DNA of 44,684 nucleotides from NCBI GenBank assembly GCA_029777945.1, contig JAKORG010000033.1:1-44684 (forward strand). The letters run 5' to 3'. The notes under the pieces are model-generated. The model did not search any database and was not told the DNA's origin. It worked only from the letters and a program-made list of their open reading frames with translations. This document shows, piece by piece, positions 1 to 44,684 of this stretch. Source of the DNA: Deltaproteobacteria bacterium. GTDB taxonomy: Bacteria > Desulfobacterota > Syntrophorhabdia > Syntrophorhabdales > Syntrophorhabdaceae. The stretch's first letter is position 1. Each line of letters opens with the position of its first letter. A program made the translations under genes and the position numbers.

Positions 1-130
1 CTCTATTGGGAGAGTAAAGCTACATGTTTATAAATAGCAGGTCGCAGTCGGAATTGTTGAAATGTGGTAAAGTCGAAGGCTTTTCCATATTTCAACAATG
101 CTACTTAAGTTATAACAGCTTTTTAGATAT

Positions 131-195
131 TTATAATGTTTTGTCTGAAAAGTGTTCTTACAAAAAAATTAAGTTTTGTCTAATTAATAAAAAAC
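131..195 (+). repeat. Dispersed repeat, inverted copy at 12373-12436
   Basis: About 60 bp here reappears as a reverse complement at 12373-12436 with only a few mismatches and single-base gaps. Shared blocks include aaaagtgttctta and gtctaattaataaaaa. It lies just upstream of the integrase remnant. I see no coding potential. A further hairpin lies upstream, pairing 53-67 with 85-99. It is probably part of an old mobile or repetitive element. Confidence 0.6.
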
Positions 196-199
196 TTGA

Positions 200-640
200 C
201 AGAAGAATGATCTTATTCACCACCTTTCAGAGATAAGGTCCTTCTATGATCAGGATAGGCAAAATGAGATACCAGGGGTATGGCTTCCAGGAGCACTCGA
301 GAAGAAATATCCTAATGCAGGTAAGGAATGGGGGTGGTTCTGGGTCTTTCCATCCAAATCACTCTCGATTGATCCGAGAAACAATATCGTTAGAAGACAT
401 CATGTTCATCCTTCTTTACTACAGAAGGCATTCAAGGTTGCTGTGGGGAAAGCAGGTATTACGAAACAGCCCTCTGTGCATACACTGAGACACAGCTTTG
501 CAACCCACCTGCTTGAAAAGGGGTATGACATAAGGACGATTCAGGAGTTATTAGGGCACAAGAATCTTCAGACAACGATGATCTACACACATATTGCCAC
601 AAAGAATGTCCTCGGGGTAAGAAGCCCATTGGATGGATAA
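200..640 (+). pseudogene. intI: Integron integrase (IntI-type), C-terminal fragment
   Basis: An open frame from 200 to the TAA at 640 encodes about 146 residues matching the C-terminal half of an integron tyrosine recombinase. It includes the IntI-specific segment ([10 protein letters not shown] followed by VFP). The catalytic box follows: HTLRH (His and Arg), then GHKN and the nucleophile Tyr in MIYTH. It ends on the typical LGVRSPLD. The N-terminal half (SAM-like domain and first catalytic Arg) is absent: a stop lies at 197 and upstream DNA is unrelated repeat sequence, and no start codon fits. Intact IntI is about 320 residues, so this is a 5'-truncated remnant that should be inactive. I found no convincing attC sites nearby. 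Confidence 0.8.
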
Positions 641-921
641 CCTTTTGAGGGCCTCTGTTTTGGAAAAACCACCGGTATCAACCCCAGATACATTATTTCC
701 CAAACTCCCAACATAACTGTTTACCTTGAGAACAGAAAAGAAACGATCATACCTTATAAAGAATAAAAGAAAGAGTGGACTTCGATTTCTCCTGCACAGT
801 CTACCCGGCGTCACATGAGAAACAAAATGATATCGATAACTAAAAACACCCAAGGACAAAGGTATAATAAAATCCTTATGCAAGAAGTACCGATAAAGTA
901 AATAAAAAGATTAAACAGAGT

Positions 922-1050
922 GCATCTTTAGCTCCATAATGGTTTACTTAAATCAGTTTATTAATATGTGCAGTTTGTATGTCTTTAAATAAAAGGTAGA
1001 TTTAAAAGGTATTTATGCATCACAGTACAGGGGGTGGGAAATAGGGTTTA
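922..1050 (+). repeat. Dispersed ~165-196-bp repeat, partial diverged copy (A)
   Basis: It aligns with the 3' two thirds of the copies at 22817 (plus) and 36827 (minus). Shared landmarks are cataatggttta, ttattaatatgt, ggtagatttaaaa and gggaaatagg. Unlike the 22817 copy it also keeps a GGGTTG near its right end, resembling the terminal inverted repeat of the 36827 copy. No ORF is conserved among copies. Confidence 0.65.
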
Positions 1051-1408
1051 TAGGGTTGACAACGACCCCCCGTTTCTTCTTGTCATCTGGTTTACCTTTA
1101 AGGGTTTGAAGGTAGGTAAAACCAGGTGCCATGGAGGTATGTTTCAGATTCACCAAAATTTGTTATGGGCTCAATTATTGCTTCTTTTGTCTTGTCCTCC
1201 ATAATGCTTAAAGCCTCAGAAAAGGCAGTAACTTGCATTTCTCTGCACAGGTTTTGATACTCAGTTCACGAAGTTTATTTATATGGGTGGTAGAAGGCCT
1301 TAAGCGGCATTTCCCGTTGCCCAGCTCTTCAATATCTTTTTAACATTACTATTTGCGTGGCTGATTTTTGTTGAATATTATTCCCGGTACCACAGTTCTA
1401 AATCACAT

Positions 1409-1447
1409 ACGAGGAGGCAGTAGGCTAAAATACCTGCTACCTCCTTT
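1409..1447 (-). terminator. Terminator-like hairpin after the serine hydrolase gene
   Basis: An imperfect inverted repeat (AGGAGGCAGTAGG against CCTGCTACCTCCT, two mismatches) with an 8-nt loop lies immediately downstream of the minus-strand stop codon. The uridine run is better on the plus strand (CCTTTTAT), so it may act on readthrough in either direction. Confidence 0.5.
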
Positions 1448-1453
1448 TATCCC

Positions 1454-2641
1454 TTATCTTTTGATCTTTTTTGCATATCTTTGATAGAGTTCCCCTGCAA
1501 TGGCACGGAGCGCCTCATCTGCCTTTTTGCCACCTATATTTGTGGTCAAAACCATTGCATAATCCTGTTGTGTGTCAACCCAGATATGGGCAAGGTTCAT
1601 CCCATTGGAGCCTCCATGAGAGAGAAGAGGCTTTTGTGCCCACTCAGGAGCTGTCACACCCCATCCAAGGCAATATTTACCTCCTGGAGGTGTGCCTGGC
1701 GGGGTATCCTTTTTTGCAGACACATCAATGACTGGTGTATGGAGTTTCTTGAGCGTATCTGGTTTTACAAGGTGGGGTGGCCGCTTACCTTCAGCTGCGT
1801 TCCATTGAGCCCATTTTGCAAAATCAAGAATTGACATATGGGCACTACCAGCAGGTCCCAAAAGTGAAGGCACATCGCCATTAGGTCCTGAAAGAAAAGT
1901 TTTTATCTTTCCATCAATAATCGCATGACCAAGGGGTGCGTCAAGCTTTCCAAGGGATGCCTGTGGTCCAAGACCTGCTGTCTTTAATTTCAGGGGTATG
2001 AAGATGCGTTCCACTATCAGTTCGTCCCATGTCTTTCCTGTCTTCCGTTCAATCATAGCACCAGCTATGGTGTAACCCATATTGGAGTAGGAAAACTGTG
2101 AACCAGATTGAAATGTGAGGGGCTTTTTAACCCAGTTACTTACAAGCCAGTATCTCATATCATCGAGATTGCCTTCCTGAAACATGGCTTCCCTATAAAC
2201 ACTCAATACCTCCTCATTGTCAGTGGGAATACCGCTGGTATGCGAGAGTAGTTGCTCAAGGGTTACCTGCCGTATACCCATATCCATTTTCCCCAAAAGC
2301 TCTGGAAAGACTTCTCCAATTGTTGTGTGCCAGGTGAGCTTTCCCTCTTCCACAAGCATGGCTGCAAGCAAGGCAGTAAAAGCCTTTGTATCTGAACCTA
2401 TGTGAAACCTGTCATTGATTGTCACAGGAATATTTGTGCCTGCCTTTCTCACACCTGCTGCACCGGCTGCAATAATCTTTCCATCTTTTGCAACAGCAGC
2501 TGCAACAGCTGGAAGTTCATATTCTGATAGATATGGTTTGAGCATTGAATTTAGATTCATCTGGCTATAGGCATATTGAGAAATAAAAATCATGCTTAAA
2601 GCAAATAATATACTGCATATACATCGTACCATCGTTTTCAT
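1454..2641 (-). CDS. Exported serine hydrolase, beta-lactamase/esterase family
   Basis: The 395-residue protein has an N-terminal signal peptide (hydrophobic core about residues 8-25, likely cut after YAYSQ). It carries the three motifs of the class C beta-lactamase/DD-peptidase/EstB fold. These are SxxK (S83-D-T-K86), YxN (Y185-S-N187) and a late H342-G-G motif in place of KTG. The HxG variant and spread of motifs fit the large beta-lactamase-related esterase/peptidase group better than true antibiotic-hydrolysing AmpC. It probably acts in the periplasm on esters, amides or peptidoglycan peptides; the substrate cannot be told. It is monocistronic. A 10-bp tandem repeat array lies upstream and a hairpin downstream. 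Real antibiotic resistance is not supported. Confidence 0.85.
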   Translation of the reverse strand: MKTMVRCICSILFALSMIFISQYAYSQMNLNSMLKPYLSEYELPAVAAAVAKDGKIIAAGAAGVRKAGTNIPVTINDRFHIGSDTKAFTALLAAMLVEEGKLTWHTTIGEVFPELLGKMDMGIRQVTLEQLLSHTSGIPTDNEEVLSVYREAMFQEGNLDDMRYWLVSNWVKKPLTFQSGSQFSYSNMGYTIAGAMIERKTGKTWDELIVERIFIPLKLKTAGLGPQASLGKLDAPLGHAIIDGKIKTFLSGPNGDVPSLLGPAGSAHMSILDFAKWAQWNAAEGKRPPHLVKPDTLKKLHTPVIDVSAKKDTPPGTPPGGKYCLGWGVTAPEWAQKPLLSHGGSNGMNLAHIWVDTQQDYAMVLTTNIGGKKADEALRAIAGELYQRYAKKIKR

Positions 2642-3019
2642 TGAACTAAGCCTCCTCGTATGTTAATTTTAAAGCAGGTGATAATTGACCCCTGATGCAA
2701 ATAATAGATACGAAACTTTACTCATGCTACCTCACGCATTGGTTTGTCTCGTCTGTTCGGTTTATCTCGTTTATCTCGTTTATCTCGTCTATTCGGTCTA
2801 TTCCGTCTATTCCGTTTATTTTGTTTATTTCGTTGGCAATGTCTTTGATTACTTTCTTTCTTTTAAATAGATAACCCATCTTCTATATTCATCTTTACTG
2901 CTTCTTTCTTTAACTACGTTGTAAATGATACCTCTTGAATGGCTTCTATGGTAATCTCCTGTTATTAGTGTATTAATTTATAACATTGGTGTCTATTAAA
3001 TTCGTCATGGGTAGAACAT
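2642..3019. other. Spacer with 10-bp tandem repeats
   Basis: The spacer between the serine hydrolase and histidine kinase genes holds the tandem array at 2741-2834. A 61-codon frame through the array gives a repetitive LVYLVYSVY peptide and is not credible as a gene. I see nothing else recognisable. Confidence 0.6.
2741..2834 (+). repeat. 10-bp tandem repeat array, ~9 units
   Basis: It consists of about nine tandem copies of a 10-bp unit close to TTTATCTCGT, with drifting variants (TCTATTCGG, TCTATTCCG, TTTATTTCG). The same unit, in reverse orientation, forms a shorter array at 21606-21644, so it is a family in this genome rather than a single slippage tract. Confidence 0.85.
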
Positions 3020-5512
3020 TTAATTTTTGATTTCAGATATTTTCTTTTTAAATTCAGATATTGTAAAGGGTTTGCTTAATATTTTCATACCCTCTTTAAT
3101 CAAGGCGTTTATCTGGACAACATTGTTTGCATAACCTGTCATAAATAGAATTTTTATATCTGGTTTTATTTCCCTAATCTTTTTAGAAAGATCCAACCCT
3201 CCAATTGAAGGCATTACAATATCAAAAAGGCACAGGTCAATTTCATCTTTTATTTCTTTAAACTTTTCCAATGCTTCAAACCCATCTGAAAAGGATAAAA
3301 CATTTATTCCCATACTCTTTAACATCTCTTCAACTACTGCTCTAACTTCATTGTTGTCTTCAACAATAAGAACATTTCTTATCTCTATTGATATATCCTC
3401 ATCCTTTTCTTCAGATACTTTATCTAATTGTTCTGAAAGGGGTAGGTATATTCTGAAAGTTGTTCCCTTTTGTTCTTCACTGTAAACATTTATAAATCCT
3501 TTATGCCGTTTGACTATTGTATATACTGTGGCAAGCCCTAAACCTGTGCCTTCTGGTTTTGTTGTAAAAAAGGGATCAAAAATCTTATCTATTATATTCT
3601 TTGATATACCTGTGCCTGTATCTGTAAAACTTATACATACATATTCTCCTACTTTTGCAAAGGGATATATTTTTATTGCATCAGCATCAAATTTCTTTTG
3701 CTCAACTACAATTTTTATCATTCCACCATCAGGTATTGCATCTATTGTATTGACTGTTAAGTTAAGTAAAATTTGTGTAAACTGCGTTCTGTCAAGGTTT
3801 ACAGGCAAAGCTGTATCATAAGGTTCAAATTCTATTGAAATATCTTCCCTTAATGTGGGCTTTAAAATTTTAATCTCTTCCTTTATCAGCTCGTTAATGT
3901 CATAAACTTTAAATTCCATTGCATGACTTTTCGTAAAAACAATTAGTTTTCTTATAAAATCCTTTGCCCTTTCAACACCTTTTGATATTGACTCAGTATG
4001 TCTTTGTATCTTTGGATTATCCTTCGCAGTTAACTGAATAAGTTGATTGCTTCCTAAGATTACTGACAGAATATTGTTAAAGTCATGGGCAATGGAGCCT
4101 GTAAGTCTTCCAATGCTTTCCATTTTTTGGGCTTGAAAGAGCTGTGCCTGAAGTTTTCTTTTTTCTGTTATATCCTTTATAAAAGAGACAACAAAAAGAA
4201 TTCCTCCCTTTTCATCCCGAACAACTGAAGAAGATAAAAGGGCATAGAAAGGTTCACCATTTTTTCTTTTAAAGGTAACTTCAAAATCTTTAACATAACC
4301 TTCTAATTCTAATTCCTTTAAAATTATTATCCTTTCACTGATATCCTGATAAACCTGCCAGGTTTTTATTTTTAATGCTTCTTCTTTGTTTTCATATTCA
4401 AACATTTTTATCCCAGCATCATTTATATCAAAAACATCACCATCTGAATTGGAGAGAATTATTGCATCCATGGAAGCATCAAATATTTTCTGTAGCTTTA
4501 ACTCTCTGTCCTGTATACCTTTTGCCATTTCAGAGAGATTATCAGAGACAATGTCAAATTCCTCTAACCCTGATTTATAGGGTGCAACATTGTACTGCCC
4601 TTCCTTTATTTTTCCAATCATCTTTAGTATTTCTTTTATAGGTTTTGATAACTTTCCAGATAGTATTAAGCTGATTACAATGGAAAGAATCACAGAAAAC
4701 AATAAAATAAGTACCATCTTTTTTCTTAAACCTAAAATTACAAAAAATGCTTTATAATAGGGCATTCCTATGAAAATTACTCCGTTTAATGAGGGAATAT
4801 TTTCTGCCTTAAATATGTATTTATCTCCTTTTACTTCCCCCTCGATTAATTCTTTCACACCATAGATTCCCCTTTTTACAAAATCTAAATCTGACAGGTT
4901 TGTTCCTTCATTTACTACTCTCTCATCGGTATGAAAAAGTACTGACCCCATTTTATTTACCACAAAGGCATAGATTTCCTGTTTTTTAAATATTTCTAAA
5001 ATAGAATTTATTCCGGGAATATCCAAAAAGACTAATACAATTTTTTCTGATATAAGCTTTGACATTACATAATAAGGTCGTTTGTCAATTAATAAGACAT
5101 GGGGACCAGAGAAGTTTGATTTGCTGGCACTTCTAAAGATTGGAGAATAGGATAAATCTATACCTAACAAATCCTGACTTTTTGGGAAAGTGTCTTTTAT
5201 TAAGCCTTCTCTATCAAGAATAAAAAGATACTTTGTTGAAGGTTTGTGGGATAGGAGAAGTTCAACTTTTTCACGATTATAATTTTCAGCGGACAAAAGA
5301 TTTGCAATTGTTTCTAACTCTCTGTATTCTTCTGAAATTGCTCTTTCAAGATAAAAGGAAAAAAGGTTTATGTATGTTTGATAATGCTGGGATATTTCTT
5401 TTTCAATCTGTTTCTTTGAAAAAATATGAAAACCTGCATTGGTTAACAATATTATTATGAGGGATAATGTAATCAATGCTCCAAGAATATATAAATGAAA
5501 TGTGTTTTTCAT
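3020..5512 (-). CDS. Hybrid sensor histidine kinase (sensor-PAS-HisKA-HATPase-REC)
   Basis: Membrane sensor kinase of about 830 residues. TM1 (about residues 6-25) and TM2 (about 266-286) bracket a periplasmic Cache-like sensing region. A HAMP-like linker, a PAS domain (about 340-450) and HisKA with phospho-acceptor His476 in AHDFNN follow. The HATPase shows N box (NLTVNTIDA), G1 (DTGTG) and F/G2 (FDPFF...GTGLGLATV). A C-terminal receiver has phospho-acceptor Asp764 (LFDIVMP), Thr792 and Lys814. The chosen ATG overlaps the upstream stop as ATGA, implying translational coupling; an in-frame ATG at 5530 with a GAGAAGG site would add six residues. The upstream gene encodes a binding protein, probably the ligand-recognition partner. 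No DNA-binding output regulator is adjacent. Numbering is from the 5512 start. Confidence 0.9.
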   Translation of the reverse strand: MKNTFHLYILGALITLSLIIILLTNAGFHIFSKKQIEKEISQHYQTYINLFSFYLERAISEEYRELETIANLLSAENYNREKVELLLSHKPSTKYLFILDREGLIKDTFPKSQDLLGIDLSYSPIFRSASKSNFSGPHVLLIDKRPYYVMSKLISEKIVLVFLDIPGINSILEIFKKQEIYAFVVNKMGSVLFHTDERVVNEGTNLSDLDFVKRGIYGVKELIEGEVKGDKYIFKAENIPSLNGVIFIGMPYYKAFFVILGLRKKMVLILLFSVILSIVISLILSGKLSKPIKEILKMIGKIKEGQYNVAPYKSGLEEFDIVSDNLSEMAKGIQDRELKLQKIFDASMDAIILSNSDGDVFDINDAGIKMFEYENKEEALKIKTWQVYQDISERIIILKELELEGYVKDFEVTFKRKNGEPFYALLSSSVVRDEKGGILFVVSFIKDITEKRKLQAQLFQAQKMESIGRLTGSIAHDFNNILSVILGSNQLIQLTAKDNPKIQRHTESISKGVERAKDFIRKLIVFTKSHAMEFKVYDINELIKEEIKILKPTLREDISIEFEPYDTALPVNLDRTQFTQILLNLTVNTIDAIPDGGMIKIVVEQKKFDADAIKIYPFAKVGEYVCISFTDTGTGISKNIIDKIFDPFFTTKPEGTGLGLATVYTIVKRHKGFINVYSEEQKGTTFRIYLPLSEQLDKVSEEKDEDISIEIRNVLIVEDNNEVRAVVEEMLKSMGINVLSFSDGFEALEKFKEIKDEIDLCLFDIVMPSIGGLDLSKKIREIKPDIKILFMTGYANNVVQINALIKEGMKILSKPFTISEFKKKISEIKN

Positions 5513-6627
5513 TCGCGCACCTTTTCCCATTTGCCCTTCTCAACTTTTACAACAAATGGTTTTATAACTCTGTCGCCAAATGGGTTAATATTAATCTCGC
5601 CCTGTAAACCTTGAAACTTACCTTTTTTAATTATCACATCTTTCATGGTTTCTTTTGTTGCACCTCTTTCAACCGCCTGTTTTATTAACATTACTGATTC
5701 AAAACCCAAAATTGCTCCCAACTCTGGTTCATATCCAAATCTATCAATAAATCTCCTTTTGAATTTTTGATAGAGTTCTCTCTTATAATCTTCGTCAAAG
5801 GTTTCAAGGTTAAGAAGCCCCTCGATTCTTTTGCCACCATTTTCTATGAGTCTTTCAAACTTAGACCAGGGTGTGGAAAGAATTTTTACATTGGGTTTTA
5901 AAATTCTTAAGTTCTGGGCAATTAATGCGGTGCTGTAAACCTCTGTTATCAATAGAACTGCGTCTGGAGAATAAGATAAAACTTTTTTTGATAAGTCTCT
6001 TATATAGCTTTTTCCTTCTTTAAAGGGAATAAGGCTAAATTTTATTTCTTTGCCAGAATATTTCATAAAATTTTGAGCAAAATCTATTGTGTATGTTGGA
6101 TTTAATACATCGTATATCACAACAATTCTTTTTGGTTTGAGTTTCTTTGTGACATATTTTGCTAATTCCAGAGCATCTTCTTTATTTGTAGGTCTCAACC
6201 TAATCATGTAATCATCTAATCCTGCAAGTTCAGTAGATGTAGGGGTTGGCGCAATTGTTAAAATCTTTTTTTCGTTTATTAATGGTAAAAGATTTTTTGC
6301 CACTGTGCTTGTAGCAGGACCAATTACAGCAGTTACTCCCTCCTTTATAAGTTCTTCATAGTTATTTATTGCCTCTTTAATATTGGATTTGTTGTCTTTG
6401 ATAATTAATTGTATAGGTTTTCCCTTTACTTTTCCTTCTTCATTTATCATCTCAACGGCAAGTAATGTACCATCTCTTATTTCCCTACCTAAATCTGGAT
6501 ATGCTCCTGTAAGGCTTACAGAAAGTCCAATTTTTATCGGTTGCCTGTTTTGAGGGAAAGCAAACAATAGGAACGTAAAAATTAATACCCCGCCAATTAT
6601 TGATATATATAGAATTTTATTTTTCAT
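5509..6627 (-). CDS. Periplasmic ligand-binding protein, branched-chain amino-acid type
   Basis: This is a type I periplasmic binding protein of the LivJ/Peripla_BP_6 class. After a hydrophobic N-terminal segment (YISIIGGVLIFTFLLFAF) it has the family pattern IKIGLSVSLTG, then GREIRDG, LAVEMINEEG, AVIGPATSTVA and a C-terminal FQGLQGEI. There is no lipobox Cys, so it is secreted or membrane-tethered. The start at 6627 gives a normal signal segment and has a GGGGTG-like site; the frame stays open to an ATG at 6696, which would add 23 residues. There are no ABC permease genes alongside. Instead the stop overlaps the histidine kinase start, so it probably presents a small ligand to that sensor rather than to a transporter. 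The ligand is unknown. Confidence 0.85.
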   Translation of the reverse strand: MKNKILYISIIGGVLIFTFLLFAFPQNRQPIKIGLSVSLTGAYPDLGREIRDGTLLAVEMINEEGKVKGKPIQLIIKDNKSNIKEAINNYEELIKEGVTAVIGPATSTVAKNLLPLINEKKILTIAPTPTSTELAGLDDYMIRLRPTNKEDALELAKYVTKKLKPKRIVVIYDVLNPTYTIDFAQNFMKYSGKEIKFSLIPFKEGKSYIRDLSKKVLSYSPDAVLLITEVYSTALIAQNLRILKPNVKILSTPWSKFERLIENGGKRIEGLLNLETFDEDYKRELYQKFKRRFIDRFGYEPELGAILGFESVMLIKQAVERGATKETMKDVIIKKGKFQGLQGEININPFGDRVIKPFVVKVEKGKWEKVRE

Positions 6628-6871
6628 TTTTTGCACCCCAGAAAAGGCTCCTAATAATTTTACCATTTCCAGAGAAAAATATTTTTTCCTAATCACTTCT
6701 GTATCATTCTCTATTTTAGATTGTCAACACTTTTGCCCCCTTTTATGCAGATAAAAATAACCCTTTTTGGTGCTAAACACACTTCACTTTATTAATCTGT
6801 AACTACTATCTTCATCTATCTGAAACAGTCAAATGGCATGGTATTTTTTTATTGATAATTTCAAATGAATG

Positions 6872-6891
6872 TTTTAAATATATATTTAAAA
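6872..6891. promoter_or_regulatory. Perfect 20-bp palindrome, candidate TetR operator
   Basis: A perfect AT-only palindrome (arms TTTTAAATAT / ATATTTAAAA) lies 24 bp upstream of the preferred TetR start. TetR-family proteins usually bind dyads in their own promoter, so it is a candidate autoregulatory operator. Its place argues against using the in-frame ATG at 6865. Confidence 0.4.
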
Positions 6892-6915
6892 ATAAAAATT
6901 ATGGCAGGGACTAAG

Positions 6916-7566
6916 ATGATAATCTCAAGGAAGGGTATTTCAAAAACTTATACCAAATTGCTTCAAGCTGCAAGTGAGGTATTTGCAGAGAAAGGTTACA
7001 GGGATGCAACCATTGCTGATATCTGTAACCGTGCAGGAGTAAATATCGCTGCAGTAAATTACCATTTTGGTGATAAAGAAACTCTCTACAAAGAGGCCTG
7101 GCGATATTTCTTTTTGAAATCGATAAAGGCTCATCCGCCGGATGGTGGTGTCAGCGATGACGCACCGCCTAAAGAGCGTCTAAGAGGAATGGTTACAGCT
7201 CTATTGCGTCGTATTGCTGACGAAAACAACAAAGAGTTTCTGTTGGTGCAGAAGGAACTTGCTAATCCAACAGGGCTTCTTGAAGAAGTTATGCGAGAAG
7301 AAATCTGGCCTATACATGAGAAGCTGGAGGCTTTGGTTCGTGAACTTGCTGGACCATATGCTTCTGATACAAAGGTTCGTTTTTATGCCATAAGCATTAT
7401 AAGTCAATGTATCAACCCAATGGTTGCAAGGAATAGACAGAAGGAAAAAAAAGAAGGCAAGGATGCTCAGCCAGGGATTTTTGATATCGAAGATTATGCC
7501 AATCATGTTGTGAGGTTTTCCTTGGCTGGAATTAGTGCAATCAGTGATGAAGTTGAAAAGGGGTAA
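6916..7566 (+). CDS. TetR/AcrR-family transcriptional regulator of the efflux operon
   Basis: The protein has about 216 residues. The N-terminal helix-turn-helix is clear: LLQAASEVFAEKGY, then TIADICNRAGVNIAAVNYHF and the family signature GDKETLYKEAW. The C-terminal ligand domain resembles the CerR/DUF1956 branch often found before MacAB or HlyD-type pumps. I prefer the ATG at 6916, preceded by GCAGGGA at good spacing; in-frame ATGs at 6865 and 6901 lack a site and the first overlaps a palindrome. The gene is 53 bp upstream of the efflux genes in the same direction, so it likely represses itself and the operon until an inducer binds. Confidence 0.88.
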   Translation: MIISRKGISKTYTKLLQAASEVFAEKGYRDATIADICNRAGVNIAAVNYHFGDKETLYKEAWRYFFLKSIKAHPPDGGVSDDAPPKERLRGMVTALLRRIADENNKEFLLVQKELANPTGLLEEVMREEIWPIHEKLEALVRELAGPYASDTKVRFYAISIISQCINPMVARNRQKEKKEGKDAQPGIFDIEDYANHVVRFSLAGISAISDEVEKG

Positions 7567-7619
7567 GGTTTATAGAACCACAAAATGGAAGTGAAAACGT
7601 ATTAAAAAAGGAACAGTCC

Positions 7620-9062
7620 ATGGTTTTAAATCACAAAATAACCTTTATTAGATCTATATTCTGGTTTTCTTTGGTGTATATAGTTCTTGTTCTAACAGGG
7701 TGTGCTACCATAGGTCCTGATTATGTTCCACCTAAGATGTCAGTATCCCCAACCTGGAATACCCAGCTTAAGGCAGGGTTAACCGCAGAGATATTGGATC
7801 CCAATACCCTGGCAACCTGGTGGAAAACGCTAAAAGATCAAACACTTTCAAGTCTGATTGATCGCGCGGTTAGGGGCAATCTTGATTTAAGGAAGGCCCG
7901 AGCGCGAGTGCGAGAGGCACGTGCCCGTCGTGGAATTGCCACAGCCGATCTCTTTCCCACCCTCAATACTACAGGTTCTGCTACATGGAGTCGCAGTAGT
8001 AAAGATACAGGGGAAGGACAAAGTAGTGAATTATATACCGCAGGCTTTGATGCAACGTGAGAGGTGGATATTTTTGGTGGTACCCGTCGTTCGATTGAGG
8101 CAGCAGAGGCAGATGTAGAGGCAAGTAAAGAGGAGTTGCATAATATCCTCGTCTCTTTACTTGCTGAAGTTGCTTTGAACTATATAGAGGTGCGAATTCT
8201 CCAGGCTCGGCTTGAAGTGGCAGAAACAAATCTCAAAACACAGACTGAGACATGGCAGTTAACCCAATGGCGTTATGAAGCTGGTTTAAGTGATGAACTT
8301 GCCGTACAACAAGCAAAATACGCCCTTGAAAACACCCGTTCCCAGATACCTACTATTCGCATTGGGCTTGATGAGGCTATGAACCGGATCGCAGTCCTCC
8401 TCGGAGAACAACCAGGTATAGTCCATGCAGAACTTAAGAAACCAATGCCTATACCTGTGACACCGTTGCGCATCGCCGTGGGTTTACCGGCTGACCTTCT
8501 CCGGCGTCGCCCCGATGTGCGTCAGGCTGAGCGCCAGTTAGCAGCACAGACAGCACGAATCGGTGTTGCCATGGCAGACCTATATCCACGGTTCACACTA
8601 AACGGATCCATCGGCGTAGAAACACTTTCATTAAGTACCCTCTCTTCCAGTATATGGACTTTGACTGGAATACCCAGAATCAGTTGGACAATTTTCAAGG
8701 CAGGGGCTATCCGCCAGAATATAGAAGTTCAGTCTGCGCTTCAAGAACAAGCCCTTATTCAGTATGAGGCTACTGTCCTTAATGCTCTGGAAGAAGTTGA
8801 AAACATTCTCGTGGCTTATGCCGAAGAACACAATAAAAAAAATATTCTCCGGGAGGCACAAGAGGCAGCTCAAAAGGCCTTTGATCTGGCACTGTGCAAG
8901 TATCAGTCAGGGCTTACGGATTTCAGCAATGTTCTGGAAGCACAACGTTCGCTGCTGTCTTTCCAGGAACAACTGACACTAAATGATGGCACAATCACCT
9001 CTAACCTGATTCGCCTGTATAAGGCCCTTGGAGGAGGGTGGACGCAAATGGCTCTTTATTGA
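7620..9062 (+). pseudogene. Outer-membrane efflux lipoprotein (NodT/TolC type), in-frame TGA
   Basis: This is a 480-codon outer-membrane factor of an RND/MacAB pump. A lipoprotein signal (VLTGCATIGPDYVPP, lipobox LTGC) precedes two OEP repeats, with family hallmarks LIDRAVRGNLDLRKARARVREA, LPADLLRRRPDVRQAER and SGLTDFSNVLEAQRSLL. The frame is interrupted once, by TGA at 8058-8060, within GFDAT-stop-EVDIFGG. Homologues have Trp here (typically W-E-x-D-x-FGG), so a single TGG to TGA change explains it; the frame before and after is intact. The start has AAGGA at good spacing. Unless the stop is read through, only a 146-residue stub is made. It is followed 28 bp later by the fusion-protein gene. 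Confidence 0.85.
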
Positions 9063-9090
9063 AACAATTAATACATGACAGGAGAAAAAT

Positions 9091-10383
9091 ATGAACCCAG
9101 AAACGAATTCAGAACAGGATATTATACAGGTACTTGGACTGGATGAAAATTCAAACAAAAGAAAGGGGTTTAAACTATGGCTAATTCTAGCATTCATTGT
9201 GGTGTTGGCAGCCGTGATAACCCTTTTTATGTTGAACAGTATAGATAAATCGAATACTGTCAGGTACAAAACCGAAAAGGTGGTGCAGGGAAACTTAACG
9301 GTCATTGTTACTGCCACAGGTACACTACAGCCTATGAACAAGGTTGAAGTGGGAAGCGAATTATCAGGCATTATCAAAAGTGTTGAAGTGGATTACAATA
9401 GTAGGGTAAAGATAGGCCAGGTTCTGGCAAGGCTCGATACATCAAAGCTCGAGGCCCAGATTACATAGGCCAAAGCTGTCCTGGAATCAGCAAAGGCAAA
9501 GCTCTTGCAGGCTCAGGCAACGGTGAGTGAAGCCCGTAGCAAACTTGCCCAGCTCAAAAAAGTTCAGGAATTGAGTAACAATAAAGTGCCATCACAGGCC
9601 GAACTTGATGCAGCAGAAGCCACATATGAGCGGGCAAAGGCTGATGAAGCCAGCGCCAGGGCTACTGTATCACAGGCTCAGGCAACTCTTGCCGCCTATG
9701 AGACCGATCTATCTAAATCAGTGATACGTTCGCCGATTAATGGAATAGTGCTAAGTAGAAGTGTGGAGCCGGGACAGACGGTTGCCGCATCCTTTCAAAC
9801 ACCTGTTCTTTTTACCCTTGCTGAAGACTTGACACAGATGGAACTACATGTGAATGTGGACGAGGCTGATATTGGTAAGGTGAAAGAGGGTCAAAGGGCA
9901 ACCTTCAGTGTTTCCGCCTATCCTGATCGAACATTTGAAGCAAAAATCACCCAGGTTCGATTTGGTTCATCAACCACATCAGGGGTTGTAACCTATGAAA
10001 CTGTGCTGAAAGTGAACAATACAGATCTCTCCTTGAGACCTGGAATGACAGCCACAGCAGACATTACGATCAAAAACATTGAAAACACCATTCTCGTGCC
10101 CAGTGCTGCACTTCGTTTCACCCCACCTGTACAGGAAGAAAAAAAGCCCTCAACCGGTCTGGTCGGTTCATTGCTTCCTCGTCCACCCCGTTTAGCATCT
10201 GAAAAAGGTGAAAATATTTCTCTTAAAAGAAAACAACAGCGCGTCTTTATTTTGAATGATGGCAAGCTTGTGGCAGTCCCTGTCACAGTGGGATCCACAG
10301 ATGGAAATATGACTGAGATTGTGGGAGGAGACATAAAACCTGGTATGGCTGTGGTAGTCGATGTAATCGGTGCGGGTAAGTAA
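9091..10383 (+). pseudogene. macA: MacA-like membrane fusion protein, in-frame TAG
   Basis: This is a 430-codon periplasmic adaptor of the HlyD/MacA family. It has one N-terminal TM (LWLILAFIVVLAAVITLFML), a biotinyl-lipoyl half (GTLQPMNKVEVGSELSGII), a long alpha-hairpin rich in AQAT/AKAD repeats, then the second lipoyl half (VIRSPINGIVLSRSVEPGQTV) and beta-barrel. TAG at 9466-9468 interrupts the start of the hairpin (KLEAQIT-stop-AKAVLESAKA). Gln is expected there, so CAG to TAG is the simplest origin. The start follows a strong AGGAG. The remainder is in frame and well conserved. Translation should stop after 125 residues unless suppressed, leaving the pump without an adaptor. Confidence 0.85.
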
Positions 10384-10385
10384 AT

Positions 10386-11108
10386 ATGGTTGCATTCAAT
10401 CAAATAGATACCCATCCTATTATTGAGCTAAAAGGCATAACAAAAGTATATGGCGCTGGCCAGGCTGCCATGCACGCGCTTCGCGGCATTGATCTTATAA
10501 TCAATGAAGGAGAGTTTTTGGCAGTGATGGGGCCAAGTGGTTCAAGTAAGTCCACCTGCATGAACATCCTTGGCTGTTTAGATACCCCAACTTCTGGCTC
10601 ATACAAGTTCAAGGGGATCGAGGTAGGCAGATTAGACCACAAACAGCGCACGAGGTTACGCCGATTCTATTTTGGCTTTGTCTTTCAAGGATATAATTTG
10701 CTAAAGCGCACCTCAGCTCTGGAGAACGTTGAACTACCCTTAATCTATCGAGGTATCACAGCAAACATTCGGCGGGCCCGTGCCCTTCAAGCTTTAGAGG
10801 CAGTTGGACTTAAAGGATGGGAATCTCATATGCCTGGGGAGCTCTCCGGTGGTCAACAACAGCGGGTTGCCATTGCCCGAGCTATTGTAACTGACCCTTC
10901 GGTATTGTTCGCAGATGAACCTACAGGTAATCTGGACACAGCCCGAAGCCATGAAATTATGGACTTGCTAACAAGATTGAACCGGGACCGAGGAATTACC
11001 ATTGTCATGGTTACCCATGAACCCGATATGGCTATGTATGCCAAACGCACCGTCCACTTTTTAGATGGTCGGGTTGAATCAGATAACCAAAATGGGAGGA
11101 TACTGTAA
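10386..11108 (+). CDS. MacB-type ABC transporter ATPase with altered Walker A
   Basis: This 240-residue ATPase is of the LolD/MacB N-terminal class. The Q-loop (GFVFQGYNLL), signature (LSGGQQQRVAIARA), Walker B (VLFADEPTGNLD) and H-loop (VTHEPDMA) are normal. The P-loop reads GPSGSSKST where the family has GPSGSGKST: the invariant glycine before the catalytic lysine is Ser54 (codon AGT at 10545-10547, one transition from GGT). That change is expected to impair nucleotide binding severely. The gene starts 2 bp after the adaptor and overlaps the permease start by one base (TAATG). With the two nonsense codons upstream it suggests an efflux operon under decay. Confidence 0.88.
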   Translation: MVAFNQIDTHPIIELKGITKVYGAGQAAMHALRGIDLIINEGEFLAVMGPSGSSKSTCMNILGCLDTPTSGSYKFKGIEVGRLDHKQRTRLRRFYFGFVFQGYNLLKRTSALENVELPLIYRGITANIRRARALQALEAVGLKGWESHMPGELSGGQQQRVAIARAIVTDPSVLFADEPTGNLDTARSHEIMDLLTRLNRDRGITIVMVTHEPDMAMYAKRTVHFLDGRVESDNQNGRIL

Positions 11109-12313
11109 TGCTGTTAAATACAATCATACTCGCCCTCCGTGAGCTCAAACGCAATGTCATGCGTTCTGTCCTTACAATTCTTGGTATTGTCATCGGAGTG
11201 GGAGCGGTTATCACCATGGTTACTATCGGAGGAGGTGCCACTGCTCAGGTAAAAGAGCAGATTGCTAGTATGGGCAGTAATCTTCTCATGGTTACCCCTG
11301 GAAAAAGATTTGGTCCAGGACAATCTTCAAGTGTGCCTTTGTTCAAACTGGATGATGGCGAAGCTATTGCCAGAGAGGTCAGCTCAATTGCTGCTGTGGC
11401 TCCAGTCTCTTCTCAGTCCATCAAGGCCATATTCGGGAATCAAAACTGGACGACACAGGTCACAGGGAGTAGCAATCAATACTTTAGGGTTACGAACAGG
11501 ACTATAAGGACAGGCCGGCTCTTCAGCGATACCGAACTCAGAAGCGGTGCTGCGGTCTGCATTGTTGGTGAAACAGTCCGTAAAAAGCTGTTTGGAGGGC
11601 AGGAATGTTTAGGTCTAAACATCAGGCTCGAAAAGCTCTCATGTCAGGTGATAGGAGTTCTTGAGGCAAAGGGGCAGAGCACGATGGGTATGGATCAGGA
11701 CGATATCGTTGTCATTCCACTACGCACCTTTCAACGGCGTATCTCAGGCAACCAGGATGTTGCGATGTTTCAGGTCTCAGTCCAGCAGGGCGCCTCGACC
11801 GAAAAGGCCCAGCAAGATATTAGGCTTTTGATGCGCGAACGGCGCCATCTATCACCAAGCGATGATGATAACTTCAATGTCATGGACATGAAAGAAATCG
11901 CAAATATGCTCACTGGCACCACAAGATTGCTTACGGCATTACTCAGTGCTGTTGCAGCTGTCAGTCTGCTGGTTGGTGGCATTGGCATCATGAATATTAT
12001 GCTTGTATCGGTTACAGAGCGCACCAGGGAGATTGGAATAAGACTTGCCATTGGTGCTTTCGAACACGAGGTGCTTTTTCAATTCTTGGTGGAGGCAGTG
12101 GTGCTTTCTTCCTTTGGAGGCTTAATAGGTATTGTCCTTGCCCTTTCTGCCTCTGTCTGGCTTGCCAGCACGCTCCGTGTCCCCTTTGTTTTCAATGGAG
12201 GGATTGTTATTGTTGCATTTCTTTTTTCTGCAGCTGTGGGTGTGATTTTTGGATACTTCCCGGCAATGAAAGCAGCCCGGTTGGATCCAATTGAAGCACT
12301 AAGGCATGAATAA
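11108..12313 (+). CDS. MacB/FtsX-family ABC permease
   Basis: The 401-residue permease has the MacB topology: one N-terminal TM (about 20-42), a long periplasmic MacB core domain (about 45-270), then three C-terminal TMs. Landmarks are RSVLTILGIVIGVGAVI, SMGSNLLMV, the mechanotransmission loop LLVGGIGIMNIMLVSVTERTREIGIR and a final AARLDPIEALRHE. I see no lesion in it. In working systems it forms a dimer with the separate ATPase and pulls substrates from the periplasm through the adaptor and outer-membrane channel. Here those partner genes are interrupted, so its present role is doubtful. Confidence 0.9.
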   Translation: MLLNTIILALRELKRNVMRSVLTILGIVIGVGAVITMVTIGGGATAQVKEQIASMGSNLLMVTPGKRFGPGQSSSVPLFKLDDGEAIAREVSSIAAVAPVSSQSIKAIFGNQNWTTQVTGSSNQYFRVTNRTIRTGRLFSDTELRSGAAVCIVGETVRKKLFGGQECLGLNIRLEKLSCQVIGVLEAKGQSTMGMDQDDIVVIPLRTFQRRISGNQDVAMFQVSVQQGASTEKAQQDIRLLMRERRHLSPSDDDNFNVMDMKEIANMLTGTTRLLTALLSAVAAVSLLVGGIGIMNIMLVSVTERTREIGIRLAIGAFEHEVLFQFLVEAVVLSSFGGLIGIVLALSASVWLASTLRVPFVFNGGIVIVAFLFSAAVGVIFGYFPAMKAARLDPIEALRHE

Positions 12314-12372
12314 CTATAGCACCTAATCCTTTATAGACAAAAATAGGTTCTATCAAGGCCTGTGTATATCCA

Positions 12373-12436
12373 TTTTTTATTAATTAGACAAAAACTTAAT
12401 TTTTTTAAGAACACTTTTGAGGCAAAACATTTTTAA
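12373..12436 (-). repeat. Dispersed repeat, inverted partner of 131-195
   Basis: Its reverse complement matches 131-195 over about 60 bp with a few substitutions and single-base gaps. It sits just past the efflux permease and before transposase debris. The two copies bracket the first 12 kb in opposite orientation. Confidence 0.6.
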
Positions 12437-12554
12437 TCCTGGTAGTATACTGTTTGAATAATCACATTCCCTCTGATGGCCTTAAGTATATGTGCACAAT
12501 GAGCTTAAAGATAGAGGACTGAATAACGATTTCCTCCATAGATGATCATGCAGT

Positions 12555-12860
12555 CTGAGGTGACCTTTCAAAATTCTTCCCAGAAGCCAATGTATACCGG
12601 TGCGGATATTTCTTGGTCGCACCAGAATCAAAGATACTGTCCAAATTAGTTTACATTAAAAATTTATAATACTTATAAATTTCGGGGTTTTGATAACCTA
12701 AAGTTTTGTGGATATCGCCATCTAAGGATTGATCATGGAAAACAGTTTGTTCGGGGGAATGCCTACATTAATGGTGAAGGATTCTGGGGTTATTCAAAAG
12801 AACGCTTATAAAATTCCACGGTGTATTGAAAGAGAAATTCCCCTATATCCGAAAGAAAGG
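12555..12860 (+). pseudogene. IS1595-family transposase remnant
   Basis: Three short frames together give an eroded IS1595/ISXO2-type DDE transposase. About 12570-12660 reads FFPEANVYRCGYFL, perhaps the N-terminal part. From about 12690 the C-terminal region reads GYRHLRIDHGKQFVRG, then a typical FWGYSKERL; after a frameshift near 12808 it continues IKFHGVLKEKFPYIRKK. Stops and missing bases show it is dead. I could not locate terminal inverted repeats. The rest of the 12314-12962 spacer holds only the repeat above. Confidence 0.55.
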
Positions 12861-12962
12861 ATGTCAGTTATAACCATAGAAAGGAGGCGGTATTTAACCT
12901 CTTAGGGGAAAGATATGCAATTTTGTGTCAAACCTATTATGGTTATTTTATGTTCTATTATA

Positions 12963-14012
12963 TTACTCTACCAGTATCATACCCTTTGGCTCTTCTACAA
13001 AACTACCTATAACCCAAAAATCCATATGTTTTTCATATGCCTTTTTTTTAAACAGATGCACCTCGTCCTCTTGTAAGGCAATGAGTAATCCGCCTGACGA
13101 TTGGGGATCGAATATTATGTCAAAGATTGGGCCGTTAATGCTTGACCTTACATACGGTATATAAAAATCCCTGTTTCTATAAAAACCACTCGGGAAAAAA
13201 CCCGAGGATGCTAAATCTATAACTTCATGAAAATGTGGTATTTTATTGGCATATAGGATAATTCCAAGATTTTCCTTTATCATTTCTTTTATGTGACCGG
13301 CTAAGCCGAAGCCTGTAACATCTGTTGCAGCATGGGTTTTAACTGAAACCATTATTTCTGATGCGCAGCTATTAAGGGTTGCCATCGTCTTTATTAGATG
13401 CCCTTCACTTGATTTTGAAATTATGCCTGCCTTAATGCCATTTATCATAATGCCGGTTCCTATGGGCTTGGTAATTATAAGGACATCGCCTGACCTTGCA
13501 CCTTCATTTCTAATAATCTTATCTACACGGACAAGTCCTGTTACAGAGAGCCCATATTTAATCTCCTCATCCTCTACACTGTGTCCGCCTAATAGATTTG
13601 TTTTAGATTCTTTTAATTTGTCTATGCCTCCCCTTAATATCTCCCGCAATATTTGGGTGCCAAACTTCTTAACAGAAAAACAGACGATATTCAGCGCTGT
13701 TAAAGGTCTGGCACCCATGGCATATATATCACTTAAGGCATTTGCAGCAGCTATTTGACCGAACCAGTAAGGATCATTTACAACGGGTGTGAAAAAATCA
13801 ACAGTCTGAACAAGTGCAAGGTTCTCATTTATTTTATAAATGCCTGCATCTTCAAAGCCCTTAATTCCACAGATGACATTCTCATCTTCTGGAATCTCTA
13901 AACCACAGAGCACATCTGAGAGGTCACCGGGACCGATCTTGGCAGCGCATCCGCCAAAACGTGTATGGTTTGTCATTTTTATGTCATCATCTCCCGTTTT
14001 CTCAAATATCAT
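12963..14012 (-). CDS. selD: Selenide, water dikinase (selenophosphate synthetase)
   Basis: The 349-residue protein makes selenophosphate from selenide and ATP, the selenium donor for selenocysteine and selenouridine tRNA. The N-terminal catalytic motif is GGCAAKIGPGDL with Cys22 and Lys25; many anaerobes carry Sec at that Cys, here it is an ordinary TGC. Further family motifs are VQTVDFFTPVVNDPYWFGQIAAANALSD, GGHSVEDEEIKYGL, ATDVTGFGLAGH and DPQSSGGLL. The length is normal. A GGAAAGGG site supports the start. The gene lies 24 bp after the HdrA-like gene, probably in its transcript. Its presence supports real selenocysteine use, relevant to the two UGA-containing HesB-like genes in this window. 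Confidence 0.95.
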   Translation of the reverse strand: MIFEKTGDDDIKMTNHTRFGGCAAKIGPGDLSDVLCGLEIPEDENVICGIKGFEDAGIYKINENLALVQTVDFFTPVVNDPYWFGQIAAANALSDIYAMGARPLTALNIVCFSVKKFGTQILREILRGGIDKLKESKTNLLGGHSVEDEEIKYGLSVTGLVRVDKIIRNEGARSGDVLIITKPIGTGIMINGIKAGIISKSSEGHLIKTMATLNSCASEIMVSVKTHAATDVTGFGLAGHIKEMIKENLGIILYANKIPHFHEVIDLASSGFFPSGFYRNRDFYIPYVRSSINGPIFDIIFDPQSSGGLLIALQEDEVHLFKKKAYEKHMDFWVIGSFVEEPKGMILVE

Positions 14013-14036
14013 GGCCCTTTCCTTTTAACTGAATAT

Positions 14037-17000
14037 TTATGTCTTTTCAACCTTCCTCACTATCACCCTTTTTTCTTCAGATACTGGAGGTGGCACTGGT
14101 GCACCAACAATCTTTGTTACCGCACCAAATTTAGGAGGACAGACTTCAAGACATGTTCCACATTTTATACACTTTTCCTGGTCGATTATATGGACCATAT
14201 TCTTTTTGCTGTCTATGGCATCGACGGGACATCTTCTTGCACAGGTCATACACGCTTGACACTTCGAAGGATCAATATAGTAGGATGGGACATCACTGAA
14301 TAAGGCCTCAATCTCATCTTTTGTAAAGAGCTTATAGTGATCTTCCTGCTCAAGCAGGCGTGCACGCAGTTTTTCCCGCTTTGCTATCTTTATATAGGGA
14401 ATGAGTTTTATCACCTTTTCAAGCCTTTGCTTAAATTCCATCCTGTCTATGCCCTCAGCCACACCTACAGGACCTAACCTTTTAATCTTTTCTGAGAAGT
14501 CCGTCATAATCTCTGCAAAGCGTGTACCTTCGGCAGCAGAAACCCATTCTATCCTCAACCTTTCGGGATTTATACCAATATGCTCTAATATCATTTTACT
14601 TAAAATTGTCATGTTCAGTGCATCGTAATTGCCCTGGGGGACATAATGGCAGTCTGCCGGTAGATGGCATCCACCTATAAAGACACTGTCCATTCCAGCC
14701 AAAAACGCCTCAAATACATGGAGCATATCTACTCTACCTGAACACATAACCCTGACAAGCCTTATGTGGGGTGGATACTGATAGCGGGATACACCTGCCA
14801 GGTCAGCCCCTCCATAGCAACACCAGTTACAGACAAAACCTATCATCTTAGGTTTAAACTGGGTGGTTAGCTCTATTTTACTTGTTATATCTCCATCTCT
14901 ATTTGCTACCCTCACCTCACTCAATATCTGTTTATCTGTAAAGTGTTTTAACTGAATAGCCTGGGATGGACATTTTGAGTTGCACAGGCCACAACCCTTA
15001 CACAATACAGATGTAACCCTTGCCTTTTTTCCCTGTTTTGTGTCGTAGAGTTCGATTGCACCATAGGTGCATGCCTCACTGCATGCGCCGCATCCCATAC
15101 ATCTCTTCTCATCCACTACACATACAGAACCCGATGCAATGACCGTATCATGGGAGAGAAGGGTGAGCGCCCTCCCTGCAGCGCCGTATGCCTGATTAAT
15201 GGACTCCTGGATATGTTTTGGATAGTGGGCAGTGCCACAGAGGAATACACCGTCTGCTCCAAAATCAACAGGTCTTAATTTAACATGGGCCTCCTGGAAA
15301 AACCCATCAGGGTTTAGCGTTACCTTAAATAATTCTGATATCCTTTTGGTGTCCATTGACGGTATAACTGCAGCTGCAAGAGAGACAAAATCAGCATTGA
15401 TCTCAAGTCTCTTACCCAAGACAGAATCAAAAACAGTAACCTTGAGCATCTCTTTTCCGTCCTCTTTTAGAGGCACGATTTGTGGTTTGTTGTCTATATC
15501 GTATCTTATAAATCTTATCTCTTTATTCTGTGCCTCATGGTAGTAATCCTCCCTGAACCCATAAGGCCTCATATCCCTGAAAAGTATGTAAATGTCCATC
15601 GATGGGTTTAATTCTTTGAGCTTTAAGGCATTCTTCAGGGATTCGCTGCAGCATATCCTCGAACAGTAGTTACGCTCACTTGTCCTTGAGCCCACACACT
15701 GGATCATGACAATAGCTTCGGCATTGAGTATCCCCTCATCTGCCTTGGCAATCCGCTCCTCAAGCTCAAGATTTGTCATAACGTGGTCGTTTTGACCATA
15801 GAGGTATTCATCAGGCCTATACTCCTGTGCACCGATGGCAATAACTGCTGCCCCGTGTTTTATAAGTATGATACCCTTATTTGACTCTACAGTAGTTTCA
15901 AAATTTCCTACATAGCCGGCTACACTTTTAATTGTGGCGCCCGTGTACACATGTATCAGTTGATGGTTATATATCTTTTTTATAAGGTCTTTAAGATAGG
16001 ACTGGACATCTAAGCCCTCGATGGTATAGTAGAGGTGTCTCGCCATACCACCTAATTCATTTTCTTTTTCTATAAGATATACCTCATGGCCCTGCTCGGC
16101 TATACTCAATGCGCAGTTCATACCAGCTATACCTCCGCCTACAACCACTGCCCTTTTATCCACCGGAAGTTCAAATTCCTGTAATGGTTCTAAGTGTATT
16201 GCCCTTGCCAGGGACATCCTTAAAAGGTCTTTTGCCTTCTCTGTAGCCTCTTCTTTTTCCCGTGAGTGAACCCACGAGCAATGCTCCCTTATATTGGAAA
16301 ACTCAAAGAAATATTGATTGATACCTCCTACCATCAGGGTATCCCTGAATAGTGGTTCATGGGTTCTGGGCGTGCATGCAGCCACAATCACCCTGTTCAA
16401 ACCTTTTTGCTCTATTATATCGGTTATCTGTTTATTGGAATCGCTGGAACAAGAAAATAGCTGTTCCTCTGCATGGACAACATTCGGCAGGCTCAAGGCA
16501 TATTCTACTACCGACGGAACATCTACAATCCTACCGATATTTGCCCCGCAATGGCATACAAATACACCCACCCTTGGTTCCTCACCGGATACGTCCCTTT
16601 CTGGTGGATAGACCCTCTCTGTTGTGAGATTTCCACGCCTGTAGCTTAAAAGTTCACCACATTTGGAGCCTGCCCCACTTGCTGTGAATACTGATTCGGG
16701 GATATCTATTGGCCCCTGGAATGCACCGCTTACAAATACACCAGGTCGGTTTGTTTCAATGGGACTGAATGGACTGCCAAGAGAGAATCCATGTCGATTT
16801 AACTCTATACCAAACTTCTCTGCCAGGGCCTTTCCATCAGAGGGTGGATTAAGACCTATTGAGAGAACCACCATATCAAACTCCTCCTCTTTTACTCCAC
16901 CATCAAATGTGGAGTATCGAATAATGACATTTTTTGTTTCAGGAACCTCTCTTACAACTGTTACATAACTCCTTATGAATCTGATACCTGGAAGATTCTT

Positions 17001-17969
17001 TGCCCGCTCATAGAATCTCTCAAAGTCTTTTCCCCATGACCTTATGTCATTATGGAATATGACACACTGGGCATTGGGATCATGGTCTTTTGTCAGGATG
17101 ACCTGTTTCTGGGTGTATGTGCAGCATACAGAAGAACAGTAGCTATTGGCCCCAGGGAGGACCTGCCTTGAACCTACACATTGAATCCATACTATCTTAT
17201 GGGGATGTTTTAGATCCGATGCTCGGAGTATTTCACCCTCATATGGACCTGTGGCACACAGAAGCCTTTCGTAGTCGAGACTGCTCACTATATTTGTCAT
17301 TGTGCCATATCCGTATTCTTTAAGTGCTTTCGGGTCAAAAGGTGCAAAGCCAGGGGAAAGTATGACTGCACCCACTTTAACATGTATGGTTTCAGGGAGT
17401 TGAGAAAAATCAATGGCGTCATTCTTACATACCGCCTTACATATCTGACATTTACCTTCTTTGAGGTAAAGGCAGCTTTCATCGATATATGTGACAAGGG
17501 GGATTGCCTGGGCGAAATATATATGGATTGCCTTATTTTTTGATATCTCTTGGTTGAATTTGTCGGGATATGTGACAGGACAATACTCCACGCAGGTCGT
17601 GCAGCCGGTGCATTTACCTTCAATTACATACCTTGGTTTTTTTATGAGACTGACCGTAAAATTTCCTGCCTCACCTTTAACACTATCAACCTCTGTGTAG
17701 GAGAGGATTTCTATATTGGGGTGTCTATAACATTCAACAAACTTAGGTGACTCAATGCACATGGAACAATCATTTGTTGGAAAGGTCTTATCGAGCATAG
17801 CCATATGACCGCCTATTGTAGGCGATTTCTCAACAAGGAATACCTTAAATCCAGCCGTTGCCAGATCAAGGGCAGCCTGGATACCGCTTATCCCACCGCC
17901 CACTATCATGATGTCTCCGTAATAAACCCTGTTGGTCAGTGTTTTTGTTATTTTTTGATCCTTTGACAT
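14037..17969 (-). CDS. hdrA: Double HdrA-like flavin/Fe-S protein fused to MvhD-like domain
   Basis: This 1310-residue cytoplasmic electron-transfer protein is about twice the size of methanogen HdrA. Part 1 (about 1-480) has a flavin site (IVGGGISG), the HdrA motif CSMCIESPK and an inserted ferredoxin (CTGCTTCVEYCP). Part 2 starts near 606 with VVVGGGIAGMNC and repeats the HdrA core (CVGSR, then CCSESLKNA) and a CMGCGACSEAC/CKGCGLCNSKCP ferredoxin. An MvhD-like domain follows (FVCNWCCYGGAD, VMCSGRVD, GCHLPADCHY). The C-terminus holds two more clusters (CQACMTCARRCP and CIKCGTCLEVCPP). Such proteins take part in flavin-based electron bifurcation or confurcation; no hydrogenase, HdrB or HdrC gene is adjacent. 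The ATG at 17969 sits 5 nt from a perfect AGGAGG. The partner is unknown. Confidence 0.88.
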   Translation of the reverse strand: MSKDQKITKTLTNRVYYGDIMIVGGGISGIQAALDLATAGFKVFLVEKSPTIGGHMAMLDKTFPTNDCSMCIESPKFVECYRHPNIEILSYTEVDSVKGEAGNFTVSLIKKPRYVIEGKCTGCTTCVEYCPVTYPDKFNQEISKNKAIHIYFAQAIPLVTYIDESCLYLKEGKCQICKAVCKNDAIDFSQLPETIHVKVGAVILSPGFAPFDPKALKEYGYGTMTNIVSSLDYERLLCATGPYEGEILRASDLKHPHKIVWIQCVGSRQVLPGANSYCSSVCCTYTQKQVILTKDHDPNAQCVIFHNDIRSWGKDFERFYERAKNLPGIRFIRSYVTVVREVPETKNVIIRYSTFDGGVKEEEFDMVVLSIGLNPPSDGKALAEKFGIELNRHGFSLGSPFSPIETNRPGVFVSGAFQGPIDIPESVFTASGAGSKCGELLSYRRGNLTTERVYPPERDVSGEEPRVGVFVCHCGANIGRIVDVPSVVEYALSLPNVVHAEEQLFSCSSDSNKQITDIIEQKGLNRVIVAACTPRTHEPLFRDTLMVGGINQYFFEFSNIREHCSWVHSREKEEATEKAKDLLRMSLARAIHLEPLQEFELPVDKRAVVVGGGIAGMNCALSIAEQGHEVYLIEKENELGGMARHLYYTIEGLDVQSYLKDLIKKIYNHQLIHVYTGATIKSVAGYVGNFETTVESNKGIILIKHGAAVIAIGAQEYRPDEYLYGQNDHVMTNLELEERIAKADEGILNAEAIVMIQCVGSRTSERNYCSRICCSESLKNALKLKELNPSMDIYILFRDMRPYGFREDYYHEAQNKEIRFIRYDIDNKPQIVPLKEDGKEMLKVTVFDSVLGKRLEINADFVSLAAAVIPSMDTKRISELFKVTLNPDGFFQEAHVKLRPVDFGADGVFLCGTAHYPKHIQESINQAYGAAGRALTLLSHDTVIASGSVCVVDEKRCMGCGACSEACTYGAIELYDTKQGKKARVTSVLCKGCGLCNSKCPSQAIQLKHFTDKQILSEVRVANRDGDITSKIELTTQFKPKMIGFVCNWCCYGGADLAGVSRYQYPPHIRLVRVMCSGRVDMLHVFEAFLAGMDSVFIGGCHLPADCHYVPQGNYDALNMTILSKMILEHIGINPERLRIEWVSAAEGTRFAEIMTDFSEKIKRLGPVGVAEGIDRMEFKQRLEKVIKLIPYIKIAKREKLRARLLEQEDHYKLFTKDEIEALFSDVPSYYIDPSKCQACMTCARRCPVDAIDSKKNMVHIIDQEKCIKCGTCLEVCPPKFGAVTKIVGAPVPPPVSEEKRVIVRKVEKT

Positions 17970-18062
17970 GAAAACCTCCTGTATTATAAAGAATCCGGCC
18001 ACGCCTTCTCGACCGGACTCTAAAAGGAGGTTTTGAGTCTTACGGTGGAGAGAGGGCGGGCA
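17970..18062 (-). promoter_or_regulatory. Candidate SD-sequestering leader RNA upstream of hdrA-like gene
   Basis: Read on the minus strand, the leader has CCCGCCC, 19 nt, AAAACCTCCT (18034-18025), 44 nt, then AGGAGGTTTT (17980-17971) and ATG. The two 10-mers are perfectly complementary, so the Shine-Dalgarno sequence can be fully paired. Between them is a GC-rich hairpin (18019-18011 with 18000-17992, about 9 bp including G-U pairs). The leader at 20396 has the same plan with the same 44-nt distance. A GGCG in the inner loop could pair with the upstream CGCC as a pseudoknot. I recognise no established riboswitch class. Confidence 0.6.
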
Positions 18063-18364
18063 CAGTTATAAAGGGAGACAAAACTGGCTCCCGTTTAATA
18101 TTTCAAACTATAAAAAATAAAATCCTTTTCACTTTTCCACCTTAGTCATCATTGTTAAAGTTATTCAAAATTCTGTTAAATACATGCTGTAAAAAAAGGG
18201 CAAAAACATATTTTTGCCTCCGCTAATTCTTCTTTGTATACTGCCAGAGATTTCTCATCTTTATTTAAAACACTTACGCAACATCCCATATGTTTACCCA
18301 AGATTTTACGGCTTTCAACTACATAGGGTTCATCTACAAAAAACTCACCTCATCTTGTGATTCC
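18063..18364. other. Spacer between the two redox transcription units
   Basis: It contains the terminator at 18190-18218. On the minus strand between the activator ATPase stop and the terminator, one frame stays open for about 56 codons and is cysteine-rich (GKHMGCCVSVL, AKICFCPFF). It lacks a start codon and ribosome site, so it is more likely debris than a gene. Confidence 0.4.
18190..18218 (-). terminator. Rho-independent terminator of the double-cubane operon
   Basis: On the minus strand GGCAAAAA, a 4-nt loop and TTTTTGCC form an 8-bp stem followed by CTTTTTTT. It lies about 150 bp beyond the activator ATPase stop and before the hdrA leader, separating the two transcription units. Confidence 0.7.
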
Positions 18365-19117
18365 TTATCTTTTGTTTTGACCATACAACGCCGCACCGTA
18401 TGCACCAATTATCTGCGGATCAGGTGGAACGAATACTGGCCTTTTTAGCTCCTCAGAAATCAATTTCCGTGCACATTCATTTAGTGCTACCCCTCCTGCA
18501 AATACAACATCACCTGAAGGGGCCACTCTATTCAGTAATCTCAGAGTCCTGGACACTATTGCCCTATGAATGCCAAGGGCTACTTCTTCTCTTTTGGCGC
18601 CACGGGAAATGAGGGAAATAACCTCTGATTCTGCAAATACAGTGCACATGTTGTTTATCGTTTGAGCTTTTGTGGCCGTGCAGGCTGCTTTTGAAAATTC
18701 ATCAATATTGCTGTAATTCAAGGCATGTGCCATAATTTCGAGAAACCTGCCAGTTCCTGCTGCGCATTTGTCGTTCATCTCGAATTTAACGATTTTCCCT
18801 TTCTCGTTTATGTGGATTGCCTTTGTATCCTGACCCCCTATATCAAGAACTGCCCTGCATGATGGATATACAGCCCTTGACCCTAAAGCAAATGCTTTGA
18901 TTTCACTTATGATTGTGCAGGAAAAAACTTCATTTATGAGATGGCGTCCATAACCTGTTGCTACCATATAATCGTATGAGGCACCGTCTAAGAGAGTAAA
19001 CACTGTATTTAGCGGGTCATGAGAGTTCAATACCTTTTTGGCAAGTAGTATTTTACTACCATCCATGACTACAAGCTTGACTGTTCTTGAGCCTATATCA
19101 AGCCCTGCTATTTTCAT
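18365..19117 (-). CDS. Activator ATPase of double-cubane reductase (CoA-dehydratase activase family)
   Basis: This 250-residue ASKHA-fold ATPase belongs to the HgdC/BcrA-type activase family. It has the phosphate-1 motif GLDIGSRTVKL, adenosine-site DIGGQDTKAI and a late FAGGVALNE. The two cysteines that hold a [4Fe-4S] cluster between subunits of the dimer are C118 (NDKCAAGTG) and C158 (NNMCTVFAESE). ATP hydrolysis drives one electron at very low potential onto the partner enzyme. Its start directly abuts the stop of the upstream reductase (TAGATG, zero spacing), the usual arrangement of DCCP with its reductase DCCP-R. A terminator follows. Confidence 0.92.
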   Translation of the reverse strand: MKIAGLDIGSRTVKLVVMDGSKILLAKKVLNSHDPLNTVFTLLDGASYDYMVATGYGRHLINEVFSCTIISEIKAFALGSRAVYPSCRAVLDIGGQDTKAIHINEKGKIVKFEMNDKCAAGTGRFLEIMAHALNYSNIDEFSKAACTATKAQTINNMCTVFAESEVISLISRGAKREEVALGIHRAIVSRTLRLLNRVAPSGDVVFAGGVALNECARKLISEELKRPVFVPPDPQIIGAYGAALYGQNKR

Positions 19118-20395
19118 CTATCCCTTTATCCTCTCGATAAATGCCTCAACACGTGTCTTTAGTTGCCCTATATCTTCCTGACTGTAGTCTGTTTCAAGAC
19201 GAAGGGTAGGGATATTACTATTTTTAAGGTCAGTCTCAAAATGGCCGCTTTCTATAATATAGGGCTGACAAAACTGTAGATTATAATGAATTAAACCTTT
19301 TGCATTATATCTTTCAAACATCTCCTTTATATGCTCTAAGCGTGAATGGTTGGGGGTAAAAATGGCGCAATCAATTTTAAAGTATCGGTCAGTTATATTT
19401 TCTACGAGGTCTTCAACAGTGGAACCTTTTGTCTCTGTCAGCCATCTGGTCCCCCGCTCACCGACACATGATTCTTCTCCCACAATGGCAGCACCACTTG
19501 TCTCCACAATATAAGGCACCTTCCAGTTGGGAACAGCCATAGGACAACCTGAGACAATAACCCGCACTGTCCCTTCAGGAAATACACCTTCACCTCTTTT
19601 TATACGTTCTACAAGCTCATCGCACAAGGCATTGACAGAATTTGTAAATCGAACGGGGTCATCGTAGAAAAAGACCTGATTGATAAGAAGGCTATCAAGA
19701 CCCGATATAGGTATGGGGTTTGACTTTCTGAGCTCTGCAAGTCTTAAGACTGCCTTTCTTTTAGCATTGACAATATCAATGCCTTTTCTGAGGTTTTCAT
19801 AAGTTATCTTTTTACCGCTTATTTCTTCGAGTTTTGCAATAAACTTTAGATATTCTTCCTTAAGGAGCATTTTGCCTGCATTACTCTTTGTTTGAGGCAA
19901 ATCTACAACATATAAATCTTTAACATAAGGGGATAGAACCTCATAGGCCTTTTTTTTGCCATCGCAGGTATTTTCACCTACCACAAGGTCACATGCCTCT
20001 ATATATGGACAGACACGACCGAGTTTGAATCCAAAGGCAGATTTTATAAGGGCACAAAGATTTCTGGGTAGAATCTGTTCGGCACCCTCGAAGTTAAACT
20101 CAGCACCGGCGCATAGCCCTACAGAGATACCGTCTACGGCAATGATGAGCTCTTCAGGGACGAATACACAATATAATCCAATAACTTTTTTTCCCTGGGT
20201 TTTTGCATCCATAAGCTCTTTTATCCTCAAGCCATGCACCTCGCTCATTACAAAGTCAAAGTATTTCATCCCCTCAGGACGATTCTTTTGGGTCATGAAG
20301 ATATTATGATAACTATCACCGAGAACGGAAAGAAGAGCATCGTGGGCCTCAAGGTCAAGGCCCAGTTCTGACCACATTTGATTGTAACCTGACAT
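19118..20395 (-). CDS. Double-cubane-cluster-containing anaerobic reductase (HgdB/BcrC-related)
   Basis: The 425-residue protein is a member of the 2-hydroxyacyl-CoA dehydratase superfamily. Its N-terminus (LEAHDALLSVLG, then QKNRPEGMKYFDFVMSE) and cysteines (RNLCALIKSAFG, CPYIEACDLVVGENTCDGKKK, VSGCPMAVPNWK, EESCVGERGTRW, LQFCQPY) match the single-subunit double-cubane proteins rather than two-subunit dehydratases. The known member from Carboxydothermus carries an [8Fe-9S] double cubane and reduces small molecules such as acetylene and hydrazine with its ATP-driven activator; the physiological substrate is unknown. The partner activator follows immediately. The start has AAGGAGG 5 nt upstream, inside a structured leader like that of the HdrA gene. 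Confidence 0.88.
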   Translation of the reverse strand: MSGYNQMWSELGLDLEAHDALLSVLGDSYHNIFMTQKNRPEGMKYFDFVMSEVHGLRIKELMDAKTQGKKVIGLYCVFVPEELIIAVDGISVGLCAGAEFNFEGAEQILPRNLCALIKSAFGFKLGRVCPYIEACDLVVGENTCDGKKKAYEVLSPYVKDLYVVDLPQTKSNAGKMLLKEEYLKFIAKLEEISGKKITYENLRKGIDIVNAKRKAVLRLAELRKSNPIPISGLDSLLINQVFFYDDPVRFTNSVNALCDELVERIKRGEGVFPEGTVRVIVSGCPMAVPNWKVPYIVETSGAAIVGEESCVGERGTRWLTETKGSTVEDLVENITDRYFKIDCAIFTPNHSRLEHIKEMFERYNAKGLIHYNLQFCQPYIIESGHFETDLKNSNIPTLRLETDYSQEDIGQLKTRVEAFIERIKG

Positions 20396-20487
20396 AGGAA
20401 CCTCCTTAAAAATAAAATAAAAAACCGGTCGCAGTCTCCCGCGCCCGGCTCAAGGAGGTTATATAGTGCGTCCCTTAAGGCGGGGAA
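20396..20487 (-). promoter_or_regulatory. Candidate SD-sequestering leader RNA upstream of double-cubane gene
   Basis: Minus-strand order: CCCCGCC (20485-20479), 18 nt, AACCTCCTT (20460-20452), 44 nt, AAGGAGGTT (20407-20399), 5-nt spacing, ATG. The two 9-mers are perfectly complementary. The interior forms a different GC hairpin (CCGG at 20448-20445 with CCGG at 20428-20425, plus CGC/GCG), so primary sequence differs while architecture matches the hdrA leader. Spacing identity argues for a shared regulator or ligand. Confidence 0.6.
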
Positions 20488-20741
20488 ACTGCATGATTTA
20501 TTGCCGTAATGGACCAACCTGGCCCTTCAAAGGCATTTCATATTAAAAAGATTAGATTTTCCATTAGCCCTCTTATCATTTTAACTCGTGAAATAATTAA
20601 CAAATTAAATTTCTGAAAGTCAAGCATATTTTGAGACCTCTTCAAAGGCCAAGCCTTTCGCGCTTAACCAGGCTTCCCAGCGGACTTTCCAGAAGTTCCT
20701 GCAATTATTGGAAAGACCGAGCATGCTTGGGGTCCAATCTT
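20488..20741. other. Spacer upstream of the double-cubane operon
   Basis: It is AT-rich and must hold the operon promoter; a TTGACT box occurs on the minus strand at 20624-20619, but no strong -10 element stands out. Positions 20650-20735 are GC-richer (cgcgcttaaccaggcttccc) and look like foreign or repeat debris joined to the truncated sensor gene. Confidence 0.35.
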
Positions 20742-21366
20742 TCAGGGCATCTTCGGGCCCCCTTCTCCTTCGGCTATATCTGTTAGCATACGAGTTATCC
20801 TTTTCAATGGATTAACAATCTTTCTGGAAATAAGGGCATACGACAAAGGAATGATAAGACAGAGGATAATGAGACTGATCAGTGCACTTTCAATGATAAA
20901 AGAATGTATCTTCTGGTTAATTGTAGCCTTTTCCACGCCTATATACAGGAATCCATATTGTGTTTTATCTGATTTTATGGGATACATTTTCTCTACCATA
21001 TCACTGGCTGGCTTGTAAGCTGTCTTTAGAAGTTTTTTATCACTGTGGTAATAGATAAGCCCCTTATCATCGGTTACTGCTACAAATGCAATGTCCTTAT
21101 CTGAATTTTTGATTCTATCACATTCCCTTGCATTCCAGTCTGTAATAACACCACTACTCTCCATAGAGCCGGTTCTTAAAATGTTAAGCATTGCCTTGAT
21201 GTTGCTTTGTGCATATGCAGTAAGTTTAGCATCAATTACTTCACGATAATATCTGGAGAAATTATAGAAATTTACCGCTATACAAAGGATTGCCGTTAAT
21301 AGAACAGATAAAAGAACAATTCCAATCAGTGTGGTGTGTGGTTCTAATGCTCTTATATTTTTTCAT
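20742..21366 (-). pseudogene. Truncated membrane sensor (periplasmic sensor plus HAMP), frameshifted
   Basis: The remains encode a transducer N-terminus: TM1 (LIGIVLLSVLLTAILCIAV), a periplasmic single-Cache-like domain (FVAVTDDKGLIYYHS, then YGFLYIGVE), TM2 (ALISLIILCLIIPLSYAL) and a HAMP start (NPLKRITRMLTDIAEGEG). The likely ATG at 21366 follows a good GGAGGG, but the A-run after it puts the rest out of frame by one base. The gene ends right after HAMP, so any kinase or methyl-accepting domain is missing. Only about 149 residues from an internal Met at 21191 are uninterrupted. It should be non-functional unless the A-run is a sequencing error; the 3' truncation would remain. Confidence 0.65.
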
Positions 21367-21605
21367 TGTTTCCCTCCTGTCTTAACCCCCCTTGTAGGAA
21401 AATACTTAAATTTCATTTATTATTATCGAAGAAAAAGAGATAAATTTTAAAAAATTCAGTCAGTTAGGAGGAAGGGAGGGCTGTGCTGTGAAGAATTTAA
21501 TATATCATAAGCTTATAACTTAATGCCCTAATAAGAGAGGTATTACCATAAATGTGATTCCAAAGGCAAGATGCAATAAAAGGTATTGCCAAAGAAATAA
21601 AAAAA

Positions 21606-21644
21606 ATACGAAATAAACGAAACAAACGAGATAAACGAGACGGA
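21606..21644 (-). repeat. 10-bp tandem repeat array, ~4 units
   Basis: The reverse complement reads as about four units of the 10-bp motif (TCTCGTTTAT and TTCGTTTATT variants) seen at 2741-2834. It lies immediately downstream of the PD-(D/E)XK coiled-coil gene. Confidence 0.7.
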
Positions 21645-21652
21645 CCAGATAC

Positions 21653-22657
21653 TCAACTTCCTTGCAGTTCCTGAAGCTCTACTTCCTCAGGATATCCATA
21701 TACCTCAATGCCAGATGATTCGGCAAATTCCTTTGCAGTGCCTTCAATCATGGGAGAGATCAATAGTTTTCGCCTTACAGGTCTTCCTTCTCTTCTTGTA
21801 AAAAATTCTACCTTCCTTATAAAGGTAGCCACATCACCCTTGCTTATGGATGACTTAATCTCAGCCACCATTACCTCTCCATCCTTCACTATTAGATCAA
21901 GTTCTACTTGATCTGGCCTTCCAAAAACATAACCCTCCTCATCCTTTGCCATGTACCTCTCTACCTTTAAAGGAAAGCTTTCCTCCAAGATCCCCTTCAT
22001 GGCACTTCTGAAAGAACCCTCAGCCCTCAAACCCCACCTGGCACCAAGGGCACCAATGGATATATCATGCCTCCTGTGAAGAAGTTTTATTTCTTCAAGG
22101 ATTTGATTGATTACCTTCTGGTTTTCTTCCCACTTCTTATTCCATTCCATCTCCATCCGCTCGAGCCTTTTCTGGTTCTCTTCCCACTTCTTATTCCATT
22201 CTGCATCCCTTTGCTCGAGCCTTTTCTGGTTCTCTTCCCACTTCTTATTCCATTCTGCATCCCTTTGCTCGAGCCTTTTCTGGTTCTCCTCCCACTTCTT
22301 ATTCCATTCCATCTCCATCCGCTCGAGCCTTTTCTGGTTCTCCTCCCACTTCTTATTCCATTCCATCTCCATCCGCTCGAGCCTTTTCTGGTTCTCCTCC
22401 CACTTCTTATTCCATTCTGCCGTCATCTGATCAAATCTTTTTAAACTTTCCTGCCATCTTTTCTCACTCTCTTCTCTTAAAACCTTTATCTCCTTCAGGA
22501 GGGCCTCAAACCTGTCTTCGGTCCTCTTTTTTTCAGCAAACCTTTCCTGGACAAGCTGAATGATAAACTGCCTTGTCAGGGTATCCTTCTTTATGAGTTT
22601 TGGTAATTCCCTGAGAATAATTTCTTTAATCTCGTTCTCTGATAGACCTTTCTGCAT
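21653..22657 (-). CDS. Coiled-coil protein with C-terminal PD-(D/E)XK-like domain (DUF3782 type)
   Basis: The protein has about 334 residues. A short helical N-terminus (SENEIKEIILRELPKLIKKD) leads to a long charged coiled coil built from nearly six copies of an 18-residue unit (EWNKKWEENQKRLERMEM and the variant ending EQRDA). A restriction-nuclease-like C-terminal domain follows: DQVELDLIVKDGEVMVAEIKSS (Asp and ExK motif) with LLISP further on. Such proteins occur in many copies in thermophiles and anaerobes; function is unknown, although the ExK core suggests nucleic-acid binding or cleavage. The start at 22657 is preferred because homologues begin near SENEI; the frame extends to an ATG at 22729. 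It stands alone between repeat arrays. Confidence 0.75.
   Translation of the reverse strand: MQKGLSENEIKEIILRELPKLIKKDTLTRQFIIQLVQERFAEKKRTEDRFEALLKEIKVLREESEKRWQESLKRFDQMTAEWNKKWEENQKRLERMEMEWNKKWEENQKRLERMEMEWNKKWEENQKRLEQRDAEWNKKWEENQKRLEQRDAEWNKKWEENQKRLERMEMEWNKKWEENQKVINQILEEIKLLHRRHDISIGALGARWGLRAEGSFRSAMKGILEESFPLKVERYMAKDEEGYVFGRPDQVELDLIVKDGEVMVAEIKSSISKGDVATFIRKVEFFTRREGRPVRRKLLISPMIEGTAKEFAESSGIEVYGYPEEVELQELQGS
22116..22421 (-). repeat. 54-bp coding minisatellite (5-6 units)
   Basis: Tandem near-identical 54-bp units inside the coiled coil, of two subtypes: one ends in codons for RMEM, the other for QRDA. Subtypes are ordered as two RMEM, two QRDA, then two RMEM-like units, as expected from unequal crossing-over. 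The unit is a multiple of three, so copy-number change only lengthens the coil. Confidence 0.9.
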
Positions 22658-23105
22658 ACTATATTTTCCCTTATCCATTGGGTGAAAGTCAATATCTTTA
22701 GTTTTCGAAATGTTCCGATAAGGCATCATCTTTATTATTATGTCTGTTTATGACAGAATAACCCATCGGAACTACAAGTAAATACACGATATTATGGGTC
22801 AACATAGTTCACCTAAGTAAAATCAGCGATATCAACCTTGACATTTAACAAATTATGCTGACCTTATCTTTCACATAATGGTTTATCCATATCGGTTTAT
22901 TAATATGTACAGTTTGCGTATATTTAAACCAAAGGTAGATTTAAAAGTATTTATCCATAACAGTAAAGGGGATTTGGAAAATGGCTGTCTGGAGCTGGCG
23001 TATAAACAATATATTTAATAATTTGACTATTTCTTTTGACATGCTTTTTTTCTCTGATAAAAATACTGCCATTATAGCCCAAACAGATATAAAACTAAAA
23101 GGACA
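22658..23105. other. Spacer with dispersed repeat copy B
   Basis: It contains the 165-bp repeat (22817-22980). No gene is visible in the remainder. AT-rich sequence at about 22990-23105 runs into the decayed glycosyltransferase. Confidence 0.5.
22817..22980 (+). repeat. Dispersed repeat, copy B
   Basis: It aligns with the reverse complement of 36858-37022 over about 165 bp. Long identical blocks include ttgacatttaacaaatta, tatctttcacataatgg and tttatccataacagtaaa. It starts with gtaaaatcag and CAACCTTGAC, one base short of the terminal repeat in copy C, and its right end has diverged. Confidence 0.8.
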
Positions 23106-24757
23106 ACAAAAAAAGTAAACGCAACTAAAAGATGGAAAAAAGAAGACTGGATTTATCTATAAATAATTTTGGGGCTTGGGAGCATAATAATATTTACAGG
23201 TTTATTTATAAGGTCATTATGGTGTTCTGAGGGAAGATGGGCTGTTATTTCAAAGGAAATGATAGAATCAGGCAATTTTTTCTATCCCACTATAAATGGT
23301 GTTCTCTACTTTGATAAACCCTTATTAAGCTATTGGGCAATTATACCATTCTCACTCAAAAGCGGTGTTATAGAGGTAACATCCCGTATACCAAGCGCAA
23401 TAGCAGGCTTTTGCACTGTAATTATTACCTTTATTATTGGGAGAAGGCTTTTTGATTCAAAAACAAGCTTTATATCAACAGGCTTACTTCTAACTACTAT
23501 TATGTTTTTGTTCTGGGCAAGGCATGCATCAAGCAATATGCTAAACCTTCTTTCCATGTGGCTTATGTTCTTTTTTTTTATTACAGGGGGATTAGAAGGT
23601 CGTTTTTTTAATCTTTTTGTCATATATAGCATTGGCGCTATAGCTTTTTTTTAAAAGGACCTATAGGTCCAGTTGCTACTTTTTTTTCCATAGGGTTCTA
23701 TAGTCTATTAAGTGTATTTTTAGAATCAAAAAATAGGTTTTCTTTTAGTATTGTAAAAGGCCAATTTTTTGAAAAATTTAGATGGATTATATCGATTAGA
23801 GGATTTATAGGGTTTTTTATTGGAGCATTCATCTTTACAATGCTTCTTTTTTTACCTGTATGGATAACTGGAACAGGAGAGTCTGTTAGACTTATGTGAA
23901 AGGAGAATGTGATAAGGTTCTTTATGCCCTTTGATCATACAGAGCCAGCATATGCATATTTAAGACATATTATTGTTTTTACTGCTCCTTGGACACTAAT
24001 TGTATTTGCATCCTTTTTAAAAATAAAGAAGTTTTGGAAGGGATGCCAGAAAGATTTATATTACTTACTTCATTGAGTATATTAACCTTTTTTCTTCTAT
24101 CCGGTTCAAGACGAAGCTATTATATATTATCTCTAATTCCAGGGATTATGATAATAGCAGGCAAAACAATAAGAGATTGGCTTGATAACCCAGTTTCAAA
24201 TATTTTAAGACATGTATTATTCATAACAGCCATAATATTCTCTTTTTCAGGTTTAGCACTAACTTATATCTACATATTTCTCCAAGACTTCAGCCATATA
24301 TCATAGATAATTTTAGCAACCTTTATTCTTTTAATTGGATTTGTGTTTGCAGTTTTATTTTATAATAAAGAAAAAAAGGTTTTGTCTTATTGTTTATGGC
24401 TATTTTTATATTAGAACTGTGGATCTTTAATGCTGGTATGGCTATTATGGAGAGGCATAGAGAAAATATTAAACTCTTCTCCCATGAGGCAAAAAAGATT
24501 ATTAAAATGGGAGAGATGGATAAAGTTGTAGTATTCAGGGATATCCCTTCTATCACATTTTTTATTTAAATATGGGAAAGATAAAAGAAATCTGGACAAA
24601 ATAAGACCTGATTTATTTTGGAAAAAGGTATCCTGATGTATTGATATTTTCAGATTTAAAAAACATAAATGAACTACACAATGATGGAGAACAACCATGG
24701 CTTGTAACAATATTTACGGATAAAAGGGAAGAAATTGCACTCCTTAAATTTACATAA
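23106..24757 (+). pseudogene. ArnT/PMT-type membrane glycosyltransferase, decayed
   Basis: This is debris of a multi-spanning lipid-linked sugar transferase of the ArnT family. Recognisable parts in order: RSLWCSEGRWAVISKEMIESGNF with the catalytic loop region, YFDKPLLSYW, ARHASSNMLNLLSMW, FLKGPIGPVATFFS, KENVIRFFMPFDHTEPAYAY and SGSRRSYYILSLIPG. It is broken by a TAA at 23160, a frameshift in a T-run near 23652, a TGA at 23897 (a conserved Trp position), a frameshift near 24030, a TAG at 24304 and further breaks after 24390. The number of lesions shows a long-dead gene, not sequencing error. No start survives. Confidence 0.75.
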
Positions 24758-24761
24758 ATAT

Positions 24762-24850
24762 AAACGCACTCCTGACTTTGGCAGAATTTATAAAAAAAAT
24801 ACCCTAATTTTTTGTAAAACTCAGTAGATTTAATACTTTGTAATGCACCC
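24762..24850 (+). repeat. Degenerate dispersed repeat, partner at 44461-44550
   Basis: About 80 bp (gactttggcagaattta, then ataccctaattttt and aaaactcagtagattt) resemble 44461-44550. Both copies follow the end of a plus-strand gene. Identity is only moderate, and coding is not conserved. Confidence 0.45.
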
Positions 24851-25114
24851 CATTCGTCTGGAGCAAGTTCAATTTTTGCCCCTAAAAATATTTTGCAATT
24901 GCTCATAAATTGTCTTTCTTACCGTCATATAGCCATAAAGGCAAAATTAATAACATATTGAATACAATCTTATAAGGTGTCTCTCAACAAGCATGTGATA
25001 AAATTTAACACAAGGCAAAAAAATAAATAACTATTTTTACTTTAAAGCAAAATAAATTATATTAAACAGCTATAAGTCTTCTACCGACAAAACAACGGAA
25101 ATATATTTATCTGC
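24851..25114. other. AT-rich spacer before the ArsR operon
   Basis: No credible gene. On the minus strand a short frame (GAKIELAPDEWGALQS) continues into the repeat at 24762 and looks like debris. Confidence 0.4.
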
Positions 25115-25162
25115 TTGACAAGCTATATAAGTATAGTATATTTTAATTAAGTAATTGCTTAA
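25115..25162 (+). promoter_or_regulatory. Promoter and candidate ArsR operator
   Basis: TTGACA at 25115-25120, a 16-bp spacer and TATATT at 25137-25142 form a good sigma-70-type promoter. The dyad TTAAG-N6-CTTAA at 25147-25162 covers the likely transcription start, a common site for ArsR/SmtB repressors. It drives the regulator, ABC exporter and Fe-S protein genes. Confidence 0.6.
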
Positions 25163-25173
25163 AAGAATAGATT

Positions 25174-25638
25174 GTGGAGAGACTTATCCCTATATTTAAG
25201 GCCCTATCCGATGAGACGAGGTGGAAGATAGTTGAGCTCCTTCTAACCCATGATTTGTGTGTGGGGGCTATTGCTACAAGGATTGGTGTCTCAAATGCCG
25301 CTATATCTCAGCATATGCAGGTCTTAAGGAAGGCAGGGATAGTGAGGGGCGAAAAGAGGGGATACTGGACGCACTATACGGTCAACAGGGATATACTCGA
25401 GGAGGCAGCAAGGGGGTTAAACCTCTTGAGTAAAAAGCCTTTAAACCCCACAGGAGTCTGTATAAGAAAAGTAGCAGAAAAAGAAGGGAGGTGTAATGAT
25501 ATGTGTGAGGCATGCTGTATGCATCCTGTGGAATTAAAAGGAAAACCAGAAGATTGTAGCCCAGAGCAGATAAAAAAGTGCCATGGAGATGTAGTGACGC
25601 ATCCCTGTGAGGAGAAAGAGGAGAAGGACAATAAATGA
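25174..25638 (+). CDS. ArsR/SmtB-family metal-responsive repressor with Cys-rich tail
   Basis: The 154-residue winged-helix repressor begins MERLIPIFKALSDETRWKIVELL and reads on to a recognition helix in ISQHMQVLRKAGIV. The first helix region has a lone Cys (HDLCVGAIA) rather than the ELCVCDL pair of classic arsenic ArsR. The C-terminal tail is rich in Cys and His (CNDMCEACCMHP, EDCSPEQIKKCHGD, HPCEE), a likely soft-metal or Fe-S binding region unusual for the family. Start is GTG at 25174. The stop overlaps the next start (ATGA), so regulator and exporter are translationally coupled. The inducing metal is not certain. Confidence 0.85.
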   Translation: MERLIPIFKALSDETRWKIVELLLTHDLCVGAIATRIGVSNAAISQHMQVLRKAGIVRGEKRGYWTHYTVNRDILEEAARGLNLLSKKPLNPTGVCIRKVAEKEGRCNDMCEACCMHPVELKGKPEDCSPEQIKKCHGDVVTHPCEEKEEKDNK

Positions 25639-26606
25639 ATATCCTTGAGGTTTATGACCTCACAAAGTTTTACGGGGATTTTAAGGCTGTTTGTGGAATC
25701 ACTTTTACAGTAAAAAAAGGCGAGGTCTTCGGGCTTTTAGGCCCAAACGGTGCTGGTAAGACCACAACGATAAACATGCTTACAGGCCTTGCCCTTCCCA
25801 CACAAGGAAGGGTCGTATATTCAGGCACAGACTATACCCACAATATAAAGAAGGCACAGCATCTCATGGGTGTCGTGCCTGATGAAAGTAATCTCTATCC
25901 TGAGCTCACAGGCCTTGAAAACCTCTGCTTCTGCGGCGCCTTATACGGATTAAAAAAAGCAGAAAGACGGGCGAAGGCAGAATTCCTCTTTGAGCAATTT
26001 GGCCTTAAAGATGCAAAGGACAAGAAATTTTCCGCATACTCACGGGGTATGAAAAGAAGGCTAACCATTGCAGCAGGAATAATACATGATCCACCTATTT
26101 TATTCCTTGATGAACCCACAACGGGAATAGATGTGGCATCAGCAAGACAGATACGTAACATACTAAAAGACATGAATAAAAAAGGAACCACCATATTCCT
26201 TACCACCCACTACATAGAGGAGGCAGAAAGGCTGTGTGATCGTGTGGCATTTATCGTAGAAGGAAAAATCATAGAGGTTGATTATGTGGATGAACTCATT
26301 CATCCTGTAAAGGATAGAAACATACTGATTCTGACCATATCTGGGGTGTCAGACGGATTAGAAGAGAAGCTTTCTTCTATCCTACCTGGCTTTAGTTGCA
26401 AAAGGTTATCCGATAGTGATATTCGCATTGAATCAGACCGTGCTTTCAGGACAGGTCATATCATCCGTATCATGGAGGAGGCAGGTATTGATGTTATGGA
26501 GGCAAAAAGGATGCGTGCTACACTTGAGGATGTGTTTGTAGAGGTAACAGGTATTGAGGCTCAAGAAATGAAAAAGGAGAAGGAAAAGAAGGCACAAGAA
26601 GGATGA
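25635..26606 (+). CDS. ABC-2-type exporter, ATPase subunit
   Basis: The 323-residue ATPase has Walker A GPNGAGKTTTINML, signature YSRGMKRRL, Walker B ILFLDEPTTGID and H-loop LTTHYIEEAERLCD. This order and the roughly 100-residue C-terminal domain are typical of the DrrA/CcmA/NatA type that pairs with ABC-2 permeases. The last dozen residues are a Lys/Glu tail. It overlaps both neighbours by ATGA junctions, so the two exporter subunits are made in balance. The substrate cannot be read from sequence; control by a metal-type ArsR suggests a metal, drug or envelope-stress role. Confidence 0.9.
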   Translation: MNILEVYDLTKFYGDFKAVCGITFTVKKGEVFGLLGPNGAGKTTTINMLTGLALPTQGRVVYSGTDYTHNIKKAQHLMGVVPDESNLYPELTGLENLCFCGALYGLKKAERRAKAEFLFEQFGLKDAKDKKFSAYSRGMKRRLTIAAGIIHDPPILFLDEPTTGIDVASARQIRNILKDMNKKGTTIFLTTHYIEEAERLCDRVAFIVEGKIIEVDYVDELIHPVKDRNILILTISGVSDGLEEKLSSILPGFSCKRLSDSDIRIESDRAFRTGHIIRIMEEAGIDVMEAKRMRATLEDVFVEVTGIEAQEMKKEKEKKAQEG

Positions 26607-27340
26607 ACAACTTAATTGCCTTTTTTGCCATATTTTTAAAGGACATAAAGACCTACTACCTAAAACCTCCCAATATAAGCTGGGGTATCATCTTCCCCTT
26701 TGCATGGGCAGGCATGTTCTTTATAAGGACAGGCGGCAATATGATGGATGTTATGTCCATATTGCTAGGGATTATGGCCATCTCCATACTCTTTGGAACC
26801 ACATCCATGCTTTCGGTAACTATCACCTTTGAGAAAAAAAGCAGAACCTTTGACAGAATCTTACTCTCACCCATACCACTCGGTCTTATTATGTTTGCAA
26901 AGACTTCAGGTGCCATCCTCTTTGGCATAGTCAATGCCTTTGTGCCTTATCTTGTAGCAGGTTTTTTTGTCAATCTTTCGCATATTCATTTATCCATTGT
27001 GATGGCTGCCATAGTCCTTATTTCCATTGCATCCACATTCATGGGGCTATTCATTGCCACATCAGTAAGTGAGGTCTTTGAGGCACAGACATTTTCCAAT
27101 TTTTTTAGATTTCCCATGATATTCTTATGCGGATTGTTCTTCCCCATATCCAAACTACCCTTGTTTTTAAGACCCCTTTCTTATATAATGCCTCTCACCT
27201 ATGGTGTGGACATCCTCCATGGTGCCATAAACCATTCGTCAGCCTTACCATATGCCTTTGATTTTGCCGTTCTTTTCTTATTCTGTGCTATACTGTTTTA
27301 CATAAGTCTATATAACATCAAAAAACGCTGGGTCTTTTAA
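26603..27340 (+). CDS. ABC-2-type exporter, permease subunit
   Basis: The 245-residue membrane protein has six predicted hydrophobic segments. Its ABC-2 family signature region (FRFPMIFLCGLFFPISKLPLFLRPLSYIMPLTYGVD) is just before the last TM. The N-terminus is cytoplasmic (FLKDIKTYYLKPPNISWG). It pairs with the ATPase that overlaps it. The Fe-S protein begins 17 bp downstream. Confidence 0.9.
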   Translation: MNNLIAFFAIFLKDIKTYYLKPPNISWGIIFPFAWAGMFFIRTGGNMMDVMSILLGIMAISILFGTTSMLSVTITFEKKSRTFDRILLSPIPLGLIMFAKTSGAILFGIVNAFVPYLVAGFFVNLSHIHLSIVMAAIVLISIASTFMGLFIATSVSEVFEAQTFSNFFRFPMIFLCGLFFPISKLPLFLRPLSYIMPLTYGVDILHGAINHSSALPYAFDFAVLFLFCAILFYISLYNIKKRWVF

Positions 27341-27357
27341 GATAAAAGGTTTGTCCC

Positions 27358-27888
27358 ATGGCAGATATGATTCTTAGAGGGTATACAAAACAGATATTCA
27401 GGCCAAAATGCAATCCGAACTTTGAATCGGTCCATTGCATTGCAAGACTAAATGAGGACATATCAGAGGTATTGCCGTATCTGAACACCTTACTCGATGG
27501 GGTCGAGTATTTTTCTGACCCACCAGAGGTGATGTTTCATCATTATGGCAAGATCATAAAGGTTGGGGCAAAAGAGATTGCCATAAACGCACTTGAGGAT
27601 GAAGAAGAGGCAGAACGTATACTTATCTGGTTAAAAGACCAGATAAACGAGGCTTGGGCAAACCGTACAAATATCGTGCCTCGCTATGAGGGCAGAAAAA
27701 AACCTAAACTCATAGAGATAATTAAGCTTCTCCCTAAGACAAATTGTAAAAAATGTGGAAGGCTTACCTGTACGGTCTTTGCCATCCATATGTTAGAAGG
27801 AGTGGTCGGACCGGAAGACTGCTCTGAATTAGATGAAGAAAACCGTAAAAAGCTGACTACTTACCTTTCTCAATTCGGCTATATATAA
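27358..27888 (+). CDS. Fe-S cluster-binding protein (corrinoid/CODH-type 4Fe-4S domain)
   Basis: The 176-residue soluble protein has an N-terminal alpha/beta region of unknown function (about 1-110; GYTKQIFRPKCNPNFESVHCIARL). A C-terminal domain has the CxxCx4Cx16C pattern (TNCKKCGRLTCTVFA, then PEDC) as in the 4Fe-4S domain shared by acetyl-CoA synthase corrinoid subunits and RnfB. It is last in the ArsR-ABC operon, 17 bp after the permease. Its link to an exporter is unexplained: it could sense redox state, deliver electrons to a substrate, or process a metal cargo. It converges with the selenoprotein-like gene, with only 23 bp between them. Confidence 0.8.
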   Translation: MADMILRGYTKQIFRPKCNPNFESVHCIARLNEDISEVLPYLNTLLDGVEYFSDPPEVMFHHYGKIIKVGAKEIAINALEDEEEAERILIWLKDQINEAWANRTNIVPRYEGRKKPKLIEIIKLLPKTNCKKCGRLTCTVFAIHMLEGVVGPEDCSELDEENRKKLTTYLSQFGYI

Positions 27889-27911
27889 CAAATCTGCCAT
27901 TTTCAATAATT

Positions 27912-28214
27912 CTACGAGCAACACCCACCACATGCAGGTGGAAGACTTGATTTTATCATAAAACCATCACCATTGGGGGAATTAACAAAGTCTATATATA
28001 TGGGCTTTACCCTTTCAAAAAGGTCTTTATCTATAATAAAGGTTATCCTCCCATCAACAAACTTCATATCCCTTTCCTTCGGTTCATCCAGAACCATCCC
28101 CAGGGCAATGTTGCCTCAGGCCTCCTGTTCTAGAATCCTTATCGTAATAGGACACTGGTGTGGGCCCATTATATCCTGTATCATGGCTTTTGCCTTTTCA
28201 GTTGCCTCAAACAT
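27912..28214 (-). CDS. HesB/IscA-like selenoprotein (in-frame UGA as Sec33)
   Basis: Reading through one UGA gives a 100-residue HesB/IscA-fold protein starting MFEATEKAKAMI with a strong AGGAGG-type site. The UGA at 28118-28116 is residue 33 in IRILEQEA-UGA-GNIALGMVLDE. IscA/ErpA proteins have their first ligand Cys there. The tail PPACGGCC supplies the other cysteines. The frame is otherwise uninterrupted and without UGA the product is meaningless. HesB-like proteins are an established selenoprotein family in anaerobes, and selD is in this window. A hairpin 20 nt after the UGA fits a bacterial SECIS. A second copy at 32700 repeats the pattern. The likely role is Fe-S or metalloid binding next to arsenic genes. 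An automatic caller would report only the last 61 residues. Confidence 0.85.
28081..28118 (-). promoter_or_regulatory. Candidate bacterial SECIS element
   Basis: On the minus strand UGA is followed after 20 nt by GGTTC-TGGAT-GAACC, a 5-bp stem with a UGGAU loop containing exposed G residues. Bacterial SECIS hairpins lie a similar distance inside the coding region. The second HesB-like gene has the same loop at the same distance with compensating stem changes. Confidence 0.65.
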
Positions 28215-28297
28215 TATGACCTTCCTCCTGTCTATATTTTTCTTATATTCATTATATTAATTTTTGTTCTTTTCCAATACGATGCATTATTTTATAG

Positions 28298-29401
28298 TCA
28301 ATATATCAGCCGTTCTACCAAAAAACCAGCTGCAACGGCAACAAAGAAAACGTTTATAGCAAAGGCGAGAACGAGTTTTTTCTTGAACATGGAACCGAGG
28401 ATTATCAATTCTGGAATGGACGCTCCTGCCCCGCCTATTATTAAAGCGATGACTGTACCTAATCCCATGCCTTTTCCTACAAGGGCTGCACTGATGGGGA
28501 TAATAGTCTCAGCCCTTATATACATTGGAACACCTATAAGCGCTGCAATAGGGATGGACCACGAATTGCCCGGCCCTGCAAGTCTCACCACAAGATCCTG
28601 TGGGAAGAATCCGTATATGAAAGCCCCTATGCCTGCGCCGAGTATGAGGTACCAGAAGACGCCTTTGAAAGTATCCACCGCTGAAAGCGATGACCGCTTC
28701 ATTTTTTCCTTAAATTGTAACGCAGTGGAATGCAAATTTTCATCAAAGTTCATTGAGCAACAAAAACTTTGCCCAGTTTTCTTTGGGTCAGGTTTTGATT
28801 CTGTGTCGCAGCATCCTCCAGAAGTCTGAATGATAGGAAACGTGATAAGATGCTGAGACGTTCCCGACGAACAACAAGCTACTTCAGCCTGAATATTCAT
28901 AGCTACCGATTCTGCCTTTTTGTTTTCCCCGCAGCACGAGGAAGTCTGAAAACTCATAAGAGGCTTGACCTGATTTTCCATGCCTAATTTAGACAGAATA
29001 GCCGCCAACATCATAGATCCTAAAAACGTTGCAGCTATATAGATGACCGTTACTTTAAAGCCAAACAATGACAGCAACATAGCAATAATGATAGGGTTAA
29101 GAACAGGTGAGGCAAAAAGGAATGACATCACAGGGCCGAAAGGGACACCCCCTTTGAGCAGGCCGGCAGTTATAGGGACAGTGGAGCAGGAACAAAAAGG
29201 GGTCAGAGCACCAAGGCCAGAGCCCAGCAGGTACTGAATCCAGGTAAATCTGTTTGATAGGAAATCCCTTATGCGCGACGGGGGTAGATACTCCATCAAT
29301 ATCCCCACAAAAAAGGAAACAGCTACAAAAATAAACACAAGCTCACCGGCAATTATCAGAAAAAACTTGCCTGCAGTAATAAAGTTATTCATTTCGAACA
29401 T
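28298..29401 (-). CDS. arsP: ArsP/YraQ-family permease with cysteine-pair-rich loop
   Basis: This polytopic permease of about 367 residues has two hydrophobic halves, each of about four TMs. The family motif FCSCSTVPITAGLL sits in the first half, and SPVLNPIIIAMLL and GVPMYIRAETIIPISAALV follow. ArsP exports trivalent organoarsenicals; general YraQ permeases may handle other cargo. The cytoplasmic loop between the halves (about 155-240) is unusually rich in Cys pairs: SSCCGEN, VACCSSG, GGCCDTE and FCCSM, likely a thiol trap for As(III)-like metalloids. I use the ATG at 29401, preceded by GGAGAG. It is downstream of a PadR regulator carrying CGCC, in the same orientation. Confidence 0.82.
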   Translation of the reverse strand: MFEMNNFITAGKFFLIIAGELVFIFVAVSFFVGILMEYLPPSRIRDFLSNRFTWIQYLLGSGLGALTPFCSCSTVPITAGLLKGGVPFGPVMSFLFASPVLNPIIIAMLLSLFGFKVTVIYIAATFLGSMMLAAILSKLGMENQVKPLMSFQTSSCCGENKKAESVAMNIQAEVACCSSGTSQHLITFPIIQTSGGCCDTESKPDPKKTGQSFCCSMNFDENLHSTALQFKEKMKRSSLSAVDTFKGVFWYLILGAGIGAFIYGFFPQDLVVRLAGPGNSWSIPIAALIGVPMYIRAETIIPISAALVGKGMGLGTVIALIIGGAGASIPELIILGSMFKKKLVLAFAINVFFVAVAAGFLVERLIY

Positions 29402-29462
29402 CAATTATCTCTCCAGAAATATATTGCATTCGCCACATTCAGTAATATTTTTATATCTTCAA

Positions 29463-29840
29463 TTAAGAAATGCCTTCGTTTTCAATTGCCTTATAGATAT
29501 ATGGAATCGTTGAACGCCACGCCTCAAGTGCCACTTCATACGCTTTAATCCCTAAAGGTGTTAAGGTATAGACACGTCTTTTCTGTGCACCCTTTAATTG
29601 TTTATCTTCCTTGACTTCTGCATAGCCGAGGCTTGTCAGTTCTTTGAGTATCGGGTAAATAGTGCCAAACGTGGGCACACAACAACCGCAGGTAATAGAT
29701 TCAAGCTCTTTTAAAATTCCATACCCATGATTTGGCCCTTTCATTAGAACCTTCAAGACAAGAAGCTTTGTGAAACCAATATTGACCAATGACTTCCAGT
29801 AATCAGGATCGGTGAGTCCAACGGAGTACCTGTTTTTCAT
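29463..29840 (-). CDS. PadR-family regulator with CGCC thiol motif
   Basis: The 125-residue winged-helix protein has the PadR motif KGPNHGYGILKELE, then TFGTIYPILKELTSLGYAEV and RVYTLTPLGIKAYE. Between the first helix and the turn it carries ITCGCCVPTFG; most PadR proteins have no Cys there, so three clustered thiols suggest direct sensing of As(III), antimonite or a heavy metal. The ATG at 29840 is preferred over an upstream TTG. The gene ends about 60 bp before the ArsP-like permease and likely controls it and itself. A promoter with an overlapping palindrome lies upstream. Confidence 0.85.
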   Translation of the reverse strand: MKNRYSVGLTDPDYWKSLVNIGFTKLLVLKVLMKGPNHGYGILKELESITCGCCVPTFGTIYPILKELTSLGYAEVKEDKQLKGAQKRRVYTLTPLGIKAYEVALEAWRSTIPYIYKAIENEGIS

Positions 29841-29876
29841 ATACAACCTACTTTTATATCAGTATTAATTATATAG

Positions 29877-29906
29877 ATTATTATCATAATAATTTTATAG
29901 TGTCAA
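29877..29906 (-). promoter_or_regulatory. Promoter and candidate PadR operator
   Basis: On the minus strand TTGACA (29906-29901), a 17-bp spacer and TAATAA (29883-29878). A palindrome with 8-bp arms (ATTATTAT / ATAATAAT around one base) at 29877-29893 overlaps the -10 element, as expected for autorepression. Confidence 0.5.
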
Positions 29907-30127
29907 GACCAAAATGATGAATAGACAAAATCGTCGATAAACATCCATTTCCGGAAAGATTTGTCGAATCCTATCAAGTCTTTTTGTCACCCCACAAATA
30001 AAAAAAATGCAATACAAATATGCAAAAGGCTTATCAGAAAAGGCTTTACACAACATATATAAAATGCATAAAGAAAGGTTGAATGTATGGCATGAATATT
30101 GCTTTATTATACATTAAGGATCACACG

Positions 30128-30448
30128 ATGCTAAAGAAAAGAAACATACTCTTTATTATCACAGCAGTTGTTCTCATTCCCGTTATACTTGGACTGACCC
30201 CTGTGAAATTCATTCAGAAGATAGGTAGTGGTTGTCCTTTAAATCACGGTAAGGTTGCCTTAGGCCCCTGCATATACCATTCCGTGACATCACAATACTC
30301 TATGGAATGCGATACATACCATACAGCTCTATTACAATTAAATTCAGTTATTCTTCAAGCATTTTCTAACTTACATAAAGTTGCATACTATTTTGAAGTA
30401 ACAGAAGATTCAAAACCTTCTAAAAAAGCCCCACCCCTTCGCTGTTAA
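30128..30448 (+). CDS. Small membrane-anchored or secreted protein, unknown function
   Basis: The protein has about 106 residues. One N-terminal hydrophobic segment (NILFIITAVVLIPVILGL) is followed by a periplasmic part with three cysteines (GSGCPLNHGK, ALGPCIYH, YSMECDTY) and a Cys at the extreme C-terminus. I do not recognise a family. The start at 30128 has AAGGA at good spacing; an in-frame ATG at 30083 has no clear site. Located upstream of small metal-stress-like genes, it may belong to their group, but that is inference. Confidence 0.6.
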   Translation: MLKKRNILFIITAVVLIPVILGLTPVKFIQKIGSGCPLNHGKVALGPCIYHSVTSQYSMECDTYHTALLQLNSVILQAFSNLHKVAYYFEVTEDSKPSKKAPPLRC

Positions 30449-30536
30449 TCTTATTAATTTAATCCAATCAAATTAAGGCCTTACAGGTGTGCTTAAAACC
30501 CTGTGAAGTAAATCTAAAACGAAAGGAGGTAATAAC

Positions 30537-30763
30537 ATGAAAAAGAATATTCTTATCGGTATAGTTGTGGTATTCGCACTGGCTCTCGTTGCAGTGGTAG
30601 CAATGGCAGGTCCGGATACGGTTGTGGCGCAGGCTATGGCCCAGGACACGGCAATCACCCTATCTCTAATCTGACACCTGAACAACAGGCACAGTTAACA
30701 GTTTACGGCTACGGCAGTGGTTACGGCAAGGGCAGGTTGGGTGGACACATGGGTTGCTGGTAA
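30537..30763 (+). pseudogene. Spy/ZraP-like small periplasmic protein, frameshifted
   Basis: A strong AGGAGG site and a signal peptide (MKKNILIGIVVVFALALVAVVAMA) lead into a Gly/Tyr-rich region. One base is missing near 30612-30620; afterwards the sensible frame reads SGYGCGAGYGPGHGNHP and then LTPEQQAQL, an LTxxQ motif, ending GGHMGCW. In the initial frame translation ends at TGA after 45 codons. The product is also shorter than usual ZraP/Spy-like metal-stress chaperones (about 140 residues), so an internal deletion is likely. Confidence 0.6.
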
Positions 30764-30792
30764 AAAAAACAAAGAAGGGAAAGCATACATAC

Positions 30793-31251
30793 ATGGAAAC
30801 AATAGAGTCAAAAAAGGAAAGGTCAGAGATAATTTGCAGTATTCTTGCTATGCCTGTGAGGCAATGGTTATTTATTCTGATTGTTGTTTTGCTTTTCTTT
30901 TGCTTTTGCATGGTTGTTTTTGACGGCGAACCTGTTCCTCGTGGTTGTAGTATAGAGGAAAATAGATTGCTCGTTGAACTTAATCTTTCAAGGGAGCAAT
31001 GTGAATGTATCCGTTACCTGAATGATGAATTTCGTAAAGATCCGACATCGCTACGAAGCAAGATTATCAAGAAGCAAATTATGTTGCATGACTTTCATTA
31101 TGACCCGAAGGCTCACCCGCAGGCCATACAAAGCAATGAACATAAATTAAATTTGCTTGAAGGGGAATTTGCAAGAAAATTGCGGCAGACTGAATCGAGA
31201 CAAAAAAGATATTTAACCCTTATGGATTTTCATCCCGAGGTTATGGAATAA
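30793..31251 (+). CDS. Membrane-anchored Spy/CpxP-like (heavy-metal resistance type) protein
   Basis: The protein has about 152 residues. One TM (WLFILIVVLLFFCFCMVVF, about residues 27-45) anchors a periplasmic helical domain with LNLSREQCECIRYLNDEFRK, an LTxxQ-like motif of the Spy/CpxP/ZraP family. It is followed by the helix pattern SKIIKKQIMLHDFHYD. Such proteins bind metals or misfolded proteins in the periplasm. The ATG at 30793 is preferred, with GGGAAAG upstream; the frame is open to 30754 and overlaps the end of the preceding pseudogene. It is probably co-transcribed with it. Confidence 0.65.
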   Translation: METIESKKERSEIICSILAMPVRQWLFILIVVLLFFCFCMVVFDGEPVPRGCSIEENRLLVELNLSREQCECIRYLNDEFRKDPTSLRSKIIKKQIMLHDFHYDPKAHPQAIQSNEHKLNLLEGEFARKLRQTESRQKRYLTLMDFHPEVME

Positions 31252-31366
31252 GGAAAAGGTATCAGGCAATAGTTGTATTATAGCGCTGATTTATTGACAT
31301 ATTTGAGATAAGGGAACATAATAGAAAAAATGCAGGCTCACAAACCAAATAAAGAAAGGAGATACA

Positions 31367-31825
31367 ATGAAAAAACTATTTGTTTTGATTGTGGCAGTTT
31401 CAATCATAACCCTTGGCTTGACCGCTGAGTCTTTTGCACAGAAGGGTGCATTTAAATGGCGGGGAAGCGGTGGTTGGGGACCAGGAACACCATACAACAG
31501 GATGTATGACCCAACAAAGGTAGAGACAGTATCCGGAACGGTTGAGGCAGTAACCCAGATAATACCCATGAAGGGTATGTATGCTGCTGCGGCAGTGGTT
31601 TTAAAAACTGATAAAGAAACTATACATGTGCATCTGGGTCCAGAATGGTACATTGGACGGCTCGATACAAAGATTGTAAAAGGTGACACGATCGAGGTAA
31701 AGGGTGCACGGGTGATGTTTGCCGACAAACCTGCAATCATCGCAGCAGAAGTTAAAAAAGGAGACAGTATCCTTGTCTTGAGAGACAGCGCAGGAATACC
31801 GGTGTGGTCAGGATGGCGTAGGTAA
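31367..31825 (+). CDS. Secreted OB-fold-like protein, unknown function
   Basis: The 152-residue protein has a clear signal peptide (LFVLIVAVSIITLGLTAESFA, cut after SFA). The mature part begins with a Gly/Trp-rich stretch. It then has a compact beta domain: VETVSGTVEAVTQI, VVLKTDKETIHVHLGPEWYI, KGDTIEVKGARV and PAIIAAEVKKGDSILVLRD. The spacing resembles small periplasmic OB-fold proteins found beside metal or redox proteins; database entries often label them DNA-binding, for which I see no support. A strong AAAGGAGA site precedes the start and an intrinsic terminator follows 12 bp after the stop. Confidence 0.75.
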   Translation: MKKLFVLIVAVSIITLGLTAESFAQKGAFKWRGSGGWGPGTPYNRMYDPTKVETVSGTVEAVTQIIPMKGMYAAAAVVLKTDKETIHVHLGPEWYIGRLDTKIVKGDTIEVKGARVMFADKPAIIAAEVKKGDSILVLRDSAGIPVWSGWRR

Positions 31826-31837
31826 TGGAAAGATGTC

Positions 31838-31872
31838 AAGCCCCGTTTTTGTGAGCCTGGGCGGGGCTTTTC
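31838..31872 (+). terminator. Rho-independent terminator
   Basis: AAGCCCCG pairs with CGGGGCTT across a 16-nt loop, followed by TTTTCC. It ends the transcript of the secreted OB-fold-like gene. Confidence 0.8.
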
Positions 31873-31902
31873 CTCCGTATTAGCCAGAAGGACCCCTTAA
31901 TA

Positions 31903-32102
31903 TTGTCCTAAACACCTGCGGTCACACTAATCGCCAATGTAGACGATAAGAGCTTTTCACTGATGCCCAAGGTGGTATATACGGGTGTAACAAACCTCGA
32001 ATTTCGGTTAAGGGAGGCCCGATTGTCGGTATTCGTAGCAGCGAATATGGTAAAAAACAAAACGATTACCGTATAGATTTAAGGATAAGGTATTATTTTT
32101 AA
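31903..32102 (+). pseudogene. Outer-membrane beta-barrel protein, C-terminal remnant
   Basis: The first part reads TPAVTLIANVDDKSFSLMPK and then VVYTGVTNLEFRL. After a frameshift near 32010 it continues GIRSSEYGKKQNDYRIDLRI and ends RYYF-stop. Alternating polar/apolar strands and the terminal Phe are typical of outer-membrane barrels. The 5' part is missing, and the end overlaps the convergent phosphatase gene by four bases. Confidence 0.5.
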
Positions 32103-32728
32103 CAACCCTCTTTACAAAAACGAAGAAGCCTAAACAATTCCTCTTTCTTTGCTGTTCCAAATTCTACTGCCTCATAAGGATTTCTTCCCATTTTTTTTAC
32201 TGTTTCAAGCGCTTCCTCAATAGAAAATCCCCGGCCATAGACAAGCCATGCGGCATGAATAAAACCTGTCCTTCCTCTTCCTCCTGCACAGTGAACCACA
32301 ACAGGTTCACTTTTAAAGTCCGATTCTTTTAAGAAAAGAAGAATCTGTTTTAATTTATCTTTGCTACAGAGGTGATAATCTTCAACAGGCACATGGAGCA
32401 TATGCCCCTCACCAAATTCCCTTCTGTATATCTCCAACAAATCCACCAGGTAGTATCCGAGCTGGCTTTGGGCAATAAGACAGCACACTCGGAGAATGCC
32501 CCTATCCTTCATAAATGATACCCACCGTTTTACCACTGTTTCAGGTATTGACCGTGCACCATAACCTGGCATATGGGCACCAAACACGATCTGTTCTTCT
32601 CTGCATGCAGGACCAAATGTTAGTTCAAGGGGTTTTCTTATGGAGTGTGCAAATTCTTTTAATTCTTCTTGTTCAAAATGGTTGTTGCCCATGAGTGTTC
32701 TATATGCCCCTTCTACAGCATCCTCCAC
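32099..32728 (-). CDS. Dual-specificity/tyrosine phosphatase-like protein
   Basis: The 209-residue cysteine phosphatase has the signature VVHCAGGRGRTGFIHAAW (Cys147, Arg153). A likely general acid is in VPVEDYHL (Asp117). The extended C-x5-R loop places it with DSP/CDC14-like enzymes, not the low-molecular-weight phosphatase fold of ArsC, so it should not be called an arsenate reductase. The N-terminus overlaps the end of the upstream HesB-like gene by 29 bp if the ATG at 32728 is used; an ATG at 32692 would avoid this. It is last in the ArsR-ACR3 operon; its role there is unknown. Confidence 0.82.
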   Translation of the reverse strand: MEDAVEGAYRTLMGNNHFEQEELKEFAHSIRKPLELTFGPACREEQIVFGAHMPGYGARSIPETVVKRWVSFMKDRGILRVCCLIAQSQLGYYLVDLLEIYRREFGEGHMLHVPVEDYHLCSKDKLKQILLFLKESDFKSEPVVVHCAGGRGRTGFIHAAWLVYGRGFSIEEALETVKKMGRNPYEAVEFGTAKKEELFRLLRFCKEGC

Positions 32729-33007
32729 ATGGAGAAAGGCTTGATTTTAGTTGAAAGCCTGAACCATTGACAGACTCGATATAATTAATCTTTATGGGTT
32801 TGACATCGTCAAAAAGTTTTTTAATAATAACAAAAATTATTCTCTGCTCAGTAAATGTTATATCATTTTGTTGTAGCTCATCCAGAGCCATGCTCCGAGT
32901 AGGACCGTTTCAGCCTTCCTGCATGAGTATTCTGACTTTGTTAGGTCCTTGTTGCTTCTCAAGAATGTTTTTTATCATACTTCCTGCTTTTTAGTCACTT
33001 CAAACAT
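32700..33007 (-). CDS. Second HesB/IscA-like selenoprotein gene (in-frame UGA), 5' frameshift
   Basis: Read through UGA at 32912-32910, the frame gives VRILMQEG-UGA-NGPTRSMALDE, aligning with Sec33 of the copy at 27912. It ends SSLSPCGGCC, again with the Cys tail. The natural start is the ATG at 33007 (GGAG site, MFEVTKK as in the other copy), but an A-run of five near 32990 puts it one base out of frame. From the in-frame ATG at 32978 (MIKNILEK) about 92 residues can be made including Sec. The A-run may be a sequencing error or a real lesion. It lies between the ars permease unit and the phosphatase, in the same orientation. Only the last 63 residues would be called without Sec. Confidence 0.72.
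32875..32912 (-). promoter_or_regulatory. Candidate bacterial SECIS element, second copy
   Basis: UGA, 20 nt, then GGCTC-TGGAT-GAGCT: same distance and same loop as the element at 28081, with the stem changed from GGTTC/GAACC to GGCTC/GAGCT, so pairing is kept (one end becomes G-U). Confidence 0.6.
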
Positions 33008-33088
33008 AGCATCTCCGTTTCAATTTTTTTAGGTCTCTCACAGGGAAACCTTCTTTATTGTTCTGATAATGCATGAAGTTGGTTCGTT

Positions 33089-33274
33089 CTATGTACATTG
33101 TTTTTTCTGGCTTGCAATGAATTCTTCGTATATTTTCATAACAAAGTAAGCATATTCTTTTCTGGCACGCTCTGAAAAGGGAATATAATTCTTATAATGC
33201 TCTTCTATAGTTCTTGTGAAGGCCTCTAAAGTCTCTTTGTTTACCTCTTTTCCTTGGGTATAGAAATCTGCCAT
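33089..33274 (-). CDS. Small protein in arsenite-efflux operon, unknown function
   Basis: The 61-residue soluble helical protein (KEVNKETLEAFTRTIEEHY, IPFSERARKEYAYFVMKIYE) begins 6 bp after the ACR3 stop. It is likely translationally linked. Amphipathic spacing and the absence of a signal suggest a cytoplasmic helical bundle. I know no named family. Codon pattern and tight spacing support a real gene. Confidence 0.6.
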   Translation of the reverse strand: MADFYTQGKEVNKETLEAFTRTIEEHYKNYIPFSERARKEYAYFVMKIYEEFIASQKKQCT

Positions 33275-33280
33275 GATTTC

Positions 33281-34390
33281 TCAGTTTCTATTATCCTTTG
33301 GATCACACATTACATAGCACACCCCTACTGGTGTTTCAACAGCATAGGGGAAATATTTTCGCTTTATCCACAGGGAGAGATGAACAAGATTGATAAGCAC
33401 AGGGACCTCAACAAGGGGTCCAATGACAGCGGCAAAAGCCTCGCCTGAATTAATGCCAAAGACTGCAACAGCAACAGCTATGGCAAGCTCAAAATTGTTA
33501 GATGCCGCAGTAAAAGACAGCGTTGCTGCCTGACCATAATGGGCACCTGCCTTTGCACTCATATAAAAGGAAACAATAAACATAACCACAAAGTATATGA
33601 GAAGCGGTATGGCAATACGCACCACATCAAGGGGAATCTTTACGATATACTCACCTTTTAGTGAGAACATAACAAGGATGGTAAAAAGCAGTGCAATGAG
33701 TGTAATAGGACTTATTTTGGGGATAAACCTCTCATGATACCATTTTTTATCCTTTAATTTTATAAGGGTAAAGCGTGTGATAATGCCTGCTATAAAAGGG
33801 ATACCAAGATAAATAAAAACGCTTTCTGCAATCTGACTGATTGTGACATTGACCGCTGTTCCCTTAAGACCAATTATAGATGGGAGGACTGTAACAAAGA
33901 TATACGCATACACTAAATAGAAGAGCACCTGAAACACAGAGTTGAATGCCACAAGGCCAGCACAATACTCTGTATCCCCCTTTGCCAGTTCGTTCCAGAC
34001 AATGACCATGGCAATGCAGCGGGCAAGACCAATCATGATAAGTCCATACATATATTCTGGATAACCCCTCAAGAAAACGACAGCAAGGATAAACATGAGT
34101 ACGGGCCCTACAACCCAGTTCTGGACAAGGGATAATATAAGGACACGCCAGTTTTTAAAGACCTCCCCCATCTCTTCGTATCTTACCTTGGCAAGGGGAG
34201 GATACATCATAAGGATTAAGCCAATGGCTATGGGTATGTTTGTTGTTCCTGCTTGGAATATATTCCAGAAGTCAACAACCCCGGGAAATGCATAACCCCA
34301 GCCCACACCGACGAACATGGCAAGGAATATCCACAATGTAAGAAATCTATCGAGAAAAGATAACCTTTTACTTATCTGTTCTTTTGCCAT
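33281..34390 (-). CDS. acr3: ACR3-family arsenite efflux permease
   Basis: The 369-residue, 10-TM carrier exports arsenite using the proton gradient. Family features are [43 protein letters not shown], the essential Cys125 in [19 protein letters not shown] and [16 protein letters not shown] with its conserved Glu. The length is normal. Its start lies within the last 23 bp of the ArsR gene, showing a single operon. A small unknown gene, a HesB-like selenoprotein gene and a phosphatase follow in the same direction. Confidence 0.95.
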
Positions 34391-34763
34391 GATTTTTATC
34401 CTCCTTGGTTATGGCACTGTCTTCTCCACATCTATCCTTTTTCTTCTTCTCCTCTTCCATCTTCTTTAGATCTTCTTCAAACAGGGGGTTATGGGTGAGC
34501 TGCGTCTTTATAAGATCAAGTTGAGCCTGAAAGACCCCATCCATTGGTTCTTTCAATGCATAGTGCATCCACTTACCGACCCTTCTGCCTTTTATTAACC
34601 CCGAATTTTTTAGATAGGCAAGATGCCTGGATACCTTGGACTGAGGTTCATTAAAGATCGCCATTAAATCACACACACAGAGCTCACCGTGCATAAGAAG
34701 CATAAGAATCCTGAGCCTCATCTCCTCTGAAAGTGCCTTAAAAAGCTGGGTCATCTGTTCCAT
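34368..34763 (-). CDS. arsR: Arsenic-responsive repressor ArsR
   Basis: The 131-residue winged-helix repressor has the classic metalloid site [11 protein letters not shown] in helix 3 (two Cys separated by one residue) and recognition helix [16 protein letters not shown]. The C-terminus is a long Lys/Glu tail with one extra Cys. As(III) binding should release the operator at 34787-34810. It overlaps the ACR3 gene by 23 bp. Confidence 0.94.
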
Positions 34764-34786
34764 TTTGCACCGTAAAAATTATATTT

Positions 34787-34841
34787 TCATATTCGTTTAT
34801 ACGGATATGATATTTTATCCTAAGTAGATTTTCTGTGTCAA
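34787..34841 (-). promoter_or_regulatory. ars operon promoter and ArsR operator
   Basis: On the minus strand TTGACA (34841-34836), an 18-bp spacer and TAAAAT (34817-34812). Immediately downstream an inverted repeat, TCATATTCG (34787-34795) and CGGATATGA (34802-34810), matches at 8 of 9 positions, a fitting ArsR dimer site. Confidence 0.7.
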
Positions 34842-34948
34842 GGATAAAAAATCCACTTCGCAGGTGGAATTAGCAATTGATATGAATTTTTAATTTTTTA
34901 TTTTACATGCAAAAACTATGTCGATAGAATAACTTAGAAACGTCTGAA

Positions 34949-36229
34949 ATGGAAAAGGACATACCAAAAACTATAAGATACAGATGGCATATATTCTGGA
35001 TACTTTCCATCCAGTATCTTTTTGTGTATTTTCACAGGGTATGTCCTGCTGTTGTGGCAAGTGATCTTATGAAATCTTTCAATTTATCCGGTACTTCATT
35101 AGGCATACTTGCCTCTGTCTATTTTTATTCATACGGTGTTATGCAGATTCCGGTAGGAATACTATCTGACCGATGGGGGCCAAAAAAGGTAATAACACTC
35201 TTTAGTCTTGTAGCTGCATGTGGTTCTATTATGTTTGGTATTTCTCATCATTTTAATATGGCTATTATATCCCGTATTTTTGTAGGTCTTGGTGTATCTG
35301 CTATTTTTATTGGAACTATGAAGCTCCTTTCCCATTGGTTCAAAAGTATTGAATATGCCCGTATATCAGGAACATTAATGTCTATTGGGGGTGTTGGATG
35401 GCTCCTTGCTACAACGCCACTCGCCATTGCTGCCCAAACTTTTGGTTGGCGAGGGTCTTTTATTATAGTAGGAATTATATCACTTTTCCTTGTTGCCATT
35501 ACCTGGTGGGTTGTGGCTGATACCCCTTCAAAAAAAGGTCTTCCTGAAATAGTAGAACAATCCAATACTGGGACAAAATTAACTGCTGGAGGATTAAAAA
35601 ATATCACTTCCATATTTAAAGAAAGACATTTCTGGGCAATAGCGATCTGGTTTATAATGAGGGGAGGTGCTTTATTTGGTTTTTTTGGTCTATGGGCAGG
35701 GCCATATCTTATGGATATTTATAATCTCTCTTATTATGAATCTGGGAATATCCTTTCAATGGTGGCGTTTGCCATGATTTTTTTAAGCCCAGTTCTTGGC
35801 TACCTATCTGATAAAATATTATCTAGTAGAAAAAAGATTCTTGTTGGGACATCGATTATCAATGTTTTATGCTGGATTGTAATGTTATTGTATTTTGATA
35901 GACTTTCTATTATTGGTCTTTATATCTTATTTTTCTTTATGGGTATTACAATAAGTTCTGTAGGCACTATAGCAATAATTGCAACTAAGGAATATTTTCC
36001 GACCGAGATTGCAGGGACATCAATGGGTGCCATGAATATATTTCCTTTTTTAGGTGGATTGGCCTTTCAGCCCCTTTTAGGGTACATTCTTGATAAATCA
36101 GGCAAGATTAATGATTCCTATTTGCCTTTAGGGTACAGGTCAATTATATGTCTGCTTTTTTTTACAAGTGTCCTTGCACTTATAAGCATTCTGTTTTCCA
36201 GGGACACAATGAAAAAATATAATACATAA
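34949..36229 (+). CDS. Major facilitator superfamily transporter
   Basis: The 426-residue carrier has 12 TMs. Its loop 2-3 motif is GILSDRWGPKKVI, and the N-terminus (FWILSIQYLFVYFHRVCPAVVASDLMKSF) is typical of the anion:cation symporter/GlpT-like branch. A second-half loop motif is GYLSDKILSSRKKI. Substrates in this branch are often organic acids or sugar phosphates; arsenic-type substrates are possible given the neighbours but unproven. It diverges from the ars operon, with the ars promoter and a short AT-rich region between. The ribosome site is weak. Confidence 0.85.
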   Translation: MEKDIPKTIRYRWHIFWILSIQYLFVYFHRVCPAVVASDLMKSFNLSGTSLGILASVYFYSYGVMQIPVGILSDRWGPKKVITLFSLVAACGSIMFGISHHFNMAIISRIFVGLGVSAIFIGTMKLLSHWFKSIEYARISGTLMSIGGVGWLLATTPLAIAAQTFGWRGSFIIVGIISLFLVAITWWVVADTPSKKGLPEIVEQSNTGTKLTAGGLKNITSIFKERHFWAIAIWFIMRGGALFGFFGLWAGPYLMDIYNLSYYESGNILSMVAFAMIFLSPVLGYLSDKILSSRKKILVGTSIINVLCWIVMLLYFDRLSIIGLYILFFFMGITISSVGTIAIIATKEYFPTEIAGTSMGAMNIFPFLGGLAFQPLLGYILDKSGKINDSYLPLGYRSIICLLFFTSVLALISILFSRDTMKKYNT

Positions 36230-36290
36230 TTTCTACTGCCTATTTAAAGCCTTTAAGTTTTATATCCAGCTTTGGCATAGTTTGATTCTT

Positions 36291-36794
36291 CTATTTTTGT
36301 TTGTAATTAAGAGCTTTATTTAGGTAATCTTCAATTTTTTTATCCCAGCAAGTTGTTTCTCTTAACCCCTGCTTTATAGTCTCCAAATATTTTTCACTGG
36401 GTTTGTTTAATTCATTTGTCCAGCAACCTGTAATGGTTTTAATTTCCAATCCATCTTTTTCGCCTATAAGTATGATTTTATTGTACCAGCCCTTTCCTTC
36501 TTGGTCATGTATATCTTCGAACTGACTCTGGCTTACTTTCCACAGCCTGACCACTGCATGATAATCAGGATTTGGTTCTTCTTCACAACTTAAAAAAGCA
36601 ACACCACCGTTATTCCACCTTGATGAATGTTTAGCAAAATATAATCTATAGGGCACATATTGCCATCCAAGGTCTTCTGGCGGGGTTTTATCAATGCATC
36701 CTTTATAATCTTTATTTTGAAATTTACCTCCATTGATATAAACCATAAAGCGTTCTTTAAGAAGATTTGAACCATAGGCAGCATAAATTACCAT
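36291..36794 (-). CDS. Gamma-glutamylcyclotransferase-like (AIG2/BtrG fold) protein
   Basis: The 167-residue protein opens with the family motif VIYAAYGSNLL, the glycine-rich substrate loop of the cyclotransferase fold. Later parts fit the barrel: GGVAFLSCEEEPNPDYHAVV, then LWKVSQSQFEDIHDQEGKGWYNKI. The usual acid/base Glu may be in the DIHDQEGKG region, but I cannot assign it firmly. Members split gamma-glutamyl dipeptides or modify amines. The gene is single, flanked by the MFS gene (convergent) and a dispersed repeat. Confidence 0.75.
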   Translation of the reverse strand: MVIYAAYGSNLLKERFMVYINGGKFQNKDYKGCIDKTPPEDLGWQYVPYRLYFAKHSSRWNNGGVAFLSCEEEPNPDYHAVVRLWKVSQSQFEDIHDQEGKGWYNKIILIGEKDGLEIKTITGCWTNELNKPSEKYLETIKQGLRETTCWDKKIEDYLNKALNYKQK

Positions 36795-36826
36795 GCCATC
36801 TCCTTCCTTTTACAACTTCTATTTTG

Positions 36827-37022
36827 GTAAAATAGAGCCAACCCTTGACCGCCTATTTCCCCTTTACTGTTATGGATAAATACTTTTAAATCTACCTTTT
36901 GGTTTAAATATACGCAAACTACACATACATATTAATCAACTCATATAGATTAACCATTATGTGAAAGATAGGGTCAATATAATTTGTTAAATGTCAAGGG
37001 TTGACATTGATTCTGATTTTAC
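36827..37022 (-). repeat. MITE-like dispersed repeat, fullest copy (C)
   Basis: It has an 11-bp perfect terminal inverted repeat, CAACCCTTGAC at 36839-36849 and GTCAAGGGTTG at 36993-37003. A GTAAAAT (36827-36833) and ATTTTAC (37016-37022) lie outside these in mirrored orientation. The interior matches copy B (22817) nearly throughout and copy A (922) in part. No coding capacity. Target duplications are not obvious. Confidence 0.75.
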
Positions 37023-37100
37023 GCTGTTTCCCTTGCCAGCTTTCTACACCTCGTAAGTGTAATCGTTGTAGGCTATAAATACAAAAAATAGTAATATTTT

Positions 37101-37495
37101 ATGGATTACAGGTCCAAAAATATTTACACATTGCAGGATTACACGTATAATAAGACTATGATAAAGAGACACATCTATGACAGAATAGATAAATTCACCA
37201 ATAATTACAATGTCTTAATTATATGTAGTCCATGGGAGGTTGGTAAAACAACGCTGGTCAAAGAGTATATAGCCGGAAGCCCTGCAAAATCAAAATTTGA
37301 GACTGGAGACGATATAAGAATTAAAGAGGTGTTCTCTTCTAAAAAGATATTAGAAAAGTTTTTTTCTCAAGCAATGAATTGTTGGTTATAGATGAGGCTC
37401 AAAGGATTAATAATTTGGGGATTAGGATAAAAATTGCCATTAACAATTTGAAAAAATGTGAAATTTATACTCATCGGTTCATCATCTTTTAGTTT
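37101..37495 (+). pseudogene. AAA-type ATPase (AAA_14/DUF4143 type), 5' fragment, frameshifted
   Basis: The start reads IYDRIDKFTNNYNVLIICSP, then WEVGKTTLVKEYI, a Walker A region in the style of GPRQVGKTT ATPases. After a frameshift near 37375 the Walker B follows as LLVIDEAQRINNLGIRIKIA. The sequence ends soon afterwards, lacking the rest of the roughly 400-residue family. These ATPases are often mobile and decayed. Confidence 0.65.
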
Positions 37496-37547
37496 GAAAT
37501 AGGGTGGTTTATAAACATTGAAGATAAATTAAGGAGGCCTATTTAAG

Positions 37548-38753
37548 ATGAAAATAGCATTGATTACAGGTATTACAGGCCAGGATGGAAGCTACCTTGC
37601 CGAGTATCTTCTCTCAAAAGGCTATGAGGTTCACGGCCTAATAAGGCGGGCAAGCACATTTAATACTGGACGCATAGATCATATATACACAGACCCACAT
37701 AATCCCAATGCAAAACTCTTCCTCCACTATGGTGATTTATCTGATGCAGGCCAGCTTACAAATCTCATATACAATATAAACCCCAGCGAGGTCTACCATT
37801 TAGGTGCCCAAAGCCATGTCCGCGTAAGCTTTGATATGCCTGAATACACAGGTGATATAACAGCACTGGGGACTACAAGGCTGCTTGAGGCCATCCGCAG
37901 AAGCGGCATCAAAACCCGATTCTACCAGGCATCATCCTCAGAGATGTTCGGCGCATCTGCCCCTCCCCAGAACGAGAAGACCCCTTTTTATCCAAGAAGC
38001 CCCTATGGTGCTGCCAAGGTTTATGCATACTGGATGACTGTGAACTACAGAGAGGCATATGACCTATTTGCAGTAAATGGTATCCTATTCAACCATGAAT
38101 CTCCCCGTCGTGGTGAGACATTTGTAACGAGAAAGATTACCCGGGCTGTGGCCAGCATTCTAAAAGGAAACCAGAAAAAACTCTACTTGGGCAACTTGAA
38201 TGCAAAACGTGACTGGGGATTTGCCCCAGAATATGTGGAGATGATGCACCTTATGCTTGAGCAGGATTCACCTGATGACTATGTGGTGGGCACAGGCGAG
38301 AGTCATACTGTAAGGGAATTTGTAGAGATAGCCTTCCGGTATGTGGGGATAGAGGTTGAATGGAGAGGAGATGGTGTTTCTGAAAAGGGTATAATAAAGT
38401 CCTGTTCAAGGTTCAATGTTCAATGTTCTACGTTAGAAAAGGACGAACAAAACAAATCCCTGGATCTTGAACATAGAACTTTGAACCCAGGCGATGTGAT
38501 TATCGAGATAGATCCCCGATATTTTCGTCCAACAGAGGTGGAATATCTGCAGGCAGATATTACAAAGGCAAAAGAAAGGTTAAACTGGCAGCCCCGCACA
38601 ACCTTTGAAGAGCTTGCCAAGATAATGGTCGATTATGATATGAAGCTAATCGGTCTTGAACCCCCTGGTGAAGGCATTAAAATATGTCAGGATAAGGGTT
38701 TTTGCTATACCAATCACCAGCTTAGTTTTTCAACTGCCAGTGAGGGTGATTGA
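37548..38753 (+). CDS. gmd: GDP-mannose 4,6-dehydratase with repeat-derived insertion
   Basis: This 401-residue SDR enzyme converts GDP-mannose to GDP-4-keto-6-deoxymannose, the first step to GDP-fucose and related sugars. It has the NADP motif [11 protein letters not shown], catalytic SSSEMFG with Tyr153 and Lys157 (YGAAK), and [16 protein letters not shown]. Usual length is about 345-375. Residues about 284-314, before [14 protein letters not shown], are an extra stretch encoded by a palindromic repeat (38401-38491) that keeps the frame. This loop is near the surface in known structures, so activity may survive. AAGGAGG precedes the start. The next gene begins one base after its stop. Confidence 0.93.
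38401..38491 (+). repeat. Palindromic GTTCAA-type repeat inserted in gmd
   Basis: The left arm (38404-38429) is made of GTTCAA/ATGTTC words and the right arm (38465-38488) of the complementary TTGAACAT/GAAC words, around a 35-bp centre. It has no stop in the gmd frame. The same words occur three times in fcl. Confidence 0.85.
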
Positions 38754-38754
38754 G

Positions 38755-39978
38755 ATGGAAAAAGAAAGTAAAATATCGGTGTTAGGTGCCACAGGTCTTG
38801 TAGGGGGTGCAATACTGCGCAATCTCATAGATAAAGGATACAAAGATATAATTGCTACCTATAACAAAACTACACCTCCCCAATTAAAAGGCGTAAAATT
38901 CGTGCAGGTGAACCTCACAAGACAAAATGATACAGAGGAATTCTTTAATGCATTTAAACCTGAATATGTCTTTCTTGCTGCAGCAAGGGTAGGGGGCATC
39001 CTTGCCAATAACACATATAAGGCCCAGTTCATTTATGAAAATATGGCCATTGCCTTAAATGTCATAGATGCTGCCTTTAGGTATAGGGCAAAGAAGCTTC
39101 TCAATTTAGGTTCGTCTTGTATTTATCCAAAATTTGCACCACAGCCCATGAAAGAAGAGCACCTCCTCACCGGTCTACTTGAGCCTACCAATGAACCCTA
39201 TGCCATAGCAAAGATCTCTGCTATCAAGCTCTGTCGCTATTACAACGAGCAGTATGGCACAAACTTCATCTCTTCCATGCCCACAAATCTCTACGGCCCA
39301 GGGGATAACTTTAATCTTGAGACATCTCACGTTTTACCAGCACTTATTAGAAAGTTCCACCTTGCAAGGCTACTGGAACTAAAAGATATGGAAGGCATAA
39401 AAAAGGACCTTCAAATATACCCGATCGGCTTTGGTTTAGATAATAAGATAGACTTTAATAAACCCGACACTGTATTAGAGGCCCTCTCCACAGTAGGTAT
39501 CACTATCAATGATAACGTTAAATCTCGAACCCCCAACCTCGAACATAGAACCTCGAACGTTGAACTAAAAATCTGGGGCACAGGTGAGGTCTTTCGTGAA
39601 TTCCTCTATGTAGATGATTTGGCCCAGGCGTGCATTTATCTGATGGAGAATGTAGATGCCTGGGATCTATCACCCTCTCATCCATATAATCTCGAACATG
39701 GAACGAAAAAACGTGAACAACTAAACCTACCTGACTATTTTGTAAATATTGGAACCGGTGAAGATATTAAGATCAAGGAATTGGCCACTCTAATAAAAGG
39801 TATAGTTGGCTTTCAAGGTAATGTTTTATATGACACATCAAAACCCGATGGCACACCAAAAAAGCTACTCGATGTAAGTAAGATTAAGAAACTGGGCTGG
39901 CAGCCAAAAATAGCCCTTAAAGAGGGAATAAAAAAGGTGTATAAATCTTATGTTCGAGGTTCAATGTTTCAAGCCTAA
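38755..39978 (+). CDS. fcl: GDP-L-fucose synthase (epimerase/reductase) with repeat insertions
   Basis: The 407-residue SDR enzyme is the second step to GDP-L-fucose (3,5-epimerisation and 4-reduction). It has the cofactor motif GATGLVGGAI, SSCIYPKFAPQPMKEEHLL, Tyr149 and Lys153 (YAIAK) and PTNLYGPGDNF. The true start is ATG at 38755 with GAGGGTGA upstream, 1 bp after gmd. It is longer than the usual 310-320 residues. Part is the extra helical segment seen in some homologues (about 200-250), but residues 256-271, about 311-323 and the final eight (VRGSMFQA) come from the GTTCAA-type repeat. The gene pair suggests fucose or a derivative in surface polysaccharide. Confidence 0.92.
   Translation: MEKESKISVLGATGLVGGAILRNLIDKGYKDIIATYNKTTPPQLKGVKFVQVNLTRQNDTEEFFNAFKPEYVFLAAARVGGILANNTYKAQFIYENMAIALNVIDAAFRYRAKKLLNLGSSCIYPKFAPQPMKEEHLLTGLLEPTNEPYAIAKISAIKLCRYYNEQYGTNFISSMPTNLYGPGDNFNLETSHVLPALIRKFHLARLLELKDMEGIKKDLQIYPIGFGLDNKIDFNKPDTVLEALSTVGITINDNVKSRTPNLEHRTSNVELKIWGTGEVFREFLYVDDLAQACIYLMENVDAWDLSPSHPYNLEHGTKKREQLNLPDYFVNIGTGEDIKIKELATLIKGIVGFQGNVLYDTSKPDGTPKKLLDVSKIKKLGWQPKIALKEGIKKVYKSYVRGSMFQA
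39522..39566 (-). repeat. GTTCAA-type repeat inserted in fcl (first)
   Basis: Words of CTCGAACATAGAACCTCGAAC and GTTGAAC. It encodes SRTPNLEHRTSNVE; the LEHRT peptide is shared with the gmd insertion. Confidence 0.8.
39689..39722 (-). repeat. GTTCAA-type repeat inserted in fcl (second)
   Basis: CTCGAACATGGAACG and GTGAACAA, encoding NLEHGTKKREQ, just before the conserved NIGTGEDIKI strand. A shorter relative of the first insertion. Confidence 0.7.
39949..39973 (+). repeat. GTTCAA-type repeat at the 3' end of fcl (third)
   Basis: TGTTCGAGGTTCAATGTTTC in plus orientation. It supplies the last codons of fcl (VRGSMF), so it may have replaced the original C-terminus. Confidence 0.65.
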
Positions 39979-40107
39979 AGACACCTGTCTATACTTTGCT
40001 CTTTTTCCAAAAAAGGTGATTTAAATCATTGCGTTTTTTTATATAGTATTTACATTAGATATAGCTTTAAAAAAAATATAAAATATATAAAACGAAAGGA
40101 AATGAAC

Positions 40108-41283
40108 ATGAATTTAAAAACACTTTATACTGAAAATATAAAAAATTTTTTAAAGTTGTTGTTGATGGGTCTCTGTATGACAGTATTTTTATTTTCCCAG
40201 GTCTTTTCTCAACAAAAAGATGAACAAAAAAAAGACCCACCCCCACCTCTATTAAGTGTAGAATTGCCAAAAGATGCTGAGGGATTTTTCAAAGATGCCG
40301 AGAGAATTTTAGAGAATGATTTAGCTGGCGCCATTCGTCTTTATGAAATGGGACTTATTTTAAAACCAGATGCATGGGATAAAAGAAAAAGGCTTGCCTC
40401 ACTTTATGAAAAACAAAATCAGTTAGGCCTTGCCATATCTGAATATGAGACTATTAATAAGACAACAGGTTCAAAGGAGAGTTTTTTAGACCTGATAAGG
40501 TCAATGGAAAAGGCAAATTTTATTAAAGCCGCTGCAGATAATGCAGCAAACGCATTTAAAAAATATCCCGATGAACCAGTATTTCTCTATCTTTCAGGTG
40601 AATTGTTCTATAAATCTGGAGAATTAAATCAAGCCTTAAAGGCTTTACAGGAGTTCATAAGACTAAAACCTACAGAAGGTAAGGCTTTCTTTATAATAGG
40701 TTCTATCTATGAAAAATTAAATAAACCTAAAGATGCATTACTTAACTATATTCGTGCCGGTGAGCTAATAAAAGATGACAGAGATATTAACGATGCTATA
40801 AAAAGATTCCAGGCAAAGACCTTTAATATATCAGATCTTTCTATTTTTATACCTGATGGTTGGATAAGAGATAAGGATAGACTTTTAAGTATGGATGGTA
40901 GTCAATCTATTAATTTTTATGTAGACACAAAAGGAGACCCTGAAAAAATTGCTATAAAATATGCTAAGAATGTTATGCTATATGGCCTTTTTACAGATGA
41001 AGCACTAAAGTCATACGAAGAACTTAGAAAAAATTTAAAAAAAGACACTCCCCAAATACCAATACCTTTTATCCGTGCCAGAAATATAGAAGGCAAAAAT
41101 TCTGCAAAGATGGTATCTATCTCAACAGGGGAGATAGCTCATACAAATATAGAATCTTCGGTGGCAATCTCAATGCTTTATAAAGATAAGGTCTATACAA
41201 TAGCATGGAAAGCCGAGGATATTGCAGAAAAGGGTGAAAAGATACTAATTGAACTTTTTGAGCAGGCAGTGTGGTTGCCTTAG
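40108..41283 (+). CDS. Secreted TPR-repeat protein
   Basis: The protein has about 391 residues. The signal peptide (FLKLLLMGLCMTVFLFSQVFS) is followed by a Lys/Pro-rich linker. At least four tetratricopeptide repeats follow (about 55-230; LAGAIRLYEMGLILKP, GLAISEYETI, LNQALKALQEFIRLKPTEG, PKDALLNYIRAGELI). The C-terminal half (about 240-391) is an alpha/beta domain with FIPDGWIRDKDRLLSM and SSVAISMLYKDKVYTIAWKA, resembling no family I can name. The start at 40108 has AAAGGAA at better spacing than the in-frame ATG at 40102. It lies 24 bp upstream of the large coiled-coil gene, probably in one operon; both are exported, suggesting a cell-envelope complex. Confidence 0.75.
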   Translation: MNLKTLYTENIKNFLKLLLMGLCMTVFLFSQVFSQQKDEQKKDPPPPLLSVELPKDAEGFFKDAERILENDLAGAIRLYEMGLILKPDAWDKRKRLASLYEKQNQLGLAISEYETINKTTGSKESFLDLIRSMEKANFIKAAADNAANAFKKYPDEPVFLYLSGELFYKSGELNQALKALQEFIRLKPTEGKAFFIIGSIYEKLNKPKDALLNYIRAGELIKDDRDINDAIKRFQAKTFNISDLSIFIPDGWIRDKDRLLSMDGSQSINFYVDTKGDPEKIAIKYAKNVMLYGLFTDEALKSYEELRKNLKKDTPQIPIPFIRARNIEGKNSAKMVSISTGEIAHTNIESSVAISMLYKDKVYTIAWKAEDIAEKGEKILIELFEQAVWLP

Positions 41284-41307
41284 ATAAAATGAAAGGAGTC
41301 AAAATTA

Positions 41308-44300
41308 ATGAAAGTATTTACATTTTATAAAAATTTAAAAGGTGGCAAAAGTTGCCTTTTTTTTAAGGTTCTTTTTAAGTTTTTTCTTTTAGTTTTATTA
41401 TTTTTTACATGTCCATCCTATGTATTAGCCCAAAGTGTTTCATATGAGGACTATAAAGAGGCATACACTAGGATATAGAATCTTTCTAATGAGATTAGAA
41501 TGAATGAGGGTGCGGTAGGCCAGGCTCTTTCTGAGGCCATGCAGGCAAAATATGGAGAACTTAATAGATGGCAGGCCCTGGATGACAAAATGGCTGGACT
41601 TGGCATGTCAATTGAGAGAAACCTCCCTGAGATTTCAAGAAATCTTGTTATTGTCAGGGCATTTGACCCAGATTTCAATAATCCCTATGTAGCCCTCGGT
41701 AGGACCTTTGAAGGTCATTTAAATATGGCTAAAAATAAGAAAAAAGAATTACTCGATATGGCTAAAGGTGAAAACGAAAAACTCAACAAAATTAACAAAA
41801 TGATTTCAAACGTAGATAAGGAACTATTAAATGCAGCAAAAGGGCTTATAGGTGCTACATTAGAAGGCTTTCTCCCTGACGAGATATCCCTTGTAGGTGA
41901 GGCATCTGTTATTGTCCTTGGTGCTTATTTTGGACCTCCTGGCATCGTAGCTGCAGGTATTGCATGGGGTGCAGCAGGAACTTTTAATGCAATGATAAAC
42001 CTCTATTATAACACTAAAGGAGCAGCAGACCAGACAAAGGTATTAAGTGAAATGAAGCAAGGACTTTTAAAACAAAAGAGTAATTTGGAGAAAAATATAG
42101 AAACACTTATGAGTGGTGCAAGAGAGATGGAGGAGATTGAAAAGATTTTAGAAAAGCACGAGAAAAAAATGAATGAATATAAAGAAAAGATAAAGGCTGC
42201 TATAAATGGCTGGAACGAGCAATCTAAGGCGGCCTTTGAAAACAAAAAGAAGAAGATTGAAGAAGAGATAAAAAAAAGCTTATCAGAAAAAAAATACGGA
42301 AGTGAAGTCGGTCTATGCAATGGAAATAAGGTAACCCTTTCTCCGAGTGCCTATGAGGGAGAAGTTAATTCTATGGTATCTCAACTGGAATCATACACCC
42401 GTTCTGTGGAAGACGGTGGAGACCCTGATAATTTTTATTCCTTTATTGTAGATTGGCATAATAAAATGAGCGATGAATATAAAAAAAGATATGATGATTA
42501 TAAAAATAAATTAGATTCATATAATAATACTTCATATTCCTGTTCTCGTTCAGCTGGTGAATGGTGGGATGAAGGATGGTGGAAAAGGTACTGTAGTTGT
42601 GTTATCTCTTCTCAAACAACATATGCAAATTCATATATAGAACTAACAAAAACAACATCCATATACTATAATGTATCAAAAGTTTTTTATTATTTTGAAG
42701 ATAGAGTAAAAAACGCTATTAGAGCAAGAACAAAGGAATTTTTCAATGCATGGGGATTATGGGAAACCAAATTCAGAGATGCTAATACAAAAGTATACAA
42801 TGTAATAGATGATGTGCCTTATTATGTAGAACATTGGAAGCAACGCTCTGAAAAACTTGATGACGAGATAAAGCATGCCTTAGACTGGGGTGGAAATATT
42901 GTTGATATCAGAAATGGTCTTTTAGCCACCGCACAACAGTTAAAAGACATTGACAAAAAAGTAAAAGAGGCATCTAAGAGATATGATGAGATAAACACCG
43001 AGCGAATGCTCATATCCAACCAGGCTCAGTCTGAACTTACAAGTATGCTAAACAAATGGGGGAGATTAATAGGATATTATTGTAATTTAAACTTACCATG
43101 GTTAGGCGAAAGGGCTGAATTTGTTTCCTACGCAAAGGATGTAGAAAAAGGTATAGCCCACTACTCTGAAAGGATAAAAAATGAATTTAAAGTGATTGAA
43201 CCTGAACATCTCGTTAAAGCGAGAAAAACAGACTTTATCAGCATTGCATCTATATATGAAAATAAGGCAAAGGAGCTTGAGTTTTATGTAGACTGGATAA
43301 ATACATATCGCCATAGACTTGCCGGCGCAGTAGACATCTTGAATCGGATAAGCCATGAGACAACGAAGGAGAGTTTTTATGCAACAAGAGATAAGGATAA
43401 ACTAAAAAATGAATTAGCTGGTCCACCCTGGTCATCAATTGCCCAAGAGATCGATAAATTTATATCCAAAGAGGATTTTTCACAACTTCCATGGGCACGA
43501 TTTAATCCTTATGAAGAGCTAAATTTATGGCAGAAAATCTATGCAGCACAACAAATACTTATCTCAAAGCTTGAAAAAAATGCCCGCTATTATATACAGA
43601 TTCGTTCAAGTGGAGGATTTCAGCCTGTTTCTGACCAGATAATCAGACCATTAGAAGATAATTGGAAAAGGTTAAGACAACTATGTGAACGTTATGATAA
43701 TCTTGCAAAACCTGAAAGGGAGGCATTAATGAAAACACCAGAAGAGATAAGTAAGGCAGCACAGCTTGTAATTGAAACCTATTCTAAGATGCCATCACTT
43801 TCTAAAGACATAATAGCCCGTGAACACTATCGGTTCAGTCAAGCCTATTCTTGGCTTGGGACCTATATCGGAAATAAACTGGAGGCCCTAAAGCCTGCAC
43901 TTTTACCGCCTACAAACTCTGTTGCAGTCCAGCTTGACAACCTGTTACTCAATTATTCTGCATTGTATGATAAATGGAAAAAGGATCAAGAAGAGGCACA
44001 AAGAAGGATGGAAGAGGAACGTCGTAAATTTGAAGAAGAACAAAAGAGAAGGGAAGAGGAAGAGAAAAGACAGGCCGAGCGTTCAATAGATAGTATTAAG
44101 GCATTATATACAAATTTTAAAAACGCCTATGAATCAAAAAACGACGCCCTTGTAGTAAGCTTTCTCAGCAAAAACTGGCAGGCAACGGATGGCACTACCA
44201 TCTCAGATATCCAGAAAAATCTAAGGAATACATTTCGTGTTTTCGATGAAGTAAGATGGGTTATCCAGAATCTAAACATACAGCCCCAGGGTTCAAATAT

Positions 44301-44460
44301 ATACCAGGTAACCTATGACCTCACGATTACAGGGAGGATTTACAAGAGAAACTTAAAACACGAAGAGAAATCTACTGTAACGGAAAGGGTAATCTTAGAT
44401 AACAAAGGTAAGGCGTATATAGATTCTACACTTGGAGGGAGGTTCTGGATAGTTAATTAA
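41308..44460 (+). pseudogene. ~1050-residue secreted coiled-coil protein with early in-frame TAG
   Basis: From ATG at 41308 (AAAGGAG site) a signal peptide (FFLLVLLFFTCPSYVLAQ) leads into the protein, but TAG at 41476-41478 interrupts it at codon 57 (EAYTRI-stop-NLSNEIR). From there 990 codons are open. They encode long charged helices, a small hydrophobic hairpin (about 181-234; VIVLGAYFGPPGIVAAGIAWGAA) and a Cys-containing middle (YCSCVIS). An Arg/Glu-rich coiled coil (about 885-925) and a C-terminal NTF2-like domain (SIDSIKALYTNFKNAYES, VTYDLTITGRIY) follow. Without readthrough an internal start at 41500 would lose the signal peptide. The long clean frame suggests a recent change, readthrough or an error. 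Function unknown. Confidence 0.7.
41340..41364 (+). terminator. Terminator-like hairpin inside the start of the coiled-coil gene
   Basis: GGCAA, AAG, TTGCC followed by eight T, about 60 bp after the TPR gene stop and within codons 12-19 of the next gene. The stem is only 5 bp. It may partly terminate the TPR transcript and so attenuate the downstream gene, or simply reflect Lys/Phe-rich coding. Confidence 0.4.
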
Positions 44461-44550
44461 AACATTTATCCCGACTTTGACAAAATCTTTAAAAAATACC
44501 CTTATTTTTATTATAAAACCCAATAAATTCAATGTTTCTACTTTTAATTT
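44461..44550 (+). repeat. Degenerate dispersed repeat, partner of 24762-24850
   Basis: Shares gactttg, atacccttattttt and aaaacccaataaattcaat with the copy at 24762, in the same orientation after a gene end. Moderate identity. Confidence 0.45.
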
Positions 44551-44606
44551 TTTTATTTTGTAGTGGCAACCAAATTGTTTTAAATTGATCTTTCATTACT
44601 TTTTAC

Positions 44607-44634
44607 TTGACTTTTTATAAGATTAGTGTAGTAT
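44607..44634 (+). promoter_or_regulatory. Promoter at right edge
   Basis: TTGACT at 44607-44612, a 16-bp spacer, then TAGTAT at 44629-44634. The next ATG is only 7 bp beyond the -10 element, so the message of the edge gene would be leaderless or nearly so, if that ATG is used. Confidence 0.4.
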
Positions 44635-44640
44635 TTAGGT

Positions 44641-44684
44641 ATGTACGTTAAGATAACAAAATACAAATACCACCAATACGTTCA
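44641..44684 (+). CDS. Possible transposase N-terminus (IS1634-like), cut by window end
   Basis: ATG at 44641 opens MYVKITKYKYHQYV and runs off the edge. The beginning resembles IS1634-family transposases (xxxKITKxxxxxYV). Only 14 residues are visible, so this is tentative. Confidence 0.35.
   Translation, partial: MYVKITKYKYHQYV

Follow-up and report, generated by a model that had tools for sequence, protein, structure and literature searches.

The leader peptides trp, his and leu of enterobacteria combine a short ORF carrying a sensing codon, alternative pairings near the end of that ORF and a terminator or Shine-Dalgarno (SD) hairpin behind it. The leaders described here resemble this layout, with the alternative pairing as a candidate element. 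However, their sensing codon is a stop codon, UGA, that would be recoded as selenocysteine (Sec) via a SECIS inside the leader ORF, and failed decoding would lead to termination rather than stalling. A SECIS-like element in the 5' region of E. coli selAB, attributed to Thanbichler and Boeck in 2002, reportedly binds SelB without coding for Sec and represses. As in that case, a SECIS-type hairpin in a 5' region would control selenium genes, whereas the hairpin of the present leaders sits behind an in-frame UGA within an ORF.

In Methanococcus maripaludis, Cys isoforms and transporter genes rise upon selenium depletion (PMC11097638). The same source names HrsM, a LysR-type repressor, in the Sec/Cys switch and calls the sensing step unknown. 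The two systems are alike in that Cys isoforms of HdrA/VhuD-type enzymes are kept for selenium shortage and transporter genes rise too. They differ in that HrsM is an archaeal protein repressor, whereas here the leader RNA itself would sense. No earlier Sec-codon attenuator or Sec-codon leader peptide was found in the literature searched, most of it non-subscription, and priority is not proven.

Two leaders in the window and their relatives

In the window, meaning the whole 44,684-nt stretch of DNA that was analysed, two leaders are located on the minus strand upstream of the hdrA-flpD and DCCP genes (Table 1). The initial annotation had described them as paired SD-sequestering leaders with 44-nt interiors, and both are present as noted, specific within the genome and kept in relatives. 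A pattern scan of the 2.4 Mb genome for ACCTCCT-N30..60-AGGAGGT returned only two matches, both of them these leaders, and the shorter CCTCCT-N30..60-AGGAGG was found twice in the window compared to 0.06 expected. Fold z-scores of the two leaders were -2.5 and -3.5. The spacing of exactly 44 nt proved to be a coincidence, as the distance from anti-SD to SD varies among relatives. The CCCGCC that both leaders appeared to share is not homologous between them: the DCCP copy lies within the final Ser-Pro-Pro codons of the leader ORF, and the hdrA copy encodes Pro-Ala, 12 nt upstream of those codons. The noted GGCG/CGCC complementarity was retained as part of a longer candidate helix. The full leader is longer than outlined and opens with a UGA-interrupted ORF that had gone unseen. 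Clear TTGACA boxes precede the leaders in relatives.

Table 1. Features of the two leaders and of the genes behind them (window coordinates).
Feature	Position	Strand	Basis or remark
Possible promoter, DCCP leader, TTGACT-17-TTAATT	20595..20623	-	by eye; promoter scan did not return it
Leader ORF, DCCP operon, MENLIFLI-UGA-NAFEGPGWSITAINHAVSPP-TAA	20475..20564	-	SD-like AAGAGGG upstream
In-frame UGA, DCCP leader, proposed Sec codon	20538..20540	-	
SECIS-like hairpin, DCCP leader, loop AGGTT 17 nt past UGA	20508..20527	-	bSECIS criteria, covariation
Region 2, DCCP leader, last codons (A)VSPP, proposed antiterminator/anti-sequestor strand	20478..20491	-	complementarity to P3 5' arm
Anti-SD, DCCP leader	20453..20460	-	sequence, fold
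P3 hairpin then TTTTTT, DCCP leader, terminator-like	20419..20451	-	fold, covariation, terminator scan
SD of DCCP gene	20399..20406	-	sequence, fold
ATG of DCCP gene	20393-20395	-	sequence
Double-cubane-cluster anaerobic reductase (DCCP)	19118..20395	-	NF040772
ATP-dependent activase (BcrAD/BadFG family)	18365..19117	-	
Terminator-like site between DCCP-activase unit and hdrA leader	18199..18223	-	terminator scan
Promoter-like TTAACA-17-AACAAT, hdrA leader	18151..18179	-	9/12; as scan result, not above chance
Leader ORF, hdrA-flpD-selD operon, VKRILFFIV-UGA-NIKREPVLSPFITVPALSPP-TAA	18040..18132	-	GTG start
In-frame UGA, hdrA leader, proposed Sec codon	18103..18105	-	
SECIS-like hairpin, hdrA leader, loop AGTTT 17 nt past UGA	18073..18092	-	bSECIS criteria, covariation
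Region 2, hdrA leader, CGCCCUCUCUCCACCG, complementary to P3 CGGUCGAGAAGGCG	18043..18058	-	p 0.027 and 0.030
Anti-SD, hdrA leader	18025..18032	-	sequence, fold
P3 hairpin, hdrA leader, weak T-tract	17990..18021	-	fold, covariation
SD of hdrA-flpD	17973..17980	-	sequence, fold
ATG of hdrA	17967-17969	-	sequence
HdrA2-FlpD fusion, Cys isoform	14037..17969	-	
FlpD Cys codon TGC (CNW-C-CYGGADLAG), aligned with UGA in FlpD paralog on contig C67	14820..14822	-	
SelD, Cys isoform; Sec-form paralog (1 TGA) on contig C60	12963..14012	-	

Broad pattern scans for anti-SD/SD pairs in relatives returned background for the most part, yet exposed the first homologs. Leaders were aligned via an interim covariance model (R1), MAFFT having misplaced the anti-SD. 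The covariance-model search of relatives that had been put forward as a check found homologous leaders with covarying helices ahead of hdrA, DCCP and selenium genes. The leader is present in 20-21 of 39 genomes of the host family. Elsewhere in the phylum, one convincing leader was found in a genome of another family (G414), and other matches were weak or partial. Leaders also occur in contigs labelled Spirochaetota. A Cloacimonadales match (L235, 24.8 bits, with a second UGA nearby) and match L270 are suggestive only. The number of bacterial phyla with the leader is one at minimum and perhaps three.

A UGA-interrupted frame and a SECIS-like hairpin

The leader ORF consists of 8-14 codons, the in-frame UGA and then exactly 20 codons and a stop in 37 of 43 copies, usually ending in ...SPP* and giving a peptide of ~28-37 codons. 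UGA is present in 41 of the 43 copies, the others having one TAA and one codon decayed to CGA. Cys homologs are a trait of ordinary selenoprotein families; none of the 43 copies has a Cys codon at the UGA position. The stops that end the ORF interchange (TAA 26, TGA 11 and TAG 6 in 43 copies), and one copy lacks an ORF stop. Among aligned copies the UGA-interrupted frame is open in 27 of 27, compared to 5-24 for the other five frames, and both sides of the UGA are kept. Substitutions in this frame are of the coding type (z 2.66), with none of 150 column shuffles equally high. The N-terminal half of the peptide is poorly conserved; the C-terminal VSPP is conserved.

Under the bSECIS model, the apical loop lies 16-37 nt past an in-frame UGA, the MFE is -7.5 kcal/mol or below and a stem of 4-16 bp is conserved (PMC13188914). 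An N-G-[G/U] loop 17 nt past the UGA, within bSECIS spacing, was present in 30 of 30 leaders tested, and the MFE of the 42 nt behind the UGA (-9.3 to -19.0 kcal/mol) was within the energy limit in all 30. The stem has seven pairs and one bulge, with 95.8% of cells paired and double changes at five of the seven pairs; its covariation was reached by 0 of 500 shuffles. In a few sequences the pairing is shifted in register. A strict scan for a UGA-interrupted ORF with a SECIS was passed by 9 of 80 DCCP loci compared to 0.04 expected. The window contains 1566 UGA triplets, of which the one in the DCCP leader alone passed a similar test. In the case of the hdrA leader of the window, the strict SECIS stem scan fell below its threshold, though the fold reaches its own. 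The leaders thus agree with bSECIS elements in spacing, loop G, loop size, stem and energy, and differ in placing the hairpin inside a leader peptide instead of an enzyme gene (PMC13188914). That the hairpin is a bacterial SECIS-type element, with predicted SelB binding and Sec insertion, is well supported at the level of sequence. A further helix, P0, proposed to enclose it (AGGC.GAGAA..GC with GC..UUUCUC.GCCU), appeared convincing on visual inspection but showed covariation no better than shuffles and was rejected.

Hairpin P3, region 2 and the target genes

Behind the leader ORF lies a GC hairpin, P3, which is often terminator-like, together with the anti-SD:SD pairing. P3 is 96.1% paired, and none of 500 shuffles reached its covariation. 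Of the two window leaders, only that of DCCP gave a terminator-like scan match. The T-tract is poor in the hdrA leader and missing in G414, which argues that termination is not universal. The last codons of the ORF, termed region 2, are complementary to the 5' arm of P3 over 14 bp in the DCCP leader (p 0.000 under a dinucleotide null and 0.010 under a synonymous null). The region 2:P3 helix is 94.2% paired with modest covariation (22 of 500 shuffles as high), and region 2 fits its own P3 arm better than the arms of other copies (p 0.016). Under a synonymous-codon null, complementarity at p<=0.05 was found in 14 of 40 copies; it is strong in the two leaders of the window, and G414, L224, G003a and G004a show little or none of it. 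P2+P3 is usually the stabler fold, so an ON state based on region 2:P3 would have to be kinetic.

Leader targets in relatives include tRNA-Sec/selB, selD, hdrA-flpD, fdhA and yedF, as well as Sec-lyase-like, ArsS-type, rhodanese and Met-type ABC transporter genes. The expectation that the leaders govern low-potential electron-transfer units was accurate for part of these targets but not for the whole set, as selenium genes and transporters are also among them. The leader-controlled FlpD, SelD and FdhA have no in-frame stop, whereas their same-genome paralogs have exactly one TGA, which in FlpD is aligned with the Cys codon of the leader-controlled form. Leaders adjoin Cys-FdhA loci, and none was found beside Sec-form paralog loci. 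The idea that the main downstream genes of the window encode a selenoprotein was dropped, these being Cys forms without in-frame UGA. The host genome carries tRNA-Sec (69.9 bits, UCA anticodon) and SelB (359 bits); SelB was not found in three leader-bearing draft genomes (G020, G004 and G019). Several leader copies precede decayed DCCP N-termini.

Proposed attenuator and competing explanations

The view of these leaders as a shared cis-regulatory RNA governing SD access agrees with their retention in relatives, their covariation and their connection to selenium. The proposal of a metabolite, redox or metal sensor gave way: the conserved 5' half is a UGA-interrupted frame with a SECIS-type hairpin, the leaders have no Rfam match and their targets are selenium-related. 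On these grounds the sensed signal is most likely the cell's capacity to decode UGA as Sec, read by the ribosome and not an RNA-bound ligand. We consider it probable that the leader is a ribosome-mediated attenuator dependent on Sec decoding, OFF with selenium and ON without it. The predicted Sec-dependence is well supported at the level of sequence. The sequence data support the conservation of the leader, the UGA with its frame on either side, the bSECIS fit and covariation of the hairpin, the covariation of P3, the presence of tRNA-Sec and SelB, and the Cys/Sec paralog pairs.

In the proposed mechanism, a ribosome would initiate the leader ORF and reach the UGA backed by the SECIS hairpin. 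When selenium suffices, SelB and Sec-tRNA would decode UGA as Sec and the ribosome would continue 20 codons to the ...SPP stop, where Pro-Pro-stop may slow it. Region 2 would then be covered, and P3 would fold with the anti-SD:SD pairing, often with a T-tract, turning expression OFF. When Sec-tRNA is scarce, a release factor would terminate at the UGA; the exposed region 2 would base-pair with P3, at its 5' arm and loop, freeing the SD and removing the terminator (ON). The output would be Cys isoforms of selenoproteins (HdrA-FlpD and SelD; FdhA in relatives) together with genes for selenium salvage, insertion and transport. We infer actual Sec insertion, competition between region 2 and P3, stalling at SPP-stop and the polarity, the last because of the target genes and the region 2:P3 helix.

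The same Sec sensor with reverse polarity appears unlikely. Here a readthrough ribosome at the stop would loosen the anti-SD and turn expression ON with plentiful selenium, like the translational attenuators of resistance genes. In nearly all copies the leader stop does lie ~4-17 nt ahead of the P2/P3 stem, and plentiful selenium would be a sensible cue for selB and tRNA-Sec. However, the targets include Cys backups (FlpD, SelD and FdhA) of use when selenium is short, and the region 2:P3 complementarity favours a trp-like layout. A ribosome on a stop codon should reach about 10 nt past it, and one at the leader stop would often end just short of the stem. Repression of the downstream gene directly by SelB and Sec-tRNA on the hairpin, without leader translation, has the E. 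coli selAB leader as precedent and agrees with the bSECIS fit and with selB being a target. It would need no conserved UGA, start codon, exact 20-codon extension or stop, and we consider it very improbable.

A ligand-binding riboswitch (metabolite, metal or redox) with an incidental open frame would account for a structured, SD-sequestering RNA at several operons per genome. In its pure form this reading was dropped because the conserved 5' half is an open frame with a UGA. The supposed aptamer shows a coding signal and stop-codon interchange, the leaders have no relevant Rfam match at gathering or permissive E-value, and covariation falls on the SECIS-like hairpin and on P3, with P0 having failed; we give it very little credence. 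Least probable, and only barely conceivable, is a small functional selenoprotein with no regulatory role. The conserved ORF with UGA and SECIS and the retained VSPP would suit such a protein, but no copy is a Cys homolog, the N-terminal half varies, and a hairpin always follows the ORF, its 5' arm often complementary to the last codons.

Returning to the attenuator, it seems rather likely that this leader family uses a UGA-Sec codon and a SECIS in a short leader peptide to report selenium status to the ribosome, switching between selenoprotein-based and cysteine-based energy metabolism, and that it is a dedicated attenuator spread between operons by duplication in one or more phyla. A Sec-codon gauge in a leader peptide would, if true, directly explain how selenium is sensed by bacteria and how they settle on Sec or Cys isozymes. 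Attenuation would then reach beyond the standard amino acids and include a recoded stop codon. The leader would serve as a sequence tag for selenium regulons and candidate selenium transporters, such as the MetNIQ-like system behind some leaders, and as a native selenium biosensor testable in E. coli. In the cell, it would gauge Sec insertion capacity and toggle selenium-free backup enzymes together with selenium-salvage genes.

Leader reading frame and SECIS-like hairpin

The initial annotation described a leader made of an anti-Shine-Dalgarno (anti-SD), a GC hairpin, the complementary SD and an ATG, and this arrangement is indeed present ahead of both DCCP-activase (DCCP, double-cubane-cluster anaerobic reductase) and HdrA2-FlpD-selD. 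These are two transcription units with a terminator-like site between them. The anti-SD/SD pattern occurs at these two sites only across the 2.4 Mb of this genome, and no Rfam family matched the leader. The window also holds an ORF with many near-identical repeats of ~15 residues (EWNKKWEENQKRLE..), coiled-coil-like.

Features with coordinates in the window and in related contigs
Feature	Sequence	Positions	Strand
DCCP reductase gene	window	19118-20395	minus
DCCP activase gene	window	18365-19117	minus
HdrA2-FlpD fusion gene	window	14037-17969	minus
selD	window	12963-14012	minus
Repeat ORF	window	21653-22729	minus
Tandem leader pair (G015)	L115	1323-1756	
Leader fragment	L277	32-151	
MetNIQ-like ABC transporter + DUF169	L109	664-4100	
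tRNA-Sec-like gene, anticodon GCA	L123	6507-6598	minus
tRNA-Sec-like gene, anticodon GCA	L113	1402-1493	plus

Upstream of the part first described lies a reading frame whose stop falls just 5' of the anti-SD. Nearly all copies consist of a start codon, ~8–17 codons, UGA, ~20 codons and a stop; in the window these read MENLIFLI-UGA-NAFEGPGWSITAINHAVSPP-TAA (DCCP unit) and VKRILFFIV-UGA-NIKREPVLSPFITVPALSPP-TAA (hdrA unit). Among 43 copies, the UGA is kept in 41, a Cys codon replaces it in none, and the span from UGA to stop is exactly 20 codons in 37, while the stop itself varies (TAA 26, TGA 11, TAG 6). Three copies found later and left out of model building (G414, G034, G004x) also have UGA, exactly 20 codons and a stop. 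In an ungapped alignment this frame is open in 27/27 sequences and the other five frames in 5–24. Among forward frames of the 27-sequence alignment, it alone displays a protein-like substitution pattern, with a z of 2.66 that 0/150 shuffles equalled; on the antisense strand, one frame scores z 1.92.

The hairpin loop lies 17 nt downstream of the UGA and reads N-G-[G/U] in 30/30 sequences, and the 42 nt after the UGA fold with MFEs of -9.3 to -19.0. The hairpin thereby conforms to the published bacterial SECIS model, which places a loop of 3–9 nt at 16–37 nt from the UGA, with an MFE of at most -7.5 and a G within the first two loop positions (PMC13188914). Covariation in this helix exceeds both shuffles and slid controls. 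A strict scan for a UGA-containing ORF plus SECIS, run on the regions upstream of 80 DCCP genes, returned 9 where 0.04 would be expected; within the window, 1 of 1566 UGA triplets passed, that of the DCCP leader. The genome encodes tRNA-Sec(UCA) and SelB.

A helix proposed to compete with the SD hairpin

The GC hairpin between anti-SD and SD (P3) is enclosed by the anti-SD:SD pair, is 96.1% paired and covaries beyond all shuffles (0/500). A T-tract ends P3 in many copies; in the window, a terminator scan scored P3 as terminator-like for the DCCP leader only. When the alignment is folded without the 3' arm of P3, the 3' end of the leader ORF (its final codons, region 2) pairs with the 5' arm and loop. 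This alternative helix has 94.2% of cells paired, three sequences carry A-U in place of G-C, and its covariation is modestly above shuffles (22/500). Duplex scores reached p<=0.05 in 12/40 leaders against dinucleotide shuffles and in 14/40 against synonymous-codon shuffles, and region 2 pairs better with its own P3 than with the partners of other leaders (Wilcoxon p 0.016). Both leaders of the window show strong pairing (14 and 13 bp), as do the divergent leaders L216, L221, G034, G004x and L235; it is absent in some copies.

Distribution and downstream genes

Clear homologs were found in relatives, ahead of the same genes and of others; covariance-model searches, a check that the initial annotation suggested, placed copies before DCCP, HdrA-FlpD and selenium genes. 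One model (R1) matched 21/39 family genomes, often twice per genome, the weakest matches being doubtful; a second (R2) matched 20/39 and, elsewhere in the phylum, gave one convincing copy in a different family (G414). A set of 80 DCCP loci taken from named genomes adds three leader-bearing contigs labelled Spirochaetota (L216, L219, L227) and, less surely, Cloacimonadales; these labels belong to MAG contigs, where binning errors are possible. Decayed copies of the DCCP1 N-terminus lie directly behind several leaders outside DCCP operons (L108, L112, L113, L109, L111), and the leader therefore seems to have spread by duplication jointly with the start of DCCP1. In G015, a tandem pair, identical over the 97 bases compared, precedes hdrA. 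An uncultured Desulfobacteraceae contig carries a leader fragment ~2.8 kb from a DCCP gene with unrelated ORFs between, possibly a mobilised copy.

The common denominator of the targets is selenium metabolism. They include DCCP1-activase-DCCP2, YedF, a Sec-lyase-like cysteine desulfurase, SelB, HdrA-FlpD-SelD, FdhA, an ArsS-type cluster (TIGR04282, TIGR04283, TIGR04167), a MauE/rhodanese pair (TsoB-like), ABC transporters and, in G023, a tRNA-Sec-like gene as the first gene. One transporter, MetNIQ-like with DUF169 (L109), is a candidate importer of selenium compounds; another, with a periplasmic binding protein, follows the DCCP unit in genus g4 (L067, L065, L068) and is a predicted candidate selenium-related transporter. 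Two genomes, G012 and G023, have an additional selB and an additional tRNA-Sec-like gene, whose anticodon GCA reads cysteine codons, placed immediately after the leader and ahead of HdrA-FlpD, whose FlpD has TGT at the Sec position. Sec is possibly inserted at Cys codons here, as in other bacteria (cited in PMC8124441).

Isoforms, and the proposed polarity and control

In genomes with the leader ahead of hdrA-flpD, the leader-controlled FlpD lacks an in-frame stop, and a paralog elsewhere (contig C67 in this genome), 55–65% identical, has exactly one TGA, aligned with the Cys of CNWC. SelD behaves likewise (in this genome, a Cys form in the window and a one-TGA paralog on contig C60), and FdhA follows the pattern in G032, G021 and G035, with the leader adjoining the Cys-FdhA loci. 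No leader was found beside any Sec-form locus examined (around some of them the search covered only ~1.5 kb on each side). Two exceptions are a SelD without stop and without leader match (G018) and a distant FdhA homolog without stop (G031).

We propose that the leader acts as a ribosome-mediated attenuator. Its Sec codon and SECIS would let the ribosome gauge its ability to decode UGA as Sec, the 5' arm of the terminator/SD hairpin would compete for the last leader-ORF codons, and stalling at SPP-stop would form part of the mechanism. Conservation and statistics argue for this reading; Sec insertion, switching and stalling are predicted. Control dependent on Sec decoding is very probable. Among known systems, amino-acid attenuators come nearest, together with the SECIS-like element of E. 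coli selAB. The open-access literature searched yielded no case of a selenium or selenocysteine riboswitch, leader peptide or attenuation; judged from that literature, the Sec-codon leader is a variant of attenuation rather than a new category.

In Methanococcus maripaludis, selenium depletion raises Cys isoforms and transporter genes, by a sensing step described as unknown (PMC11097638); there, as for the leader's targets, a Cys backup is of use under selenium shortage. Together with the trp-like layout, this favours a leader that is OFF with selenium and ON without it. Sec-decoding-dependent control of this polarity is reasonably likely from the sequences compared, and would reserve the Cys forms for selenium shortage.
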